Origin: Cryobacterium adonitolivorans
GTDB lineage: Bacteria; Actinomycetota; Actinomycetes; Actinomycetales; Microbacteriaceae
Reading direction: 5' to 3'
Assembly (NCBI RefSeq): GCF_004402695.1
Contig: NZ_SOFL01000012.1
Coordinates: 1-64,000, forward strand
Length of the DNA stretch: 64,000 bases
Numbering within the stretch: the first letter of the stretch is position 1; every line of letters begins with the position of its first letter. The translations under genes were made by a program, and so were the position numbers. Shown here in pieces: positions 1-64,000 of this stretch. The notes below the pieces were generated by a model. That model was not told where the DNA came from and ran no database searches. It saw nothing but the letters and a program-made list of their open reading frames with translations.

Positions 1-52
1 CCTCCCAGAACCGACGGCGAACCTCACGCGGAAACCCCGTACGACCACCCAT
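1..52 (-). CDS. IS30-like transposase, N-terminal fragment at window edge
   Basis: Seventeen codons are visible from an ATG at 52 reading leftwards: MGGRTGFPREVRRRFWE. The E-V-R-x-R-F-W-E pattern is typical of the first helix of the IS30 transposase DNA-binding region. The rest of the gene lies outside the window, so whether it is intact cannot be judged. Leftward transcription means the terminal repeat at about 74-98 is the promoter-side end. The family call rests on this short peptide plus the adjacent terminal sequence. Confidence 0.55.
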   Translation of the reverse strand, partial: MGGRTGFPREVRRRFWE

Positions 53-98
53 AACCAACACCTCAATCAATCAGGTGTTGCAACGACCCCCTGAACCC
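1..98 (-). mobile_element. IS30-like insertion sequence, one end only
   Basis: The left edge holds the start of a transposase reading leftwards, and to its right a terminal sequence (GGTGTTGCAACGACCCCCTG, 74-93). This resembles the ends I know from actinobacterial IS30-family elements. The outer boundary cannot be fixed because no target duplication or second end is visible; about position 98 is an estimate. The element would continue beyond the window. It abuts the 3' end of the methyltransferase gene without interrupting it. Confidence 0.6.
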
Positions 99-178
99 AA
101 GGGGCGCAAATGGCCGCTTTGGCAACAGTCAGCCCAGCCGAGGCCGGGCCGATGCTGCGGGCGGGCGGCGCCACGGGG

Positions 179-1768
179 TCAGGCGGCGGGTGGCGCGAGG
201 AAGCCGTCGTCGAGCAGGGCACGCACCCGGGGCAGCAGCTCGGCCCGCAGCGCGGCCGCGTCGGCGTCGAGCAGCTGGGCGATCGCGTCGATGATGGCGC
301 CCACCGGCAGCTCGCCGTCGCAGGCGCCGATCAGGGCGGCCTGGGCGGTGTCCAGCGGCACCGACCGGCCGAATCCGCCGCCCTGGTGCAGGGCCATGAG
401 GGTGGGGTCCTCCTGGCCGGGCCAGAAGTGCCGTTCCTCGGTGACGTCGGATGCCACGGTGAGGGTGCTGCGGGACAGCGCGTCGTCGTCCAGTCCGGTC
501 TGCCAGTCGTGCGCGGCCAGGCACTCGGCCAGGTGGTGGCCGATGCCGGCCGGGTTGTGGCCCAGGGCCTCCGGCAGCCGTTCGAGGCGCACCAGGCGGG
601 GGCGGGCCGGGGCGGCGGCCCGGCGGCGGCCATCCGTCGGGCGGCGCAGCAGCATGTAGCCGAAGCCCACCTGGCGCACCCCACGGGCCTCGAAGTCGTC
701 GAGCCAGGCGCCGTAGAGCCGGTCGAAGTCGGGGGTGTCCGGGCGGGTGCCGCCGTCACGGATCCAGGTCTCGGCGTAGCCCGTTGGCGGCTGCACCTCG
801 CGTTCGATGATCCAGGCGTCCAGCGCGGTCTCCGCCGGGCCCTCCAGCCAGCCGGTGAGCCTGTCGAAGGCGTCGTCGTCGTGGTACTCCCAGTTGCCGA
901 GCAGCTGGGCCACGCCACCGGGGGTGAGGTGCTCGGCCGCGCCGCGCACCACGGCCTCCACGAGGGCATCGCCGACCAGGCCGCCGTCACGATACTCGTA
1001 GCTGGGCACACCCTCCACCCGCGGGGTGATCACGAACGGCGGGTTGGAGATGATCTGGTCGAAGCGCTCCCCCGCGACCGGGTCGAACAGGCTGCCGAGC
1101 CGGAACTCGATGTTCTCGACTCCGTTCAGCCGGGCGTTGAGCGCGGCGAGTTCGAGGGCGCGCTCGGAGATATCGGTGGCCACCACGCGGGTGGCGTGTC
1201 TGGAGGCGTGCAGGGCCTGGATGCCGCAGCCGGTGCCGAGATCCAGCGCGCTGTCGACCGAGGTGGGAATCATCAGGGCGCTGAGGGTAAGCGAGGCGCC
1301 GCCGACACCGAGCACGTGGTTTTCGCCGAGCGGATGCCCCAGCGCCAGTTCGCCCAGGTCCGAGGTGATCCACCAGCTGCCGGCGCCGTGCGCGTCCACG
1401 AAGCTATACGGCCGCAGGTCCACCAGTGGCGCCACCTGCGCCGGGCCGGCGTCGGGGGTCGGCTCCTGGGGGTGGGCGGTGACCAGGCCGAGTCGCTCGG
1501 CACCGTCCACGCCGAGGGACGGCAGCGCGGCGTCGAGGTCGGCGCTTTCGACGGGCAGGCCGAGGACGAACAGCTGGGCGAGCACCACGTTGGGTTCGGG
1601 CACGGTGAGGGTGGCGCGCAGCGTGGCGAGCGCCCGCAGGGCCGGCACCCGCTGATTGCGGTGCAGGGCGGCATCCGCTTCGATGCCCCAGAGTCCGGTC
1701 AGGGCGGTCACCGAGTAGTTGGCGGCGGCGAGGTCCGCGCGGAGCAGGTCGATCAGAGGTGCAGTCAC
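179..1768 (-). CDS. class I SAM-dependent methyltransferase (small-MTase domain, three-part protein)
   Basis: A protein of 529 residues from a GTG at 1768, preceded by a short purine-rich AGAGAAG. An upstream open frame reaches 2008 but would add residues unlike the family and run through a nested palindrome. Residues 1-165 form an alpha-helical N-terminal region. The SAM-binding motif ALDLGTGCG lies at 174-182 and the N-P-P-F motif at 242-245, typical of MTS-type enzymes that methylate amide or amino nitrogens (PrmC/RsmC relatives). A C-terminal domain of about 150 residues follows. The three-part layout is common in actinobacterial proteins of unknown substrate, so only the general activity is supported. 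The gene is separated from the upstream polyketide operon by 270 bp and is probably transcribed alone. Confidence 0.85.
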   Translation of the reverse strand: MTAPLIDLLRADLAAANYSVTALTGLWGIEADAALHRNQRVPALRALATLRATLTVPEPNVVLAQLFVLGLPVESADLDAALPSLGVDGAERLGLVTAHPQEPTPDAGPAQVAPLVDLRPYSFVDAHGAGSWWITSDLGELALGHPLGENHVLGVGGASLTLSALMIPTSVDSALDLGTGCGIQALHASRHATRVVATDISERALELAALNARLNGVENIEFRLGSLFDPVAGERFDQIISNPPFVITPRVEGVPSYEYRDGGLVGDALVEAVVRGAAEHLTPGGVAQLLGNWEYHDDDAFDRLTGWLEGPAETALDAWIIEREVQPPTGYAETWIRDGGTRPDTPDFDRLYGAWLDDFEARGVRQVGFGYMLLRRPTDGRRRAAAPARPRLVRLERLPEALGHNPAGIGHHLAECLAAHDWQTGLDDDALSRSTLTVASDVTEERHFWPGQEDPTLMALHQGGGFGRSVPLDTAQAALIGACDGELPVGAIIDAIAQLLDADAAALRAELLPRVRALLDDGFLAPPAA

Positions 1769-1870
1769 TTCTCTATTCAACTGCACGCCGGCCCACTCGA
1801 CGGGCCCGCTCCCTTCCCGGCCGGCTCCGGCCCCTCGTTTCGAGCTGCCAGCCGTCACGACCCGTGGCAT

Positions 1871-1955
1871 AACTCCTGCAATTTTCCCAGATCGCCGGCA
1901 GCGGATGCCGAAAACCCGCGGCGATCTGTCGCGGCCGCGAGATTCTGCAGGAGTT
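1871..1955. repeat. nested perfect inverted repeats, probable terminator or regulatory hairpin
   Basis: The outer arms are AACTCCTGCA (1871-1880) and TGCAGGAGTT (1946-1955). The inner arms are CAGATCGCC (1888-1896) and GGCGATCTG (1920-1928). All arms are perfect. The structure sits between the end of the polyketide operon (stop at 2039) and the start of the methyltransferase gene (1768), both on the minus strand. It could terminate the upstream operon. There is no T-tract on the minus-strand side. Confidence 0.6.
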
Positions 1956-2038
1956 GCGCAATATCGCCCATGGCAGGCAGGGGCGAGCCTCAGGACACGC
2001 GGCGGCAACGGGCCGGGCGCGCAGGACAGCTCGACCCG

Positions 2039-3220
2039 CTAGAGCCAGCGCATCGTGAACGCCCGCGTGAGCAGGCCGTTCAGCGGCGGCGTCGCGAGCA
2101 CTCGCACGATCACGTTGCGCAGCCGCAGCCGCAGGCCGCGTGCCGGACGACCCATGGCCATGTTGAAGCCGGCCTGCCTGGCGGCCATGCGGGCGCTCCG
2201 CCGACGGCGCCGGTCGTACCCGGCGAGCGTCACCCGGGCCTCGATCGGCTGCGCGAGAGCGTGCGTGAGCGCCGGCGCCAGCGCCACCGCGTCCAGCCAG
2301 CCCAGGTTCATGCCCTGCCCGCCGATCGGGCTGATCTCGTGCGCCGCATCCCCCGCCAGCAGCACCCGGCCCTGCACCATCGTGGCGGCCAGCCGCTGCC
2401 GCACCGAGAACGAGCTCGGCCGGGCGTCCGAGGCCGGAAGCAGCACCCCGGTGCGACTGAGCACCAGCGCCGACAAGTCGTCGAGCGAGGCATCCGGCAT
2501 CAGGGTGGGCGTCAACGCCACCCAGCGGCGCCGGCCGTTCGGCAGCGGGAACGACTCCACGACGCCGCCCTGCTCGAAGAACAACACGGCCTCGCTGCCG
2601 TGTTCGCCGGTATCCGGGTAGTCGGCCATGAGGTAGGTGTCCCCGCCGCCGAGTGGCCGGGAGGCGATGCCGACGGCGTCGCGTAGCTGACCGCGGGCGC
2701 CGTCGGCCACCACCACGTACCGCGCTGACCCCACGATCTCGAGCCCGTTGTCGTCGGCGCCCTCGTCGGGGGCGTCCCCGGTCCCATCCGGGCTCGGCTC
2801 GGCGATCAGGTCAACGTGGTGACCGCGATCGTGCAGCATGCCCACACCCACGCCCGAGCGCAGGCCGTCCGGCCGCAGCTGCCGGAACCGCGACCGCAGC
2901 ACGGCCTCGGTCTCGTGCTGCGGCAGCGCCACGACGAACGGGAACCGCCCCGTCGTCTGCGCGAACGACAGCCGCCCCAGCGTGCGTCCGCCGCTCTGCA
3001 CGCTGCCGGTTTCGATGCGCACGGCCCGAGCCAGCACTTCCTCGGCCACACCCGCCTGGCGCAGCACCCGCATCGACGGCGGGTGGATGCCGATGGCCCT
3101 GGCGAGCATCGACGGCTCGGTGCGCCGTTCCAGCACCTCCACATCCACGCCGCGCTCGGCCAGCAAGCAGGCCAGCAGGATGCCCACCGGGCCGCCGCCG
3201 ACCACGATCACGTCACGCAT
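2039..3220 (-). CDS. FAD-dependent monooxygenase of the type III PKS operon
   Basis: 393 residues. The N-terminal dinucleotide-binding motif VIVVGGGPVG (residues 4-13) and a late GDAAHEISPIGGQGMN stretch identify a PHBH-type flavoprotein hydroxylase (FAD_binding_3). The start at 3220 overlaps the end of the preceding methyltransferase gene by 8 nt, so the two are probably translationally coupled. By analogy with Streptomyces SrsC, it would hydroxylate the aromatic ring of an alkylresorcinol, which can then oxidise to a quinone. That role is inferred from gene order only. The C-terminus is rich in Arg and hydrophobic residues, possibly a membrane-associating tail. Confidence 0.88.
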   Translation of the reverse strand: MRDVIVVGGGPVGILLACLLAERGVDVEVLERRTEPSMLARAIGIHPPSMRVLRQAGVAEEVLARAVRIETGSVQSGGRTLGRLSFAQTTGRFPFVVALPQHETEAVLRSRFRQLRPDGLRSGVGVGMLHDRGHHVDLIAEPSPDGTGDAPDEGADDNGLEIVGSARYVVVADGARGQLRDAVGIASRPLGGGDTYLMADYPDTGEHGSEAVLFFEQGGVVESFPLPNGRRRWVALTPTLMPDASLDDLSALVLSRTGVLLPASDARPSSFSVRQRLAATMVQGRVLLAGDAAHEISPIGGQGMNLGWLDAVALAPALTHALAQPIEARVTLAGYDRRRRRSARMAARQAGFNMAMGRPARGLRLRLRNVIVRVLATPPLNGLLTRAFTMRWL

Positions 3221-3953
3221 GCGCTCGCCTTCCCTCGGCCCGGCGTGGTTCGGCGATCGCGGGGGCCTGCCAGCGCAGTATCAGCCGGTACGGCACCTCC
3301 CGGCGCACTGCCCAGCCCGGCGGCGCAACGGCCGCCAGCTCGCGCCAGGTGAAGCTGCGCCGGATCGAGGTGAGGCCGTCGGCGCGGATGAAGGAGCGGC
3401 GAAAGAACGGCCAGGTGCCCAGGCCGAAGCCGAGGTAGGCCAGCGGAGAGCGTTCGATGTCGCCGTGGAGCGCCAGCCCGCGGCTGAGCCGCTCGGAGTC
3501 CACCAGCAGCGCGCCGAGTTCCGCGCCGCCAAGGTGGTGCAGCACGTGGTTGGAGAGCACGATGTCGAAGCGCTCCCCCGCGGCCACGAGGTCGCTACTG
3601 AGCGCCCGGCGAAACTCCAGCCCGGGCAGCGGCGGCTGGCCGGCCGCGTAGGCGTGCGCCCGAGCATCCGGATCGATCGCGGTCACGGTCAGGCGCAACC
3701 CGTCGCGGGCGGCCCACCGGGCCAGCGACCGGGCCACATCGCCGCCGCCGGAGCCGATGTCGAGCAGGCTGGTCTCCGCGCCGGCCGACAGGCGCGGCCG
3801 GATGTCGCGCCGGTAGGTGTGCCGCAGCCCGGAGACGACGGCGTTGACGTACCGGAAGTTCGCGTAGGTGCGCTGCAGGGCCTCGGCGTCGCAGTTTGGA
3901 TCATCCATGATCTCGACGGCGTCGACCGCCCGTTCGCGGAGCGTTGCGAGCAC
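3213..3953 (-). CDS. class I SAM-dependent methyltransferase of the type III PKS operon
   Basis: 246 residues. SAM motif I reads LLDIGSGGGDVA near residue 65, with the acidic loop AIDPDA after it and SNHVLHHLGG as motif IV/post-II, typical of UbiE/COQ5-like small-molecule methyltransferases. Its start lies 4 nt downstream of the polyketide synthase stop, and its end overlaps the monooxygenase start. Position and order match srsB in the Streptomyces phenolic-lipid cluster, so O-methylation of an alkylresorcinol is the likely task. The substrate is an inference. Confidence 0.87.
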   Translation of the reverse strand: MLATLRERAVDAVEIMDDPNCDAEALQRTYANFRYVNAVVSGLRHTYRRDIRPRLSAGAETSLLDIGSGGGDVARSLARWAARDGLRLTVTAIDPDARAHAYAAGQPPLPGLEFRRALSSDLVAAGERFDIVLSNHVLHHLGGAELGALLVDSERLSRGLALHGDIERSPLAYLGFGLGTWPFFRRSFIRADGLTSIRRSFTWRELAAVAPPGWAVRREVPYRLILRWQAPAIAEPRRAEGRRAHA

Positions 3954-3957
3954 TGTG

Positions 3958-5208
3958 TCAGCCGCGCTGCACTGTCATCAGGCCGGACTCCACGGTCAGT
4001 CCCGGCCCGAACGCCATCGCGCAGACCCTGTCACCGTCGGCGGTGGCCGGCCCGTCGAGGATCTCCTTCATGACGAAGAGGATGGTGGCGCTGGACATGT
4101 TGCCGTTGGTGCGCAGCGTCTCCCGCGACGGCACCAGCTGCGCCTCGGTGAGGCCGAGTTTGGCCTCGGTCTTGTCGAGGATGCTGCGCCCGCCGGGGTG
4201 GATCGCCCAGTGCGCGATGGCGGTGCTCAACGCCGAACCGGTGGTCGCGGCCGTGAGCACCTGGCCGGGGCTCCCGCCGCCCTCCAGCGACTGCTGCTCC
4301 TGCGCCTGCACGGCCACGGCGTCCGCCTCGGCCACCACTCCGGCCGCCAGCGCCAGCGTCAACGACTCGTCCCGGCCGAACAGCGGCGCCAGTGCCGACT
4401 CGATGTGCTGGTCGATGATGTGCGGCACATAGGAGCTCAGCACCATCTCGAAACCCTCGTCGCCGATCTTCCAGGCCATGTCGCCCTCACCGACGGGCGT
4501 GATCACGGTCTCGAAGTGGTCCAGGTTCAGGGCGTTCTCACCGGCGACCGGCGGTCGGCTGCTTACGATGCCCGCGGCCGCGCCATCCGAGAACAGCGAC
4601 GAGGCCACGATGGTGTCGGGGTCGCTGGAGGTGCGCAGGTGCAGCGAGCACAGCTCGGCGCTGACCACGAGCACCACGGCGGTCGGGTCCGCCTCCACGA
4701 ACTGCTTCGCGGTGCGCAGCGCCGGCATTGCCGCGTAACAACCCATGAAACCGAGGTGGTAGCGCTGGGTGGACGGCGCCAGCCCCAGCTCGCGCACGAG
4801 CATGTAGTCGGGGCCCGGCGCGTAGAAGCCGGTGCAGGAGACCGTTACAACGTGGGTGATGTCGCTGGCGTCCAGCCCCGGGCAGGCGGCCAGCGCGCGC
4901 CGGCCGGCCTCTACGAACAGCGTGGTGGCCTGCTCGATGTACAGCTCGTTGCGCACCCGGGTGCCGGGCATGAGCAGCCGCTGGGTGGTGGCGTCGAAGA
5001 ACTGCGGGTCGGACGCCTGCGAGTCGAGGGTGAGTTCCTCGATCACGGTGTGGCGGGTGTCGATGCCCGACAGGTTGAAGGATGCGGTCACTAATCGCTG
5101 CGCCAGCCGGCTGAGGCCGGGCTGGGCGGCGAAGATGTCCCTGACCTGCTCCTGCACGAGGACGGTGGGCGGAACAACGGTCTGGAGCGCTCTCAGCGTG
5201 ACGGCCAT
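3958..5208 (-). CDS. type III polyketide synthase (alkylresorcinol/alkylpyrone type)
   Basis: 416 residues from an ATG at 5208. The thiolase-fold catalytic triad is visible: Cys157 in MGCYAAMPA, His337 in WAIHPGG, and Asn370 in NGNMSSA. The enzyme would extend a fatty acyl-CoA with malonyl-CoA and cyclise it without an acyl carrier protein. The operon with a methyltransferase and an FAD hydroxylase suggests methylated, hydroxylated phenolic lipids. The protein is longer than usual (350-390). The excess is an Ala/Gln/Gly-rich stretch at about residues 280-330, between a helix and the catalytic His strand, where relatives have only about ten residues. The core fold and triad look intact. Confidence 0.93.
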   Translation of the reverse strand: MAVTLRALQTVVPPTVLVQEQVRDIFAAQPGLSRLAQRLVTASFNLSGIDTRHTVIEELTLDSQASDPQFFDATTQRLLMPGTRVRNELYIEQATTLFVEAGRRALAACPGLDASDITHVVTVSCTGFYAPGPDYMLVRELGLAPSTQRYHLGFMGCYAAMPALRTAKQFVEADPTAVVLVVSAELCSLHLRTSSDPDTIVASSLFSDGAAAGIVSSRPPVAGENALNLDHFETVITPVGEGDMAWKIGDEGFEMVLSSYVPHIIDQHIESALAPLFGRDESLTLALAAGVVAEADAVAVQAQEQQSLEGGGSPGQVLTAATTGSALSTAIAHWAIHPGGRSILDKTEAKLGLTEAQLVPSRETLRTNGNMSSATILFVMKEILDGPATADGDRVCAMAFGPGLTVESGLMTVQRG

Positions 5209-5299
5209 GCCCCAGTGTTACACGCACCGAGTCGAAGGCACATCCCCCTGTACGGCGAGGCGCGAGGCGGATACACCGCCGGAGCTCCGACTGCTGCCG

Positions 5300-6136
5300 C
5301 TACGGCAGGCGGTCGAAGAGCCGGGTGGCGGTGATGGCGAGCACGAAACCGACCGCGACGATCGCGGTGACCGCGCCGAGATACGCGACCGGCGCATCCG
5401 AGATGCCGAACGCCCCGGTGGCGCCGATGCCCGCGGCCACCGCGGTGACGATGCCGGCGAGCACGGCGATCCAGGTCTGCAGCTTCAGGCCCACCCTGGC
5501 CGGGGTGGGGGTTCGTGCGGCGCGCTGGCGACCGCCGGACCGGGTGAGCACGGCACCGGCGGCGCAGCCCCAAAACGCCACGACGAGCAGCGCCGCGATC
5601 GCATCGCTGGGCCGGTGCCACAGGCTCACCAGCGTCGACACGCCGGCCGCAACCGCGAACGCCGCCCCGATGGTGCCGGCCAGCCAGCGCATGTGGGCGC
5701 TGGCGACGAGGAACACCACCAGCGCGGATGCCGCCGCCACCGTTGTATGCCCGGATGGGAATGAGTTGGGGATGTAGCCGTCCACGCCGAGCTCTGGGCG
5801 GGTGAGGATCACGTTCTTGAGCAGCTGCGTGGTCACCACAGCGGCCATAGCGGCGCTCACTGCAACCACGAGCGCGAACCAGGCGCGTCGCACCGTCGCG
5901 ATGATCAGGCTCACGATCGCTCCGACGGCGACCATCACCGAGGGGATCAGGTCGAGAAGCTGCTGGGTGACCGTGGTGCCGGTCGAGCCGTTCTCGGCCC
6001 CGTTGAAGGCCAGCTGGTCGATTCCCTGCCCGGTGGCATCGCGCACGAAAAAGAGGTAGAGCGCCACGAACGCGACGATGCAGAGCAGCGCGGCGCCGAT
6101 ATAGCGGGTGGGGGTGAGGCGGGAGATCGAGGGCAC
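5300..6136 (-). CDS. PAP2-family membrane phosphatase
   Basis: 278 residues from a GTG at 6136. Six or so hydrophobic segments carry the lipid-phosphatase signature in order: a basic K-N-V-I-L-T-R-P segment, PSGHTTVAA near residue 128, and SLWHRPSD with the catalytic His. Such enzymes remove phosphate from phosphatidic acid, undecaprenyl diphosphate or similar lipids at the outer membrane face. It is on the same strand as the polyketide synthase and 91 bp upstream. It may share a transcript and could supply or recycle a lipid intermediate, but that link is speculative. Confidence 0.85.
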   Translation of the reverse strand: MPSISRLTPTRYIGAALLCIVAFVALYLFFVRDATGQGIDQLAFNGAENGSTGTTVTQQLLDLIPSVMVAVGAIVSLIIATVRRAWFALVVAVSAAMAAVVTTQLLKNVILTRPELGVDGYIPNSFPSGHTTVAAASALVVFLVASAHMRWLAGTIGAAFAVAAGVSTLVSLWHRPSDAIAALLVVAFWGCAAGAVLTRSGGRQRAARTPTPARVGLKLQTWIAVLAGIVTAVAAGIGATGAFGISDAPVAYLGAVTAIVAVGFVLAITATRLFDRLP

Positions 6137-6203
6137 CCCCTACTCTCCCACGGGAGCATGAGTGAACCGTGAAAGCGCGGTGCACAAAACATGTGCGTCG
6201 AAT

Positions 6204-6261
6204 GTTGAGTTGTGCTCAACTTGACTCTTGACATCGAGAATCTGCGGCGTAACGTCAAGTT
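6204..6261 (+). promoter_or_regulatory. promoter with two inverted repeats, leaderless start
   Basis: A -35 box TTGACA (6228-6233), a 16-nt spacer and a -10 box TAACGT (6250-6255) place the transcription start at or next to the ATG at 6262. GTTGAG/CTCAAC (6204-6209, 6215-6220) forms a dyad just upstream. AACTTGAC/GTCAAGTT (6219-6226, 6254-6261) is an 8-bp perfect dyad that brackets the whole promoter. Both look like repressor sites. The regulator is unknown, and the HspR repeat has a different spacing. Confidence 0.55.
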
Positions 6262-6480
6262 ATGTTCGGCAAAAAGACGAGGCGGGAACGCCCGGCGAGG
6301 GCTAACCGCGGCGCGGATCGCTCCTTCGACCGTGGTGGTTACCCGGGGCTGGAGGGCGACTTCGAGTCCGAGCGGCGCCGTGCCGCGGCCGCCGACCACC
6401 ACACCCTCGAACCGTACGAGCACGGCGAGGGCGAGTTGGCCGTTCTGCCGGTCACGGAGCCCGGGCTCACCCACCCCTGA
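6262..6480 (+). CDS. small hydrophilic hypothetical protein, 72 aa
   Basis: The ATG at 6262 lies directly after a good sigma-70-type promoter, which supports a leaderless message. The product is Arg-rich at the N-terminus (MFGKKTRRERPARANRG), then acidic with clustered Glu and His, with no hydrophobic segment and no Cys. I do not recognise the family. Codon use has the strong G/C third position of its neighbours. The promoter is the main reason to accept the gene. Alternative frames here have no such signal. Confidence 0.5.
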   Translation: MFGKKTRRERPARANRGADRSFDRGGYPGLEGDFESERRRAAAADHHTLEPYEHGEGELAVLPVTEPGLTHP

Positions 6481-6576
6481 GCAACGCACCGGACGGGACG
6501 GGTCACCTGATCTCGACACGCCCGACCGACGGGATGGGCATGTGCGACGCGGAAACGCAAATGGGAGACGGGATCT

Positions 6577-6592
6577 GGAGGTTTTATCCTCC
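6577..6592. terminator. short hairpin, possible weak terminator
   Basis: GGAGG (6577-6581) and CCTCC (6588-6592) close a six-base loop TTTTAT. A loose T-rich stretch (TCTTTTC) follows. It lies 97 bp after the 72-aa gene and before the phosphodiesterase. The stem is only five pairs, so function is uncertain. Confidence 0.3.
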
Positions 6593-6711
6593 GGGTCCTG
6601 TCTTTTCGCGTGTTGGACACGCTTTGTTCAGACTTTTCTGATCGACTGGCTCTGTAGCATCCGAAGCGCAATCCCCGTAAAGTGCCTGAGTACCAAACGA
6701 ATGGAAGCTCC

Positions 6712-7650
6712 GTGAGCATTCGAACGGCCGAATACCCCAGGCCGGATTATTTCCTTCTCCACCTCAGCGACACGCACCTGCTCGCAGACGGTAACCGTCT
6801 TTACGGCAGTGTGGACAGCGCCGCACACGTGCAGCGGCTGTTCGCGGATGTCGAGGCATCCGGCGGCAGGCCTCACGCGATCGTCATCACCGGCGACCTC
6901 GCCGACAAGGGTGAGCCCCATGCCTACGCACAGCTGCGTGGCATCGTCGAACCCGCTGCCGCGCGCCTGGGTGCCACGGTGATCTGGGTGATGGGCAACC
7001 ACGACAACCGGGCGAACTTCCGCACCGAGCTGCTCGGCGAGGAGCCCAGTCAGGCGCCGATCGACCACGTCGACTACGTCGGCGGGCTGCGCATCATCAC
7101 CCTGGACACCACGGTGCCCGGCAGTCACCACGGCGAGATCACCGAGCAGCAGCTCGAATGGCTCGCGCTGCAGCTCAGCGTTCCGGCGCCGGACGGCACC
7201 ATCCTCGCCATGCACCACCCGCCGGTGCCAAGCATGCTCGACCTGTCGGTGGCGGTGGAGCTGCGCGAGCAGGCCAGCCTCGCGCAGGTGCTGCGCGGTA
7301 CGGATGTGCGCAGCATCCTGGCCGGACACCTGCACTACTCGTCCACCGCCACGTTCGCCGGCATCCCGGTGTCGGTGGCGTCGGCCACCTGTTACACGCA
7401 GGACCTCAACGTTCCTGTCGGCGGCACCCGTGGCCGCGACGGCGCGCGAGCGTTCAACCTCGTGCACGTCTACGCCGACACCGTGCTGCACTCGGTGGTG
7501 CCGCTGGGGGAGTTCGAATCGCTGGACTACATCGATGCCGCCGAAAGCGCCCGTCGTCTGGCCGCATCCGGCATCGAGATCATGCCTGCGGGGAGTCTCC
7601 CCGCATACCGCGAGCCGCCAATGACCACGCCGATCCCGGTTCTGCGCTGA
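6712..7650 (+). CDS. metallophosphoesterase, cyclic-nucleotide phosphodiesterase (CpdA/Rv0805-like)
   Basis: 312 residues if started at the GTG at 6712, which has GGAAG five nt upstream. An in-frame GTG at 6682 lacks such a site. All five metal-ligand blocks of the class III phosphodiesterase fold are present in order: LSDTHL, GDLADKG, MGNHDN, MHHPP and AGHLHYS. Relatives hydrolyse 3',5'-cAMP or 2',3'-cyclic nucleotides in a di-metal site. The substrate cannot be fixed from sequence. The last 71 nt of the gene overlap the 3' end of the converging Stealth gene. Confidence 0.88.
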
Positions 7651-9397
7651 CGTCGCCGTTCCCCATCCCGAGGGCACTCTCGATGAGGGTGTCCTCGCCG
7701 TGCTGGCTGGCCGCTATGACGCTTTCGCGTTCCCACGGGGCCACGATCGGGAAGTAGCGCTCGAGGAAGTCGGTGACGGCTTCGGTGCGTACCTCGTCGC
7801 TGATCTCGGGGAAGCTGCCGTCGTTGAGGCAGAACATGTCCTGGTCGCGGCGCTTGAGCAGCTTGTTCATCTGGCGCAGCGCCAGCTTGAGCGTCGTTTC
7901 GACGTAGAGCGACCGGGCCTGGGTCTGTTCCACGGCCCGCCCGGTGGCCAGCGCGTAGTAGTGGTACAGCGAGTTGGTGACCGAGATGTCGGTGGCCGAG
8001 CGGAACCGGCTGGCCATGGTGCGTCGGAAGTCCTCGGGGAATTCCGCCTCGAGGTCGGCCATGACGCTCTTGCGCAGCGGTGCCGGAGTGTGCTCGAGGT
8101 GCCGGGTGGTGACCTTGCCGAACCGTTCGCGCAGCAGCGCCCGGTTCACCCGTGCGGCGTTCTCGAACCCGCTGCGGCTGGGGTCGTTGTCGCCCAGGCC
8201 GATGCGGGTCGCGGCCTCGACGAACTTGGTGATACCGCCGGGTGAGAAGAACAGCTCTGGTCCCACGGGACGGCCGAAGAACATGTCGTCGTTCGAGTAG
8301 ATGAAGTGCTCGGCGATGCCCGGGATGTGGTGCAGCTGGCTCTCCACGGCGTGCGAATTGTGGGTGGGCAGCACGGAGACATCCGGGAAGAAGTCCTCGC
8401 TGTTCATGATGGTCACCCGCGGGTGGTCGACCAGCCACTCGGGGGCGGGCGAGTCGGTCGCGATGAAGATGCGTCGCACCCAGGGCGCGAACATGTACAC
8501 GCTGCGCAGCGCGTACTTGAGTTCGTCGATCTGCCGGAAGCGGGCATCCGAATCGTCGCCGGAGCCGGCGACATAACCGGCCATGCGCAGGGCGCGGGCC
8601 TTCTGGAAATCGCTGGAGGAACCGTCGACCCAGGAGAAGACCAGGTCGATGTCGAAGCTGATGTCGCTGACGAGGTCGTCGAACATGTTCTGCAGGGTGC
8701 GCCAGGTGCGGCCGAAGAGCTCCACGGTGGTCTCGCGGGCCTCGGCGCGGGGCAGCCGGCGGCGCATGAGGGCGTTCTCGACGGGGGCGACGATCTCGTC
8801 TTCGCCGAACCGCCACAGTTCGAGCTGGAACGCGGTCTCGGCGCCGTAACGGAGCCGGCCGATGGGTTCGATGCGCGGCTGGTAGACCCTGAAGACGTCG
8901 GAGGTGCGCAGGGCGGCGAGGGCGCCGTCGGCGGCCAGGGCCGGGCGGGCGGGGTCGCCGTCGAGCGGCTTGAGGTAGAAGGGCGTGTTGGCGAAGGCCT
9001 CGGCCAGAACGCGGCTGATCTTCTTGCGGCGCTTGCGGTTCACGGCGATGACCGGACGGTCGTGGTCGCCGCGCACCAGCAGGTAGTCGATGCCGGCGGT
9101 GTCGAGGGCATCGGCCAGGGCGAGCAGGTCGCTGACCCGGGACTCGTGCGGGGTGAAGTGTCCGTTGATCAGGGCGATCTCGCCCTTACGCACGACCACG
9201 TCTTCGCGGTCGAAACGGCGGGTGCGGTCGTCAAGGCTGAGCAGGACGAGCTCGGGTTCGCTGCTCAGCGAGAGAAGGGGAATGGACGCGGTGTCCGGGG
9301 CCGCTTCGTCGACCGGGCTCGTCGGCGCCTCGGAGAAGCCACTGCCGGCAGCAATGTGGGAGTGTCGGGTGGAATCGGTGCGGTCGAAGCGTGCCAT
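7580..9397 (-). CDS. Stealth-family sugar-phosphate transferase (capsule/exopolysaccharide phosphotransferase)
   Basis: 605 residues from an ATG at 9397 with a strong AAGGAGG four to five nt upstream. The four Stealth blocks occur in order. CR1 is [11 protein letters not shown], near residue 254. CR2 includes [29 protein letters not shown] and [13 protein letters not shown]3 includes [13 protein letters not shown], and CR4 is [11 protein letters not shown]. Family members transfer hexose-1-phosphate units to make phosphodiester-linked surface polysaccharides. The N-terminal 200 residues are less conserved and may bind a partner or regulate. No other polysaccharide genes lie nearby. The gene converges on the phosphodiesterase and overlaps it by 71 nt. 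Confidence 0.9.
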
Positions 9398-9670
9398 GGT
9401 CCTCCTTGGAGCAAAGTACGTGGAGCGGTAACGGATGCAGGGCTGACTGCGGGGTGCCAAGCGGTTGTGCGGGAATTGCGACGGGTGATCTCCGCGGGGC
9501 GGGCATCGATGCGCCAGGCCCCGGAGTATGCGCCCGGTCTCCCGGGCATCCACGCACCGGTCCAGGCCGGGCAATGGGCCCGCTGGGAACAGTGACGTTG
9601 CTCTAGTGTACGACGCCGGTGCGGCCGGGGCGTGACCCGCGGGCTCGGACCGGTGCGGCGTGCGCCCCGG

Positions 9671-9967
9671 TCAGGCCGCGCTGATGCCGAACAGGCCGAT
9701 GATGAGCGCCATCACCACGATGGTGACCAGCTCGTGGGCGAGGTTGAGCGCAGTGAGACCCCACGGACGGCGATCGAACGCATCGTGGGTGATCATCCGG
9801 GCGGCGGTGAAACCCGCCCAGAGGATGACGCCGGTGAGCACGGTGTTGCCCACGAAGTTGCCGCCGTAGAAGTACTGCGCGATGGCCGCCGAGCCGGCGA
9901 GCACCCAGGCCGTGATGAAGCTCACGATGATCGTGACGACGATGACCCGGGTGGCACCGAATTGCAT
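9671..9967 (-). CDS. DUF1761-like small membrane protein
   Basis: 98 residues with three to four hydrophobic segments (first about residues 5-25) and the polar block AARMITHDAFDRRPWGL between them, a pattern I associate with DUF1761 membrane proteins. No enzymatic motif is seen and the function is unknown. An ATG at 9967 begins the gene. It is flanked by genes on the same strand but with 128 and 273 bp gaps, so it is probably monocistronic. Confidence 0.7.
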   Translation of the reverse strand: MQFGATRVIVVTIIVSFITAWVLAGSAAIAQYFYGGNFVGNTVLTGVILWAGFTAARMITHDAFDRRPWGLTALNLAHELVTIVVMALIIGLFGISAA

Positions 9968-10095
9968 GCTCTCGTCCTTCCGCAGGCCAACACGGGCCCC
10001 AACTGTCTACTCGCGGCAGCATCCGGCCCTAGTGCGGGGCGCGCAACGGGCCTCACATGGCCACTCACGGGCTCGCCACGGGCGGATGGCGCGGG

Positions 10096-11967
10096 TCAGG
10101 CGAGGGCTGCGGCATCCGTGGTGGGCAGGCGGCAGACGAAGTCGCGGCAGAGGTAGGCGGTGGGCAGGCTGTCGCGGGTCGAGCGGTCGGCGAACAGCTC
10201 GAAACCGGCCGCGGCGAAGGCGGCTCCCTGCCGCTCGGTGACCACGGCGACGAGCCCGGTGCGACGCCGGGCCGCGTCAATCAGAGCCGCATCGTCCGGG
10301 GCCGAATCGCCCGGGGCCGTATCGGCACTCCCATCAGGGGTTCGATCGGGGGTGACAACGACGAGTTGCTCCACCGGCGACGCGAGGGCGGTGACGAGCC
10401 GGAGGGCGGCGCCGAAGGCGAGCGGGTTGACGTCGCCGGTGCCGACCAGCCGCACCATCCCGGCCGTGGCTGCGTCGCGGTAGCGGGCGGCACCGGTGAG
10501 CAGGTTCAGCCGCCAGGTCGCCGTGGCGATGGCCGTGAGCCCGGACGGGTAGGCACCCTCCGAGGGGTCGGTGGCGAGGTCGAGGCCCTGCGCCGTGAGC
10601 ACCGGGTCGGCGCCCTCGGGCGCGGCGAAGGTCACGCCATCGCCGGGCATGGCCCGCTCGATGAGCTCCCGTGCCGCGACCGCGTACCGCACCTCTCCGG
10701 TGGCGGTGGCGAGCTCGAGCAGGCCGCCGGCGAACATGCCGTAGTCCTCCAGTGTCGAGACCGCGGGCGAGAGCCGCCCGTCTATGGATGCACGCACCAG
10801 GGCACCGTCGGCGCGGCGGTGCGACTCGAGCAGCCGGTCGGCCGCACGGCGGGACAGGTGCAGCGCGGCATCGTCGGCGAAGGCATGTGCGGCCAGGGCG
10901 AGCGCCCCGATCGCCAGGCCGTTCCAGCCGGTGAGCACCTTGGCGTCCAGGGCCGGCGGGGCCTGGTCGCGGCGGGCATCCTCGTCAAGGGCGTAGTAGC
11001 CGCCCTCCACCCGCACCCCGTCGACGGTGCTCTCCGAGTCCTGGGCGCTGGCGAAACCGCCGTCGGGCAGCTGCAGCACCGCGCCGAGAAACCCTACGAG
11101 TCCCTCGGCGACGATGCGGGCCCAGCTTTCGCCGGTGAGCATCCACGCCCGGGTGTACAGCTCGAGCAGTTGTGCGTTGTCGTAGAGCATCCGTTCGTAG
11201 TGCGGGTCGCTCCAGTCGCGGTTGACGGCATAGCGGAAGAAGCCGCCCTCGACCGGGTCGCGCAGCGGCGACGCGCCCATGCGCTTCAGGGTGCGCAGGG
11301 CCAGCTCGCGCCCGTCGGCCCGGTCGAGCAGCAGGCCCAGGGTCGGCGCGGCGGGAAACTTGGGGGCACCGCCGAAGCCGCCGTAGACGGGATCCTCGGC
11401 CGTTGCCAGCCGGGCGACGATGTCAGCGAGCCGGGCCTGGTCGGGCAGCTCCCCCGTCACCGCGGGCGCAGCCTGGGCGAGCGCGTCGGCCAGGCCCGCT
11501 GCGCTGTCTTCCACGGCGTCCCGGCGGCTGGTCCAGGCATCCGTCACGGCGTTGAGCACCTCACGAAACGCCGGATGCCCGGGCAGCGGCGTGGGCGGCG
11601 AATACGTGCCGGCGTAGAACGGCCGGCCTGCCGGGGTGACGAACACGTTCAGCGGCCAGCCGAGGTTCTGCGTGAACGCGCCGGCGGCGGCGAGGTAGCT
11701 GGCGTCGACATCCGGATGCTCCTCCCGGTCGACCTTGATGCTCACAAAATGCTCGTTGAGGTAGGCGGCTACGCCCACGTCGCTGAAGCTCTCGCGGGCC
11801 ATCACGTGGCACCAGTGGCAGGTGGCGTAGCCGATCGACACCAGAACGGGCACGTCGCGCCGGCGGGCCTCTTCGAATGCGGCCTCACCCCACGGCTGCC
11901 AGTCGACGGGGTTCTCGGCGTGCGAGCGCAGATACGGGCTGATGGCGTCGGCGAGGCGATTCGGCAT
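10096..11967 (-). CDS. DUF255 thioredoxin-domain protein (YyaL/SPATA20 family)
   Basis: 623 residues from the ATG at 11967. An open frame continues upstream but crosses repeat elements and lacks family features. The N-terminal thioredoxin-like domain has C50-H-W-C53 in [13 protein letters not shown] and the [15 protein letters not shown] block. The remaining 450 residues form an (alpha/alpha)-barrel of the six-hairpin glycosidase or N-acylglucosamine epimerase type (for example [17 protein letters not shown]). Length and order match the family. The biochemical activity is not established for bacterial members. The start [17 protein letters not shown] is characteristic. Confidence 0.92.
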
Positions 11968-12034
11968 GGCTCCATTGTGACCTGGCGATCTCCGATCCGG
12001 CTGGTCGTGGCGATATCCCGGCGCTGGCCACCAC

Positions 12035-12095
12035 CGCGAGTTGCCGCGTAACGCCCCATCGAGCCACCCGACGGGGCCATCTGACGCGACTTCGA
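12035..12095. repeat. 61-bp palindromic element, family II, diverged copy
   Basis: It begins CGCGAGTTGCCGCGTAACGC, and the right half (GGGGCCATCTGACGCGACTT, 12073-12092) is a degraded complement. The adjacent copy starts 13 bp later with the same first 13 bases. The element is intergenic, between the DUF255 gene start and a small membrane protein. Confidence 0.5.
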
Positions 12096-12108
12096 CGCTC
12101 CGGGCCCC

Positions 12109-12169
12109 CGCGAGTTGCCGCACAGTGCCGCTTCGGAGCGCTGGATGGAGCGCTTTGCGGCAAGTCGCG
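12109..12169. repeat. 61-bp palindromic element, family II, best copy
   Basis: The left arm is CGCGAGTTGCCGCA and the right arm TGCGGCAAGTCGCG, which pair over 14 positions with one mismatch. The interior has AGTGCCGCTTC and GAGCGCTTTG. The length is exactly 61 bp. Related copies are at 12035, 56322, 63321 and 63381. It could be a structured intergenic repeat (REP-like) or a terminator. Confidence 0.65.
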
Positions 12170-12241
12170 CGCCACGACTCGTCTGGGGAGGCTTGCCGAG
12201 CCGGGGGCCGGCTGTGAGACTGGATGCGACGAAGGGGCACG

Positions 12242-12358
12242 ATGGAACTCTGGGCACTGCTGCTGGGCATCGGCGCGATGGCCCTGCTCGCCGTCGCCGT
12301 TCTCGTGGGCTTCGGCTCCCTCCCGGCGCTCTCGCCCGCCGAACCGCCGCGGCGCTGA
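12242..12358 (+). CDS. single-pass small membrane protein, 38 aa
   Basis: An ATG at 12242 opens 38 codons. Residues 3-28 ([20 protein letters not shown] and beyond) form one transmembrane helix, followed by a short Pro-rich tail ending EPPRR. The upstream AAGGGGC (12231-12237) could serve as a ribosome-binding site. The gene is too short for a family call. The hydrophobic helix with a sharp positive tail suggests a real small membrane protein upstream of the J-domain gene, 65 bp away on the same strand. Confidence 0.5.
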
Positions 12359-12423
12359 CCGGACGCCTCTCCTAGCCAGCCGCCCATGAACATCCACCGC
12401 CGTCCCGTGACCGTCTGCAGCGT

Positions 12424-13173
12424 ATGACCGAGCGCACGATGACCCCGGCCGAAGCGGCGGCGCTCCTCGAGGTCGCGGTTGACGCCGAACTGGAGCAAGT
12501 GGAGCGCGCCTTCAGGTACCAGGCCCAGCGCTCGCACCCCGACCGGTTGACCGCCGCGACCCCGGCCGAGCTGGCCGCCGCGGCCGCCCGGTTCGACAGG
12601 ATCACCCAGGCACGGGCCGTGCTGCGGGAGGCCGAGACCGATCGGATGCGCCGCTCCCCCGGTTCCGCCGAACACTGGCCGCCCGGAAGCGCGGTGCCCG
12701 GCTCGGGGGCAGGCTCCGATGCCGGCGCGGGCTCGTCGGCCTGGTCCGGCACCGGCCCGGCGTCGCGCCGCACCGGTCGGGGAGCCCCGCCGGGTTGGGC
12801 GGCAACGGAGCCGTACCAGCCGGCGGAGCCCGCCGGCCCGTGGCTGTTCTGGGTGTGGACGGCACTCTACGCGTTGGCTGCCGTGATCTCGGTCATCGGC
12901 GGGCCGCTGCCCCAGTCCCCGCTCGACCTATGGCTGCGGCTGGTGCCGCTGGGACTGGCATCCGTCGCCTTCGCCCGCACCGGTCGCACCGTCTACCTGG
13001 TGATCGTGCTGATCCTGGGCGCCGCGACGGCGGTACTCACGGTGATGTTCGCCTCGTTCGGACCCCTCGTGGCGCTGCAGTTGCTCATCGCTCCGGTGCT
13101 GGGGCTCGTGGCCCTCGGCCGGCCCAAGCAGCTCAGGCGCCGGTCAACCGCCCCGCCGCGCCCCGCCGGCTAG
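12424..13173 (+). CDS. J-domain membrane protein
   Basis: 249 residues. Residues 1-75 form a DnaJ-type J-domain with the diagnostic H-P-D in QAQRSHPDR, which would stimulate DnaK ATPase. A Gly/Ser/Pro-rich linker (about 75-138) follows. Then come three to four hydrophobic segments (for example [20 protein letters not shown]) and a basic C-terminus. There is no zinc-finger or substrate-binding domain, so this is not a general DnaJ but a membrane-anchored co-chaperone. The N-terminus predicts a cytoplasmic J-domain. Specific clients are unknown. Confidence 0.82.
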
Positions 13174-13209
13174 CGGCCCCGACCGCGCTCGCGACGCCGC
13201 AGGGCACGA

Positions 13210-13875
13210 TCAGACCAGGGCCCGTTCCACGATCGCCCGGCGGCGTTGCACCCGGGTCCAGATCACGAAGCCGGTGATGGTGAAGACGCCATAGAAGAGG
13301 TACAGGATCGCCGAGGCGTAATAGCCGGCACTGATCAGCAGGGGCACGCCGACGATGTCGACGGCCACCCAGATCAGCCAGAACTCGGTCCAGCCGCGGG
13401 CCATGCCGTAGGTGGCCAGCAGGGAGCCGGTGAAGATCCACGCGTCGGCCCAGACCGGTTCGAAGGAGCCCAGCGCCCGGAAGATCGGGGTGAGCACCAG
13501 CGTGCCGACGACCAGACCCAAACCCAGGCCGATGCGCGCGCGGGTGCCGGCCCAGTGCGGGGCGACGGCGACGGTGCCGACCGAGCGGCTGCGCGACCAC
13601 TGCACCCAGCCGTAGATCGAGACGATGATGAACATCACCTGGCGGCCGGCCTGGCCGAGCAGGTTCACCGGGTTGGGCGTGCCGAAGACGGCGCCGAGGA
13701 ACACCGTGAACAGCAGGGCGTTGCCGAGGATGCCCACCGGCCACGCCCAGATCTTGCGGCGCATCCCGCCGACGGCGCTGGCGATGCCGAAGACGTTGCC
13801 GATGATCTCGCGCCAGAGGATCGTCTGGCTGCCGATCTGCAGCTGGGCGTCAAAAAGCCAATCGATCAGGGACAC
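13210..13875 (-). CDS. pnuC: PnuC-family nicotinamide riboside transporter
   Basis: 221 residues if started at the GTG at 13875, which has AGAGAAG upstream. The frame is open to 13920 but those extra residues are charged and unlike the family. Seven hydrophobic segments, the early block IGNVFGIASA, WPVGILGNALLF, the YGWVQW motif and the late EFWLIWVAVDI block are typical of PnuC facilitators. These bring nicotinamide riboside into the cell for NAD synthesis. No NadR or kinase gene is adjacent, and I see no riboswitch in the upstream 100 bp. Confidence 0.88.
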   Translation of the reverse strand: MSLIDWLFDAQLQIGSQTILWREIIGNVFGIASAVGGMRRKIWAWPVGILGNALLFTVFLGAVFGTPNPVNLLGQAGRQVMFIIVSIYGWVQWSRSRSVGTVAVAPHWAGTRARIGLGLGLVVGTLVLTPIFRALGSFEPVWADAWIFTGSLLATYGMARGWTEFWLIWVAVDIVGVPLLISAGYYASAILYLFYGVFTITGFVIWTRVQRRRAIVERALV

Positions 13876-13985
13876 AAGGATACTTCTCTCCCGGATGGGT
13901 CGCATCCGTGCACGTCCCAATGTAAGGCGTTCGGGAGCGGGACTATTCCGCGGGCGTCACCGAATGGCGCGGATCCATCGGCGCG

Positions 13986-14567
13986 TCACCAGACGATCGC
14001 GGCGGAGTCCGCCGAGAGGTTGGCCGGCAGGCTGGCCCGCACCAGCGGCAGCCCGCGGCGGATGGCCTGGTCGATGCGGTCGCTGAGCTCGGCGTTGGTC
14101 ACCCGGTAGTCGGTGAATTCGGAGTCCTTGGCGTACACCCCCAGCGGCAGGGTGAGCGCCTGGAAGAAGCTGAACAGCGGCCGGAACTGGTGCTCGAGGA
14201 TCAGCGCGTGCCGGTCGCTGCCGCCCGTCGCGGCGAGCAGCACCGGCTTGTCGACGAGCGAGTACTGCTCGACGAAGTCGAAGACGTGCTTGAACAGCCC
14301 GGTGAACGAGGCCCGGTAAACCGGGGACGCCACGATGAGCAAGTCGGCGCCCTCGATGCGCTGCAGGTCGGCCTCGGCCGCGGCGGAGAGCTCGTCGCGG
14401 CGGAGCGCCCCGGAGAACTCGCGGCCCACCCGGCTCAGCTCGATCAGGTGCACTTCGATCGAGAGTTCCCGTTCGAGCGCGTCGAGGATCGCCCGCACCA
14501 GGGCGGTGGTCTTCGAGGGCGCGTGCAGGCTGCCGGAAACGGCGACGACGTTCAGGGTGTACGACAT
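13986..14567 (-). CDS. NADPH-dependent FMN reductase (MsuE/SsuE-like)
   Basis: 193 residues. The flavodoxin-like fold is shown by the N-terminal strand VVAVSGSLHAPSKT (phosphate-binding loop) and the SPVYRASFTGLFKHVFDF block, which is highly characteristic of the MsuE branch. It would reduce FMN for a two-component flavin monooxygenase, often in sulfonate desulfonation. No partner monooxygenase is in the window, so the partner is unknown. The ATG is at 14567. It is probably monocistronic, 110 bp from pnuC. Confidence 0.88.
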   Translation of the reverse strand: MSYTLNVVAVSGSLHAPSKTTALVRAILDALERELSIEVHLIELSRVGREFSGALRRDELSAAAEADLQRIEGADLLIVASPVYRASFTGLFKHVFDFVEQYSLVDKPVLLAATGGSDRHALILEHQFRPLFSFFQALTLPLGVYAKDSEFTDYRVTNAELSDRIDQAIRRGLPLVRASLPANLSADSAAIVW

Positions 14568-14754
14568 GTTCCGACGCTAAATCCCTCCGCCGGATGCCGC
14601 CACCCGCGCCGACGCACGGCGTAAGACGATGGATGGCCCGGTGCCGGCCGCATCCGCTGCCCCACGACCCGCGAAAGGGCACTTTCGGCCCCTCTGCGAG
14701 CTCCCGGTGGGCCGCATCTGCCCCCTCGGCACCAGGGCATCCCGCGAGATGACG

Positions 14755-14791
14755 CGAACGGCCCCTTCGCGCGCGCCGAAGGGGCCGTTCG
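14755..14791. terminator. 15-bp perfect hairpin, terminator-like
   Basis: CGAACGGCCCCTTCG (14755-14769) pairs perfectly with CGAAGGGGCCGTTCG (14777-14791) around a 7-nt loop. It lies 20 bp beyond the stop of the aldo/keto reductase on the minus strand. There is no T-tract, as is common for actinobacterial I-shaped terminators. Confidence 0.7.
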
Positions 14792-14811
14792 TGTCGGCTC
14801 GCGCCGTGAGA

Positions 14812-15654
<843 letters not shown>

Positions 15655-15715
15655 CTAGGCACCGGCCGCCTCCGGCGCACGTCACGCATGCCGAGAGCGT
15701 AATCCCGGGCAACGG

Positions 15716-16900
15716 TCAGTGCTTGATGGCAGGGAACGGATGCCGGTGCGCGGCAGTCTGGGCGTCCGAGCTGAACGCCGTGGCCGTTCCGTGTGCGGTG
15801 AGCCTGACCCGGCTGCCGACGGAGGTGCCGGTCGTTCCGCGGTGCCGAACGTGGACGACGGTTCCGCCGGCCGCGCCGTCGATGCGCACGGTGAGCTGCA
15901 CCTCTGGCCCGTAGAAGTCGACCGCCTCGACCCGGCCGACGCAGGCGCCCCCGCAGGAACCCGGCGCGTCCGCCGAGCCGACCGTCGCTTCCGGGCCGAG
16001 CCCGTCGAGGTGCTCAACCACGATCTGCTCTGGACGCAACATGATGCAGGCCGTGCCGCGCAGGCTCGTGGGTAACACCGGCAGAGTGCCGAGAGCACAC
16101 TGGGCGACACCGTCGCCGATTATGGCCGGCAGCACGACCGCGTCGCCAAGGAAACGGGCCGTGAACAGGTCGGCCGGGCGCCAGTACAGTTCCCGCGGCG
16201 ACCCGACCTGGCCGAGGTGGCCGTCGCGGAGCACAGCGAGCTGGTGCGCGAAGCTCATCGCCTCGGCCTGGTCGTGGGTGACCAGCACTGTCGTGATTTC
16301 GGCGCGCTCAAGCGTCGCGGCGACGATGTCGCGGGTCACGGCCCTGAGGCCGGCGTCGAGGGCAGAGAACGGCTCATCGAGCAGCATCACCCGCGGGCGG
16401 CGGGCGAGAGCCCTGGCCAGGGCGACGCGTTGCTGCTGGCCGCCCGAGAGCTCGTCGGGGCGGCGCGCGGCGAAGTCCGGGGTCAGCGACACCATGCCGA
16501 GCAGTTCGTCGACCGCCTTTCGGCGGCCCAGCCGGGTGCCGCTGCGCAGGGCCGGCCCGAGGCCGAAGGCGATGTTCTGCCCGACGGTGAGGTGCGGGAA
16601 CAGGGCGCCGTCCTGGGCGACGTAGCCGATTCCCCGCCGGTGGGCCGCCACGGCGATGCCCGGTGCGGCAACCTCGCGGCCGTGGACGGTGATCGTGCCG
16701 ACGTCGGGCAGCTCGAAGCCGCTTATCAGGCGAAGCAGGGTGGTCTTCCCCGACCCCGACGCACCCACGATCACGGTGCGGCTGCCCTCTGGCACGGTGA
16801 GTGCGATGTCATCGAGGATGGTCGCCCCGCCGAACCGTTTGCCCACGCCGACCATCTCGACCGCGGCCTGCTCGGCACCGGCCTGCGCCCGCCCGCTCAC
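15716..16900 (-). CDS. fbpC: ferric iron ABC transporter, ATP-binding protein (FbpC-like)
   Basis: 394 residues. Walker A is GASGSGKTT (46-54), with the signature LSGGQQQR and Walker B MLLDEPFSALD. A C-terminal TOBE-like regulatory region (about 250-394) is typical of the FbpC/PotA group. The start overlaps the permease stop by 4 nt (ATGA). It is the third gene of an iron-regulated operon that takes up Fe3+ delivered by the binding protein. The assignment to iron rather than thiamine or sulfate rests on the iron box upstream of the operon and on the binding protein type. Confidence 0.88.
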   Translation of the reverse strand: MSGRAQAGAEQAAVEMVGVGKRFGGATILDDIALTVPEGSRTVIVGASGSGKTTLLRLISGFELPDVGTITVHGREVAAPGIAVAAHRRGIGYVAQDGALFPHLTVGQNIAFGLGPALRSGTRLGRRKAVDELLGMVSLTPDFAARRPDELSGGQQQRVALARALARRPRVMLLDEPFSALDAGLRAVTRDIVAATLERAEITTVLVTHDQAEAMSFAHQLAVLRDGHLGQVGSPRELYWRPADLFTARFLGDAVVLPAIIGDGVAQCALGTLPVLPTSLRGTACIMLRPEQIVVEHLDGLGPEATVGSADAPGSCGGACVGRVEAVDFYGPEVQLTVRIDGAAGGTVVHVRHRGTTGTSVGSRVRLTAHGTATAFSSDAQTAAHRHPFPAIKH

Positions 16901-18540
16901 GAGACGGCCGCCAGTCGCGACCGGGCGAACAGGAGGTAGGTGACCGGCAGGCTCAGTACGATCATCAGCAGTGCGTACGGGGCCGCCCCGACATAGTCAA
17001 TGTCGTTCACCTTCGACCAGAATTGGATCGCCAGCGTGCGGGTGCCGTTCGGCGCCAGGAGAAGCGTCGCGGTCAGCTCGGTGACGATCCCGAGGAAAAC
17101 AAGCGCCGCCGCGGCGAGGGCGGACGGCGCGAAGAAGCGGGCGGTCACGCTCAGGAACGCGGCGACCGGGTGCTTGCCGAGCGACCGGGCGGCCTCCTCC
17201 AGCCCGACCGGCACCTGCGCGAGCCCGGCGCGCAGGTTTACAAGCGCCCGGGGCAGGAACATCAGCACGTAGGTCACGACGACCAGCACTGCGGTCTGGT
17301 AGAGCGGCTGCACGAAACGGATGCTCACTGTCACCAGCGCGAGCGCCGTCACGATCCCGGGCAGCGAGCTGGTGAGGTAGTTGACCGACTCGAGGCCGCG
17401 CGCCAGCCGGCTCGGGTGCCGCACCGCGAGGAACGCGACCGGGAAGGCGAGCAGACACGTCGCGAGGGCGCCGGCCAGCCCGTAGCCGACCGTCTGCAGG
17501 AACGCCTCTGCCACGACGCCGTCGGACCACACCTCGACGCCACCGCGCACGAGCCAGCGGATGACGCTCGAAAACGGGACGCCGATCGACAGCACGAACA
17601 GGCCGCCGAGGAACAGGTAGCCGAGCGGAGTGAACATCCCCAATCCGCGCCGTTGGGCGTCCTTGGCGACGCCTGAGCCGATCCGGGCGTAGCGGGACCT
17701 GCCGCGAGCGCCGGACTCCCCGACCAATAGGAATAGACAGCAGAGCACGAGCACCCCGGCCAGCGCGTTCGCCGCCGGACCGTTGAAGGTGGAGCGGTAC
17801 TGCTCGACGATCGCGGTCGTGAAGGTGTCGAAGCGGATCATCGCGAAGGCGCCGTACTCGGAGAGCAGGTGCAGTCCCACCAGGAGCGAGCCACCGAGAA
17901 TCGGCAGCCGCAACTGGGGCAGGACTACGCGCAAGAAAACCCCGCCTGGGCCGCTGCCGAGCGAACCGGCGGCCTCTTCGACGGTCGGGTCCAGGCGCCG
18001 CAACGCGGCCGCGCAGGGCAGGTAGACGAGCGGGAAGTAGGACAGGGTCGCGATCAGCACGCCGGACCACAGTCCGTTCAGCGAGGGGATGGCGCTGACC
18101 CAGCCATAGCTGTTCACGAACGCCGGCACTGCGAGCGGGGTCGCCAGAAGCACCGCGAACACCCGGGCGCCGGGCAGCCTCGTGCGCCCGACCAACCAGG
18201 CGCAGCCCACTCCGATTGCCGCGCACAGCGGTACGGTGATAACGACGAGGCCGACCGTGTTCATCAGCAGTTCGCCGACCCGGGGCCGGAACACGAGCGC
18301 CGACAGCGCCGGCCAGCCGGTGAGGATCCCCGTCACGATCACATAGCCGAGCGGCAGCAGTCCGAACAGCGCCACCGTGCACGCCACGGCCACGATGAAC
18401 GGCGACGGGCGCCGGCCGACGCGGCCGACGGCATCCGTCTGCACCGGACCGCGGGGCCCACCGCGAGCGTCGGCAGCGCCCCCGGCTGCGGGCAGCCTGG
18501 ACTCAGGCGTCGTTGTCTCTGGTGCGCGGGTGAGGGACAT
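16897..18540 (-). CDS. fbpB: ferric iron ABC transporter permease (FbpB-like, fused double permease)
   Basis: 547 residues with about 12 hydrophobic segments, formed by two tandem permease domains in one chain. Each carries an EAA-type loop (for example EEAAGSLGSGPGG and EEAARSLGKHPV) that docks on the ATPase. The first 40 residues are Pro/Ala/Arg-rich and likely cytoplasmic. The gene starts 11 nt after the binding-protein stop and overlaps fbpC by 4 nt. The fused architecture is standard for Fbp/Sfu systems. Confidence 0.88.
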   Translation of the reverse strand: MSLTRAPETTTPESRLPAAGGAADARGGPRGPVQTDAVGRVGRRPSPFIVAVACTVALFGLLPLGYVIVTGILTGWPALSALVFRPRVGELLMNTVGLVVITVPLCAAIGVGCAWLVGRTRLPGARVFAVLLATPLAVPAFVNSYGWVSAIPSLNGLWSGVLIATLSYFPLVYLPCAAALRRLDPTVEEAAGSLGSGPGGVFLRVVLPQLRLPILGGSLLVGLHLLSEYGAFAMIRFDTFTTAIVEQYRSTFNGPAANALAGVLVLCCLFLLVGESGARGRSRYARIGSGVAKDAQRRGLGMFTPLGYLFLGGLFVLSIGVPFSSVIRWLVRGGVEVWSDGVVAEAFLQTVGYGLAGALATCLLAFPVAFLAVRHPSRLARGLESVNYLTSSLPGIVTALALVTVSIRFVQPLYQTAVLVVVTYVLMFLPRALVNLRAGLAQVPVGLEEAARSLGKHPVAAFLSVTARFFAPSALAAAALVFLGIVTELTATLLLAPNGTRTLAIQFWSKVNDIDYVGAAPYALLMIVLSLPVTYLLFARSRLAAVS

Positions 18541-18551
18541 CGGGTCCTAGT

Positions 18552-19610
18552 TTACAGAAGCCCGGCCTCGGTCATCAGATCGGTGACCTTGGTGCTGTTG
18601 AGCTGGGAGGGGTCGAGCAGGGGTGCGTCCAGCTCGCTGATCGGCACGAGCGCGGGGTTCGCTTCGACCCCGGTCGCGACGGGGTATTCGAAGGAGGTGC
18701 CGGTTTTCAGGACCTCCTGGCCGGCCTTGCCGGTGATGTACGCGAGGAAGGCCTGCGCGGCGACCTGGTTCGTGCTCGTCTTGAGCACCCCGCCGCCCGA
18801 GATGCTCAGAAAGGCGCCCGGATCCTGGTTCTTGAAGTAGTGCAGCTTGGTGTTGGAGCTGTTCTCGCCCGTGCCGGTCTGGTCGCCGAACCAGTAGTAG
18901 TGGTAGATCACGCCGCCGGGGATCTCCCCCGCGTTGACGGCCTTCATGACCGTGCTGTTGCCTTTGTAGGCCACCGAGTTCTGCTTCATCGCCGTGAGCC
19001 AGGCGCTCGTTGCGGACTCGCCCTCGAGTTCGAGCATGGCGCTGACGATGGCCTGGAAGTCGGCTCCGGAGGGCGAGGCGGCCCAGCGGCCCTTCCAGCT
19101 CGGGTCGGCAAGATCGAGGAGGGATTTCGGCAGTTGGTCCTCGGTGAGGAGCTTCGGGTTGTAGGCGAACACCGTGGAGCGCGCCGCGATCCCGGTCCAG
19201 TTGCCCGAGGTGGGTTGGAACTGCTCGGGCACCTGCTCGAGGGTCGAGGCGTCGACCTTGGTGAACAGCTCGGCGTTGTCGACGAGGCTGATCGCGGGCG
19301 AATTCTCGGTCAGGAAGACGTCGGCCTTCGAGGCGCTGCCCTCCTGCACGAGCTGGTTGCCGAGCTCGGAGTCGTCACCGTTGCGCAGGGTGACCGTGAC
19401 GCCGGTCTCCTTCGTGAACTCGTCGGCCCAGGCCTGGGTCAACTCCTCGTGCTGGGCGTTGTAGACAGTGATGGCGCCGGACGGCGTGCTGCTTTCGGCG
19501 GCCGACGGGCTGGGCGCCTCACCGGGGGCGCCGCAGGCGGTCGCGCCCAGCAGGGTGGCCGTCGCGATCGCGCCGGTCATGGCCCAGCGGCGTGTCATCG
19601 TGAACGTCAT
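18552..19610 (-). CDS. fbpA: ferric iron ABC transporter, substrate-binding lipoprotein (FbpA-like)
   Basis: 352 residues. The signal segment ends in a lipobox with Cys at LLGATACG (about residue 26), so the protein is likely lipid-anchored. After a Ser/Pro linker comes the type-II binding protein start ITVYNAQHEELTQAWADEF, characteristic of the FbpA/FutA group. VIYHYYWFGDQTG contains the Tyr pair that binds Fe3+ in the family. It is the first gene of the operon and lies 43 bp downstream of a DtxR/IdeR-type box. Confidence 0.9.
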   Translation of the reverse strand: MTFTMTRRWAMTGAIATATLLGATACGAPGEAPSPSAAESSTPSGAITVYNAQHEELTQAWADEFTKETGVTVTLRNGDDSELGNQLVQEGSASKADVFLTENSPAISLVDNAELFTKVDASTLEQVPEQFQPTSGNWTGIAARSTVFAYNPKLLTEDQLPKSLLDLADPSWKGRWAASPSGADFQAIVSAMLELEGESATSAWLTAMKQNSVAYKGNSTVMKAVNAGEIPGGVIYHYYWFGDQTGTGENSSNTKLHYFKNQDPGAFLSISGGGVLKTSTNQVAAQAFLAYITGKAGQEVLKTGTSFEYPVATGVEANPALVPISELDAPLLDPSQLNSTKVTDLMTEAGLL

Positions 19611-19653
19611 TGTGTAGGGGTCCCCCTCGTCGTGCAGGCGTGGCCCGCGGTGA

Positions 19654-19672
19654 TCAGGTTAGCCTATCCTAA
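19654..19672. promoter_or_regulatory. DtxR/IdeR-type iron box of the fbp operon
   Basis: TCAGGTTAGCCTATCCTAA matches the consensus TTAGGTTAGSCTAACCTAA at 17 of 19 positions. It sits between the divergent fbpA (start 19610) and hrpA (start 19748), 44 bp from fbpA. Iron-loaded DtxR/IdeR would repress fbp transcription here. Any effect on hrpA is unknown. Confidence 0.85.
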
Positions 19673-19747
19673 AAGGAGGTCGGAGGTCGTTCTCGCAAGC
19701 TCGACCAGCGAGTGGGGCACTCCGCGAGGCAATAACATGGAGGGCTA

Positions 19748-22700
19748 ATGATTCCCGTGAAAATCACCTTCCCGCCCGAGTTGCCGATCAGCCAGCGCCG
19801 CGACGACATCGCGCGCGCCATCCGCGACAACCAGGTGGTGATCGTGGCCGGATCCACCGGGTCGGGCAAGACCACCCAGCTGCCCAAGATCTGCCTGGAG
19901 CTGGGCCGGGAGAGCATCGGCCACACCCAGCCGCGCCGGCTCGCCGCGCGCACCATCGCCGAGCGCATCGCCGAGGAACTCGGCCAGGAGGTGGGCGAGC
20001 TCGTCGGCTACCAGGTGCGCTTCACCGACCGGGTCGGCGCCGACACCCGCATCAAGCTGATGACCGACGGCATCCTGCTCAACGAGATCCACCGCGACCG
20101 GATGCTGCACAAGTACGACACCATCATCATCGACGAGGCGCACGAGCGCAGCCTCAACATCGACTTCCTGCTCGGCTACCTGCAGCAACTGCTCCCCCAG
20201 CGGCCCGAGCTCAAGCTCATCATTACCTCGGCCACCATCGACCCGGCCAGCTTCGCGAAGCATTTCGCCGCCGCCGACGGCACCCCGGCGCCCATCATCG
20301 AGGTCTCCGGCCGCACCTACCCCGTCGAGATCCGCTACCGCCCGCTCGTGGCCGAGGCCGCTATCGACGACGAGGACGAGATCGCGGATGCCGCGCCCAG
20401 CGTGGACCGCGACTACATCGAGGGCATCTCCGCCGCGCTCGACGAACTCGAGCAGGAGTCCAACGGCGACGTGCTGGTCTTCCTCTCCGGCGAGACCGAG
20501 ATCCGCGACGCGGCCGACGCCCTGCAGGGCAAGTTCGCCGGCGGGGGCCGCACCAGCCCCACCGAGGTGCTGCCGCTGTACGGCCGGCTCTCCTCCGCCG
20601 ACCAGCACAGGGTGTTCCAGCCCTCCACCGTGGCCGGGGTGCGGCGGCGCATCGTGCTGGCGACCAACGTGGCCGAGACCAGCCTCACCGTGCCGGGCAT
20701 CCGGTACGTCATCGACGCCGGCACCGCCCGGATCAGCCGGTACAGCGTGCGCTCGAAGGTGCAGCGACTGCCGATCGAGGCCATCGCGCAGGCCTCCGCC
20801 AACCAGCGCTCGGGCCGAAGCGGCCGCACCAGCGACGGCATCGCCATCCGCCTCTACAGCGAAGAGGACTTCACCCGGCGTCCCGAGTACACCAAGCCGG
20901 AGATCCTGCGCACCAACCTCGCCGCGGTGATCCTGCAGATGATCTCGCTGGGCCTGGGCGACATCGCGCAGTTCCCGTTCCTCACCCCGCCGGATTCCCG
21001 CAACATCAAGGACGGCCTCGACCTGCTCACCGAGCTCGGCGCGGTCACGGCCACCGTGGCTCCGACGGGCACGCCCACCGAAGACCCGAGTCAGGCCGGC
21101 GGCCGCGACGGTGGCCGGTCCGGCGGGCGCGGTCGTGGCCGTGACAGCGGCGGTCGCGGGCCCCAGGGCGGGCGGATGGCCGTCACGGCCGGCACGCACG
21201 CCCTCACCCGGGTGGGCCAACAGCTCGCCCAACTGCCCATCGACCCCCGCTTCGGCCGCATGGTGATCGAATCGAAAATCCAGGGCACCAGCCGCGAGGT
21301 GATGGCCATCGTCGCCGGGCTCACCATCCAGGATGTGCGCGAGCGACCGCTCGAGCGCCGCGGCTCCGCCGACGAGAAGCACGCCCGGTTCGCCGATCCC
21401 ACCAGCGATTTCCTCTCTCTGCTCAACCTCTGGAACTACCTGGAGAACCAGCAGAAGGAGCTCGGCTCCAGCGCATTTAGGCGGCTGTGCAAGAACGAGT
21501 ACCTCAACTACCTGCGGGTGCGCGAGTGGCAGGACGTCTACAAGCAGCTCCGCCAGCTGGCCAAGCCGCTGGGCCTGCACATCGGCGACCCCAGCGTGAA
21601 CCCCGACGGCATCCACCGGTCGATGCTCTCCGGCCTGCTCTCGCACATCGGCCTGAAGGACGTCGCCAAGAAGGACTACATCGGCGCGAGGCAGCAGCGC
21701 TTCGTGTTGTTCCCCGGCTCCGCGCTGGCCAAGAAGCAGCCCAACGCCGTGATGAGCGCCGAGCTGGTGGAGACCAGCCGTCTGTTCGCCCGGATGAACG
21801 CCGTCGTCGACCCGGCCTGGGCAGAGCAGCTCGCCGGTGACCTCTGCAAGAGGAGCTACTCCGAGCCGCACTGGGAGAAGAAGCAGGGCGCCGTGGTCGC
21901 CTACGAGCGTGTCACCCTCTACGGGGTGCCGATCGTGCCGCGCCGCCGCGTGCAGTTCTCCAGGGTCGACCCGGCCTACGCCCGCGAGCTGTTCATCCGG
22001 CACGCCCTCGTCGATGGCGAGTGGGACCTCGATCGCGTCGACCAGCGGGTCACCGCCTTCGACCGCGCCAACACGGCCCTCCGCAAGGAACTCGCCGAGC
22101 TCGAGGAGCGCACCCGGCGCCGCGACATCCTCTTCGACGACGAGGCCGTCTTCGAGTTCTACCACCGACGCATTCCCGCGGAGGTGCACAGCACCCGAAC
22201 CTTCGAGACCTGGTGGCGGGTCGCCCGCGCCGAGACGCCGGACCTGCTCACCATGACCGCCGAGGCGCTCGTGCCCGAGGATGCGCCGGAGATCGACGAG
22301 TCGCTGTTTCCGCCGACATGGCAGCAGCGCGACCAGCGCTTCGCGCTGAGCTACCGGTTCGAGCCCGGCGAGGAGGACGACGGCGTGACCGTGCAGGTGC
22401 CCCTCGCGCTTCTGGCTCGCCTCTCCCCCACCGGCTTCGACTGGCAGGTGCCGGGCCTGCGCGCAGACCTGGTCACCTCGCTGATCAAGTCGCTGCCCAA
22501 GGCCATCCGCCGCAACGTCGTGCCCGCCGCCGACTGGGCCGTGCGCCTCCTCGCCGAGCTGCCCCTCGCCCCCGGTGTCGTGCGTTCGACAGGCTCATCC
22601 ACCGTGGGTTCCTCGATCGGCGATCGATCGTTGGTCGAGCTTGTCGAGACCCCGCGCGCCACCTTGAATCGCGCCAACACACATGGCGATTCATCCGACC

Positions 22701-23803
22701 CCTCCTTCGCCGAAACCCTCGCCGCCCTTATCCAGCGCCTCACCTACGTGCCCGTCACCGTGCGCGACTTCGACCTCTCCAGGGTGCCCGCGCACCTGCG
22801 CATGACCTTCCGGGTCGTCGACGAGCGCGGCCGCACTGTCGCATCCGGCAAGGACCTCACCGAACTGCAGCGGCGCCTGGGCAACAAGGTGCGCGAGTCC
22901 GTCGCCAAGGCCTCCGCAGCCACCCCGAAGAACGCCATCGAGCGCAGCGGCCTCACCACCTGGGACTTCGTCGAGCTGCCCCGCTTCATCGACACCAAGC
23001 AGGGTGACAACACCATCCGCGGCTACCCCACCCTGATCGACGACGGCACCTCGGTGAGCATCCGCATGATGAGCACTGCGGAGGAGCAGGGCCGCACCCT
23101 GCCGGGCGGCGTGCGCCGCCTGCTGCTGCTTGCGACGGCGTCGCCGGTGGCGTACGTGCAGCAGCACCTCAAGGGCGGCGAGAAGCTGTCGCTGGCCACC
23201 AGCCCGTACCGGTCCACCCAGGCGCTGTTCGACGACTGCCTCGCTGCCGCCGTCGACGACGTGCTCTACCGGGTGCGGCCCGACGGCCAGGTGTTCATGA
23301 AGGCCGAGTTCGACACCATCCGCGACCGGGTCTCCGGGGTCGTGATGGACTCGATGTTCGAGACCGTCGGGCTGGTCGCCCGCATTCTCACGGCGTCCCG
23401 CGCCGCCGACAAGGCGCTCAAGGCCTCTACCAGCATGGCCCTGCTGGCCGCGCTAACGGATGCCCGCGAGCAGCTGAACGGGCTGGTCTACCCCGGTTTC
23501 GTCAGCGCCACCGGGCTCGCCCAGCTGCGGCACCTGCCGCGCTACCTCGGCGGCATCAGCACCCGCATCGACAAGCTGCTCGACAACCCCAACCGCGACC
23601 GCGTCTGGATGAACGAGGTGCAGTCCGCCACGGCTCGCTTCGCGGACGCCGGCGGGCGCATCCCGCTGCCTGCGGATGCCGCGCCCAACCTGGTGCGCGC
23701 GAGATGGATGATCGAGGAGCTGCGCATCAGTCTCTTCGCCCAGGAACTGCGAGCCGCGGAGTCGGTCTCCCTCCAGCGCATCCAGAAGGTCCTGGTCTCC
23801 TAG
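19748..23803 (+). CDS. hrpA: ATP-dependent RNA helicase HrpA (DEAH-box)
   Basis: 1351 residues, the usual HrpA size. Walker A is GSTGSGKTTQ with Lys41, DEAH lies near residue 130 in IIIDEAHERS, and later helicase motifs include TNVAETSLTVPGIRYVID and QRSGRSGR. HrpA unwinds RNA and rescues stalled or collided ribosomes. Two insertions stand out. One is an Arg/Gly-rich stretch near residues 448-477 (GRDGGRSGGRGRGRD), which resembles RNA-binding RGG tails. The other is a Ser/Thr-rich stretch near 945-975 encoded by a palindromic repeat (22584-22651). The frame is open throughout, so both are translated. Confidence 0.95.
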   Translation: MIPVKITFPPELPISQRRDDIARAIRDNQVVIVAGSTGSGKTTQLPKICLELGRESIGHTQPRRLAARTIAERIAEELGQEVGELVGYQVRFTDRVGADTRIKLMTDGILLNEIHRDRMLHKYDTIIIDEAHERSLNIDFLLGYLQQLLPQRPELKLIITSATIDPASFAKHFAAADGTPAPIIEVSGRTYPVEIRYRPLVAEAAIDDEDEIADAAPSVDRDYIEGISAALDELEQESNGDVLVFLSGETEIRDAADALQGKFAGGGRTSPTEVLPLYGRLSSADQHRVFQPSTVAGVRRRIVLATNVAETSLTVPGIRYVIDAGTARISRYSVRSKVQRLPIEAIAQASANQRSGRSGRTSDGIAIRLYSEEDFTRRPEYTKPEILRTNLAAVILQMISLGLGDIAQFPFLTPPDSRNIKDGLDLLTELGAVTATVAPTGTPTEDPSQAGGRDGGRSGGRGRGRDSGGRGPQGGRMAVTAGTHALTRVGQQLAQLPIDPRFGRMVIESKIQGTSREVMAIVAGLTIQDVRERPLERRGSADEKHARFADPTSDFLSLLNLWNYLENQQKELGSSAFRRLCKNEYLNYLRVREWQDVYKQLRQLAKPLGLHIGDPSVNPDGIHRSMLSGLLSHIGLKDVAKKDYIGARQQRFVLFPGSALAKKQPNAVMSAELVETSRLFARMNAVVDPAWAEQLAGDLCKRSYSEPHWEKKQGAVVAYERVTLYGVPIVPRRRVQFSRVDPAYARELFIRHALVDGEWDLDRVDQRVTAFDRANTALRKELAELEERTRRRDILFDDEAVFEFYHRRIPAEVHSTRTFETWWRVARAETPDLLTMTAEALVPEDAPEIDESLFPPTWQQRDQRFALSYRFEPGEEDDGVTVQVPLALLARLSPTGFDWQVPGLRADLVTSLIKSLPKAIRRNVVPAADWAVRLLAELPLAPGVVRSTGSSTVGSSIGDRSLVELVETPRATLNRANTHGDSSDPSFAETLAALIQRLTYVPVTVRDFDLSRVPAHLRMTFRVVDERGRTVASGKDLTELQRRLGNKVRESVAKASAATPKNAIERSGLTTWDFVELPRFIDTKQGDNTIRGYPTLIDDGTSVSIRMMSTAEEQGRTLPGGVRRLLLLATASPVAYVQQHLKGGEKLSLATSPYRSTQALFDDCLAAAVDDVLYRVRPDGQVFMKAEFDTIRDRVSGVVMDSMFETVGLVARILTASRAADKALKASTSMALLAALTDAREQLNGLVYPGFVSATGLAQLRHLPRYLGGISTRIDKLLDNPNRDRVWMNEVQSATARFADAGGRIPLPADAAPNLVRARWMIEELRISLFAQELRAAESVSLQRIQKVLVS
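22584..22651. repeat. interspersed palindromic repeat inside hrpA, in frame
   Basis: GTTCGACAGGCTCATCCA (22584-22601) is an imperfect complement of TTGGTCGAGCTTGTCGAGAC (22631-22650). This GTCGAGCTTGTCGA-type palindrome resembles a repeat I recall as frequent between genes in Microbacteriaceae. Here it lies within coding sequence and adds about 23 residues (reading RSTGSSTVGSSIGDRSLVEL) without breaking the frame. Confidence 0.6.
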
Positions 23804-23817
23804 CCCCCTCGTCATCC

Positions 23818-23878
23818 CGCGAACTGTGAGTAAAGCCCCACAACTCGCGAGTTTTAGGTGCTTAACTCACAGTTCGCG
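23818..23878. repeat. 61-bp palindromic element, family I, copy A
   Basis: The arms are CGCGAACTGTGAGT (23818-23831) and ACTCACAGTTCGCG (23865-23878), 14 bp and perfect. The centre AACTCGCGAGTT (23842-23853) is a second perfect palindrome. The interior pairs AAAGCCCC with AGGTGCTT only partly. The element lies between the converging hrpA and marR and contains the marR stop codon (23854-23856). It is a probable bidirectional terminator. Confidence 0.85.
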
Positions 23879-24330
23879 TGGTCGTCGGGATGCGCAAGCG
23901 CCCGGGCGATGTCGGTGAGCGAGAGCACCTGGGCGGAGGTGAGGCGATCGAAGACCAAGCGGCGCACCTGGGCGACGTGCCCGGGCGCGGCCGCCACGAG
24001 CTTGGCCAGGCCCGTCTCGGTGAGCGTGGCCAGCACCGCGCGGCGGTCATCCGGGGCCATCTCGCGGGTCACGTAATCGGCGGCCTCGAGCCGGGCCACG
24101 ATGCGCGACAGCCGCGACTGCGAGGTGCTCGCCGAGGACGCGAGGTCGCTCATCCGCATGCAGTGGCCGTCCCGCTCGGAGAGCATCACCAGCACCATGT
24201 AGTCGGCCATAGCCAGGCCAGAGTCGCGCTGCAACTGCGAGTCGAGCGCAGCGGGCAGCAGGAAGAGCACCCCCGCGAGGGCCGTCCATGCCGTCAGCTC
24301 ATCGGCGGTCAGCCACTCCGGTTCGTGCAT
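23854..24330 (-). CDS. MarR-family transcriptional regulator
   Basis: 158 residues. The winged-helix block MRMSDLASSASTSQSRLSRIVARLEAADYVTREM followed by DDRRAVLATLTETG is the standard MarR DNA-binding domain, with the D-x-R wing motif. Flanking helices form the dimer interface. It is divergent from a DoxX-like gene, and the shared intergenic region has two direct repeats that are candidate operators. The last codons (N-C-E-L-S-T-stop) are encoded by the 61-bp palindromic element, so the C-terminal tail is probably acquired. Confidence 0.9.
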   Translation of the reverse strand: MHEPEWLTADELTAWTALAGVLFLLPAALDSQLQRDSGLAMADYMVLVMLSERDGHCMRMSDLASSASTSQSRLSRIVARLEAADYVTREMAPDDRRAVLATLTETGLAKLVAAAPGHVAQVRRLVFDRLTSAQVLSLTDIARALAHPDDHANCELST

Positions 24331-24348
24331 CCGCCCACTCTACCGAGA

Positions 24349-24404
24349 TTTACTTGACGTGGAAAGTAGTTCCCGCTAGTTTATTTGACGCGGCAACTAC
24401 TTCC
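24349..24404. promoter_or_regulatory. duplicated operator/promoter between marR and doxX
   Basis: TTTACTTGACGTGGAAAGTA (24349-24368) is repeated as TTTATTTGACGCGGCAACTA (24380-24399), a 31-bp offset equal to about three helical turns. Each repeat contains a -35-like TTGACG. TTGACG (24354-24359) with a 17-nt spacer to TAGTTT (24377-24382) could be the doxX promoter. MarR binding here is inferred from the divergent arrangement. Confidence 0.6.
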
Positions 24405-24460
24405 GCCGCAATTATCCTCGTTCGGTGTCTTCAGGCCCGAGACCAACCCAGGAGTCCCCC

Positions 24461-24838
24461 ATGAACATCGCCATCTGGATCATCACCGGTCTGCTCGCCG
24501 TCGCCTTCATCGGCGCCGGCCTGATGAAGGTCGCCCAGCCCCGCGCCAAGCTCGCCGCCAACGGCATGGCCTGGACCGACGACTACTCGGATGCCGGTGT
24601 CAAGCTCATCGGCCTCGCCGAACTGCTCGGCGGCATCGGCCTGATTCTGCCCGCGCTCACCGGCGTCGCCCCGGTCCTGGTGCCGATCGCCGCCGCCGCC
24701 CTCACCGTGATCATGCTCGGCGCCGTCGTCTGGCACGTGCGCGCCGGCGACGGTGCCAAGGAGACCATGCCCAGCGTGATCCTGGGCATCCTGTCCCTCG
24801 TCGTGGCCATCACCCGCTTCGGCCCCTGGGCGTTCTAA
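24461..24838 (+). CDS. DoxX-like membrane protein
   Basis: 125 residues with four hydrophobic segments and the early AFIGAGLMKVAQPRAKLAANG block typical of the DoxX/DoxD-like family. The ATG at 24461 is preceded by AGGAG six nt upstream, which decides it over an earlier in-frame codon. Relatives act in membrane redox or thiol stress, but no catalytic motif is visible. It is likely the target of the divergent MarR regulator. Confidence 0.8.
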   Translation: MNIAIWIITGLLAVAFIGAGLMKVAQPRAKLAANGMAWTDDYSDAGVKLIGLAELLGGIGLILPALTGVAPVLVPIAAAALTVIMLGAVVWHVRAGDGAKETMPSVILGILSLVVAITRFGPWAF

Positions 24839-24853
24839 CCCGCGCAGTCATCC

Positions 24854-24914
24854 TGCGAACCGTGAGAAAAGCCCCAAAAACCTCGAGTTCTTGGGGCTTT
24901 TCTCACGGTTCGCG
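24854..24914. repeat. 61-bp palindromic element, family I, copy B (longest perfect stem)
   Basis: The left arm runs from 24855 to 24877 and the right from 24891 to 24913, 23 bp with no mismatch, around a 13-nt loop (AAACCTCGAGTTC). The stem core GCCCCAA/TTGGGGC is followed by TTTT on both strands, so either direction could terminate. It lies between the converging doxX and the amino-acid transporter. The arm base pair at GAACCG/CGGTTC differs from copy A on both sides. Confidence 0.9.
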
Positions 24915-24920
24915 TGGGGG

Positions 24921-25718
24921 CTAGAGCACCTTGGAGAGGAACGTCTGGGTGCGGGCGTGGCGCGGGTTGGCCAGGACCTCCGACGGGAGACCGGACTCGA
25001 CCACGACGCCGGCGTCCATGAACACCAGCGAATCGGCGACCTCACGGGCGAAGCCCATCTCGTGGGTGACCACGATCATGGTCATGCCCTCCCTGGCCAG
25101 GCCCTTCATCACGTCGAGCACCTCGCCGACGAGTTCGGGGTCCAGCGCGCTGGTGGGCTCGTCGAAGAGCATCAGCTTGGGCTCCATCGCCAGCGCCCTG
25201 GCGATCGCCACCCGCTGCTGCTGCCCACCGGAGAGGTGCGCCGGGTAGTAGTCGGCCCGGTCGGCCAGGCCCACCCGGGCGAGCAGGTCGCGAGCGTTGC
25301 TCTCCACCTTCGCCTTGGGCATTCCCTTGACGCGCAGCGGCGCCTCCATCACGTTTTGCAGGGCGGTCATGTGCGGAAACAGGTTGAACCGCTGGAACAC
25401 CATGCCGATGTCCCGGCGCTGCTTCGCGGCTTCCTTGGGCGCCATCTCGTAGAGCTTGCCGTTGGACTCGCGGTAGCCGATCAGCTCGCCGTCCACGCTC
25501 AGCCGGCCGGCCGAGAGCACCTCGAGATGGTTGATGCAGCGCAGGAACGTGGACTTGCCCGACCCACTCGGCCCGACAAGGCACATCACCTCGCCGCGCT
25601 TGACCTCGAGGGTGATGCCCTTGAGCACCTCATTCGAGCCGAAGCTCTTGGTGACCTGCTCGGCCAAAACCATCGGCACGTCGACGGATGCGACGCCGCC
25701 CACTGTCGTAGCGCTCAT
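24921..25718 (-). CDS. polar amino-acid ABC transporter, ATP-binding protein (GlnQ-like)
   Basis: 265 residues. Walker A is GPSGSGKST, with signature LSGGQQQR, Walker [20 protein letters not shown], and the H-loop [14 protein letters not shown]. The pattern is typical of the PAAT group. The start overlaps the permease stop by 4 nt. Transcription ends at the 61-bp element just downstream. The substrate is probably a polar or basic amino acid and cannot be narrowed. Confidence 0.92.
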
Positions 25719-26758
25719 CGTGCTCCTCCGTCGCCGGTCGTGCCCGGTGCATCCGTCCTCGGCGGCAGCACCACGGTGGGCTGCCCCGCCCCGACCACGG
25801 GTACGACACCGGTGATGGCGCCCGTGGTGGGAGCCGCCGGGTCGCTCTTGTCGGTCTGCCGGTCGCCCACCCCGCGGGAGAAGCGCTTCTCGAGGAAGTA
25901 CTGGCCTACCATCAGGATCGAGGTGAAGAACAGGTACCAGATCGACGCCACGATAAGCAGCGGGATCGGGTTGAAGGTCTCCGCCGAGATGTCTCGCGAT
26001 CTTGTGAACAGCTCCAGGCTGAACGGCACGGCGGTGACCAGGGACGTGGTTTTCAGCATCGAGATCACCTCATTGCCGGTCGGCGGGATGATCACCCGCA
26101 TCGACTGCGGCAGGATGACCCGGGTCATCGTCTGCGACCAGCTCATGCCCAGGGCGACCGAGGCCTCTTCCTGGCCCTTGTCGACCGAGAGCAGTCCGGC
26201 GCGCACGATCTCGGCCATGTACGCGGCCTCGTTCAGGGCCAGGCCGATGACGGCAAGAGTGAAGGTATTCAGGGCCGCGTTGGTGCTGAACGAGATCCAC
26301 GGGGTCATGAACGGCAGGCCGATGTCGATGCTCGTGTAGATCAGTGAGATCAGGCCCCAGATGGTCAGCTGCACATAGACCGGGGTGCCGCGGAAGATCC
26401 AGAGGTAGAACCACGCCACGCTCTTGACCACCGGGTTGGGTGAGAGCCGCATCACGGCCAGGATCACGCCGAGGATGATCGCGATCACCATGGAGAAGAC
26501 CGTCAGTTCGATCGTCACCAGGGCGGCCATCGAGATGCGCCGGTCGAAGAGGTACTTGCCCACCGCCGGCCAGTCGTACGCCGGGCGGAAAGCCGCGTCG
26601 ACGACGAAGAACGCGAAGATCGCCACGAGCAGTACGGCGAACACCATGCGCCACGGGTGTCGCAGTCGGATGGCCTTGATCGGCTCCGACGTCGACGCCG
26701 CTTCGCGCAGCGGCGGGGTCTGCCCGGCCGCTGCGCCGTTCACGTTCGTGGTGCTCAC
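25715..26758 (-). CDS. polar amino-acid ABC transporter permease
   Basis: 347 residues. About five transmembrane helices carry the HisM-type signature [32 protein letters not shown]. There are additional cytoplasmic N-terminal (about 50 aa) and Pro-rich C-terminal (about 45 aa) extensions. It begins 3 nt after the binding-protein stop and overlaps the ATPase gene by 4 nt. Only one permease gene is present, so the complex is presumably a homodimer. Confidence 0.92.
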
Positions 26759-26761
26759 GGC

Positions 26762-27658
26762 TTAACCGTTCGCGCCCGCGTTAATTGTGATCTCGTCGAT
26801 GCCGCCGTCGGCGACGCCCCACTCGTCGAGGATCGCCTGGTAGCTGCCGTCGTCGACCATGGACTGCAGCGCGGCCTGCACGGCCACGGTGAGTTCGGAG
26901 CCCTTGGCGACAACCATGCCGTACGGGGCCACATCGAAGGTCTCGCCGGCGAGCTGCAGCTTGTCGCCGGTCTGGGCGATCGCGTACAGGGTGACCGGGG
27001 AGTCGGCGCTGAGCGCGTCGGCCTGGCCGAGCACGACCGCGTTGGTCGCGGCATCCTGGGTGTCGAACTTGAGCTTGTCGATGGGGGGCTTGCCGGCGGC
27101 AACGCAGGCGTCGCTCTTGGCGGGCACCTCGTCGGTGTCCTCGAAGGTAGTGGCCTGTACGGCCACCTTCAGGCCGCAGGCGTTGTCGGGGTCGACATCC
27201 TTACCTGCCGCCGAGGCCCACTGGATGCCCGCGGTGTAGTAGTTGACGAAGTCGACCTGCTGCTGCCGCTCGATGGTGTCGGTGAACGAGGACGAGCCGA
27301 TGTCGGCCTTGCCGCCGGTGACGCTCGGGATGATGTTGTCGAACTTGGCGACCTGGAATTCGGGTTCGAGGCCGAGCTTGGCGGCGATGCCGCTGGCTAT
27401 CTCGATGCCCCAGCCGATCGGATCGCCCGCCTCGTTCTTGAACTCGTTCGGTGCGTAGGTCGGGTCGGTGCCGATGACAAGGGTCCCGGTGTCGGCGACG
27501 TCGGCGGGGACCAGGGCCGCTGCCGCGTCGTCCTTCTCGATCGTGGGTGCGCTGCTGGCGTCGGTGCCACTCGTCGCAGGCGTCGAGTTGTCGACGCAGC
27601 CGGTGAGCATCAGCGCGGCGGCGGCAGCGAGGGCGGGGAGTACATATCTAACGCGCAT
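26762..27658 (-). CDS. amino-acid ABC transporter substrate-binding lipoprotein, copy 1
   Basis: 298 residues. The lipobox is MLTGC at about residue 21, followed by a Ser/Thr linker. The family start LVIGTDPTYAPNEFKNEAGDPIGWGIEIA and the later GGKADIGSSSFTDTIERQQQVDFVNYY are classic for PF00497-type proteins. It is co-transcribed with the permease and ATPase. A gapless paralogue of the same length is immediately upstream. By eye the two differ at about 48 of 298 positions. Confidence 0.92.
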   Translation of the reverse strand: MRVRYVLPALAAAAALMLTGCVDNSTPATSGTDASSAPTIEKDDAAAALVPADVADTGTLVIGTDPTYAPNEFKNEAGDPIGWGIEIASGIAAKLGLEPEFQVAKFDNIIPSVTGGKADIGSSSFTDTIERQQQVDFVNYYTAGIQWASAAGKDVDPDNACGLKVAVQATTFEDTDEVPAKSDACVAAGKPPIDKLKFDTQDAATNAVVLGQADALSADSPVTLYAIAQTGDKLQLAGETFDVAPYGMVVAKGSELTVAVQAALQSMVDDGSYQAILDEWGVADGGIDEITINAGANG

Positions 27659-27858
27659 GGCACGACCTTCTTCATTAGGGCGTCGAGGTTTCGATTCGAC
27701 TGAATGGCAGTGAACGGTCCGACTGCAGTGAGCCTAATACACCCCTGCTCCGGGGGAATGGTCTGGCGATATCGGTTCGGGAACAGCCCAAACGACGCCC
27801 GCCAAGGTTACCGTGTGCCGCGACGGCGGCACTCCAGCGGGTCAAGAGAGCTCATGGG

Positions 27859-28755
27859 TCAGCCGTTCGCGGCTGCGTTGATCGTGATCTCGTCCACGCC
27901 ACCGTCCGTGACACCCCAGGCATCGAGGATGGCGTTGTAGCTGCCGTCATCCACCATCGACTGCAGAGCGGCCTGCACGGCGGCGGTGAGTTCGGAACCC
28001 CTGGCGACGACCATGCCGTACGGGGCCTCATCGAAAGTGTCGCCGGCCGGCTGCAACTTGTCGCCGGTCTGGGCGATCGCGTACAGCGAGACCGGGGAGT
28101 CGGCGCTGAGTGCGTCGGCCTGGCCGAGCACAACAGCGTTGGCCACGTCGGCCTGGGTGTCGAACTTCAGCTTGTCGATCGGCGGCTTGCCGGCGGCCAC
28201 GCAGGCCTCGCTCTTGGCGGGCACCTCATCGGTGTCCTCGAAGGTGGCGGTCTGCACTGCAACCTTCAGACCGCAGGCGTTGTTGGGGTCGACGTCATTG
28301 CCCGTCGCCGACGCCCACTGGATGCCGGCGTTGTAGTAGTTGACGAAGTCGACCTGCTCTTCGCGCTCGACGGTGTCGGTGAAAGAGGACGCCCCGATGT
28401 CGGCCTTGCCGCCGGCCACGCTCGGGATGATGTTGTCGAACTTCGCGACCTGGAACTTCGGTGTCAGGCCGAGCTTGGCGGCGAGGCCGCTGGCGAGCTC
28501 GATGTCCCAGCCGATCGGGTCGCCGGCCTCGTTCTTGAACTCGTTCGGCGCGTAGGTCGGTTCGGTTCCGATGATCAGGGTGCCACGATCGGCCACCTCG
28601 GCCGGGACCAGTGCTGCTGCCGCATCGTCTTTCGTGGTCGCAGCGGCGCTCCTCTCGGGCACACCTGACTCCGCCGGAGTCGAGTTGTCCACGCATCCGG
28701 TGAGCATCAGCGCCGCCACGGCAGCGAGGGCGGGGAATACGTATCTAGCGCGCAT
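27859..28755 (-). CDS. amino-acid ABC transporter substrate-binding lipoprotein, copy 2
   Basis: 298 residues, a tandem duplicate of the gene at 26762-27658. The signal, lipobox MLTGC and ligand-binding blocks are the same. Changes cluster in the linker after the lipobox and are scattered through the lobes. The upstream 100-150 bp of both genes also resemble each other (GGTTACCG blocks, GCAGTGAGCCT against CGGAGTGAGCCT), so the duplication included the promoter. Ligand contacts (for example SSFTDT, AGIQWAS) are conserved, suggesting similar ligands. It may give dosage or slightly different specificity to one transporter. Confidence 0.9.
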   Translation of the reverse strand: MRARYVFPALAAVAALMLTGCVDNSTPAESGVPERSAAATTKDDAAAALVPAEVADRGTLIIGTEPTYAPNEFKNEAGDPIGWDIELASGLAAKLGLTPKFQVAKFDNIIPSVAGGKADIGASSFTDTVEREEQVDFVNYYNAGIQWASATGNDVDPNNACGLKVAVQTATFEDTDEVPAKSEACVAAGKPPIDKLKFDTQADVANAVVLGQADALSADSPVSLYAIAQTGDKLQPAGDTFDEAPYGMVVARGSELTAAVQAALQSMVDDGSYNAILDAWGVTDGGVDEITINAAANG

Positions 28756-28934
28756 GGCACAACCTTTTCATGGGTCTCGAGGCCTCAAGGATCGAGTCGA
28801 CAGTGCGGCCCGTGGATGGTGCGACCGGAGTGAGCCTGAAACGTCCCTGCGCTGGGGGTACGGCTCGTACGACATCGGCTTCGGGACCAGTCGGTACGGA
28901 GGCATCTCAAGGTTACCGCGCTCCAGGCAGCCCT

Positions 28935-28961
28935 CGCTCCCGGCCGCTGGGGCCGGGAGCG
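28935..28961. terminator. terminator hairpin of the siderophore uptake operon
   Basis: CGCTCCCGGCC (28935-28945) pairs perfectly with GGCCGGGAGCG (28951-28961) around a five-base loop, 20 bp after the stop of the minus-strand siderophore-binding protein gene. There is no T-tract. Confidence 0.75.
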
Positions 28962-28980
28962 CTGCGTGTCTAACCGGCGA

Positions 28981-30009
28981 TTACTTCGCGGCGTCGGCGG
29001 CCAGAGCGGCCACCGAGAGCTGCTCGACGTAGTCGTCGATGCCCCAGGTGAGCGAAAGGCCGGTGGGCGGGGAGACCGAGGCGACGACGGCCGCTCCGAC
29101 CGGCGACGCCACGGCTCCGTTCTGCACCTGCGGCATGACCTGCGCGTAGCCGGCGTTCAGGAACGCGTCGGATTCCTCCTGGGTAGCGGCGAAGTTGACG
29201 ATCACGTCACTCGTGAGTTTGTCGAGCTGCTCGTAGCTGATCGTGTAGAAGAAGTCGGACTCCCCGTTGGCGAGTTCGGCGACGCTCGGGGCGCTCTCGA
29301 AGCCGAGTTCGGTGGCGAAGGTCACGCGCGGGTCGGCATCCGTGTAGACGTAGAAGACTCCGGCCGTGTCGGAGGTGAGGGCGATTGACTTGCCCGCGAA
29401 CTCCGGATGCGCCGCGGCCTTTTCGGCGATCGCCCTGTCGATGTCGGCGAGCAGGCTGGTGGCTTCGTCGGTCTTGCCCAGGGCCGTGCCGGTGATCTCG
29501 ATCAGCTCCCGCCAGTCGGTGGACCAGGGCTCGTCGGGGTAGGCCACGACGGGGGCGATGTCGCTGAGCAGCTCGTACTGCTCCTCGGTCAGGCCGGAGT
29601 ACGCGGCGAGGATCACGTCGGGCGCGGCGGCCGCGATCTCCTCGTAGGGCGGTTCGGTGGAGTCGGAGAGCACGGTCGGCAGGTCCGCGCCCTGCTCGTC
29701 CAGGGCGTCGGCGATCCACGGCAGCACGCCGTTCTCGTCGCCGCCGTAGGCCTGGAACGGGATGGCGACCGGCACGACACCCAGCGCGATGGCGTCGTCG
29801 GCGCTGCCCCAGCCCCAGGTGACAACACGGGTGGGCTCGGCGTCGATGGTGGTCTCACCGAAGGCGTGCTCGATGGTGACGGGGAAGGCGCCGCCGGCCG
29901 CGGCATCCGTGCCGGCGTCGCCGTCGGTGTCGGAGGCGGAGCATCCGCTGAGCGTGAGGGCGGCGATGGCCGCGGTGGCGGCGAGCACGGTGATCAAACG
30001 TCTAGGCAC
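28981..30009 (-). CDS. iron-siderophore ABC transporter, substrate-binding lipoprotein
   Basis: 342 residues from a GTG at 30009. The signal peptide ends in the lipobox TLSGCSASD. The class III binding-protein fold is indicated by VTIEHAFGETTIDAEPTRVVTWGWGSADDAIALGVVP and VILAAYSGLTEEQYELL, typical of FecB/FhuD-like proteins. It has its own iron box (30050-30068), separate from the permease/ATPase promoter 3 kb upstream, so it could be expressed at higher level than the rest. Confidence 0.92.
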   Translation of the reverse strand: MPRRLITVLAATAAIAALTLSGCSASDTDGDAGTDAAAGGAFPVTIEHAFGETTIDAEPTRVVTWGWGSADDAIALGVVPVAIPFQAYGGDENGVLPWIADALDEQGADLPTVLSDSTEPPYEEIAAAAPDVILAAYSGLTEEQYELLSDIAPVVAYPDEPWSTDWRELIEITGTALGKTDEATSLLADIDRAIAEKAAAHPEFAGKSIALTSDTAGVFYVYTDADPRVTFATELGFESAPSVAELANGESDFFYTISYEQLDKLTSDVIVNFAATQEESDAFLNAGYAQVMPQVQNGAVASPVGAAVVASVSPPTGLSLTWGIDDYVEQLSVAALAADAAK

Positions 30010-30049
30010 AGGTAACTCCGGATCTGGAAGGGGGAAGGGCCCCTGGTGT

Positions 30050-30068
30050 TTAGGGTAGCCTCACCTAA
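30050..30068. promoter_or_regulatory. DtxR/IdeR-type iron box of the siderophore-binding protein gene
   Basis: TTAGGGTAGCCTCACCTAA matches the consensus at 17 of 19 positions. It lies 41 bp upstream of the binding-protein start and 10 bp beyond the ATPase stop, giving the last gene of the cluster its own iron-controlled promoter. Confidence 0.85.
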
Positions 30069-30077
30069 TATAGCGGA

Positions 30078-30932
30078 TCAGGCGGCGCCGTGGAAGCGCC
30101 CGATCGGCACGACCAGCGGGGAGCCGCAGACCGGGTCGGCGATGATGCGGGCGGTGAGCCCGAAGGCGTCCAGCACCACGGCCTCGGTGAGCACCTGGGC
30201 CGGAGCGCCCTCGGCGATGATCGTGCCCTGGCGCATGACTACGAGCCTGTCGGCGTAGCGGGCGGCCAGGTTGAGGTCGTGCAGCACCATCACCACCGTT
30301 GTACCCTGCTCGTGGTTGAGCTCGTGCAGCAGGTCGAGCACCTCCACCTGGTGGGTGACGTCGAGGAAGGTGGTGGGTTCGTCGAGCAACAGGATGTCCG
30401 GGTTCTGCGCGAGCGCCATGGCGATCCAGACGCGTTGGCGCTGCCCGCCGGAGAGCTCTTCCATGCGCCGGGAGGCCAGCTCCAGGGTCTGGGTGGCGGC
30501 CATGGCCTCGGCGACGATGGTGTCGTCGGTGCTCGACCAGTGCCGGAACCAGCCCTGGTGCGGGTACCGCCCCCGGCCGACGAGGTCGGCCACGCCGATG
30601 CCCTCCGGCGCGATGGGCTGTTGCGGCAGCAGGCCCACGATGGTGGCGACCTTCCGGCTGGGCAGGCTGGCGATGTCGCGGCCGTCGAGGGTGACCGTGC
30701 CGGCCTGCGGCGGCAGCAGCCGGGCGAGGCCGCGCAGCAGGGTGGACTTGCCGGACGCGTTCGCGCCGACGATCACGGTGATCGCGCCGGGTTCGATGGC
30801 GAGGTCGAGCTTGTCGACGATGCGGGTGCCGTCGTAGCCGAGGCTGAGGCCGGTGGCGGTGAGGGCGTGCCGGGCGAATGCGCCGGGCTGGCCGACGGGC
30901 TGGCCAGCGGTCTGGTCGGTGGTCTGGGGCAT
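30078..30932 (-). CDS. iron-siderophore ABC transporter, ATP-binding protein (FecE/FhuC-like)
   Basis: 284 residues. Walker A is GANASGKSTLLRGL, with signature ELSGGQRQRVWIAMALAQ and Walker B ILLLDEPTTFLDVTHQ, a form typical of siderophore ATPases. Its start overlaps the permease stop by one base (TGATG). It powers import of Fe3+-siderophore through the two upstream permeases. No siderophore biosynthesis genes are in the window, so it may import xenosiderophores. Confidence 0.93.
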   Translation of the reverse strand: MPQTTDQTAGQPVGQPGAFARHALTATGLSLGYDGTRIVDKLDLAIEPGAITVIVGANASGKSTLLRGLARLLPPQAGTVTLDGRDIASLPSRKVATIVGLLPQQPIAPEGIGVADLVGRGRYPHQGWFRHWSSTDDTIVAEAMAATQTLELASRRMEELSGGQRQRVWIAMALAQNPDILLLDEPTTFLDVTHQVEVLDLLHELNHEQGTTVVMVLHDLNLAARYADRLVVMRQGTIIAEGAPAQVLTEAVVLDAFGLTARIIADPVCGSPLVVPIGRFHGAA

Positions 30933-31999
30933 CAGGCTCCCTTTCCGATTCGGTTCTGGGTGGCGAGCAGCCAGAGCAGGTAGGGGGCGCCGATGGCGCC
31001 GGTGATGATGCCGGCCGGCAATTCGAGCGCCCCCGGCAGCAGGTGCTGGGCGGTGAAGTCCGCGACCGTGGTGATCAGCACACCGATCAGCGCGGCCGGG
31101 AACAGGGCCAGGCTGCCGGTGCCCACGAGGCGGCGGGCGATGGGCGCAGAGACGAAGGCGATGAACGCGAGCGGACCCACGAAGGCGGTGGCGAGGGCCG
31201 CGAGGGCCACGGCGGCCACGAGCAGGGCCAGCCGGGAGCGTTCGGCGCGCACGCCGAGGCTGCTGGCGGTGTCGTCGCCCAGTTGCAGCATCCGCATCCG
31301 CCCGGCGAGCACCCCGATGGCCGGCAGCAGCACCGCCAGGAACGCGGCCAGCACCGCGATCTCCGGCCAGCGGGCGCCGCTGACGCTGCCGACCAGCCAG
31401 GTGAGGGCGTCCTCGGCGTTCCGGAGGTCGGCGCGGGAGAGCAGGTAACCGAGCAGGCCCTGCACCATGAACGCGACACCCACGCCGATGAGCACGAATC
31501 GGTAGCCGACCACGCCGCCGCGCCAGGCGAGCAGGTAGATGGCGGCGGCCACGACCATGGCGCCGGCGAAGGCCATGAACGAGGTCGCGACACTGCCCAG
31601 GCCCAGCACGAGCATGCCGAACACCGCGGCAGCGCTGGCGCCGCCGGTGACGCCGATGATGTCGGGGCTGGCCAGTGGGTTCCGCAGCACGGTCTGGAAC
31701 AGCGCGCCGGAGACCGCAAAGGCCACGCCGACGAGGATCGCCAGAGTCAGCCGCGGCAGCCGCAGTTTGAACACGATGAAGTTCTCGCTGCTCGATCCCT
31801 GGCCCACCAGGGTGCGCAGCAGGTCGGGCACGCTGAGGTTGTAGGCGCCGACCATCAGGCTGGTCGCGGCGACGACCAACACCAGCGCGGCCAGCACGAG
31901 CACGATGCGACGTTCCCGGCGGTGCCGCAGGGTGCGGGCTCGCACGAGCGGGGCGGCATCCACCGCGGCCCGGGCGGATGTCGTCACGGCGCCGCTCAC
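30932..31999 (-). CDS. iron-siderophore ABC transporter permease, second subunit
   Basis: 355 residues with about nine to ten hydrophobic helices and the BtuC/FecCD signature blocks (GALFQTVLRNPLASPDIIGVTGGA, FVGPLAFIAFVSAPIARRLVG). It overlaps the first permease by 4 nt and the ATPase by 1 nt. FecCD-type permeases act as heterodimers, consistent with two adjacent genes. The N-terminus has an Arg-rich cytoplasmic tail. Confidence 0.92.
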   Translation of the reverse strand: MSGAVTTSARAAVDAAPLVRARTLRHRRERRIVLVLAALVLVVAATSLMVGAYNLSVPDLLRTLVGQGSSSENFIVFKLRLPRLTLAILVGVAFAVSGALFQTVLRNPLASPDIIGVTGGASAAAVFGMLVLGLGSVATSFMAFAGAMVVAAAIYLLAWRGGVVGYRFVLIGVGVAFMVQGLLGYLLSRADLRNAEDALTWLVGSVSGARWPEIAVLAAFLAVLLPAIGVLAGRMRMLQLGDDTASSLGVRAERSRLALLVAAVALAALATAFVGPLAFIAFVSAPIARRLVGTGSLALFPAALIGVLITTVADFTAQHLLPGALELPAGIITGAIGAPYLLWLLATQNRIGKGA

Positions 32000-33075
32000 A
32001 GGCCGGCCAGCTTCACGCGGCGCACCAGGGCGATGAGCATCGGGGCGCCGAGGAACGCGACGACCAGGCCGGCCTCGATCTCGCCGGGGCGGGCGATCAC
32101 CCGGCCGAGCACGTCGGCGGCCAGCAGCAGCACCGGGCCGAGCACCGCGGAGTAGAGCAGGATCCAGCGGTAGTCGGGGCCGGTGAAACGGCGGGCTATG
32201 TGCGGAACGGCCAGGCCCACGAACACGATCGGGCCGGCCATGGCGGTGGCCGAACCGCAGAGCAGCACCACGGCGACGGCGCAGACGATGCGGGCCGCCA
32301 CGAGGTTCTGGCCGAGCCCGCGAGCCAGGTCGTCGCCCAGGGCGAGCGCGTTGAGCATCCGCCCGGCCAACAGGCAGAGCAGCACGCCGACGCCGATGAA
32401 CGGGGCCAGTTGCAGGGTGGAGTCGAGGTCGCGGGCCACGAGGGAGCCTGCCGACCAGAACCGGTACTTGTCGAACGCCTCCGAGTCGCTGAGCAGCACG
32501 ATGGTGATCAGGGAGGTGAGCGAGGCGGTGAGCGCGGTGCCGGCCAGGGCCAGTTTCACCGGGGTGGCGCCCTCGCGGCCGAGGGAGCCGACCACGTAGA
32601 CGATCACGGCGGCCACGAACGCGCCGGCAAAGGCGAACCAGACGTAGCCCATCGCCGAAGTGACCCCGAACCAGGCGATGCCGGCGACGACGAAGAGCGA
32701 GGCGCCGGCGTTGACGCCGAGCAGGCCGGGATCGGCGAGCGGATTGCGGGTGATGCCCTGCATGAGGGCCCCGGCCAGGCCGAGCGCGAGGCCGGCGAGC
32801 AGGCCGATGGCGGTGCGCGGCACCCGCAGGTCGAGCACGACGGTGTGGTCGGTCACGCCGAGGTCGGGGTGCAGCAGGGCCTCGAGCACGGTGCCCAAGG
32901 GGATCGCCCTGCTGCCCACTACGAGCGACGCGGCCACGGCGAGCGCCAAAAGGATCACGGCGGTGAGCAGTCCGGCGAGCTGGCGCCGCCGCGGCACCCG
33001 CAGCGCGTCGTTGGCTGCGGGCACGACGGACCCGCGGGTCGGCGCACCCGTCCCCGAAGCCGCTGAGGTAAGCAT
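31996..33075 (-). CDS. iron-siderophore ABC transporter permease, first subunit
   Basis: 359 residues with the FecCD blocks GALMQGITRNPLADPGLLGVNAGA and MAGPIVFVGLAVPHIARRFTG. It is the first gene of the permease-permease-ATPase operon. The ATG at 33075 lies inside an iron box (33064-33082). Regulator binding would therefore cover the start codon and the likely transcription start, and the message may be leaderless or nearly so. Confidence 0.92.
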   Translation of the reverse strand: MLTSAASGTGAPTRGSVVPAANDALRVPRRRQLAGLLTAVILLALAVAASLVVGSRAIPLGTVLEALLHPDLGVTDHTVVLDLRVPRTAIGLLAGLALGLAGALMQGITRNPLADPGLLGVNAGASLFVVAGIAWFGVTSAMGYVWFAFAGAFVAAVIVYVVGSLGREGATPVKLALAGTALTASLTSLITIVLLSDSEAFDKYRFWSAGSLVARDLDSTLQLAPFIGVGVLLCLLAGRMLNALALGDDLARGLGQNLVAARIVCAVAVVLLCGSATAMAGPIVFVGLAVPHIARRFTGPDYRWILLYSAVLGPVLLLAADVLGRVIARPGEIEAGLVVAFLGAPMLIALVRRVKLAGL

Positions 33076-33082
33076 TACCTAA
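33064..33082. promoter_or_regulatory. DtxR/IdeR-type iron box overlapping a start codon
   Basis: TGAGGTAAGCATTACCTAA matches the consensus at about 15 of 19 positions and is itself strongly dyad-symmetric (AGGTAA/TTACCT). The ATG of the permease gene is within it (33073-33075 on the minus strand). Confidence 0.75.
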
Positions 33083-33152
33083 GTATGCCAGCCTCGACCT
33101 GAGCAGTCACCCGGGGTGGACCGTCCAGAGTCCCTGCTGGCATCATGAACCC

Positions 33153-34019
33153 ATGACTGTGCCCGTGCTGCGATTCGCCGCCTTCACCGACCCGACCCTC
33201 ACTGATGCGGCCGCCGGGGGAAACCCCGCCGGCATCGTGCTCGACGCAAGCGGCCTCGACGACGCGGCGATGCAGTCCATCGCCGCCAAGGTCGGCTACG
33301 CCGAAACCGCCTTCGTCACGGTGCCGGTGGTCGACGGCGACCCGCGCCGCAGCCGGTTGCGCTACTTCTCCCCCGTCGCCGAGGTGCCGTTCTGCGGGCA
33401 CGCCACCATCGCCACCGCCGTGGCGCTGGCCGGCCGCGACGGTGTCGGCGCGTTCACGTTCGACACCAGCGTCGGCACCATCACGATCCAGACCCGCAAC
33501 ACGGATGCCGGCCTGGCCGCATCCTTCACCAGCGTCGAGCCCGAGGTGCGGGCCATCGCGCCTGAGGTGCTCACCGAACTGCTCGGGCTGCTCGGCGCCT
33601 CGGTTGCGTCGCTGCACCCCGAGTACCCGCCCCTGCAGGCCTTCGCCGGCAACTGGCATCCGGTGCTGGTCTTCGCCAACGCGGCCGGGTTCGACGCCTT
33701 CACCTTCGACCCGGCGGCCATGCGCACGCTGATGGATGCTCAGGGCTGGGCGGGAACCGTCACCACCCTGACGGTGCTGGGCCCGAACGAGTTCGAGGCC
33801 CGTAACCTGTTCCCGGTCGGCACCCTCAGCGAGGACCCGGCCACCGGCTCGGCCGCCGCCTCGGTGGGCGGTTACCTGCGCGAGCTCGGGCTGGTGACAC
33901 CGCCGACGCGGGTGGTCATCCACCAGGGCCGGCACGTGCACCGGCCGAGCCTGCTGCTCGTGGACGTGCCTGCCACCGGCGGCATCGTGGTGAGCGGCAC
34001 CGCGTCCGAGATCGCCTAG
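33153..34019 (+). CDS. PhzF-family isomerase/epimerase
   Basis: 288 residues. The opening GGNPAGIVLDASGL, the catalytic Glu region AETAFVT, SPVAEVPFCGHATIATA and the late SEDPATGSAAASVGGYL are hallmarks of PhzF/YddE proteins with a diaminopimelate-epimerase fold. No phenazine genes are nearby, so this is one of the many family members of unknown substrate. The ATG at 33153 is divergent from the siderophore operon with an 77-bp gap. Confidence 0.92.
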   Translation: MTVPVLRFAAFTDPTLTDAAAGGNPAGIVLDASGLDDAAMQSIAAKVGYAETAFVTVPVVDGDPRRSRLRYFSPVAEVPFCGHATIATAVALAGRDGVGAFTFDTSVGTITIQTRNTDAGLAASFTSVEPEVRAIAPEVLTELLGLLGASVASLHPEYPPLQAFAGNWHPVLVFANAAGFDAFTFDPAAMRTLMDAQGWAGTVTTLTVLGPNEFEARNLFPVGTLSEDPATGSAAASVGGYLRELGLVTPPTRVVIHQGRHVHRPSLLLVDVPATGGIVVSGTASEIA

Positions 34020-34052
34020 CCGCGCGGCGCGTCAGCCACGGCACGCGTTACC

Positions 34053-34086
34053 CCCGGCGGCACGCGATAAAACAAGCGCCGCCGGG
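34053..34086. terminator. hairpin between converging genes
   Basis: CCCGGCGGC (34053-34061) and GCCGCCGGG (34078-34086) pair perfectly around a 16-nt loop that contains AAAACAA. It separates the converging phzF-like and sulfurtransferase genes. It could terminate either one. Confidence 0.6.
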
Positions 34087-34146
34087 CGTACTTCGGGCCG
34101 CGAAGACCAAACCGGGCCGCGACGCTGCCGGGCCCTCGAGAAGGGC

Positions 34147-35031
34147 CTAAGCGCGAGCGGATGCCCCGCCGGGAGCGTCCCCGGTCGCGACCGGCCGGTC
34201 GGGCAGGTTCGACCACTGTGACCAGGAGCCGGGGTACACCGCCGGGGTGAATCCGGCGAGGGTGAGCGCCACGGCCTCGTGGGCGGCCGTCACTCCGGAA
34301 CCGCAGTACACGCCCACGTCGTAGCCGGGACCGCGCGTCCCGGCGAACACCTGACCGTGCACCCCGAGTGCCTCGAACCGGGCCCGCAGCTGGGCGGCCG
34401 GAAGGAACCGGCCCTCGGCATCCAGGTTGCCGCCCGTCGGAGCGCTCACCGCGCCCGGGATGTGCCCGGCGCGCGGGTCGATCGGTTCGGTGTCCCCCCG
34501 GAAGCGTTCGGCGGCGCGGGCGTCGAGCAGCACGCCGTCCTGCGCGAGCGCGGCCGCGGCATCCGCGTCGAGCACAGGCAGGACGCCGAGCGTCAGGCTC
34601 ACCGAACCGGCCGGAACCGGCTCCTCGCCCTCCACTACCGGCAGTTCGGCGGCGCGCCAGGCGGCGAGGCCGCCGTCGAGCAGGCGCACGTCGCGCACCC
34701 CGGCGTGGCGCAGCAGCCACCAGGCGCGGGCGGCAGACATGTTGCCCAGGTCGTCGTAGACCACGACAGTGTCGCCATCGTTCAGGCCCCAGCCGCGGGC
34801 GGCGGCCTCCAGATCGGCCGACGCGGGCAGCGGATGCCGGCCGTCGGCCGCTTCGCCGTGCCCGGCCAGTTCGGAATCCAGGTCCACATACACGGCGCCG
34901 GGCAGGTGCCCGCGGCGGAACTCGGCACGGCCAGGAGGGCCGCCGAGCTTCCACCGCACATCGAGGATGCGCGGAGCCGGGCCGACGACGAGGAGTGCGG
35001 CCAGATCGGCCGCCGAAATCAGTGTGTGCAC
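34147..35031 (-). CDS. thiosulfate/3-mercaptopyruvate sulfurtransferase (tandem rhodanese)
   Basis: 294 residues with two rhodanese domains. The N-terminal domain has PRILDVRWKLGG and VVYDDLGNMSAARAWWLL, where the catalytic Cys is replaced as in all tandem enzymes. The C-terminal domain has the active loop YCGSGVTAAHE with the persulfide-forming Cys. The loop C-G-S-G-V-T-A is of the mercaptopyruvate type. It detoxifies cyanide or moves sulfane sulfur. The ATG at 35031 is divergent from the MFS gene. Confidence 0.92.
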   Translation of the reverse strand: MHTLISAADLAALLVVGPAPRILDVRWKLGGPPGRAEFRRGHLPGAVYVDLDSELAGHGEAADGRHPLPASADLEAAARGWGLNDGDTVVVYDDLGNMSAARAWWLLRHAGVRDVRLLDGGLAAWRAAELPVVEGEEPVPAGSVSLTLGVLPVLDADAAAALAQDGVLLDARAAERFRGDTEPIDPRAGHIPGAVSAPTGGNLDAEGRFLPAAQLRARFEALGVHGQVFAGTRGPGYDVGVYCGSGVTAAHEAVALTLAGFTPAVYPGSWSQWSNLPDRPVATGDAPGGASARA

Positions 35032-35090
35032 CCGTTCACGTTAGCCGGGCAGGCAGAGCCTCCGCTGCGCTTTGAGGCTCGCCCCGGACA

Positions 35091-35104
35091 TAGACTAGAC
35101 GGTT
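35091..35104 (+). promoter_or_regulatory. -10 box adjacent to MFS start, leaderless
   Basis: TAGACT (35091-35096) lies eight nt before the GTG at 35105, so transcription would begin at or next to the start codon. No convincing -35 box is present at 16-18 nt. Confidence 0.4.
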
Positions 35105-36313
35105 GTGAGCAGCTACTGGACCCTTCTGAAAACCCCGGGCGTTGCCCGACTCATCGGAGCCCAGCTCACCGCCCGATTCCCCTTTGGGATGCTTTCGCTG
35201 GCGTTCCTCATCCACATCGAGGCGCTCTTCGACTCGTACGCGGCCGCGGGCCTCGTGCTGGCCGCCATGAGTATCGGCCAGGCCATCGCCGGCCCGCTCA
35301 CCTCCCGGCTGATGGGCCGGCTGGGCATGCGCCCGGTTCTCATCGTCACCATGATCGTGTGCACCGCGGCGATCGTGGTCATGGCCCTGGTGCCGCTGCC
35401 GATCGTGGGCCTGATGGTCGTCGGCTTCATCGCCGGCCTGTCGATGCCGCCCATTCAGCCGGCCGTCCGCACCATCTACCCCAAGGTCGTCAACTCCCGC
35501 CAGCTCACGCCGCTGTTCTCCCTGGACGCCTCGGCGCAGGAGATCATCTGGGTGCTCGGCCCGGTCATCGCCACCTTCGTCGCTATCCAGGTCAGCAGCA
35601 CCGCGGGCATCCTGCTCGCCGCGTTCTTCCTCGTCGCCGGCGGCATCTGGTTCGTGGCGCTGCCCGAGGTGGGCCGGGTGCGCATCCCCCGCAGCCGCCG
35701 CAAGCTCGGGGTGGTGCTCAAGAAGCCCGAGGTGCTGCTGAGCACCGTCGTGGGCTTCATGCTCGTCGCCGCCTGCGCGGCCGTCGAGGCCGGGGTGGTC
35801 GCCGTCTTCGGCCACGGCAGCGCCAACGCCGGCTGGGTGCTGGGCATCTTCGCCATCGGCTCGCTCATCGGCGGGCTCGCGCTCGGCCACCTCCCGATCG
35901 GCCCGTGGGCGCTGGCCAGCCGGATGCTCATCGTCACGCTCGGCCTGGCCGTCGCCGGCATCTTTCTCAACTTCTGGTGGCTATCGGGGGCGCTGCTCGT
36001 CGCCGGCATCGGGATCGCGCCGTCGTTCGCGGTACTGTTCGGCATCGTCTCGGCCAGCGTCAAGTTCAGTGACACAGCCGAGGCGTACGGCTGGATCGGT
36101 ACGGGGCAGCTCATCGGCGCCGCGCTCGGCTCCGCACTGGCCGGCTTCGCCATCGACCACTCCGGTGCCGGTGCCGCGATCTACGTCGCCGCCGGGTTCG
36201 CCGCACTCGGCACGATCATCCCCGCGCTCGGCCGCCGCTGGCATCCCGACCTGCGTGGCCGCGACGCCGGCCCGATCCCCGACACCGAGCCGATCAGCAT
36301 CCAGGTCTCCTAG
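35105..36313 (+). CDS. MFS transporter
   Basis: 402 residues with twelve hydrophobic segments. The loop 2-3 motif is GPLTSRLMGRLGMRPVLIV, a typical G-x-x-x-D/R-x-x-G-R variant of the major facilitator superfamily, and a second one follows helix 8. The central loop is basic (RIPRSRRKLG). Substrate class is not evident. A drug or metabolite exporter is plausible. The GTG start at 35105 is supported by the adjacent -10 box. The gene is followed by a 61-bp terminator-like element. Confidence 0.88.
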   Translation: MSSYWTLLKTPGVARLIGAQLTARFPFGMLSLAFLIHIEALFDSYAAAGLVLAAMSIGQAIAGPLTSRLMGRLGMRPVLIVTMIVCTAAIVVMALVPLPIVGLMVVGFIAGLSMPPIQPAVRTIYPKVVNSRQLTPLFSLDASAQEIIWVLGPVIATFVAIQVSSTAGILLAAFFLVAGGIWFVALPEVGRVRIPRSRRKLGVVLKKPEVLLSTVVGFMLVAACAAVEAGVVAVFGHGSANAGWVLGIFAIGSLIGGLALGHLPIGPWALASRMLIVTLGLAVAGIFLNFWWLSGALLVAGIGIAPSFAVLFGIVSASVKFSDTAEAYGWIGTGQLIGAALGSALAGFAIDHSGAGAAIYVAAGFAALGTIIPALGRRWHPDLRGRDAGPIPDTEPISIQVS

Positions 36314-36342
36314 CCCGTCCCCCTCCCCCTTCCCTCCCCTCA

Positions 36343-36403
36343 CGCGAGCTGTGAGTTAAGCACCCAAAAACTCGAGTTTCTGGGGCTTTTCTCTCAGTTC
36401 GCG
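36343..36403. repeat. 61-bp palindromic element, family I, copy C
   Basis: The left arm CGCGAGCTGTGAG and right arm CTCTCAGTTCGCG pair with one wobble and one mismatch. The interior AAGCACCCAAAAACTCGAG and TTTCTGGGGCTTTT forms a mixed inner stem. It lies between the converging MFS gene and the damaged dehydrogenase gene, and contains that gene's stop codon (36394-36396). Confidence 0.8.
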
Positions 36404-37074
36404 AGGCTGAAACCGCCCACCAGCCAGCCGATCAGGCGGGCGGGGTCGGTGGGCTCGCCGAACCGGCCGAACGGGATGGTGCGCAGATACTCGAGCATGC
36501 CGTCCAGGGGGCGGTCGGTGGTCTCCGGATCGAGGTAGCCGGTGTTCACCGGGCCGGGATTGACGGTGTTGAGGGTGATGCCACGGCTGAGCAGCTCACT
36601 GGCCACGGTGGGTGTGAGCCCGGCGTCGCCGAACTGCTCGGCGAAGGCGCGGGTGAGCAGCAGCGTGGCGCGGGCGTTGACCTGCCAGTGCCCGTCGAGC
36701 ATCTCGGCAGTCATATCGAAGATGGAGCCCTCGCCGCCGCTGCGGGCATGGCTGGCCACCAGGATGTCGACTCGCCCGGTGGGCCCGACGGCCGCGCGCA
36801 CGACCGCCGCCGCGGCATCCGGCCCGGCCAGGGCGGCGCTCACGTCACCGAACACGGCGCCCTCGGTCAGCGCCGAGCGGATGCCCGCCCGCACCGCGTC
36901 GAGGTCGTCTCCGCCCCAGAGCTGCTCGTCGTCGTGCGGCGCGAAATGCTGCACGAACACGCTGGCGCCCAGCTCCGCCAGGCGCACCGCCACCGCGTAG
37001 CCGATGCCCTTGCGCCGCGACACCCCGGTGACGAGCGCCGTCCTCCCGTGCAGGGTGGGTCCGATCCCCCGAGA
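36394..37074 (-). pseudogene. short-chain dehydrogenase remnant, catalytic core deleted and start codon missing
   Basis: The frame is open from 37074 (after a TAG at 37075-37077) to a stop at 36394. The Rossmann motif A-L-V-T-G-V-S-R-R-K-G-I-G is complete only if translation begins upstream of the first ATG/GTG. That GTG (37023) cuts the motif in half, and only ATC (37065) or CTG (37053) are available earlier. The chain then jumps from TLLLTRAFAEQF straight to GLTPTVASELLSRGITLNTV. The roughly 30 residues that carry the catalytic Ser and Y-x-x-x-K in SDR enzymes are missing. The last codons (A-N-stop) are supplied by palindromic element C, and element D lies 16 bp upstream of the open frame. 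Oxidoreductase activity is very unlikely. Confidence 0.75.
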
Positions 37075-37090
37075 CTAGGCCCCACCAGCC

Positions 37091-37151
37091 CGCGAACCGT
37101 GACTTGAGCACCTAAAAACTCGCGCTTCTGGGGCCTTTCTCACAGCTCGCG
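37091..37151. repeat. 61-bp palindromic element, family I, copy D
   Basis: It runs from CGCGAACCGTGACTTGAGCA to GGGCCTTTCTCACAGCTCGCG. The arms have two or three mismatches, making it the least symmetrical copy. Unlike the others it lies between the 5' ends of two divergent frames (the dehydrogenase remnant and the gene at 37217), where a terminator would not be expected. Confidence 0.75.
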
Positions 37152-37216
37152 GAGGGCGCGGTGGGCCCTGTGGAGAGATTCCCCGACGTTGGGTGTGAAT
37201 TTGGCATCCTCTCTGC

Positions 37217-38125
37217 ATGTCACGACGCACACCCATCCCTCCCGAGCTCCTGGGCGAGCCCTTCCCGGTTGCACTGGCCCGAAGCCTCGGCCTCACGCGA
37301 CGCCGCCTCCAGGGATCCGACCTGTGCGCCCCCTTCCGAGCCGTGCGTGTTGCCGGGCCGGCTCCGACAGGCGCGTTCGGCCTCAGCCGCAGCTATGCCG
37401 AGCGGATGCCACCCACCCACGTGATCAGCCACCACACTGCCGCGCTCCTCCTCGGGCTCCCCCTTCCCTCCTGGCTCGAGGCTGACACCCGCATCCATGT
37501 CACCGTGCCCGCCGGCACCCGGCCGCCGCAGATGACCGGGGTGGTCGGACACGAGCTGCGCACGGAGTTGCTGAACGTCGAGTACGTGGACGGCATCCCG
37601 GTCACTTCGCCCCTGCAGACCTGGGCGGATCTCGGCATGGTGCTGCCCCGCACCGCCCTCGTTGCCGTGGCCGACGTCCTCCTCGCCGGCGAACATCCGG
37701 CCTTCACCCCGGAGGACCTGCACCGCGCGACCCTCGCCCGCGCCGGCCGCCGCGGCGTGAAACGCCTTCGCACGGCGGCTTCCCTGGCGCGTGCCCGGGT
37801 CGAATCGCCCAAGGAGACCGAGACCCGGCTACTCCTGGTCGATGCCGGGCTGCCGGAACCGATCACGAACTACGTGATCACCGACGCCGAGGGCAACTTC
37901 CTCGCCCGCGTCGACCTGGCCTGGCCGCGCCTGCGCGCCTGCGTCGAGTACGAGGGTGAAGGCCATCGCACCGACCGGGCCCAGTTCCGCAAGGACATCG
38001 CCCGACGGGAGCGGCTCGAGGATCACGGGTGGCGAGTCATCCGGATTACCGACGATGACCTCATGGGGGGTGGCCATGAGTTCCTCCGCCGGGTGCGCAC
38101 CGTCCTCAGGGCCCGCGAGCTGTGA
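37217..38125 (+). CDS. hypothetical protein with C-terminal Vsr/DUF559-like nuclease fold
   Basis: 302 residues. The N-terminal two thirds resemble a class of actinobacterial proteins with HVISHHTAALLLGLPLP and VDGIPVTSPLQTWADL blocks, similar in layout to AbiEi-type antitoxins. The C-terminus ARVDLAWPRLRACVEYEGEGHR...DIARRERLEDHGWRVIRIT has the D-x(n)-E-Y-x-G core and trailing helix of Vsr/DUF559-like restriction-endonuclease folds. Catalysis has not been shown for this group, as far as I know. The stop codon lies in palindromic element E (R-E-L-stop). Proteins with similar C-termini occur at 46971 and 56691. Confidence 0.7.
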   Translation: MSRRTPIPPELLGEPFPVALARSLGLTRRRLQGSDLCAPFRAVRVAGPAPTGAFGLSRSYAERMPPTHVISHHTAALLLGLPLPSWLEADTRIHVTVPAGTRPPQMTGVVGHELRTELLNVEYVDGIPVTSPLQTWADLGMVLPRTALVAVADVLLAGEHPAFTPEDLHRATLARAGRRGVKRLRTAASLARARVESPKETETRLLLVDAGLPEPITNYVITDAEGNFLARVDLAWPRLRACVEYEGEGHRTDRAQFRKDIARRERLEDHGWRVIRITDDDLMGGGHEFLRRVRTVLRAREL

Positions 38126-38174
38126 TTTAAGCACCACAATTTTGAGATTTTCGGTGCTTATCTCACAGCTCGCG
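38114..38174. repeat. 61-bp palindromic element, family I, copy E
   Basis: The arms CGCGAGCTGTGA and CTCACAGCTCGCG pair, with both strands changed relative to copy A (GAGCTG/CAGCTC against GAACTG/CAGTTC). The inner stem is TTAAGCACC / GGTGCTTA. It contains the stop codon of the upstream gene (38123-38125) and precedes an aldo/keto reductase on the same strand by 40 bp. Confidence 0.85.
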
Positions 38175-38214
38175 GGAGGCCGGGTCGGGGTCGCGGCGGG
38201 GTTTAATGAGACGC

Positions 38215-39033
38215 ATGGACCACACGCTTCTCATGAACGACGGCCTCCGCATCCCCCAGCTCGGACTCGGGGTTTACAAGATCCCGGATGCCCTGGCCGC
38301 GAGCACCGTGCAGATCGCGTTGGAAGCGGGCTACCGGCACGTCGACACCGCGGCGTTGTACGAGAACGAACGCGGCGTCGGCGAGGGCCTGGCCCGGGCC
38401 GCCCTCCCCCGCGACGAGGTCTTCGTCACCACCAAGGTCTGGAACGACCGGCACGGCTACGACGAGACCCTGCGCGCGTTCGATGAGAGCATGGCCAAGC
38501 TGGGCCTGGACTACGTCGACCTGTACCTGGTCCACTGGCCGGCGCCCCGGCAGAACCGGTACGTCGACACCTACCGCGCCCTGGAGACGATCAAAGCCGA
38601 CGGGCGCGCCCGGTCGATCGGGGTGTCGAACTTCCACACCCACCACCTGGACCGGTTGCTGGCCGAGACCGACATCGTGCCGGCGGTCAACCAGGTGGAG
38701 CTGCACCCGTGGCTGCAACAGACCGAGGTACGCGCGTACAACGCCGCGCACGGCATCCTCACCGAGGACTGGTCGCCGCTGGCCCGGGGACGCGCGATCG
38801 GCAACCCCACCCTCGACGCCATCGGCGCCCGGCACAGCAAGTCCGCCGCCCAGGTCGTGCTGCGCTGGCACCTCGACCTCGGCGACGTCGTGATCCCCAA
38901 GTCGGTGACCCCGTCCCGCATCCGCGAGAACCTCGACGTCTTCGACTTCACCCTGGATGCCTCCGATCGCGCCGCCATCACGGCCCTGGAAGCGAACGAA
39001 CGCACCGGAAAAGACCCCGACGACCTCGGCTGA
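38215..39033 (+). CDS. aldo/keto reductase (AKR5-like)
   Basis: 272 residues from the ATG at 38215, preceded by TTTAAT (38202-38207) seven nt upstream, a leaderless layout. An ATG at 38206 would overlap that box. Signatures: GYRHVDTAALYENERGVG, FVTTKVWNDRHG with the catalytic Lys, YLVHWPAP and VVIPKSVTPSRIRENL for NADPH. It is related to the enzyme at 14812 but distinct. The gene ends 4 bp before element F. Confidence 0.9.
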   Translation: MDHTLLMNDGLRIPQLGLGVYKIPDALAASTVQIALEAGYRHVDTAALYENERGVGEGLARAALPRDEVFVTTKVWNDRHGYDETLRAFDESMAKLGLDYVDLYLVHWPAPRQNRYVDTYRALETIKADGRARSIGVSNFHTHHLDRLLAETDIVPAVNQVELHPWLQQTEVRAYNAAHGILTEDWSPLARGRAIGNPTLDAIGARHSKSAAQVVLRWHLDLGDVVIPKSVTPSRIRENLDVFDFTLDASDRAAITALEANERTGKDPDDLG

Positions 39034-39037
39034 AGCC

Positions 39038-39098
39038 CGCGAACTGTGAGGAAAGCACCTTCCCAGCGCGTGGGAAGGTGCTTAGCTCACGGTTCGCG
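39038..39098. repeat. 61-bp palindromic element, family I, copy F
   Basis: The outer arms CGCGAACTGTGAG and CTCACGGTTCGCG pair with one G-U wobble. The inner arms AAAGCACCTTCCCA and TGGGAAGGTGCTTA are nearly perfect. It lies between converging aldo/keto reductase genes (stops at 39033 and 39103), an ideal place for a bidirectional terminator. Confidence 0.88.
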
Positions 39099-39102
39099 AG
39101 AG

Positions 39103-40089
39103 TTACCAGCGCTCGTGGATGGACCCGCGCAAGAGGCGGTCGTAGATGGACTGCACGCCCATCATGAAATCCTCGGACAGCGGCGGCAGGGCGCCGGCGG
39201 ATGCGTTGCCCTGCGCCTGCGAGACCGACCGCGCGCCGGGGATCACCGCGGACACCCCGTCGATCTGCGCCACCCAGGCCAGCGCGGCCTGAGCGGGCGT
39301 GAGGCCCTCCGGCACCAGGGCGGCGAACTCGCTCGCGGCGATCAGGCCGGTCTCGTAGTCGACGCCGGAGAAGGTCTCTCCCACGTCGAAGGCGCTGCCG
39401 TTGCGGTTGTAGTTGCGGTGGTCGTTTTCGGCGAAGGTGGTCTCGCGGGTGTACTTGCCGGTGAGCAGCCCACTGGCCAGCGGAACCCGGGCGATGATGC
39501 CCACGCCGGCGGCGCGCGCGGCCGGCACGACCTCGTCCAGCGGCTTGAGCCTGAACGCGTTGAGGATGATCTGCACGGTGGCGATGCCGGGCCGGGCGAT
39601 GGCCGCCAGCGCCTGAGCGCAGGTTTCCACACTCACGCCGTAGTTGGCGATCACGCCGTCGTCGACGAGGGTGTCCAGGGCGTCGTAGACCTCGCCGGAC
39701 TCGAAGACCGCGCTCGGCGGGCAGTGCAGCTGCACCAGGTCCAGGGTCTCGGTGCCCAGGTTCCGGCGGGACCGCTCGGTCCACTCGCGGAAGTTCGCCA
39801 GCACGTAGTTCTCCGGCAGCTGCTCGGCCCGGCGGCCCATCTTGGTGGCCACGGTGATGTCCACGCCGGGGGCGCCGTGCTCGAGGAAGTGCCCGATGAT
39901 CTGTTCGCTGCGGCCGTCGCCATAGACGTCTGCGGTGTCGAAGAAGGTGACGCCGGCATCAACGGAGGCGGCGAGCACGGCGGTGGCGTCGGCCTCGGTG
40001 ACGTCGCCCCAGTCGGCGCCCAGCTGCCAGGTGCCCAGTCCGATGACGGAGACGGTGCGGCCGGTTCTGCCCAGTGTTCTAGTGTCCAT
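39103..40089 (-). CDS. aldo/keto reductase, second subfamily (YajO/AKR11-13-like)
   Basis: 328 residues from an ATG at 40089. FFDTADVYGDGRSEQIIGHFL, ITVATKMGRRAEQ with the catalytic Lys, LDLVQLHCPP with the catalytic His, and the late AVIPGARSVSQAQGNAS cofactor block define the family. The MDTRTLGRTGRTVSVIGLGTWQLG opening is typical of the branch related to IolS and oxidoreductases of unknown substrate. The upstream neighbour is the hydrolase pseudogene, 9 nt away on the same strand, so they may once have been an operon. Confidence 0.9.
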   Translation of the reverse strand: MDTRTLGRTGRTVSVIGLGTWQLGADWGDVTEADATAVLAASVDAGVTFFDTADVYGDGRSEQIIGHFLEHGAPGVDITVATKMGRRAEQLPENYVLANFREWTERSRRNLGTETLDLVQLHCPPSAVFESGEVYDALDTLVDDGVIANYGVSVETCAQALAAIARPGIATVQIILNAFRLKPLDEVVPAARAAGVGIIARVPLASGLLTGKYTRETTFAENDHRNYNRNGSAFDVGETFSGVDYETGLIAASEFAALVPEGLTPAQAALAWVAQIDGVSAVIPGARSVSQAQGNASAGALPPLSEDFMMGVQSIYDRLLRGSIHERW

Positions 40090-40098
40090 CCGACCAGC

Positions 40099-40888
40099 CT
40101 ATCCACGCGGCCCGGCGACAGCGGGAACACTCCGGGCTGCCGGGTGATCCTCAGGCTCGCCGTCGATCACCCTCACGAGCACCTTCGCGATGCGGCTGCG
40201 CACGATGTGATCGTTGGCCTCCACCCGGTGGGTGGTGACGTGCCGCATCCGCTCCACCACGCGCAGGCTGCCCGGTGCCACGAAGGCGCCCAGCGCCCCG
40301 TAGATCAGGTCGACGGGGATGCCCAGGCTGGCGATGTCGCTCACCATCGTCTGCGATTCGATGCAGTGCTCGAGCGACTTCACGAACGGGGTCCAGGTGT
40401 CTTCGGTCAGTTCCAGGATGCCTTTGGGCAGCAGCCGGCCGAGCACCGCCGCGTTGGCGAGGGTGAAGTCCTTGTTCGACCGCAGGAATTCGTAGGCGCG
40501 CAGGTACGTGGTGACCCTGGCGCGGCGCTCGCCGCGACCATCCGTGCGCTGAACCTGCGGGAGCCCTTCGTGCTGGTGGGGCATTCGCTCGGCAGCCTGA
40601 TCGCCACCCGGTACGCCGCCGAACACCGCTGACATGGTCGTCGAGGGTGTACTCGCAGTCCGGCGGCGCCGGACTGGCGCCGTGGCCGAGGATGTCCACG
40701 GCGATGACCCGGTGCCCTGGTGCCAGCAACGGCACAACCTTCCGAAAGGTCACCGCGGTCGAGGCAATGCCGTGCACCAGGATCACGACGGGTCCGGTGC
40801 CGGTGTCGGTCTGGACGAACAGTTGCGGAGCGCGGCGCCGACGGAGGGCCTCCGTCAGCGCCGCCCAGCGTCCGCGGCCCGCGGCCAC
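40099..40888 (-). pseudogene. alpha/beta hydrolase gene broken by an internal inversion
   Basis: From 40888 the minus strand reads a hydrolase N-terminus (VVILVHGIASTAVTFRKVVP...VDILGHGASPAPPDCEYTLDDHVS) down to about 40631. From about 40519 to 40099, in a frame shifted by one, it reads the cap and C-terminal half (TYLRAYEFLRSNKDFTLANAA...TPFVKSLEHCIESQ...VDLIYGALGAFVAPGSL). The missing middle, with the nucleophile elbow V-G-H-S-L-G, is present between them on the opposite strand. A further gap of about 30 residues follows the elbow, and the usual catalytic Asp in Y-G-x-L-D is Gly. The gene cannot make an active enzyme. Confidence 0.8.
40520..40629 (+). other. inverted segment encoding the nucleophile elbow of the hydrolase
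   Basis: Read on the plus strand this piece encodes AALAATIRALNLREPFVLVG and then HSLGSLIATRYAAEHR, which continues the minus-strand hydrolase if flipped. The segment ends are weak inverted repeats: GCGGCGCTC at the left against GCGGTGTTC in the complement of the right end. Exact breakpoints are ambiguous by a few bases because of GCGC/CCGC repeats. Confidence 0.75.
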
Positions 40889-40911
40889 GGCGCCGCTCCC
40901 CGCGGCCTCGG

Positions 40912-41124
40912 CTAGCGCAGGCCTTCCTTGTAGTCGTTCTTGGCCTTGGTGGCGTCGCGCTCGGCCTCGGCGTGCTTGACCTCAGCCTCGGCCTTCTTGA
41001 CCTCGGCGTCGGCCTTGGCTCCGTCCACCGTGTCCGAAACGCGCTCCTTGGCGTCTTCCGCCGCGCGTCCGATCTTCTGGCCGGTGGCCGCGAGGGCGTC
41101 TTTGGCGTCGTCTGCGAATCCCAT
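40912..41124 (-). CDS. small charged helical protein, 70 aa (LEA/CsbD-like appearance)
   Basis: The ATG at 41124 has an AGGAGG four to five nt upstream, the strongest ribosome site in this region. The product (MGFADDAKDALAATGQKIGR onward) is almost entirely Ala, Lys, Glu and Asp with heptad-like spacing, and predicts long amphipathic helices and no Cys or hydrophobic core. Such proteins are common stress proteins in actinobacteria. I do not assign a family. Confidence 0.75.
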   Translation of the reverse strand: MGFADDAKDALAATGQKIGRAAEDAKERVSDTVDGAKADAEVKKAEAEVKHAEAERDATKAKNDYKEGLR

Positions 41125-41285
41125 GGTTCCTCCTAGAGCGAGAACTGAATACTGTTTCGGGCAGCGGCGCCGCAGGAACCGGCGCCACATCAGCGTACGA
41201 CTCGGCCCGAGGCCGAGACTCGATTGTGATCCGACTCCCAGAAACCATCCAGATAGCGGATGCGGCCCGACCATACAGTGGGCCC

Positions 41286-42218
41286 ATGAGCTACAGCGCG
41301 AAGACCCAGGGTGTGGCCCAGGCCGTGCCGAACCGACGGCCCCTCCGCCTGACACGCGCGGTCGGCGTGACCGGAGCCCTGGCGCTGATCGGCCTGCTCC
41401 TGGCCGGCTGCACCGCCCTCGGATCGCAGAACTCCTCCGACTCGGGTTCCTCCTCGGAGTCGATGGACGCCGGCACCGTGCCCGGCCAGCTGCCCGTGCC
41501 CGGCGAGGCCGCCGTGGGCGAGGCCGCGGGGGACGCCGCCGTCACCGACCGCTCGGTGATCACGACAGGTTCGGTGTCGCTGACCGTCGCCGACCCGATC
41601 CGCTCGGCCGAAGACGCCGCGACGATCGTCGAGGAGGCCGGCGGCCGCGTCGACAGCCGCACCGAGACACCCGAGACCGAGAACCAGTCCGCCAGCGCGA
41701 ACCTGTCGCTGCGCATCCCCGTCGGAGACCTCGACCGCACCCTCGACGCGCTCCGGGCCCTCGGCACCGTGAACTACGTGTCCATGAATTCCTCCGACGT
41801 CACCCAGCAGAGCCAGGATCTGGACGCCAGGATCACGGCCCTCAGCACCTCCGTCGACCGGCTGCTGGCCCTCATGTCGCAGGCGACGACCACCACCGAC
41901 CTGATCGCGATCGAGAGCGAACTCTCGACCCGCCAGGCCGAGCTGGAGGGCATGAAGTCCCAGCGGGACTACCTCACCGACCAGGTCGAGTACTCCACCA
42001 TCAGCCTCGAGCTGTACTCCACGGGCACCGTCGCCCCCGGCGCCCCCGACAATTTCTGGACCGCCGTCGTGGCCGGCTGGAACACCCTGGTGACGGCGCT
42101 CGGCGCCCTCCTCGTCGGCATCGGATTCGCCCTACCGTGGCTCGCCATCGTGGCGCTGGCCGGCGGGATCGTCTTTCTCATCGTCCGCCTGGCCACGCGG
42201 AGGGGAAACGCTACGTAG
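41286..42218 (+). CDS. DUF4349 lipoprotein with C-terminal membrane helix
   Basis: 310 residues from the ATG at 41286, seven nt after a TACAGT -10-like box. The signal segment ends in the lipobox LLLAGCTALGS (Cys about 42). A Ser/Glu-rich linker follows. The DUF4349 core (about 95-250) reads SVSLTVADPIRSAEDAATIV, LRIPVGDLDRTLDAL and a coiled-coil LDARITALSTSVDRLLALM. One or two C-terminal hydrophobic segments and a basic tail end the chain. Function is unknown. The family is found at Gram-positive and Gram-negative cell surfaces. Confidence 0.87.
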   Translation: MSYSAKTQGVAQAVPNRRPLRLTRAVGVTGALALIGLLLAGCTALGSQNSSDSGSSSESMDAGTVPGQLPVPGEAAVGEAAGDAAVTDRSVITTGSVSLTVADPIRSAEDAATIVEEAGGRVDSRTETPETENQSASANLSLRIPVGDLDRTLDALRALGTVNYVSMNSSDVTQQSQDLDARITALSTSVDRLLALMSQATTTTDLIAIESELSTRQAELEGMKSQRDYLTDQVEYSTISLELYSTGTVAPGAPDNFWTAVVAGWNTLVTALGALLVGIGFALPWLAIVALAGGIVFLIVRLATRRGNAT

Positions 42219-42228
42219 GCTTGCAGGT

Positions 42229-43419
42229 GTGACCGAATCCCCCCGCCCCGCAACGTCCTCTCCCGCCCCCGGCGGGGTGCTCGACGACGCACTCCTCGGC
42301 CGCATCCGCTCCCGTGCCGCCGCGCACGACGCCGCCAATACCTTCCCGTTCGACGACGTCGCCGAACTCGCCGCCGTCGGCTACCTGCGCGCCCTGGTGC
42401 CCACCCGCTTCGGCGGCATGGGCCTCACCCTGTCGCGGCTGGCCGCCGAGCAGGCCCGCCTGGCCGCGCACGCCCCGGCCACCGCTCTCGCGGTGAACAT
42501 GCACCTGGTCTGGACCGGCGTCGCCAAAGCCATGCATGAGCGGGGCGACACCGCCCTGGAGTTCGTCCTCACCGAGGCCGCGCAGGGCGCGATCTTCGGC
42601 TTCGGGGTCAGCGAGCCCGGCAACGACCTGGTGCTGTTCGGCTCCTCAACGGATGCCGCCCCGCAGCACGGCGGCGGCTACAGGTTCACCGGCACCAAGG
42701 TGTTCACCTCCCTCTCCCCGGCGTGGACCCAGCTGGGCACCATGGGACTGGACAATTCAGACCCGGCCCGGCCGCTGATCGTGTGGGCGTTCCTCGACCG
42801 TGCCGAGCCCGGCATCACCCGGAAGGACGACTGGGACACCCTCGGCATGCGGGGCAGCCAGAGCCAGACCACCCTGCTCGACGGTGCGTACGCCCCCGCC
42901 GACCGGGTGGTGCGCACCTTCCCGCCCGGTCCGGTCAACGACCCGCTGATCTTCGGCATCTTCGCCACCTTCGAGATCCTGCTCTCCGCCGTGTACACCG
43001 GCATCGCCCAGCGTGCGCTGGAGCTCGGGGTTGAGTCCGCGAAACGGCGCCGTTCGGCCAAGAACGACGGGCGTCCGCTCGCGCAAGATCCGGACATCCG
43101 CCGCCGCATCGCCGAGGCGGCCCTGTTGCTGGATGCCGTGTACCCGCAGATTCAGACGCTGGCGCGCGACGTCGACGACCTCGTCGACCACGGCCCTTTC
43201 TGGTTCGCCAGGCTCGCCGGCCTCAAGCACCGCAGCGTGGAGAGCGCCAAGCAGGTCGTGGACCTGATGCTGCGGGTCAACGGCGGCGCCAGCTACTTCG
43301 CCGGCGACGAGCTCGGCCGGCTGTACCGCGACGTGCTGGCCGGGCTTTTCCATCCCTCCAACGCCGATTCCGCCCACGCCACCGTCGCCACCGCCTGGCT
43401 CGGCCCGCTCGATGTCTGA
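42229..43419 (+). CDS. acyl-CoA dehydrogenase family protein
   Basis: 396 residues from a GTG at 42229, 10 nt after the preceding stop. The fold is shown by FGFGVSEPGNDLVLFG (flavin-binding loop), KVFTSLSPAWTQLGT, DDWDTLGMRGSQSQTTLLDGAYAP and a C-terminal helical domain. The sequence FGGMGLTLSRLAAEQARLA is typical of the broader ACAD/NcnH-like group. The oxidised substrate is uncertain. The catalytic Glu position cannot be placed with confidence. The stop overlaps the start of the exporter gene by 8 nt. Confidence 0.85.
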   Translation: MTESPRPATSSPAPGGVLDDALLGRIRSRAAAHDAANTFPFDDVAELAAVGYLRALVPTRFGGMGLTLSRLAAEQARLAAHAPATALAVNMHLVWTGVAKAMHERGDTALEFVLTEAAQGAIFGFGVSEPGNDLVLFGSSTDAAPQHGGGYRFTGTKVFTSLSPAWTQLGTMGLDNSDPARPLIVWAFLDRAEPGITRKDDWDTLGMRGSQSQTTLLDGAYAPADRVVRTFPPGPVNDPLIFGIFATFEILLSAVYTGIAQRALELGVESAKRRRSAKNDGRPLAQDPDIRRRIAEAALLLDAVYPQIQTLARDVDDLVDHGPFWFARLAGLKHRSVESAKQVVDLMLRVNGGASYFAGDELGRLYRDVLAGLFHPSNADSAHATVATAWLGPLDV

Positions 43420-45022
43420 GCAGCCGCGCACGTACCCTCCCCGCATCACCGATCCTCGAAGTGTTGAAGTTGTCCAGTTGACTACCGTGCCCCCAGCCAT
43501 TCCCCCCACGAACACCCAACCGGTGCCCGTCCCGGTGACGACCGCCCCGATCCCCAAGCAGCCGTACCGGGCGCCGCATCCCACCACCCCGCGCCCTGTC
43601 ACCACCAGCATCCCGATCCTGCGCGCCGACGCCACCGGCATCGCGGCCGTGCGCGCCTACGAGGATGCGCCGAGCACCTCGACGGTCGCGGTCCCGGTCA
43701 TCGACATTGCCGCGTACACCCGGTCGGTACTTGACCTCACCATGCGACTGGCCGAGGTGATCTTCTCGTCCGGCGCCGGCGCCGAAGACGCCACAGCGGC
43801 CATGCTCGCCCTCACCCGGGCATACGGGTTACGCGGCACCGAGGCGAACATCACCCACACGATCATCACTCTCACGCACGAGGACCAGTCCACCCACGAG
43901 TCCATCTCCCGTAGCCGCGACGTCAAGTACCGCACCCTCAACTACGCCAAGCTCACCGCCACCTCCGAATTGATCGCCGACCTCATCGACGAGCCCACGG
44001 ATGTCTCGGAGGCGCGCAAGCGCCTTGCCACCATCGTCTCCTCCAAGCCCCAGGTCACCCTGCTGTACCGCCGTGTGGGCTGGAGCCTCGTCGGAGCCGG
44101 CGCTGCCGCGCTCATCGGCGGTGGCCCGATCGTGGTCCTGGCGGCATTCGTCGCCGCGTTCGTCATCGACTACCTCACCACGGCGCTCGACAAGCGGAGG
44201 GTCCCGCTCTTCTACCAAACCGTGGTCGGCGGGGCCATCGGTCCGCTGTTCGCCGCGTTCGTGCCGCTTGTGGACCCGACAGCCACCCCGTCCCTCGTCG
44301 TCGTCGCGACAATCATCATGCTCCTGGCCGGGGTGACCACCTTCGGCGCGGTGCACGACACCCTGTCCGGCTACTACCTCACCGGCACGGCGCGTCTGAT
44401 CGAGGCGTTGCTGATCACCGGCGGCCTTGTCGCCGGGGTGGCCGGGTCTTCGCTGCTCCTGGCCAGATTCGGCCTGGACCTGCGCATCACCGCCGACGTC
44501 ACCCCCACCCTGGGCATCCTGGCCATCCAGCTGGTCGCCGCTGTCGTCATCGTGGCGGGCTTCGGCCTCGCCACGCAGGTGCCCTGGCGGGCGCTCTGGG
44601 TGGTCTGCCTGCTCGGCGCGGTAGCCGAGGCCATCTACCTCGGCGCCACGAGCTCGGGCTTCGGCCTGGTCTGGTCCTCCGGCGCGGCCGCGATGGGCGC
44701 GGGACTGCTTGCAGCGGTGGGCGCGCGGATCGTGCGCACCCCGCCGCTGGTGATCATCGTCTGCGCCCTGGTTCCCCTGGTGCCGGGCCTGGCGCTGTTC
44801 CGCGGGCTGCTGCAGATGGCAGACGGCGACATCAACGGGCTGCTCAACCTGCTCACCGCCGGCGCGATCGCGGTGGCCCTGGCGGCCAGTGCCATCCTGG
44901 CCCAGCTGATCGTGCAGTACGTCTGGGGTCCGGGCCGTAGCCTGCAGCGCCGCTTCGTGGGGCCGCTGATGGCCCTGCCCGTGCGCCTGAGCCGCAGCTC
45001 CAAGCCGGGCGCCCGCATCTAG
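43412..45022 (+). CDS. threonine/serine exporter family protein (ThrE-like)
   Basis: 536 residues. The first 110 are Pro/Thr-rich and cytoplasmic. Then comes the hydrophilic ThrE N-terminal domain (LAEVIFSSGAGAEDATAAML, with R-G-T-E-A-N-I-T-H-T-I-I-T-L), followed by about ten transmembrane helices. The layout matches Corynebacterium ThrE, a proton-driven exporter of L-threonine and L-serine. Its start overlaps the acyl-CoA dehydrogenase stop by 8 nt, so both are probably made from one mRNA although their functions look unrelated. Confidence 0.88.
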   Translation: MSEQPRTYPPRITDPRSVEVVQLTTVPPAIPPTNTQPVPVPVTTAPIPKQPYRAPHPTTPRPVTTSIPILRADATGIAAVRAYEDAPSTSTVAVPVIDIAAYTRSVLDLTMRLAEVIFSSGAGAEDATAAMLALTRAYGLRGTEANITHTIITLTHEDQSTHESISRSRDVKYRTLNYAKLTATSELIADLIDEPTDVSEARKRLATIVSSKPQVTLLYRRVGWSLVGAGAAALIGGGPIVVLAAFVAAFVIDYLTTALDKRRVPLFYQTVVGGAIGPLFAAFVPLVDPTATPSLVVVATIIMLLAGVTTFGAVHDTLSGYYLTGTARLIEALLITGGLVAGVAGSSLLLARFGLDLRITADVTPTLGILAIQLVAAVVIVAGFGLATQVPWRALWVVCLLGAVAEAIYLGATSSGFGLVWSSGAAAMGAGLLAAVGARIVRTPPLVIIVCALVPLVPGLALFRGLLQMADGDINGLLNLLTAGAIAVALAASAILAQLIVQYVWGPGRSLQRRFVGPLMALPVRLSRSSKPGARI

Positions 45023-45037
45023 CCCAACACGCCCGAA

Positions 45038-45074
45038 ACGCCGGCGGCGGCGCATCCCGCGCTGCCGCCGGCGT
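45038..45074. terminator. hairpin between converging genes
   Basis: ACGCCGGCGGC (45038-45048) and GCCGCCGGCGT (45064-45074) pair perfectly over 11 bp, with further pairing in the loop. It lies 16 bp after the ThrE-like stop and 15 bp before the stop of the converging small gene. It probably terminates both. Confidence 0.75.
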
Positions 45075-45088
45075 ACCGGTCGGGCCGG

Positions 45089-45334
45089 CTAGTTGGGGAC
45101 TTCACCCTCCGCGGTCTCGTCAGACACGTCTTCGTCGACGAACCGGTACGGGATGGGTTCCTCGGTTTCCCGGCCCTTGCGATAGGTGCGGGTGATCGTC
45201 TGGCCGTCCTCGACGGCCTCGAGCACCACCACGTCCTGATATCCCCCGTCGGCGAAGTGAAGTTCGATCTCAGTGCCGGACCCGATCACGTTCGGACCGA
45301 ATAGCACTGCTTTGTACGTTTCCTGTGCGCTCAT
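45089..45334 (-). CDS. small acidic hypothetical protein, 81 aa
   Basis: The ATG at 45334 is preceded by GGGAG four nt upstream, choosing it over the longer frame to 45550. The product (MSAQETYKAVLFGPNVIGSG onward) has a beta-rich first 50 residues and a Glu/Asp-rich tail ending EGEVPN. No membrane segment or metal site is visible, and I do not recognise a characterised family. Confidence 0.65.
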   Translation of the reverse strand: MSAQETYKAVLFGPNVIGSGTEIELHFADGGYQDVVVLEAVEDGQTITRTYRKGRETEEPIPYRFVDEDVSDETAEGEVPN

Positions 45335-45550
45335 GATCTCCCGGCTCTCCGTACGACTTCTCGTCCCAGCGACGAGGAGCCTCATCGCAGACAGCCTACG
45401 TCGACGCCCCCCAAAGGCACAGGCCCCTGCCCCCCTCGAGCATTGTCTGGTCGGCGTCGCGGCACGCCCTGGGCTCAAGATGCCCTTTGTGCCGAACCCG
45501 CGTAGGGTCAGATCATCCGTGCCGCCCAGGCTCAGGTCGAAGGAGTACAC

Positions 45551-45670
45551 ATGGCTGACAAATCACCCAAGAAGGATGCGACCAAGAAGGTCGCCGGCAA
45601 GTCCCTGAAGGAGAAGCGCGCCGACAAGCAGCTCAAGTCCGCTGAGACCGAGAAGGCCCGCAAGCGCTAA
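45551..45670 (+). CDS. small lysine-rich protein, 39 aa
   Basis: The ATG at 45551 has GGAG seven nt upstream. The 39-residue product (MADKSPKKDATKKVAGKSLK onward) is one third Lys/Arg and ends KARKR. It would be natively disordered and could bind nucleic acid. Short Lys-rich proteins with this opening are common in Microbacteriaceae as I recall, but have no known function. It is too short for most gene callers. Confidence 0.6.
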   Translation: MADKSPKKDATKKVAGKSLKEKRADKQLKSAETEKARKR

Positions 45671-45754
45671 CTCGCCTCCGGCCGGGCGGATGCCGCCCGG
45701 CGCACGAAACTCACCGGTGTCGCCTGCCAGCAGGCGGCACCGGTTTCGTGTAGG

Positions 45755-46891
45755 TCAGACCATGAACCGCACCCCTGCGGCAACCGCCCCGCCGCCGGGC
45801 ATGTCGTCGGCCCGTACCGCGAAGATCTCCGCCCCCGACAACAGTGCCCGCCGCAGGATCTCGTCGACGACACCGTAGGTGACGGCGTCGTCCTCCGCGC
45901 TCAGGGTCACCGCTCCGGTCTCCTCGTCGACCAGCCCCGGAACGCTCTGATCGATGTCCACAAACAGGGTGTCGACCGCACCGTACGTCGCGGCACGCGC
46001 CACGTCGCTAAGGTCGGTGACGGCCCGGCCGTGTGCGGCCCGGCGTGCCATGCGGTCCTTGAGCCCGTCGAGTTCCGCCGCGTAGCGCTCGTCCAGGATG
46101 CCGCGCGCCGAACGCCCCAACTCCTCGTCTGGAGTCTCTTCGGGATTGCCGGGGATGATCCCTTCGGTGAGGTTGGGGTAGCTGTTCACCGACCGGTAGA
46201 TGCCGGCGAGGGGTTCGGTGGCGGCGAGGATCAGCGGCAGGTCCAGACCGCTGAGCACCGGCCGCAACGCCCGGTCGATCGCCCGGGCGTACTGGCGCAT
46301 CCGCACCTTCTGCCCTTCTGCGCCCTGGATTCGGCCGCCCATGATGTGGCTGTCCTGGGTGCGGCCGTTGATCGATGGCAGTCCCACCGCGTCGGCGACA
46401 TCGCTGGGCAGCCCGGGCACCGAGACCGCGTACACCGGGCTCTCCGCGCTGATCTCCAACAGCCGCACGGAGTTCTGCGCAAGGGCGAGCACAAACGCGG
46501 CCTGCGGGAACGTGACCGCGCGCAGCAGCGGCTTGAGATAGAACCGGTCAGAGACCTCCAGCGCCCCGCTGAGCCGGTTGGGCAGCCGGAAGGTACGCAC
46601 GCCGTCGGGGGTGGCGAAGATCGCCAGGCTGTACGACAGTGACCGCCAGAAATCTGTGTCCTGAATGAGGTCGTCGAGGGTTTCCTGCAGTTCCTCGATG
46701 GCGCCCTTGTCGGTGCCGGCGTCGCGCAGCTGTTGCACCGCCTCCGTCAGCCGGTTCTTGAGTTCCATCCTGGCTTTTTCGGACTCCTGGGGCAGCGGGC
46801 TCGTGCTCAGGTAGATCGAGACGCACGGATGCTTGCGCACCGCTGCGAGGGTGTCGACGTCATCTCTGGTGGGTATGTCGGTGTGCAGCAC
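45755..46891 (-). CDS. baeRF-like protein (bacterial archaeo-eukaryotic release factor family)
   Basis: 378 residues from a GTG at 46891 with AAAAGGAG seven nt upstream. The frame is open to 46978 but that stretch is Arg/Ser-rich and precedes the ribosome site. Family-like features are the opening DDVDTLAAVRKHPCVSIYLST, LAIFATPDGVRTFRLP, VLALAQNSVRLLEI, and the late VDTLFVDIDQSVPG and YGVVDEILRRALLSGAEIFAV blocks, which resemble eRF1/Pelota-like domains 2 and 3. The group is thought to act on ribosomes under stress, but this is prediction only. Confidence 0.75.
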   Translation of the reverse strand: MLHTDIPTRDDVDTLAAVRKHPCVSIYLSTSPLPQESEKARMELKNRLTEAVQQLRDAGTDKGAIEELQETLDDLIQDTDFWRSLSYSLAIFATPDGVRTFRLPNRLSGALEVSDRFYLKPLLRAVTFPQAAFVLALAQNSVRLLEISAESPVYAVSVPGLPSDVADAVGLPSINGRTQDSHIMGGRIQGAEGQKVRMRQYARAIDRALRPVLSGLDLPLILAATEPLAGIYRSVNSYPNLTEGIIPGNPEETPDEELGRSARGILDERYAAELDGLKDRMARRAAHGRAVTDLSDVARAATYGAVDTLFVDIDQSVPGLVDEETGAVTLSAEDDAVTYGVVDEILRRALLSGAEIFAVRADDMPGGGAVAAGVRFMV

Positions 46892-46970
46892 GTCAGGGCT
46901 CCTTTTGCTCCGGGCTGACGACCCACGCGCCGACCCCCTGCCCGACCGTGAGCCTCTTGTCCGGCCCACT

Positions 46971-47750
46971 CTAGCCACTCGGCTTCGTTCTCATAAGGGC
47001 GGTCACCGCCTCCTCTCCGCGGATCGCGCCGAGAAGGCGTACGACCTCCTCGACGGCGCTGTCGGTGACCCCGGAGCAGACGATGCTGTACGGGCCGAGC
47101 GCCGCCAGGCCGCCGGTGCGCACCCGGATCACCGCCCAACCGACCTCGGCGAGCGCGTCGTCTTTCTCCCGGTCAGAGGCCTCCTTGAGCCCGCGGTGAG
47201 ACGTGCCCTCACGGCCGGGCGAGTCGTACTCGATCGCCACCTTGAGGGCGGGGATGATGATGTCCGGCCATACCTCCGGCTTGCCGTAGAAGGTGCGGCT
47301 GATCCGAATCGCGTTCACCCGGTGTGGCAGGCGGATGCGTTCGCCGAGCAGCATCCGCAGCTTCTGTTCGGCTTGGGAGGTGCCGAGCTTCAGCCCGGGC
47401 TTCATGAACGGCACGCCGCCCTCGAACCGAGCGGCCGGTGCCTGCGCGTTCCGGGCGCACTTGGGGCAGCCGGGGCCGGTCAGGGTCTCCCGCACGCTGG
47501 CCTCGAACCGGGAGTGCCCGCGGCTGCAGATCCACTCGTAGCTCGCCCCGATGCGGGTCTCCCGCGCCAGGGCGGCGCGGCCGGCCGGGGCCGCCTTCCG
47601 CAGCAGCTGCTCCCGGGAGCGCGTGGTCTCGGCGAGCAGCATGCACAGCGGGCAGTCCCGTTGCAGGGTGATGCGCGCGTCGGCTGCATCCGCGCCGTGG
47701 CCGCAGCAGAACCGCACGGTGGTTCCCGTCGGTGTCGCTTCCTCATCCAT
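46971..47750 (-). CDS. hypothetical protein with Cys-rich zinc sites and a Vsr-like nuclease fold
   Basis: 259 residues if started at the ATG at 47750; a longer frame to 47819 is possible and neither start has a clear ribosome site. The N-terminal half has three Cys/His clusters (FCCGHG, CPLCML and ICSRGHSRF...CPKCA) that look like treble-clef or zinc-ribbon folds, as in DUF-type restriction proteins. The C-terminal half reads YGKPEVWPDIIIPALKVAIEYDSPGREG...DREKDDALAEVGWAVIRV, with the D...E-Y-D pattern of Vsr-type endonucleases. DNA binding with or without cleavage is plausible. Confidence 0.7.
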   Translation of the reverse strand: MDEEATPTGTTVRFCCGHGADAADARITLQRDCPLCMLLAETTRSREQLLRKAAPAGRAALARETRIGASYEWICSRGHSRFEASVRETLTGPGCPKCARNAQAPAARFEGGVPFMKPGLKLGTSQAEQKLRMLLGERIRLPHRVNAIRISRTFYGKPEVWPDIIIPALKVAIEYDSPGREGTSHRGLKEASDREKDDALAEVGWAVIRVRTGGLAALGPYSIVCSGVTDSAVEEVVRLLGAIRGEEAVTALMRTKPSG

Positions 47751-47846
47751 CCCGATGCCTGGTCTTTCCGCTCGCGTGTCGCTGACCGTCACGGTAGCAA
47801 CGACGTGCGACATCGGCACCGATCCCCCGGGGCGGGCGCGCGTTCG

Positions 47847-47897
47847 TTTGCGGACTTCCCGCCTTCAATTCCGAAACCAAGGCGGGAAGTCCGTAAA
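47847..47897. terminator. long hairpin downstream of the ABC1 kinase gene
   Basis: CGGACTTCCCGCCTT (47851-47865) and AAGGCGGGAAGTCCG (47879-47893) pair perfectly. Three further pairs on each side extend the stem to 19 bp with one mismatch. The loop is 13 nt. It lies 41 bp past the kinase stop on the minus strand. Confidence 0.78.
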
Positions 47898-47937
47898 TGA
47901 GTGAATGCAGCCCGGTGCGTGGCGGCCGCCGCGCGGT

Positions 47938-49659
47938 TCAGTCGCGGCGGCGGGTCACGATTGCGTCGATGCCGGCGGAGGCGAGCAGCACCACGGCCGT
48001 CACACCCGAGGCCGTTCCGGCGGTGGCGGTGCTGATCACGCCGGCAGGCTCCGTGAGCGGCTGGGTGAGGTAACCCAGCGACAGCACCCCGGCCACCACT
48101 CCCACCAGCGCGACCATTCCCTGCCGCACCCAGGCGCCGAGCAACCGGCGGTCGCGCCGGTCGGCCAGGAGCCGCACGTTGACGTTGAGGTTGCCCTTCT
48201 CCAGGGCCTGGCCGACCTGGTCGAACCGGCGCGGCAGCCGGCGGATGCTCGGCAGCAGCCCGAGCAGCTCCGTCGTCACGAGACTCCGCACATTGGCGGG
48301 CGCCATCTGCTCGCGGATCTGCTGGGCCGCGAGGGTGCGGGACTCCTCGAGCAGGTCGAATTCCGGCAAGGTTGAGCGCAGGGTGCCCTCGAGCACCGCG
48401 AACCCGCGCGCGGCCGCCACGAATTCTGCGGGCACCGTCATCCGGTACCGGGTGAGAATGGCCACCAGCGCGTCGACGGTCAGCACGGTGACCCGGGCGC
48501 CCGGGCCCAGCTCGAAGGTGATGAAGGTGCTCAGCTCGCGCCGGAATCCGGCCTCGTCGGCGCCGTCGGGCAGCGGGGCGAGGGTCAGCAGGGCGTCGGC
48601 GATCTGCTGCGTGTCGGCCTGGATGAACGCGATCAGCAGCTCCTGCACGGCCTCGCGCAGTTGCAGGTCGAGGCGACCCACCGAGCCGAAGTCCACCAGG
48701 GCCGGCTTGCCTCCGGTCAGCAGCATGATGTTCCCCGGGTGCAGGTCGGCGTGGTACACCCCGTCGAACACGATCTGCCTCACGAAGGCGTTGAGCACGA
48801 CGCGCACCGCGTCGCCCAGGTCGGCGCGGGCTGCGGCCGGTTTCTCGTTGATCGCGGCGAAGGTGTCCCCCTCCAGGAACTCCATCACCAGCACCCGGCC
48901 CGTGGAGAGCGATTCGACGAGTTCGGGCAGCCGCAGCTCGTCCGACCCGGCCCCGCGCTCCTGCATGGCGCGCATCGCGGAGAGGTTCAGCGCCTCGAGG
49001 GTGAAGTCCAGTTGCCGCACCAGGTCCGCAGCGTACTGTTCGGCGACGGCCTTGATGCCGAGGGCCCTGGCCTGCGGCGAGGTGCGGATGACGGCGGTGG
49101 TCACCCGCAGGGCGATGTCGATGTCGCGTTTCACCGCGGGCACGATGCCGGGCCGCAGCACCTTCACGGCCACGACTCGGCCGGTAAGCGTGATTGCGCG
49201 GTGCACCTGCCCGATCGAGGCCGCAGCGATAGGCTCCTGATCGAATTCGGCGAAGACGCTCTCCAGGGGCGCCCCGTATTCGGTCACCAGCATGGCCTCG
49301 ACCTCCGCCCAGGCCGCCGGCTCCACGCTGTGCTGCAGCCGCGAGAGCGCCTGCACGTATTCCTCGGGCAGCACGTCGGTGCGGGTTGAGAGCAGCTGGC
49401 CGATCTTCACGAACGCGCCACCGGCCTCTTCCAGCGCCCGGCGCATTCCCTCGGCTTGCACCAGACGCACGGATGCGCCGCCCGGCGAGGTCGTGAAGTC
49501 CAGTTTGCGCCAGGGCAGCAGGCCATTCCGACGGGCGATGCGCACCAGTTCGGCGAATCGGCGGCCCCGGCCGAGCAGGGACGGCTTGGGCGCTGTCGAG
49601 CCGCGGTCGGCGGCCAGGGTCATGGGGGGAACGGTGAGGCCTCGCGCGGTGTTCGCCAT
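47938..49659 (-). CDS. ABC1/UbiB-family atypical kinase with two C-terminal membrane helices
   Basis: 573 residues from the ATG at 49659, with AGGGAGA about ten nt upstream. The longer frame to 49758 has no such site. The family motif K-x-G-Q is in AFVKIGQLLSTRTDVLPEEY, followed by AAASIGQVHRA (Ala-rich loop), VYHADLHPGNIML and VDFGSVGRL. Two C-terminal hydrophobic segments (QGMVALVGVVAGVLSLGYL and the last 40 residues) anchor it. UbiB proteins assist isoprenoid quinone or lipid metabolism. The substrate here is unknown. Confidence 0.92.
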   Translation of the reverse strand: MANTARGLTVPPMTLAADRGSTAPKPSLLGRGRRFAELVRIARRNGLLPWRKLDFTTSPGGASVRLVQAEGMRRALEEAGGAFVKIGQLLSTRTDVLPEEYVQALSRLQHSVEPAAWAEVEAMLVTEYGAPLESVFAEFDQEPIAAASIGQVHRAITLTGRVVAVKVLRPGIVPAVKRDIDIALRVTTAVIRTSPQARALGIKAVAEQYAADLVRQLDFTLEALNLSAMRAMQERGAGSDELRLPELVESLSTGRVLVMEFLEGDTFAAINEKPAAARADLGDAVRVVLNAFVRQIVFDGVYHADLHPGNIMLLTGGKPALVDFGSVGRLDLQLREAVQELLIAFIQADTQQIADALLTLAPLPDGADEAGFRRELSTFITFELGPGARVTVLTVDALVAILTRYRMTVPAEFVAAARGFAVLEGTLRSTLPEFDLLEESRTLAAQQIREQMAPANVRSLVTTELLGLLPSIRRLPRRFDQVGQALEKGNLNVNVRLLADRRDRRLLGAWVRQGMVALVGVVAGVLSLGYLTQPLTEPAGVISTATAGTASGVTAVVLLASAGIDAIVTRRRD

Positions 49660-49893
49660 CTCAACTTCTCCCTGGGCCCGCCGCGATGGCGGGCTCGCCC
49701 CCATGCAACCACAGAAAGCGGGTGGACAGCTCCCCATACGATTGCTCGCGACTACCACTGCACCCCTAGTGGCGGGTCGCTCATGCTCTAGCGGGCGCGA
49801 TCAGCCATAGGCGTTGCGGTCACGGCGCAGGCGGTCTGCAAGGAGGCGGAAGGTCCTCGGGGTGCGGATCCGCGTCTACCTTCCTCCCATCGC

Positions 49894-51498
49894 CTACTGT
49901 CCGGGGTCAGCCGCGAATTCCAGCCCGACCGGCAGCAGCTTGTCGCCATAGTCGAAGATCGCCTGGTTTTCCCAGCCGTTCCCGGAGCTCGGGCTGGTCG
50001 GGTCCCAACCGGAGCCCGCGACCGCGGTCCAGGTGGGCTCCCAATAGATGACACCGAGGCCGCGATTTGCCGGAAGTCCCGCGATCACGTTCTGTACCCC
50101 TCGCAGGTGCGATGCCTGGCCTGCCGGAGTCGCCGGGTAACCGGGGATCACCTGGCCTGACGCGAATATCTGGGGCTCGGCGTCATCCTGAGCGAGCGTG
50201 AAACCGTAGGCCGTCTCGACGACGGCGAGAGTCTTGGTCGGGAACGCGGTGAGGAGTGCGTTCGCTCCGCTCTGCAGCGAGGAAAGACTTCCGTGCCAGT
50301 ACCCATAGAACGACAGTCCCATGACATCGAAGGACACCCCTTGGGCGACGGCGTTGCTGTACCAGGACTGCAATGTCGACACCCCATTATTGAGGTTGGT
50401 GAGGTGCAGGATTATCTTCGTATTCGGAAACACCGAGCGAGCGGCGTTCGATCCGGCCTTGAGGAGGGTTCCGAGGCTTGTCCAGTTCGACGTTGCGCCG
50501 GATGCCGCACCACCGGTGATGAGCATCCCGGGGTTGATCTCGTTGCCAATCTGCACCATGTCGGCGCTCACGCCGGCCGCCTTGAGCCCGGTGAGCACAT
50601 CGTTGGTGTGAGTCGCCACGGTTGATGCCAGGGTGTTGAGATCATATGTCGACCACGCAGCGGGAATTTTTTGCGCTCCCGGGTCGGCCCAGGTGTCTGA
50701 GTAGTGAAAATCGATGAGGATCTTCATCCCGGTCGCCTGCGCCTGTTGCGCGAGCGCAATGACCTTCGCTTTGTTGTTATACCCGTCTGCAGGATTGACC
50801 CAGACCTTGATTCGAGCGTAGTTCACTCCGCTCGAAGCGAGCAGGGTGAGCGGTGCGCTCGTTACCCCGGACGCGTCCTTGTAGACCGCGCCGAAGGCCT
50901 GGTTCTTGGGAAGCGTCGACACGTCGGCACCACGAATGGTGCGCTGGATGCGCTCGGCGGTCATCGAAACGTTGTCAAACTGGGCCCACACCCCTCCCAC
51001 TGCCGCGGACGTCTTGAGCGCGATCGTACAACTGCCACCGCTGACGTACGCCGAAACAGCAACCTGTACCCAGCCGTTGTCTTGCTCGGTACTCGGTGCG
51101 GTCACGGACTTCGCCGTCGCCCCGCAATTTCGCAGCCCGACAGTGGTCGCGTCCAGCGCCTGCCCCGGGGATGCCGAACCCGATTTCACCCAGACCCGCA
51201 GTGTGTACCAGTCTGCGGTGAGGTTCGGGACCGTTTGCGCAATCTCGGTCATGTACGCGCCGGCCGACCAAAGGTTCGCTCGTCGCACACCGCTCTGCGG
51301 GGCATCCGTGCCGACGGTCGCTGCCGAAGTCGTACCGGTCACCGTCCAGCCCGTCAGCGCACTCGCACTGGATTCAAAACCCGCATTGGTGATGACCGGT
51401 GCCGCCATCGCCGGCGCTGAGATGGTCGTGGCGAAAACGAGGCCAGCGAGTATCGCGGCACCCGCTTTCATTTTCGTGCCTCGTGAGACAAACCGCAT
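49894..51498 (-). CDS. secreted GH53 arabinogalactan endo-beta-1,4-galactanase with N-terminal carbohydrate-binding domain
   Basis: 534 residues from an ATG at 51498, AAGGAGG six nt upstream. Residues 1-32 are a Sec signal peptide ending AMA-AP. Residues 33-183 are a beta-sandwich that opens ITNAGFESSASALTGW, typical of a carbohydrate-binding module. The GH53 barrel begins at IRGADVSTLP (188). The acid/base is Glu320 in QIGNEINPG and the nucleophile Glu428 in AVVETAYG. It cuts beta-1,4-galactan outside the cell. No transporter or galactosidase genes are adjacent. Paired LacI-like operators precede it. Confidence 0.93.
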   Translation of the reverse strand: MRFVSRGTKMKAGAAILAGLVFATTISAPAMAAPVITNAGFESSASALTGWTVTGTTSAATVGTDAPQSGVRRANLWSAGAYMTEIAQTVPNLTADWYTLRVWVKSGSASPGQALDATTVGLRNCGATAKSVTAPSTEQDNGWVQVAVSAYVSGGSCTIALKTSAAVGGVWAQFDNVSMTAERIQRTIRGADVSTLPKNQAFGAVYKDASGVTSAPLTLLASSGVNYARIKVWVNPADGYNNKAKVIALAQQAQATGMKILIDFHYSDTWADPGAQKIPAAWSTYDLNTLASTVATHTNDVLTGLKAAGVSADMVQIGNEINPGMLITGGAASGATSNWTSLGTLLKAGSNAARSVFPNTKIILHLTNLNNGVSTLQSWYSNAVAQGVSFDVMGLSFYGYWHGSLSSLQSGANALLTAFPTKTLAVVETAYGFTLAQDDAEPQIFASGQVIPGYPATPAGQASHLRGVQNVIAGLPANRGLGVIYWEPTWTAVAGSGWDPTSPSSGNGWENQAIFDYGDKLLPVGLEFAADPGQ

Positions 51499-51549
51499 GT
51501 CGTCCTCCTTGACGATTCAAGGTCTTCTGCGTGATCATTCACGTAGTCC

Positions 51550-51649
51550 GTGAGCGGTCACAGTCAGATTGACCCTTCATGGAAGCTAACACGTGGATCA
51601 TTCGAGGGTCAAGATGACTATTAGCAATATTCGCTGTGCGCGCTCACAG
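51550..51649 (-). promoter_or_regulatory. promoter and paired LacI-type operators of the galactanase gene
   Basis: On the minus strand a -35 TTGACC (51612-51607) and a -10 TTAGCT (51589-51584) are 17 nt apart. Downstream of the start is GTGAGCGGTCAC (51550-51561). Upstream is CTGTGCGCGCTCACAG (51634-51649). Both are near-palindromes of the LacI/GalR half-site GTGAGCGCTCAC. Their centres are 86 bp apart, about eight turns, suitable for repression by looping. The regulator gene is not in the window. Confidence 0.65.
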
Positions 51650-51738
51650 TAGTTTCGATCACGTTGGTGATCCGATCGCCGTCGTGAGCAAATGGCGATG
51701 TCGTCGCTGGACTGGCCGGCCCGGCTCGACGGAGGTAC

Positions 51739-51772
51739 GAAAAAGCCCCAACGCGAGACCGTCGGGGCTTAC
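51739..51772 (-). terminator. Rho-independent terminator downstream of tRNA-Ala
   Basis: On the minus strand AAGCCCC (51770-51764) and GGGGCTT (51749-51743) form a stem followed by TTTTCG. A second hairpin, CCGGCCCTTCCC/GGGAAGGGCCGG (51784-51795, 51799-51810), lies between this and the tRNA. Confidence 0.8.
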
Positions 51773-51826
51773 TCGGCGGCTATCCGGCCCTTCCCTAGGG
51801 GAAGGGCCGGAATTACCCTGCCGTGG

Positions 51827-51899
51827 TGGAGCTAAGGAGATTCGAACTCCTGACCTTCTCATTGCGAACGAGACGCGCTACCAACTGCGCCATAGCCCC
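51827..51899 (-). tRNA. tRNA-Ala (anticodon CGC)
   Basis: The acceptor stem GGGGCTA pairs with TAGCTCC (one G-U). The D arm is GCGC...GCGC, and the anticodon stem TCTC/GAGA holds the loop TTCGCAA with anticodon CGC (reads GCG). The T arm is AGGAG TTCGAAT CTCCT. The CCA end is encoded (51824-51826). The 5' end is at 51899. It is a normal 73-nt tRNA plus CCA, on the minus strand, and immediately followed by two hairpins. Confidence 0.95.
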
Positions 51900-51945
51900 A
51901 GACTGCGTATTTACAATATCACGCGAGTGCGAGCGCGCTGAACCG

Positions 51946-52938
51946 TCAGCCGACGGCGCGGCGGCGGCGCAGCACGGCGTCGAGGTCGGTCATGCCGGGT
52001 TCGGTGTCGCCGATGATGCCCATGTTCGCGAACCGGCTCTGCGCCGCCGGAGGGGCGGCCTTGGCGGCGGGGGCGCTGCCGCGGGCGACTGCCGGGCGGG
52101 TGATCGAGGTCACCTCAGATGGGGCGATGGCCTCGGCCATGGCCAACGCGCGACGGTGCAGCTCGGCTTCGGCGGCGGCCTGACGCAGTTGCGCTGCGGC
52201 ATCCACCGACGCCATGGCGGCCTGGGCGATCGATCCCGGGGACAGGTGCAGGGGCTTGGGCAGCGGCTGCGGGGTCCACGGGCTGGGCTGGGCGACGGGC
52301 GCCTCGTCGAAGTGCACGGGCTCGAAGCGCTGGCCGCGGGCGCCGCCGGGCGCGCGGCGGCCGGCGAAGGCATCGGCATCCGCTTCGGCGCGCGGGGCGC
52401 GGGCGGACCGGCTGACGGTGGCGAGTCGGCCGAGGGTGGCGACGGCCGTCACGGCGGCGACCAGGCCGCCGGCCAGGAGAGTCCATACCCCTGCCGAAAG
52501 TATGGTGACCCCTACCACGGAGAACACCAGGCCGATCAGCAGCAGCAAGGTAGAGAGCGCACGCATGGTGCGCAGGCGTTTGGCCTTGCCGGCCGGGGTG
52601 AGCGTCTTGGGTCGGGCGGCGGCGGCGCGCAGCACCGCGGCGCGGCGGGCGGCCGTGGCGGCGTCGCCGGCGGCCTTCGACGCGATCCGGGCGTCCTCCT
52701 CGGCCTGGGCGAGGAGTTTGCGTTGGGCGGACACTCCGCGTGCGCTGGTTTCCACGAGTACCTCCTGGGGAATTTCCGACGTCTCGGCGAGGATCCGCAG
52801 GGTCTGCTGCAGGCGCACGGCGTTACGTTCGGTGGCGAGATACTGGCGGCGTCTCGCCCATGTCGGCATGAGATACGTCACCCAGAGCGCGGCGGCAACG
52901 GCCACCATCACTCCCCCACCCAGGACTTCGCTACTCAT
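51946..52938 (-). CDS. SepX/GlpR-type membrane protein (actinobacterial cell division)
   Basis: 330 residues. An N-terminal helix (about 8-25) ends in W-V-T-Y-L-M-P-T-W-A-R-R, matching the W-x-x-Y-L-x-P-x-W pattern of Streptomyces SepX and Corynebacterium GlpR. Two further helices at about 128-165 follow a coiled-coil. The C-terminal 140 residues are Ala/Pro-rich and disordered. SepX stabilises FtsZ rings, and GlpR is the membrane receptor for the gephyrin-like Glp. The gene lies directly downstream of rimJ and galU, as in those genera, which supports the call. Confidence 0.75.
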   Translation of the reverse strand: MSSEVLGGGVMVAVAAALWVTYLMPTWARRRQYLATERNAVRLQQTLRILAETSEIPQEVLVETSARGVSAQRKLLAQAEEDARIASKAAGDAATAARRAAVLRAAAARPKTLTPAGKAKRLRTMRALSTLLLLIGLVFSVVGVTILSAGVWTLLAGGLVAAVTAVATLGRLATVSRSARAPRAEADADAFAGRRAPGGARGQRFEPVHFDEAPVAQPSPWTPQPLPKPLHLSPGSIAQAAMASVDAAAQLRQAAAEAELHRRALAMAEAIAPSEVTSITRPAVARGSAPAAKAAPPAAQSRFANMGIIGDTEPGMTDLDAVLRRRRAVG

Positions 52939-52992
52939 GCTCCCTAACGTATGAGTCGCGGGACCTTCCGTGCCTGATTACCGGGGGGTGTG

Positions 52993-53652
52993 TCACTTGT
53001 CGGCCACCTGCAGCGGTTGCGCGGCGGCCGCCCTGTCGTACTCGTTCACGGCTGCCAGGCCGATCGGCACCCGGCCGTCCTGCCACCGGCGCAGCAGGCC
53101 GCCGCGCACCTCCTCGGCCACCAGGCCGAACGCGAAGTGGTCGCGCCAGGCGCCGTTGATGTGGATGAACCGGCGGCGCAGCCCCTCGTACCGGAAGCCG
53201 AGCTTCTCGACGACCCGCAGCGACGGCGCGTTCTCCGGCCGGATGCAGATCTCCATCCGGTGCAGGCCGAGCTGGGCGAAGCAGTAGTCGGTGGCCAGGG
53301 CCACGGCAATCGGCGTGATCGACCGGCCGGCGAATTTCTCGCCGACCCAGTAGCCGATCGACGCGCTGGATAGCGATCCCCAGGTGATCGACGACACATT
53401 CAGCTGCCCGGCGAGTTCGCCGTTGTACTCCACCAGGAACGGCAGCCCGCCGCCCGTGCGCGAGTGCGCAAGCAGGCTGCGGATGCTGGCCCGGGTGTCA
53501 AAGGACATCGGCGCGTACGGGCTGGTTGCCTCCCAGGTGCGCAGCCAGGACCGGTTCTCCATGAGCTCACGCTCGAGGGCCCTGGCATCGCGCAACCGGA
53601 TCGGGCGCAGGGTCACGGCCCCCTCACGGAGCGTAGGAATCGCGGTCGGCAC
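52993..53652 (-). CDS. rimJ: GNAT-family N-acetyltransferase (RimJ-like)
   Basis: 219 residues. The RimJ/RimL pattern is LREGAVTLRPIRLRDA at the start, LGSLSSASIGYWVGEKFAGRSITPIAVALATDYCFAQLGLHRMEICIRPEN and VVEKLGFRYEGLRRRFIHINGAWRDHFAF, including the acetyl-CoA-binding region and the H-R-x-E-x-x-x-x-P-E-N hallmark. It would acetylate protein N-termini, possibly ribosomal S5. Its position between galU and the sepX-like gene is standard for actinobacteria. Confidence 0.88.
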   Translation of the reverse strand: MPTAIPTLREGAVTLRPIRLRDARALERELMENRSWLRTWEATSPYAPMSFDTRASIRSLLAHSRTGGGLPFLVEYNGELAGQLNVSSITWGSLSSASIGYWVGEKFAGRSITPIAVALATDYCFAQLGLHRMEICIRPENAPSLRVVEKLGFRYEGLRRRFIHINGAWRDHFAFGLVAEEVRGGLLRRWQDGRVPIGLAAVNEYDRAAAAQPLQVADK

Positions 53653-53729
53653 GATGAACCCGTCTACTTGGGGGCCGAAGCCCGATGATGACCGAATCTT
53701 AGTCCGGTGCCGACCTGATCAAACGCGCG

Positions 53730-54623
53730 CTACTTGAGGGTGGCGGTGAACTCCTGCAGCCAGGGACGCAGTTCCACGCCGAGGTCCTCCCGGTCGACGG
53801 CGAGCTGGATGATCGCCTTGATATAGTCGAGCCGGTCGCCGGTGTCGTAGCGGCGGCCGCGGAAGATGACACCGTAAACGCCGCCGGTGGTCTCGGGGTT
53901 GACGGCCATCTCCTGCAGGGCGTCGGTGAGCTGGATCTCGTTGCCCTTGCCCGGCTTGGTGTGTTCGAGCACGTCGAAGACCTCGGGGCGCAACACGTAC
54001 CGGCCGATGATGGCCAGGTTCGACGGGGCATCTTCTGCCGCCGGCTTCTCGACCAGACCGGTGATGCGCACCACGTCGGGGTCGTCAGTCTTCTCGATCG
54101 CGGCCGCACCGTAGAGGTGGATCTGCGATGGGTCGACCTCGAGCAGGGCGACGATGCTGGTGTTGCGGGTGATCTGCTCGGAGAGCATCTTGTCGAGCAG
54201 CGGGTCACGGGCGTCGATGATGTCGTCACCGAGCAGCACGGCGAAGGGTTCGTTGCCCACGTGCATCTTGGCGCGGAGCACCGCGTGGCCGAGGCCCAGC
54301 GGATCGCCCTGGCGCACGTAGTGCATGTCGGCGAGGTCGGTGGACTCGTTCACCTTGGCCAGGCGGTCGCGGTCACCCTTCTGGATGAGCACCGCCTCGA
54401 GCTCGGTGACCCGGTCGAAATGGTTCTCCAGGGCATTCTTATTTCGGCCGGTGATCATGAGCACATCGGTCAGGCCGGCGGCTACGGCCTCTTCGACCAC
54501 GTACTGGATTGCGGGCTTGTCGACGACGGGTAGCATTTCCTTGGGCATCGCCTTGGTTGCCGGCAGAAACCGGGTTCCCATACCGGCAGCGGGAATAACG
54601 GCCTTTGTAATGTGAGTAACCAT
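53730..54623 (-). CDS. galU: UTP-glucose-1-phosphate uridylyltransferase
   Basis: 297 residues. The nucleotidyltransferase opening VIPAAGMGTRFLPATKAMPKEMLPVVDKP, the DDIID metal site, EKPAAEDAPSNLAIIGRYVL and RRYDTGDRLDYIKAIIQLA are diagnostic of GalU. It makes UDP-glucose for cell-wall and exopolysaccharide synthesis. The ATG at 54623 is six nt downstream of a TAACCT -10-like box, so the message may be leaderless. It is transcribed divergently from the fthC-like gene. Confidence 0.97.
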   Translation of the reverse strand: MVTHITKAVIPAAGMGTRFLPATKAMPKEMLPVVDKPAIQYVVEEAVAAGLTDVLMITGRNKNALENHFDRVTELEAVLIQKGDRDRLAKVNESTDLADMHYVRQGDPLGLGHAVLRAKMHVGNEPFAVLLGDDIIDARDPLLDKMLSEQITRNTSIVALLEVDPSQIHLYGAAAIEKTDDPDVVRITGLVEKPAAEDAPSNLAIIGRYVLRPEVFDVLEHTKPGKGNEIQLTDALQEMAVNPETTGGVYGVIFRGRRYDTGDRLDYIKAIIQLAVDREDLGVELRPWLQEFTATLK

Positions 54624-54674
54624 GGCCTTAGGTTAGCGGCTACCGGTATTGGTTACGCACCTAGGATGACTTGT
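54624..54674. promoter_or_regulatory. divergent promoter region galU / 5-formyl-THF cyclo-ligase
   Basis: TAGGAT (54662-54667) lies seven nt before the ATG at 54675, and on the other strand TAACCT (54635-54630) lies six nt before the galU ATG. Both positions fit leaderless transcription. TTAGGTTAGC (54627-54636) resembles one half of an iron box but the second half is poor. Confidence 0.4.
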
Positions 54675-55253
54675 ATGGATTCTGACATCGAGCACCGCAA
54701 GCGGGCGCTCCGCGCAGACCTGCGGGAGCGCCGCCACACCATGACCGCGGCAGAGCGCGAAGCGGCAACCGCGGGGTTCACCGAGAACCTGCAGAGCATC
54801 GTCACCGACCTTTCCGCCCGGTCGATCACCTGTTATCTTTCCAGCCCGACCGAGCCGAACACCCGCCCGTTCGTCAACTGGGCCGAGGCCAGGGGCATCC
54901 GGGTGTTGTTCCCGGTGTCGCGGGACGACGGCCTGCTCGACTGGACCGTCGGCGAGGAGGAGACCGAGGTGCAGGGCATCTCGGGCGCGCCGGAGCCCCA
55001 GGGCGAACTGCTCGGCCCCATCGCGATCAACGACGTCGACCTGATCATCGTGCCCGCGGCGGCCATCGACAGGACCGGGCTGCGAATGGGTTGGGGTCGC
55101 GGCTATTTCGACAAGACTCTCGGGTCGATGGAGAAATGCCCGCCGGTGTACGCCGTGGTCTACGACAATGAGTATGTCGACGACGTTCCCCGGGAGGTGC
55201 ACGACCAGCCGGTGAACGGCCTCGTCACCCCTACTCGCATCGTCGTCTTCTAG
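54675..55253 (+). CDS. 5-formyltetrahydrofolate cyclo-ligase
   Basis: 192 residues from the ATG at 54675, chosen over the upstream start at 54612, which overlaps galU. The N-terminal KRALRADLRERRHTM (phosphate/substrate contact), the central PVSRDDGLLDW, and RMGWGRGYFDKTL (the G-R-G-x-G-Y-Y/F-D ATP loop) are family signatures. It converts 5-formyl-THF to methenyl-THF with ATP. Followed closely by fmdB-like and mscL genes in a common actinobacterial order. Confidence 0.93.
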   Translation: MDSDIEHRKRALRADLRERRHTMTAAEREAATAGFTENLQSIVTDLSARSITCYLSSPTEPNTRPFVNWAEARGIRVLFPVSRDDGLLDWTVGEEETEVQGISGAPEPQGELLGPIAINDVDLIIVPAAAIDRTGLRMGWGRGYFDKTLGSMEKCPPVYAVVYDNEYVDDVPREVHDQPVNGLVTPTRIVVF

Positions 55254-55309
55254 ACTTTCCCGATCGGCACCTGCCGTTCAGCCCCGCACACCCCAAACCG
55301 AAAGACGCA

Positions 55310-55684
55310 GTGCCTACCTATTCCTACCGTTGCACCGAGTGCGACACCGCCTTCGACATCCAGCAGGCGTTCACCGACAACACGCTCACCGAGTGCCCCG
55401 CCTGCGGCGGCAAGCTGCGCAAGGTCTACTCGTCGATCGGCGTGAGCTTCACCGGCTCCGGCTTCTACCGCAACGACTCGCGCGCCGAGTCCAGCGGCAA
55501 GTCCTCGCTCTCCGCCGAGAAGGGCGCCAAGAAGACGGACTCAACCTCGTCCGAGTCATCTTCGGCCAAGCCCGCCGAGAAGAGCAGCACACCGGCCGCG
55601 TCGACCAGCGCGTCGTCCTCTGGCGGATCGAGCTCCGGCTCCTCGTCCAGTTCGACGCCCACCGCGGCGCCGAAGGCATCCTGA
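55310..55684 (+). CDS. FmdB-family zinc-ribbon protein
   Basis: 124 residues from a GTG at 55310. Residues 1-60 hold the single zinc ribbon: YRCTECDTAFD and TECPACGGKLRKVYS, then GVSFTGSGFYRND. The remainder is a Ser/Ala/Lys-rich low-complexity tail that is typical in length but variable in sequence. Function is not established beyond metal binding. It lies 56 bp downstream of the cyclo-ligase and 47 bp upstream of mscL, probably one operon. Confidence 0.88.
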   Translation: MPTYSYRCTECDTAFDIQQAFTDNTLTECPACGGKLRKVYSSIGVSFTGSGFYRNDSRAESSGKSSLSAEKGAKKTDSTSSESSSAKPAEKSSTPAASTSASSSGGSSSGSSSSSTPTAAPKAS

Positions 55685-55731
55685 CCCTCCCCCTCTCGAA
55701 CCCGCAGCACCGCACCAGAAAGATCCCAGCC

Positions 55732-56223
55732 ATGATCAACGGTTTCAAAGAATTCATAATGCGCGGCAACGTCATCGAACTGGCCGTTGCCGTCGTCATC
55801 GGCGCCGCGTTCACCGGCCTGGTCAACGCGATCGTCACCGGAATCTTCAACCCATTGATCGCCGCGATCTTCAACGCGGACACCCTGAAGAACTCCCTGA
55901 CCGTTCCGCTGGGCGACGCCGAGCTGTCCTTCGGCCTGGTCCTTGCCGCGCTGATCCAATTCCTCCTGGTCGCGGCCGTGGTGTACTTCGCGTTCGTGAT
56001 GCCGCTGAACACGCTCAAGGAGAACCAGGCTCGTCGTCGTCAGGCCGGCGTACCACTGGACCCGAAGAAGAACCCTGTCACCGACCTGGACCTGCTCACC
56101 GAGATCCGCGATCTGCTCGCCGCCTCGACCGGCGCCGAGACCGTGTCCTCCCGTACCGCCGCCGCGCCACTGGCCGATGCCACCGCGGCGCGCCCGGCCG
56201 AGAACGCCAAGCACACCCTCTAA
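55732..56223 (+). CDS. mscL: large-conductance mechanosensitive channel
   Basis: 163 residues. The N-terminal MINGFKEFIMRGNVIELAVAVVIGAAF, the first helix/periplasmic loop and the second helix QFLLVAAVVYFAFVMPLNTLKE are characteristic. The C-terminal cytoplasmic bundle LLTEIRDLL ends at about residue 127. A 35-residue Ala/Thr-rich tail is longer than in E. coli MscL. It opens under membrane tension to release solutes during osmotic downshock. Confidence 0.95.
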   Translation: MINGFKEFIMRGNVIELAVAVVIGAAFTGLVNAIVTGIFNPLIAAIFNADTLKNSLTVPLGDAELSFGLVLAALIQFLLVAAVVYFAFVMPLNTLKENQARRRQAGVPLDPKKNPVTDLDLLTEIRDLLAASTGAETVSSRTAAAPLADATAARPAENAKHTL

Positions 56224-56266
56224 CCCATCCGCACGCGCGGCACAACCCGCCGACGTTCTGCACCTG

Positions 56267-56296
56267 GCCCCTTGGATGCGCTCCAAGGGGCTTTTT
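56267..56296 (+). terminator. Rho-independent terminator after mscL
   Basis: GCCCCTTGGA (56267-56276) and TCCAAGGGGC (56282-56291) form a perfect 10-bp stem with a 5-nt loop, followed by TTTTT (56292-56296). Confidence 0.93.
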
Positions 56297-56321
56297 GCGA
56301 CATCTCGCGGATGCGCTGGTC

Positions 56322-56382
56322 ACCGACTCGCCGCGATCTCCCCCTTGAGCGAGCGCTGTGGGGCACTTTGCGATGACTCGCG
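56322..56382. repeat. 61-bp palindromic element, family II, diverged copy
   Basis: It contains GACTCGCCGCGATC and GAGCGCTG...GGGGCACTTTGCG...ACTCGCG in the same order and spacing as the copy at 12109-12169. The right half is well preserved, the left is degraded. It is intergenic, between mscL and the small gene at 56402. Confidence 0.45.
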
Positions 56383-56401
56383 AGCCGCGGACCCGGCGCG
56401 G

Positions 56402-56698
56402 CTACCAGTGGGGCGGTTTATCCTGTCGCAGGCGGGCGTCGTTCGGGCTCGTGGAGGAGCCGTTGCCGGAGGTCTGCCCGCCCTCTTCGCGGGAGGGTGG
56501 CTCCGGGCTGGGGTCGGTGTCCGGTGCGGGCGTCAGGCGCGCCCGGCGGGCGCCGGCCGACTTGACCACCGACTGTCGCGGCTGGGCGGCCTCGGCGACG
56601 CCGACGGATGCCGCGGGCACGACCGCGGGCACCTCCGCGGGCACGGTCGCGCCCACGGACCCGGCGTCGCCCTCAGGTTCCGCCGCTGGGTCAGGCAC
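56402..56698 (-). CDS. small disordered protein coupled to the helicase-like gene, 98 aa
   Basis: The GTG at 56698 overlaps the end of the 1251-aa gene by 8 nt, so translation is probably coupled. The product is Pro/Ala/Glu/Ser-rich and lacks hydrophobic segments. Its last 12 residues, DARLRQDKPPHW, resemble a conserved tail that I recall from short actinobacterial proteins encoded after such helicases. If real, the tail may be a binding motif. The gene is otherwise unrecognised. Confidence 0.5.
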   Translation of the reverse strand: MPDPAAEPEGDAGSVGATVPAEVPAVVPAASVGVAEAAQPRQSVVKSAGARRARLTPAPDTDPSPEPPSREEGGQTSGNGSSTSPNDARLRQDKPPHW

Positions 56699-59600
56699 GA
56701 TGCGCCGGACCGTCCGACCCTTCGGTCGGCGTGAGGCCCGCGAGGGCGGCGACGCGGGCCGCGACGGCATCCGGGTTGCTGAACAGTTCGAAGCTGTGCA
56801 CACGCAGGTAGTGCCAGCCCAGGCGCCGCAGCACCTCGGGGCGCAGCCGCAGCGACTCGCGCAGGCTGGCCCGGTTGACCACGGCGTCGGTCTCCACGAC
56901 CACGGCGCGGCCGGCGTGCGACGCGGCCAGGGCGAGCTTGCCGCGGTGCCCGAGGGAGACGGTGAGGCCCTTGCGTTCGAGGCGGCGGCCCAGGTCGACG
57001 AGCATGGCCTCGCGGGCATCCGGCACGGCCACCTCGTTGCGGCGCGCTTCGGTCTCGGTGAGCACCTGCGACAGCGCCAGGATGCCGTGCCGCTGCCGGT
57101 CGGCGTCGATGTCGATCGGGCGGAAGCACGAGACGATGTCCATCGCCCGGCGGGCGCGGGTCATGCCGATCGCGAGCAGGCGTTCGCCGCCGGGTTCGCC
57201 GAGCGAGCCGAAGTTGCTCAGCAGTCGCCCGTGCGGGGTGCGTCCGTAGCCGATGGAGAAGATCACCCGGTCGCGGCTCTGCGCCACGGCCTGCTCGAGG
57301 GTGAGCACCGTGAACGGTTCGGCGCGGTCTTTGAGGATGAAGTCGCTCAAGTCGGTGCGCTTGGAGAACGCGGCCAGCACAGCCTGGTGCACCCGCACGG
57401 CGTGGCGGGCGCTCGCCGTGATGACCATGAGCGATTCGCGGGGCCGCTTGACGGCGTGGTCCATGACCAGGTCGACGACCTTCGCCACCTCGGCATCGAC
57501 GCTCTCCACGGCGCCGCTGTCGACGTCGGGCATGCCGTGGCCGCCCTTGACGTAGTTGAGGGTGAGGCTGCCGTGACCCAGGAAGCTGCCCGCCCAGGGC
57601 AGCGAATCGATGCGGCCGCCGTAGAAGCGGTGGTTCACCAACTCGGCGAGGTCCTCGCCGCCGGCCCGGTAGCTGCGGGTCAGGGTGAGGGTGGGCAGCA
57701 GTTCGCCCAGGCGGGCCAGGGCGGAGTCGGCGTGCAGGGCGTCGACGTTGGTCACCTGCGGGCTCGGCACCTCGGAGGGTTCGACGATTCCGGTCTCGAA
57801 GCCGGACGGCGTCTGGGTGACGGGGTCGCCGAACGCCACAACCTGCTTGGCGCGGCGGATCGCTCCAACGTTTTCGGCGAGGGTGGTCGCGCCGGCGTCG
57901 ACGAGGAGCACGGCGTCGAAGGTCATCTTGTCGTCCAGCGCGGCGACCTCGTACGGCGAGGCCAGCCAGACCGGGGCAAGAACCCGGCCCAGGTGCGGCG
58001 AGACTTCGTTGATACGGGCCGGCGTGGCGCGGTCGGCGCGCAGCAGCCGGCGCAGCTGGTCGGCCTCCTCGGGCCAGTCGACCACACCGATCTTCCAGGT
58101 TTCGGCGAGCAGCCAGGCCAGGATCTGCCCGGTGGTAGAGGCGTGCGCCTCGTCGACGAGCTTGAAGTCGGCTTCGAGCCTGTCGAGCACCTGGGTGTTG
58201 GCGTTGAGCAGGGCCTTGTCGCCGCCCAGCATCACCTCGAGCACGGACTGCCACCAGGCGAGTTCGAGCTCGGCGGCGACATCCTTCTCCGACACGTGGC
58301 GCTGGGAGAGGTCGGTCATCAGCGGGTCGAGGTTGTGCTCGCGCAGGGTGGCGAGCAGGGCGGTGCGCTCGTGCAGGTTGGCGAGCACCTCGCTCTCGGC
58401 GGCGAGCCCGGACATGGTGTGCACGAGGTCGCGCAGGGGCCGGGAGACCAGCTGGCGCGGGGTGCCGGTGTTGCCCAGCGGCACGTCGAGCTTGCCGAGG
58501 TCCTCCGCGACGCGCTGGAAGGCGACGTGAACGTCGTTGATGCCGACCGGCACCTCCGGGGTGACGCCGGCGGCGGCGTACCGCTGCCACAGGGTGCGCT
58601 GCTGCTGGATGCGCCGCAGGCTCTCGTTCATGTCGCTCACGTGCACGCCGGGTCGCAGGTACTCGTCGGCGAGCTTGCGCAGCCGACGACGGTTGGCGCT
58701 GGTCATCTCGGGCGAATCGCGGCGCGCGGAGGTGGCGGCGATCAGTTCGGTCAGCGACCTGTCGAACACGGCGGGCTGGAACTTGTCCAGAGTCTCGCGG
58801 ATGTCCAGCAGCAGGCGCAGATAGATGCCCAGCTCGTGCACGGTCTCGAACGGGCGCAACTGGGTCTGGCCGACGAGGTGACCGGCGCGCTCGAGCAGCC
58901 GGGGCAGGTCGGTCTGGCTCAGGCGCTTGGCCAGTTCGTGGGACGCGCCGGCGTCGGCGGTGGAGGTGAAGGAGGCGCCGTACCAGGGCGAGTCGCCGGG
59001 TCCGTAGCGGAACTGGCCGAGCACGGCTGCCTTGATCAGGATCGCTGCGGCGCTGGCCCGGTCGTGGGAGAGGCGTTCCAGGGCGACCCTGTCGAGCCGG
59101 GCGGTCGTCGACGGCGGCGCCGGCAGCTGGGCGAGCCTGGCCAGTTCGCCGAGCGCGTCGAGCACCGACACGCCGAGCGCGCCATCCTTGCGGGTGAGCG
59201 CCGCCCTGTAGTCCAGCAGAACCTTGCGCAGGCGCACGAGGGCGTCATCGACGTCGCCGACCCGCGGCTGGGTGCACTTCTCGTTGCGGGTGATCGACTG
59301 GATCAGGTCGCGGCGCAGGGTACGCGGGGTGACGGCGACGCCGGGCAGGCCCACCTGGACGAGGCGGTGGGCGATGCCGTCGAGGCTGGAGCGGCGGGCG
59401 CTGACCACGAGCACGCGCTTGTGCTGCGCGATGAGCGAGCCGATGGCGTTGACGATGGTCTGGGTGCCGCCGGTGCCGGGCAGGGTCTTCACGACCAGCG
59501 AGTTGCCGGCGCTGATCTGCGCGACGACGTTCTCCTGCTCGGCGTCGGCATCCAGCAGCAGAGTGTCGGTGCCGGGCGGGCGCACGTCCTGAGCGATGGG

Positions 59601-60446
59601 CAGCACCGGATTGTAGGCCATCTCGATGGTGCGCTTGGCGGTGGGGTTGCCGGCGACGGCGTCGAGCACCGGATGTGTGAGCTTCTGCGCGTCGGTGGCC
59701 ATGGCCCGGCCGACGTCCGCGAAGGAGGACGCCACCAGGCGCGGCACGACGTTGAACCAGGGCAGGTGCGAGGTGAGGCCGCGCAGCCGGTCGATCACCG
59801 GTTGGGGCTTGAACGCACCGTTGGTCACGGCGAGCGCCACGAACGCGTCGGCGTCCAGGGTGATCTGGAACTGGTCGTGCAGCGCCCGCGCCAGTTCCGG
59901 GTTGAGGAACGGCTGGCCCTTGAGCTTGAGTTCGAAGTCGCGGCCGTAACGGCGGATGGCCAGGGGGCGCAGCAGCACCGGTGCGGTGAACTCCACGTCG
60001 CCGTAACGCCACTGGGCCAGCCCGATGGCCAGGTGCACCGATTCGATGCCGCGCATCGAACGCAGTTCGATGCCCTTCTGGGTGATTTCGTTGGCGGCCA
60101 GGCGCGCGTTGCGCAAAGCCAGCTCGTCACGGATGAGGTTGGAGAGAAGAGTGGTCTTGCCGGTGATGAACTGCGGCAGGCCGCCGGGGTGAGTGGCGCT
60201 GAGCTCGATGCGGGAGCGCGGGCTGTCGCCGAAGTGCAACAGCGGAGAGTGGCCACCGACGTCGGAGAGTTCGTCGCGCCAGCGTTGCCAGGTGGGTTCG
60301 GCGATGTTCCCGGCCACCAGCGCCGGGTCTCCCAGGCTCACCGAGTCCGGGGAGGTCGCGAGACGCGAGTCGGCTGACGGCGAGTCGGAGTAATCCGACG
60401 CAAAGTCGTCATCTTCTGGTTTTCTATCGAGGCGCCACACACCCAC
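56691..60446 (-). CDS. SF1-helicase-like protein with degenerate ATPase motifs and C-terminal nuclease-like domain
   Basis: 1251 residues from a GTG at 60446. The N-terminal 300 residues resemble the DUF4011-type region of giant SF1 helicases. The P-loop position reads PGTGGTQT (323-330) instead of P-G-T-G-K-T-Q-T. The Walker B position near residue 850 reads VLLVDAGATTLAE instead of a D-E-A-S motif. Later helicase blocks remain: RAKQVVAFGDP, RSYRAGGEDLAELVNHRFYGGRI, RDRVIFSIGYGRTPHGRLLSNFGSLGEPGGERLLAIGMTRARR. The last 110 residues (VPDAREAMLVDLGRRLERKG, GWHYLRVHSFELF) look like a Vsr/MTES_1575-type restriction fold. It is likely a nucleic-acid-binding protein, but helicase activity is doubtful. 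Confidence 0.8.
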   Translation of the reverse strand: MGVWRLDRKPEDDDFASDYSDSPSADSRLATSPDSVSLGDPALVAGNIAEPTWQRWRDELSDVGGHSPLLHFGDSPRSRIELSATHPGGLPQFITGKTTLLSNLIRDELALRNARLAANEITQKGIELRSMRGIESVHLAIGLAQWRYGDVEFTAPVLLRPLAIRRYGRDFELKLKGQPFLNPELARALHDQFQITLDADAFVALAVTNGAFKPQPVIDRLRGLTSHLPWFNVVPRLVASSFADVGRAMATDAQKLTHPVLDAVAGNPTAKRTIEMAYNPVLPIAQDVRPPGTDTLLLDADAEQENVVAQISAGNSLVVKTLPGTGGTQTIVNAIGSLIAQHKRVLVVSARRSSLDGIAHRLVQVGLPGVAVTPRTLRRDLIQSITRNEKCTQPRVGDVDDALVRLRKVLLDYRAALTRKDGALGVSVLDALGELARLAQLPAPPSTTARLDRVALERLSHDRASAAAILIKAAVLGQFRYGPGDSPWYGASFTSTADAGASHELAKRLSQTDLPRLLERAGHLVGQTQLRPFETVHELGIYLRLLLDIRETLDKFQPAVFDRSLTELIAATSARRDSPEMTSANRRRLRKLADEYLRPGVHVSDMNESLRRIQQQRTLWQRYAAAGVTPEVPVGINDVHVAFQRVAEDLGKLDVPLGNTGTPRQLVSRPLRDLVHTMSGLAAESEVLANLHERTALLATLREHNLDPLMTDLSQRHVSEKDVAAELELAWWQSVLEVMLGGDKALLNANTQVLDRLEADFKLVDEAHASTTGQILAWLLAETWKIGVVDWPEEADQLRRLLRADRATPARINEVSPHLGRVLAPVWLASPYEVAALDDKMTFDAVLLVDAGATTLAENVGAIRRAKQVVAFGDPVTQTPSGFETGIVEPSEVPSPQVTNVDALHADSALARLGELLPTLTLTRSYRAGGEDLAELVNHRFYGGRIDSLPWAGSFLGHGSLTLNYVKGGHGMPDVDSGAVESVDAEVAKVVDLVMDHAVKRPRESLMVITASARHAVRVHQAVLAAFSKRTDLSDFILKDRAEPFTVLTLEQAVAQSRDRVIFSIGYGRTPHGRLLSNFGSLGEPGGERLLAIGMTRARRAMDIVSCFRPIDIDADRQRHGILALSQVLTETEARRNEVAVPDAREAMLVDLGRRLERKGLTVSLGHRGKLALAASHAGRAVVVETDAVVNRASLRESLRLRPEVLRRLGWHYLRVHSFELFSNPDAVAARVAALAGLTPTEGSDGPAHRA

Positions 60447-60541
60447 ACCCTATTTCTCCACCGGGCGGTTGTCGGTTAGGCCACCCGGTTAATTCCCGCA
60501 TTCGCAGGATTCTCTGCAGAAACAGTCGTTTTCGCAGGTTT

Positions 60542-61558
60542 CTAGAGCCAGTCCTTGCGTTTGAACACGGCATAGAGCCCGAATCCCATGGCCACCATCA
60601 GGGTGATCGCGAACGGGTATCCGAACTGCCATTTTAGCTCAGGCATGTAGGTGAAGTTCATGCCGTAGATGGTGCCGACCAGGGTGGGGGCGAACAGGAT
60701 CGCCGCCCAGCTGGAGATCTTCTTCACCTCCTCGCTCTGCGCCAGCCCCGTTTCGCTCAACCGGCGGGTCTCGTCGTTCTGGCGTTGGGCGACGAGGGTG
60801 CTGTGCACCGTGAGGGCGTTCTGCAGCAGCTGCCGGAACGCGTCGCCGCGTTCCACGACCCGGATGGTGTGGTCGAGCACGTCGCGCAGGTGCCTGTGCA
60901 GTTCCACATCCACACCGTGCTTCTCGAAGCCCTCCTGCAGCGACTCCAGCATCCCGATCAGCGGCTGGGTGGCGCGTTGGAACTCGATGACCTCGCGGGA
61001 GAGGTCGTAGATGCGCCTGGATACGGCCTGATCCCCGTCGAAGAGCTGGTCCTCGATCTCGTCGATGTCGTTCTCGAGGCCGGCGACCACGGGCGCGTAT
61101 TCGTCGATCACCTGGTCGAGGATCGCGTAGAGCACCGCTTGCGGCCCGAACGCGAGGAGCTCTGGCGTGCTCTCCAACCGGCGGCGCACCGAGACGAGGT
61201 CCGGCGATTCCGCGTGCCGGATGGTCACCACGAAGTCCGGGCCCACGAAGACGTGCAGCTCGCCGAACTCGACCCGCTCGTCCTCATCGAGGTACCTGGC
61301 GGGACGCAGCACCAGGAACAGGGTGTCGGCGTAGCGTTCGATCTTGGCCCGCTGGTGCCCCTTGAGCGCATCCTCAATGGCCAGGTGGTGCAGGGTGAAC
61401 TCGTCGGCCACCGACCTGATCTCGTCATCGGTCGGCCGGTACAGTCCGATCCAGGCGAACCCGGCCTTCTGCTTGAGCACTTCAAAAACGTCTTGCAACG
61501 TTTCCGGGGTTGCCACCCGACGGCCATCCACATAGATCGCGTCATCAATCAGCGCCAC
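60542..61558 (-). CDS. corA: CorA-family magnesium/cobalt transporter
   Basis: 338 residues from a GTG at 61558, with GAGGAG five to six nt upstream. The cytoplasmic N-terminal domain ends in a long helix (VVERGDAFRQLLQNALTVHSTLVAQRQND). Two C-terminal transmembrane helices flank the loop YGMNFTYMPEL. The signature G-M-N is at 299-301. The C-terminus KRKDWL is short. It imports Mg2+ as a pentamer. The gene lies between the helicase-like gene and a membrane protein. Confidence 0.95.
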   Translation of the reverse strand: MALIDDAIYVDGRRVATPETLQDVFEVLKQKAGFAWIGLYRPTDDEIRSVADEFTLHHLAIEDALKGHQRAKIERYADTLFLVLRPARYLDEDERVEFGELHVFVGPDFVVTIRHAESPDLVSVRRRLESTPELLAFGPQAVLYAILDQVIDEYAPVVAGLENDIDEIEDQLFDGDQAVSRRIYDLSREVIEFQRATQPLIGMLESLQEGFEKHGVDVELHRHLRDVLDHTIRVVERGDAFRQLLQNALTVHSTLVAQRQNDETRRLSETGLAQSEEVKKISSWAAILFAPTLVGTIYGMNFTYMPELKWQFGYPFAITLMVAMGFGLYAVFKRKDWL

Positions 61559-61621
61559 TACTGCTCCTCACTCGCCGTACAAGTGTGGCACCGGCCAGGA
61601 GGTGCGGCGCGCACCGGCGTG

Positions 61622-62239
61622 TCAGTGCACCTGGCTGCCTTGGCGTTGCGGGCCCTCGTGCTTGCGGTAGGTAGGGCTGAACGAGAGCAACACCAGGCCG
61701 ACACCGAGAACCAGCTGACCGAGCGCCTGGCCGGGGAGCAGCGAGATGGCGCCGCCGGCCAGGAGAAAGACGGCAGGCAGCACCCGGTAGACGCGGGCGC
61801 GCAGGATGGCGCTGCCCAGCAGCATCCAGCCGACCCCGAACACCGCGGCGGTCAGCAGCAGGCCGAACGCATAGGAGCCGGGCCGTTCGGTGCCGTCGAG
61901 AAGGTCGGGTGCGACGCGGCCCAGGGTCGGGTAGAGAAAGGCCTCCGCCCAGAACTGGCCGCTGATCAGGATGGTGCCGGTTCCCGCCACGGTCGCGGCG
62001 GAGAAACCGAACGGGCCGATCTGCTTGGCGTGGCGCTCGTAGATCGACACCAGCGAGAGGATCAGCAGCAGCGCACCGCCCAGAAGGGCCACCGAACGCA
62101 CGGCGTACAGGGGGCTCTGCACGAGCTCGCTGGCCGGTTCGCCGGCGAGGCGCAGCGCCTGGTCCAGGATGCCGCCGACCAGGAAGGCGGAACCGGCGGC
62201 GAGAGTGGACGGCTTGGCCAGACCTTCGAACCTCTTCAC
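61622..62239 (-). CDS. hypothetical multi-pass membrane protein
   Basis: 205 residues from a GTG at 62239, six nt after AGG, selected over the open frame to 62446 because the upstream part is Gly/Arg/Pro-rich and non-homologous in character. Five or six hydrophobic segments are seen (for example STLAAGSAFLVGGILDQAL, SVALLGGALLLILSLVSI, YAFGLLLTAAVFGVGWMLL). There is no catalytic or transport motif. The C-terminal YRKHEGPQRQGSQVH is basic. Family unknown. Confidence 0.6.
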   Translation of the reverse strand: MKRFEGLAKPSTLAAGSAFLVGGILDQALRLAGEPASELVQSPLYAVRSVALLGGALLLILSLVSIYERHAKQIGPFGFSAATVAGTGTILISGQFWAEAFLYPTLGRVAPDLLDGTERPGSYAFGLLLTAAVFGVGWMLLGSAILRARVYRVLPAVFLLAGGAISLLPGQALGQLVLGVGLVLLSFSPTYRKHEGPQRQGSQVH

Positions 62240-62488
62240 TGCAACCTCACCCACACCTGGAGCCTCGACAGCCCCCGCACGCCGGCGTGCATCCATAAAG
62301 GCTGATCCCGACGATTCTGGCACCGGCGGAGCCCCCGGACAAGGGCCACCCCGGCGTCCCGCCCATGCCGTGTCGTCGAGTTGCGTACCCCTTCGGCCCG
62401 CGAGACGACAGGTCAGGCCCGTTCCCGGTGCCCGCAGAGGCCCCAACTGTCACCTCGGCCGCACTGCCGCCGGCGCTAGGGTGATGGC

Positions 62489-63217
62489 GTGCCCGATGCC
62501 TCCTCCCCCCGCGACGGTATGCAGGACGTCGACCTGTCCACCACCGTTGTGGTGGCGCTGGGCAACCGGGCGCCGACGAAGGCCGACGACCACCGGGCGC
62601 TCGCGGATCTGGTGACCCGGCTGACCGGCGTTGCCGCCGCATCCGTCTCCATCGGCCAGGTGTGCCCGAATTGCGGGCAGTCCGGCCACGGCCCCCTGCG
62701 CGTCGACCTCGGCGACGAGGCGGATGCCGCCCTCACCGTGCATGTGAGCCTCGCCCGGGCCGCCGGGCGGCTCGCCCTTGCGGTCACCGCGGCCGGTCCG
62801 GTGGGCATCGACCTCGAATCCGTCGCCGCACTGGCCAGGGCGCCCCTGGATGACGTGCTGCTCTCCGCGGCCGAAGCGGATGCCGTGGCCGCCCTGCAAC
62901 CGCGGGCGGCCACAGCCGCTGTGGCCGCAATCTGGACCGCCAAAGAGGCGGTGCTCAAGGCCGCCACCGTTGGCCTCCGGGTAGATCCGCGGGACCTCAC
63001 CATCACCCGTGAAACGCCCGTCGCACCCGAGATCGCCCCGGCTGCCGACCCAGCCCCCGACGCCGCTCACCCGCGGCTCATGGACTGGCCGAACGCGCCG
63101 TTCCCCCTCAACGAGTTGCACCTGCTGCTCGTGGCCACTCCGCCGGAATTCGCCGGCACCGTCGCCGTCGTGTGCACCCGGCGGCCCCTGCTGCGCTTCC
63201 TCCCCCACTCGGCTTAG
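62489..63217 (+). CDS. 4'-phosphopantetheinyl transferase (Sfp-type)
   Basis: 242 residues from a GTG at 62489 (another start, ATG at 62519, is possible). The two diagnostic blocks are VGIDLESVAALARAP (Mg2+/CoA) and WTAKEAVLKA with the Lys-Glu catalytic pair. A CPNCGQSGHG stretch near residue 58 is the usual region before strand 4. It transfers phosphopantetheine to carrier proteins of fatty acid, polyketide or peptide synthases. The type III synthase in this window does not need it, so its partner lies elsewhere. Confidence 0.88.
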   Translation: MPDASSPRDGMQDVDLSTTVVVALGNRAPTKADDHRALADLVTRLTGVAAASVSIGQVCPNCGQSGHGPLRVDLGDEADAALTVHVSLARAAGRLALAVTAAGPVGIDLESVAALARAPLDDVLLSAAEADAVAALQPRAATAAVAAIWTAKEAVLKAATVGLRVDPRDLTITRETPVAPEIAPAADPAPDAAHPRLMDWPNAPFPLNELHLLLVATPPEFAGTVAVVCTRRPLLRFLPHSA

Positions 63218-63320
63218 ACCCGACACTCAGGTCGTGATGTGCGCGACCGGCAGTCGGCATCCACATCGATTCTCGACGGTGAGCGGATCATGCAGCCGGA
63301 CCCGGGCCAGGTCAGCGCCC

Positions 63321-63381
63321 GCCGAGTCGCCCCAGAATGCCCCCTGGATGCCCTCGAACGGGGATTTCTCGGCAACTTCGG
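63321..63381. repeat. 61-bp palindromic element, family II, diverged copy
   Basis: It runs from GCCGAGTCGCCCCAGAATGC to TTCTCGGCAACTTCGG. The arms GCCGAGTCGCC and GGCAACTTCGG pair with two mismatches. The interior GCCCC/GGGGA follows the family layout. It lies directly against the next copy. Confidence 0.5.
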
Positions 63382-63441
63382 ATGAGTCGCCGCACAGCGC
63401 CCCTTCGGAGCCCGCCACGGGTGATGATGCGGCAACTCAGC
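63381..63441. repeat. 61-bp palindromic element, family II, good copy
   Basis: TGAGTCGCCGCA (63383-63394) and TGCGGCAACTCA (63428-63439) pair over 12 positions with one mismatch. The left half continues CAGCGCCCCTTCGGAG, shared with the copy at 12109. It lies between converging genes (stops at 63217 and 63459). Confidence 0.65.
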
Positions 63442-63458
63442 AAGTGACCCTCTAGGGA

Positions 63459-64000
63459 TCAGAGGGTGGGCGCAAGCGGCGCCGGGACCGCGGGCTGCAG
63501 TGGCGGCAGGCTCTTGGCCGCCACCCAGCGGGCGACGATCTTGTCGGCGACACCGGTGCCGGAGGCGACGCGGAAGCAGCCGAGCAGGTCGTTGGTGGTA
63601 ACGCTGCCGTGGCGATGGGTGCGGGTGTAGGCACGCAGGGCGGTGAAGAAGGCCTCGTCGCCGATCGCCTGGCGCACGGCGTGCAGGGCCAGCGCCCCGC
63701 GCTTGTAGACCCGATCGTCGAACATGTCGTGCGGGCCGGGGTCGGCCACGACGATGTTCTTGGGCAGCAGGTCCAGTTCGGCGCGGTGCAGCACGGCGTT
63801 CGCGTGGGCGGTCAGTCCGCCGCTGGCTTCGGCCCAGATCCACTCGGCATAGCAGGCGAAGCCCTCGTGCAGCCAGATGTCGGCCCACCGGGTGAGGGTG
63901 AGGCTGTTGCCGAACCACTGGTGCGCCAGCTCGTGTGCGATCAGGCGGTCGCTGCCGTGCAGGCCGTCGACGTGGTTGCGGCCGAACACGGCCAGCCCGT
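63459..64000 (-). CDS. M1-family aminopeptidase, C-terminal part (5' end outside window)
   Basis: The frame enters from the right edge and ends at 63459, giving about 180 residues. The zinc site H-E-L-A-H with the downstream Glu in IWLHEGFACYAEW (HExxH-x18-E) is complete. DDRVYKRGALALHAVR holds the transition-state Tyr. The M1 fold ends soon after, with the C-terminal ERAP-like domain absent or short, as in the small M1 enzymes of actinobacteria. It removes N-terminal residues from peptides. Start and N-terminal domain cannot be seen. Confidence 0.9.
   Translation of the reverse strand, partial: GLAVFGRNHVDGLHGSDRLIAHELAHQWFGNSLTLTRWADIWLHEGFACYAEWIWAEASGGLTAHANAVLHRAELDLLPKNIVVADPGPHDMFDDRVYKRGALALHAVRQAIGDEAFFTALRAYTRTHRHGSVTTNDLLGCFRVASGTGVADKIVARWVAAKSLPPLQPAVPAPLAPTL

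Follow-up and report, generated by a model that had tools for sequence, protein, structure and literature searches.

Ten inversions within yeast coding sequences, with spacers of 2 to 5 bp between the repeat arms, have been explained by two template switches, and nine of the ten lie between arms that were already perfect (excerpted text of PMC8604942, which refers to Lovett 2017 for coverage of bacteria). In the comparison of human and chimpanzee, 59 microinversions of 17 to 33 nt have been described, all with inverted repeats, perfect or imperfect, on both sides; microhomology-mediated break-induced replication has been proposed as the repair route, and template switching is known to perfect imperfect repeats (excerpted text of PMC8755829). 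Intragenic invertons, in which a recombinase flips a segment between inverted repeats, have been reported in bacteria (Chanin et al. 2024, as cited in the excerpted text of PMC11868660).

Here we describe an event of this known kind, one more and longer case, in the actinobacterium Cryobacterium adonitolivorans. As in the yeast inversions, a coding segment is inverted between short inverted repeats, and as in the human-chimpanzee set, the inversion is in place and flanked by inverted repeats. Insofar as the excerpted texts of PMC8604942 and PMC8755829 describe their cases, the Cryobacterium event differs from the yeast inversions in its length of about 110 bp, its imperfect arms, and a 95-bp deletion and from the human-chimpanzee set, which is mostly clean, in being longer, bacterial, and accompanied by a deletion. 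It shares with intragenic invertons and other phase variation an in-gene inversion with inverted repeats at its ends; unlike them, it has lost sequence irreversibly and offers no single reading frame in either orientation. A clean, recent in-gene microinversion with an intact counterpart in close relatives allows the breakpoints and their microhomology to be read to the base. Beyond this example, and a caution on how such inversions are interpreted, its importance is small.

The affected gene encodes an alpha/beta hydrolase and lies in the window, the 64,000-nucleotide stretch of DNA analyzed here, where it is split into three parts (Table 1). The N- and C-terminal parts are encoded on the minus strand and the intervening segment, AALAATIRALNLREPFVLVGHSLGSLIATRYAAEHR, on the plus strand; in relatives, all three form one collinear frame. 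A sequence-only reading of this DNA had recognized the nucleophile segment as inverted in place, with coordinates that are right within one or two bases, and had overlooked the 95-bp deletion beside the flipped piece. The edges of the inverted segment can be placed to within 1 nt at 40630/40631 and 4 nt at 40521-40524, and the start codon of the N-terminal part is uncertain, with the GTG at 40888 taken from the open reading frame listing. The N-terminal part matches Pfam family Abhydrolase_1 (5.2e-11, positions 40646 to 40888), while a Pfam search with the C-terminal part alone returned no family match. The intact C. zongtaii protein is a good match to Pfam Abhydrolase_1/6 (PF00561 Abhydrolase_1/PF12697); 20 NCBIfam models also match it, none of which passes its own cut-off. 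Of the 60 best sequence relatives with a solved structure, nearly all are haloalkane dehalogenases or constructs derived from one. The catalytic triad residues, assigned here by family motif, do not share one frame in the window, where the opposite strand encodes GHSLG and Gly occupies the position of the acid. Compared with an intact alpha/beta hydrolase, the window copy has lost some 31 residues and the acid Asp, and its coding strand carries no nucleophile segment. No other close copy exists in the genome: the 11 matches found comprise the three pieces of this locus and eight sequences at 30 to 46% identity.

Table 1. Positions in the window of the hydrolase locus parts, breakpoint features, and substitutions specific to the window
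Feature	Position	Strand	Remarks
Probable alpha/beta hydrolase pseudogene, N-terminal part	40631..40888	-	Open up to DDHV; ends ..LVHGIASTAVTFRKVVPLLAPGHRVIAVDILGHGASPAPPDCEYTLDDHV
Inverted segment	40521..40630	+	Includes GHSLG; 36 codons at 40522-40629 read AALAATIRALNLREPFVLVGHSLGSLIATRYAAEHR
C-terminal part of the probable pseudogene	40099..40521	-	Begins ARVTTYLRAYEFLRSNKDFTL.., restarts at ARVTTYL; open, in a frame different from that of the N-terminal part
Junction with CGCG microhomology	40520..40525		Site of the 95-bp loss relative to L003-L006
Imperfect inverted repeat, left arm	40522..40534		Just inside one breakpoint
Imperfect inverted repeat, right arm	40617..40629		Just inside the other breakpoint
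Predicted catalytic acid codon	40288..40290	-	Asp in 54 of 54 loci (54-locus set), Gly here
Second window-private residue change, A to T	40507..40509	-	4 codons past the junction
Synonymous Ser change, window-private	40673-40675	-	TCG or TCA in L003-L006, AGT here; perfects a 9-bp hairpin

A DNA search of the genus returned a match in at least 55 of 57 genomes, with the C. adonitolivorans genome itself included; among the matches listed, two genomes (G043 and G046) have none, and a third (G055) has only a weak one (4.8e-5). We aligned the locus with 83 relative loci (L003-L085), which are overlapping sets of 29 and 54 loci and not 83 independent genomes; handles used below include those of C. 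zongtaii TMN-42 (G056/L032), Cryobacterium sp. N22 (G035/L034), and C. lactosi Sr59 (G017/L033). This comparison, which the sequence-only reading had proposed as a check, recovered the uninverted gene: the middle piece and the C-terminal part are collinear in 82 of the 83 loci and inverted in none. In the one remaining locus (L080), the middle piece has no nucleotide match, yet GHSLG is in frame. Within the 54-locus set, 53 loci carry a single open frame with the G-x-S-x-G motif, and in 53 the nucleophile elbow, the acid, and the His of the predicted triad lie in one frame. The existence of an intact protein family lacking the G-H-S-L-G segment, which had been named as grounds for abandoning the inversion, is rejected by these alignments, in which the motif lies in the coding frame in 53 of 54 loci and, in the other (L041), in the same frame before a stop. 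Relatives thus carry an intact, collinear ortholog of the gene in which a piece is inverted here, and in the window the coding frame is destroyed.

The inversion was accompanied by a loss of sequence. The distance from the ACGACCA motif to the C-terminal part is 234 bp in each of L003, L004, L005, and L006 and 139 bp in the window (net, -95 bp), and the missing 95 bp, present in each of these four loci, lies directly 3' of the flipped piece. In C. zongtaii, the lost stretch is the region of WYTRPGLRVSRLVLVGPPIYLSPADIGDPWVR; it spans about 31 codons and includes RLVLVGPPIYL, probably a core strand of the fold. Several three-piece fits to C. zongtaii tie for best; they follow the left flank to GT or GTC, continue with the reverse complement of 106 to 111 bp, and resume in the right flank 91 to 96 bp past the right end of the flipped piece, leaving microhomology of 1 nt at the left junction and 4 nt (CGCG) at the right. 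As 95 is not a multiple of three, the flanks are in different frames, and since a flip preserves length, the loss is beyond repair by flipping. The expectation that flipping the segment would join DDHVS through to the cap domain accordingly fails in the reading frame: when the segment was flipped in silico with all ends in the ranges 40505-40539 and 40612-40649, none of the 1,330 boundary pairs gave one frame containing the N-terminal motif, GHSLG, and the C-terminal motif. A product without the nucleophile segment and some 31 further residues would be expected to be inactive.

Judged from these alignments, the locus very probably records a real, one-time inactivating microinversion with deletion, which would make the gene a recent pseudogene; this confidence covers the inactivating event and not the choice of mechanism. 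A one-time microinversion, one of two possibilities raised by the sequence-only reading, agrees with the occurrence of the event, together with its deletion, in this genome only. The mutated Asp that was thought to favor a dead gene is likewise borne out, as a conserved acid Asp has been lost. Relative to L003-L006, there are nine window-private sites. Two of them alter the protein (A to T, and Asp to Gly at the acid position), and two substitutions private to the window fall inside the flipped piece. Over 645 aligned coding bases, the ratio of synonymous to nonsynonymous differences is 29:6 between the window and L003 and 30:6 between the window and L004, compared with 30:6 between L003 and L004; against the more distant L005 and L006, the same alignment gives 41:9 and 48:11. 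Substitution counts like those of an intact pair indicate ordinary constraint until recently and, hence, recent damage.

We next consider how the inversion arose. The short imperfect inverted repeats described earlier at its ends are real: the arms, GCGGCGCTCGCCG and GCGGTGCTCGGCG, occur in close relatives whose gene is intact and match at 11 of 13 positions in C. zongtaii and at 10 of 13 in the window. Arms of this kind would seldom coincide with the breakpoints by chance. Among random position pairs 100 to 120 bp apart on the same contig (C35), a match of 11/13 occurs at a frequency of 7.5e-5 and one of 10/13 at 5.5e-4 in a single register, and 11/13 occurs at 0.0019 when both arms are allowed a shift of 3. 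Template switching or break repair at these preexisting short imperfect inverted repeats is the likely origin of the event. During replication or repair across this GC-rich, hairpin-prone stretch, a polymerase may have left its template close to one repeat arm and read some 110 bases in reverse from the other strand; its return to the first template, at CGCG, would have overshot by about 95 bases. The presence of repeat arms at both edges, the 1-nt and 4-nt microhomology, the CGCG joint, and the deletion fit template switching or microhomology-mediated replication. Counting against template switching are the 1-nt left joint, the arms, which were swapped whole and are still imperfect rather than homogenized, and the unremarkable folding of the ancestral strand. 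A stable ancestral hairpin over the whole segment was considered and is not supported: the folding z is 0.35, and the minimum-energy form does not pair one arm with the other.

Breakage followed by end joining, in which two double-strand breaks about 110 bp apart, with about 95 bp trimmed off one end, were religated in inverted orientation by Ku and LigD, is a serious rival, because the genome encodes matches to Ku (contig C27, 44526 to 45062) and to LigD_N (C27, 46255 to 46527), about 1.2 kb apart, and nonhomologous end joining is therefore probably available. This route fits the 1-nt and 4-nt microhomology, the movement of whole arms without homogenization, and the loss at one end; it offers no account of the inverted-repeat arms found at both ends (frequency, 7.5e-5 to 0.0019). 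We assign end joining a substantial minority share of the mechanism, a share that overlaps with our confidence in the inactivating event itself. Template switching has somewhat better odds than end joining, and both give the same verdict on the gene.

A more specific form of template switching would unite the inversion, the 95-bp loss, and the Ser-codon change listed in Table 1, which perfects a hairpin, in a single burst of switching at hairpins. If this were true, the locus would record a bacterial template-switch inversion of more than 100 bp together with its ancestral sequence. In C. zongtaii and Cryobacterium sp. N22, the left breakpoint is the site of a perfect 9-bp hairpin with a 2-nt loop, the 20-mer being present in only 2 of 54 loci; hairpins with 9-bp arms and loops of up to 8 nt number 56 in the 163.5-kb contig. 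The Ser-codon change, 43 bp from the inversion, is possibly a faint template-switch footprint; both it and the left-breakpoint hairpin were spotted post hoc. Where G056 and G038 both align (38,394 bases), private runs of three bases occur 6 times and runs of two 40 times, and two of the six three-base runs also lie in 10-bp arms. By the same count, the local Ser change scores as a two-base run, since G056 and G038 differ at its third base. Such changes are too common on the contig to decide the matter, and we rejected this one as proof of template switching. As clustered private changes are not rare, they lower the probability of a single burst, which we consider unlikely.

An assembly or library chimera, in which the strain's own gene is intact and both the inversion and the deletion were made in the draft assembly, appears improbable. 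The draft state of the assembly (58 contigs, 3.67 Mb) and the still constrained look of the remainder of the gene speak for it; against this, the locus is internal to a contig of 163,548 bp, and the second lesion (Asp to Gly) and the two private substitutions within the flipped piece fit genuine genomic sequence. A scan for collinear microinversions also argues against a chimera: it found only the hydrolase inversion and one palindrome in the alignment of C35 to G038 (142,739 bases) and only the hydrolase inversion in that to G056 (41,349 bases). The additional candidate, at positions 47837 to 47915 of the window, is an opposite-orientation match to G038 (75% over 79 bp) in an intergenic-looking stretch. 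It holds a long palindrome, GGACTTCCCGCCTT ... AAGGCGGGAAGTCC, whose symmetry, as of a terminator-like hairpin, probably accounts for the inverted match, and we rejected it as a second microinversion.

A reversible switch, the other possibility raised from the sequence, in which a recombinase would turn the hydrolase on and off as an intragenic inverton, has the inverted repeats at both ends in its favor, together with recombinase-family matches on other contigs (eight to Resolvase, seven of them above the cut-off, and four to Phage_integrase), from which a distant enzyme could act in trans; we regard it as almost certainly wrong, given the net loss of 95 bp and some 31 residues, flanks that are out of frame either way with none of the 1,330 flips restoring one frame, arms that match at only 10 of 13 positions in the window, a predicted catalytic Asp that is lost, the absence of inversion in all 83 relative loci, and a search of C35 for Resolvase and Phage_integrase that returned no match to either family. 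A short-repeat inversion within a bacterial gene is by itself no evidence of a switch; net length change and reading frame, each compared with relatives, settle that question.

Two further observations concern the gene and its surroundings in relatives. The exception among the 54 loci, L041 (Cryobacterium sp. Y57), has a premature stop between the GHSLG segment and the C-terminal part, with the motif in frame upstream; this independent stop suggests that at least two lineages can do without the gene. In C. zongtaii (L032), as in the window, the hydrolase is followed directly by the reductase frame; Cryobacterium sp. N22 has an additional open frame of 281 amino acids (L003, positions 1871 to 2716) that separates the hydrolase from the aldo/keto reductase region.
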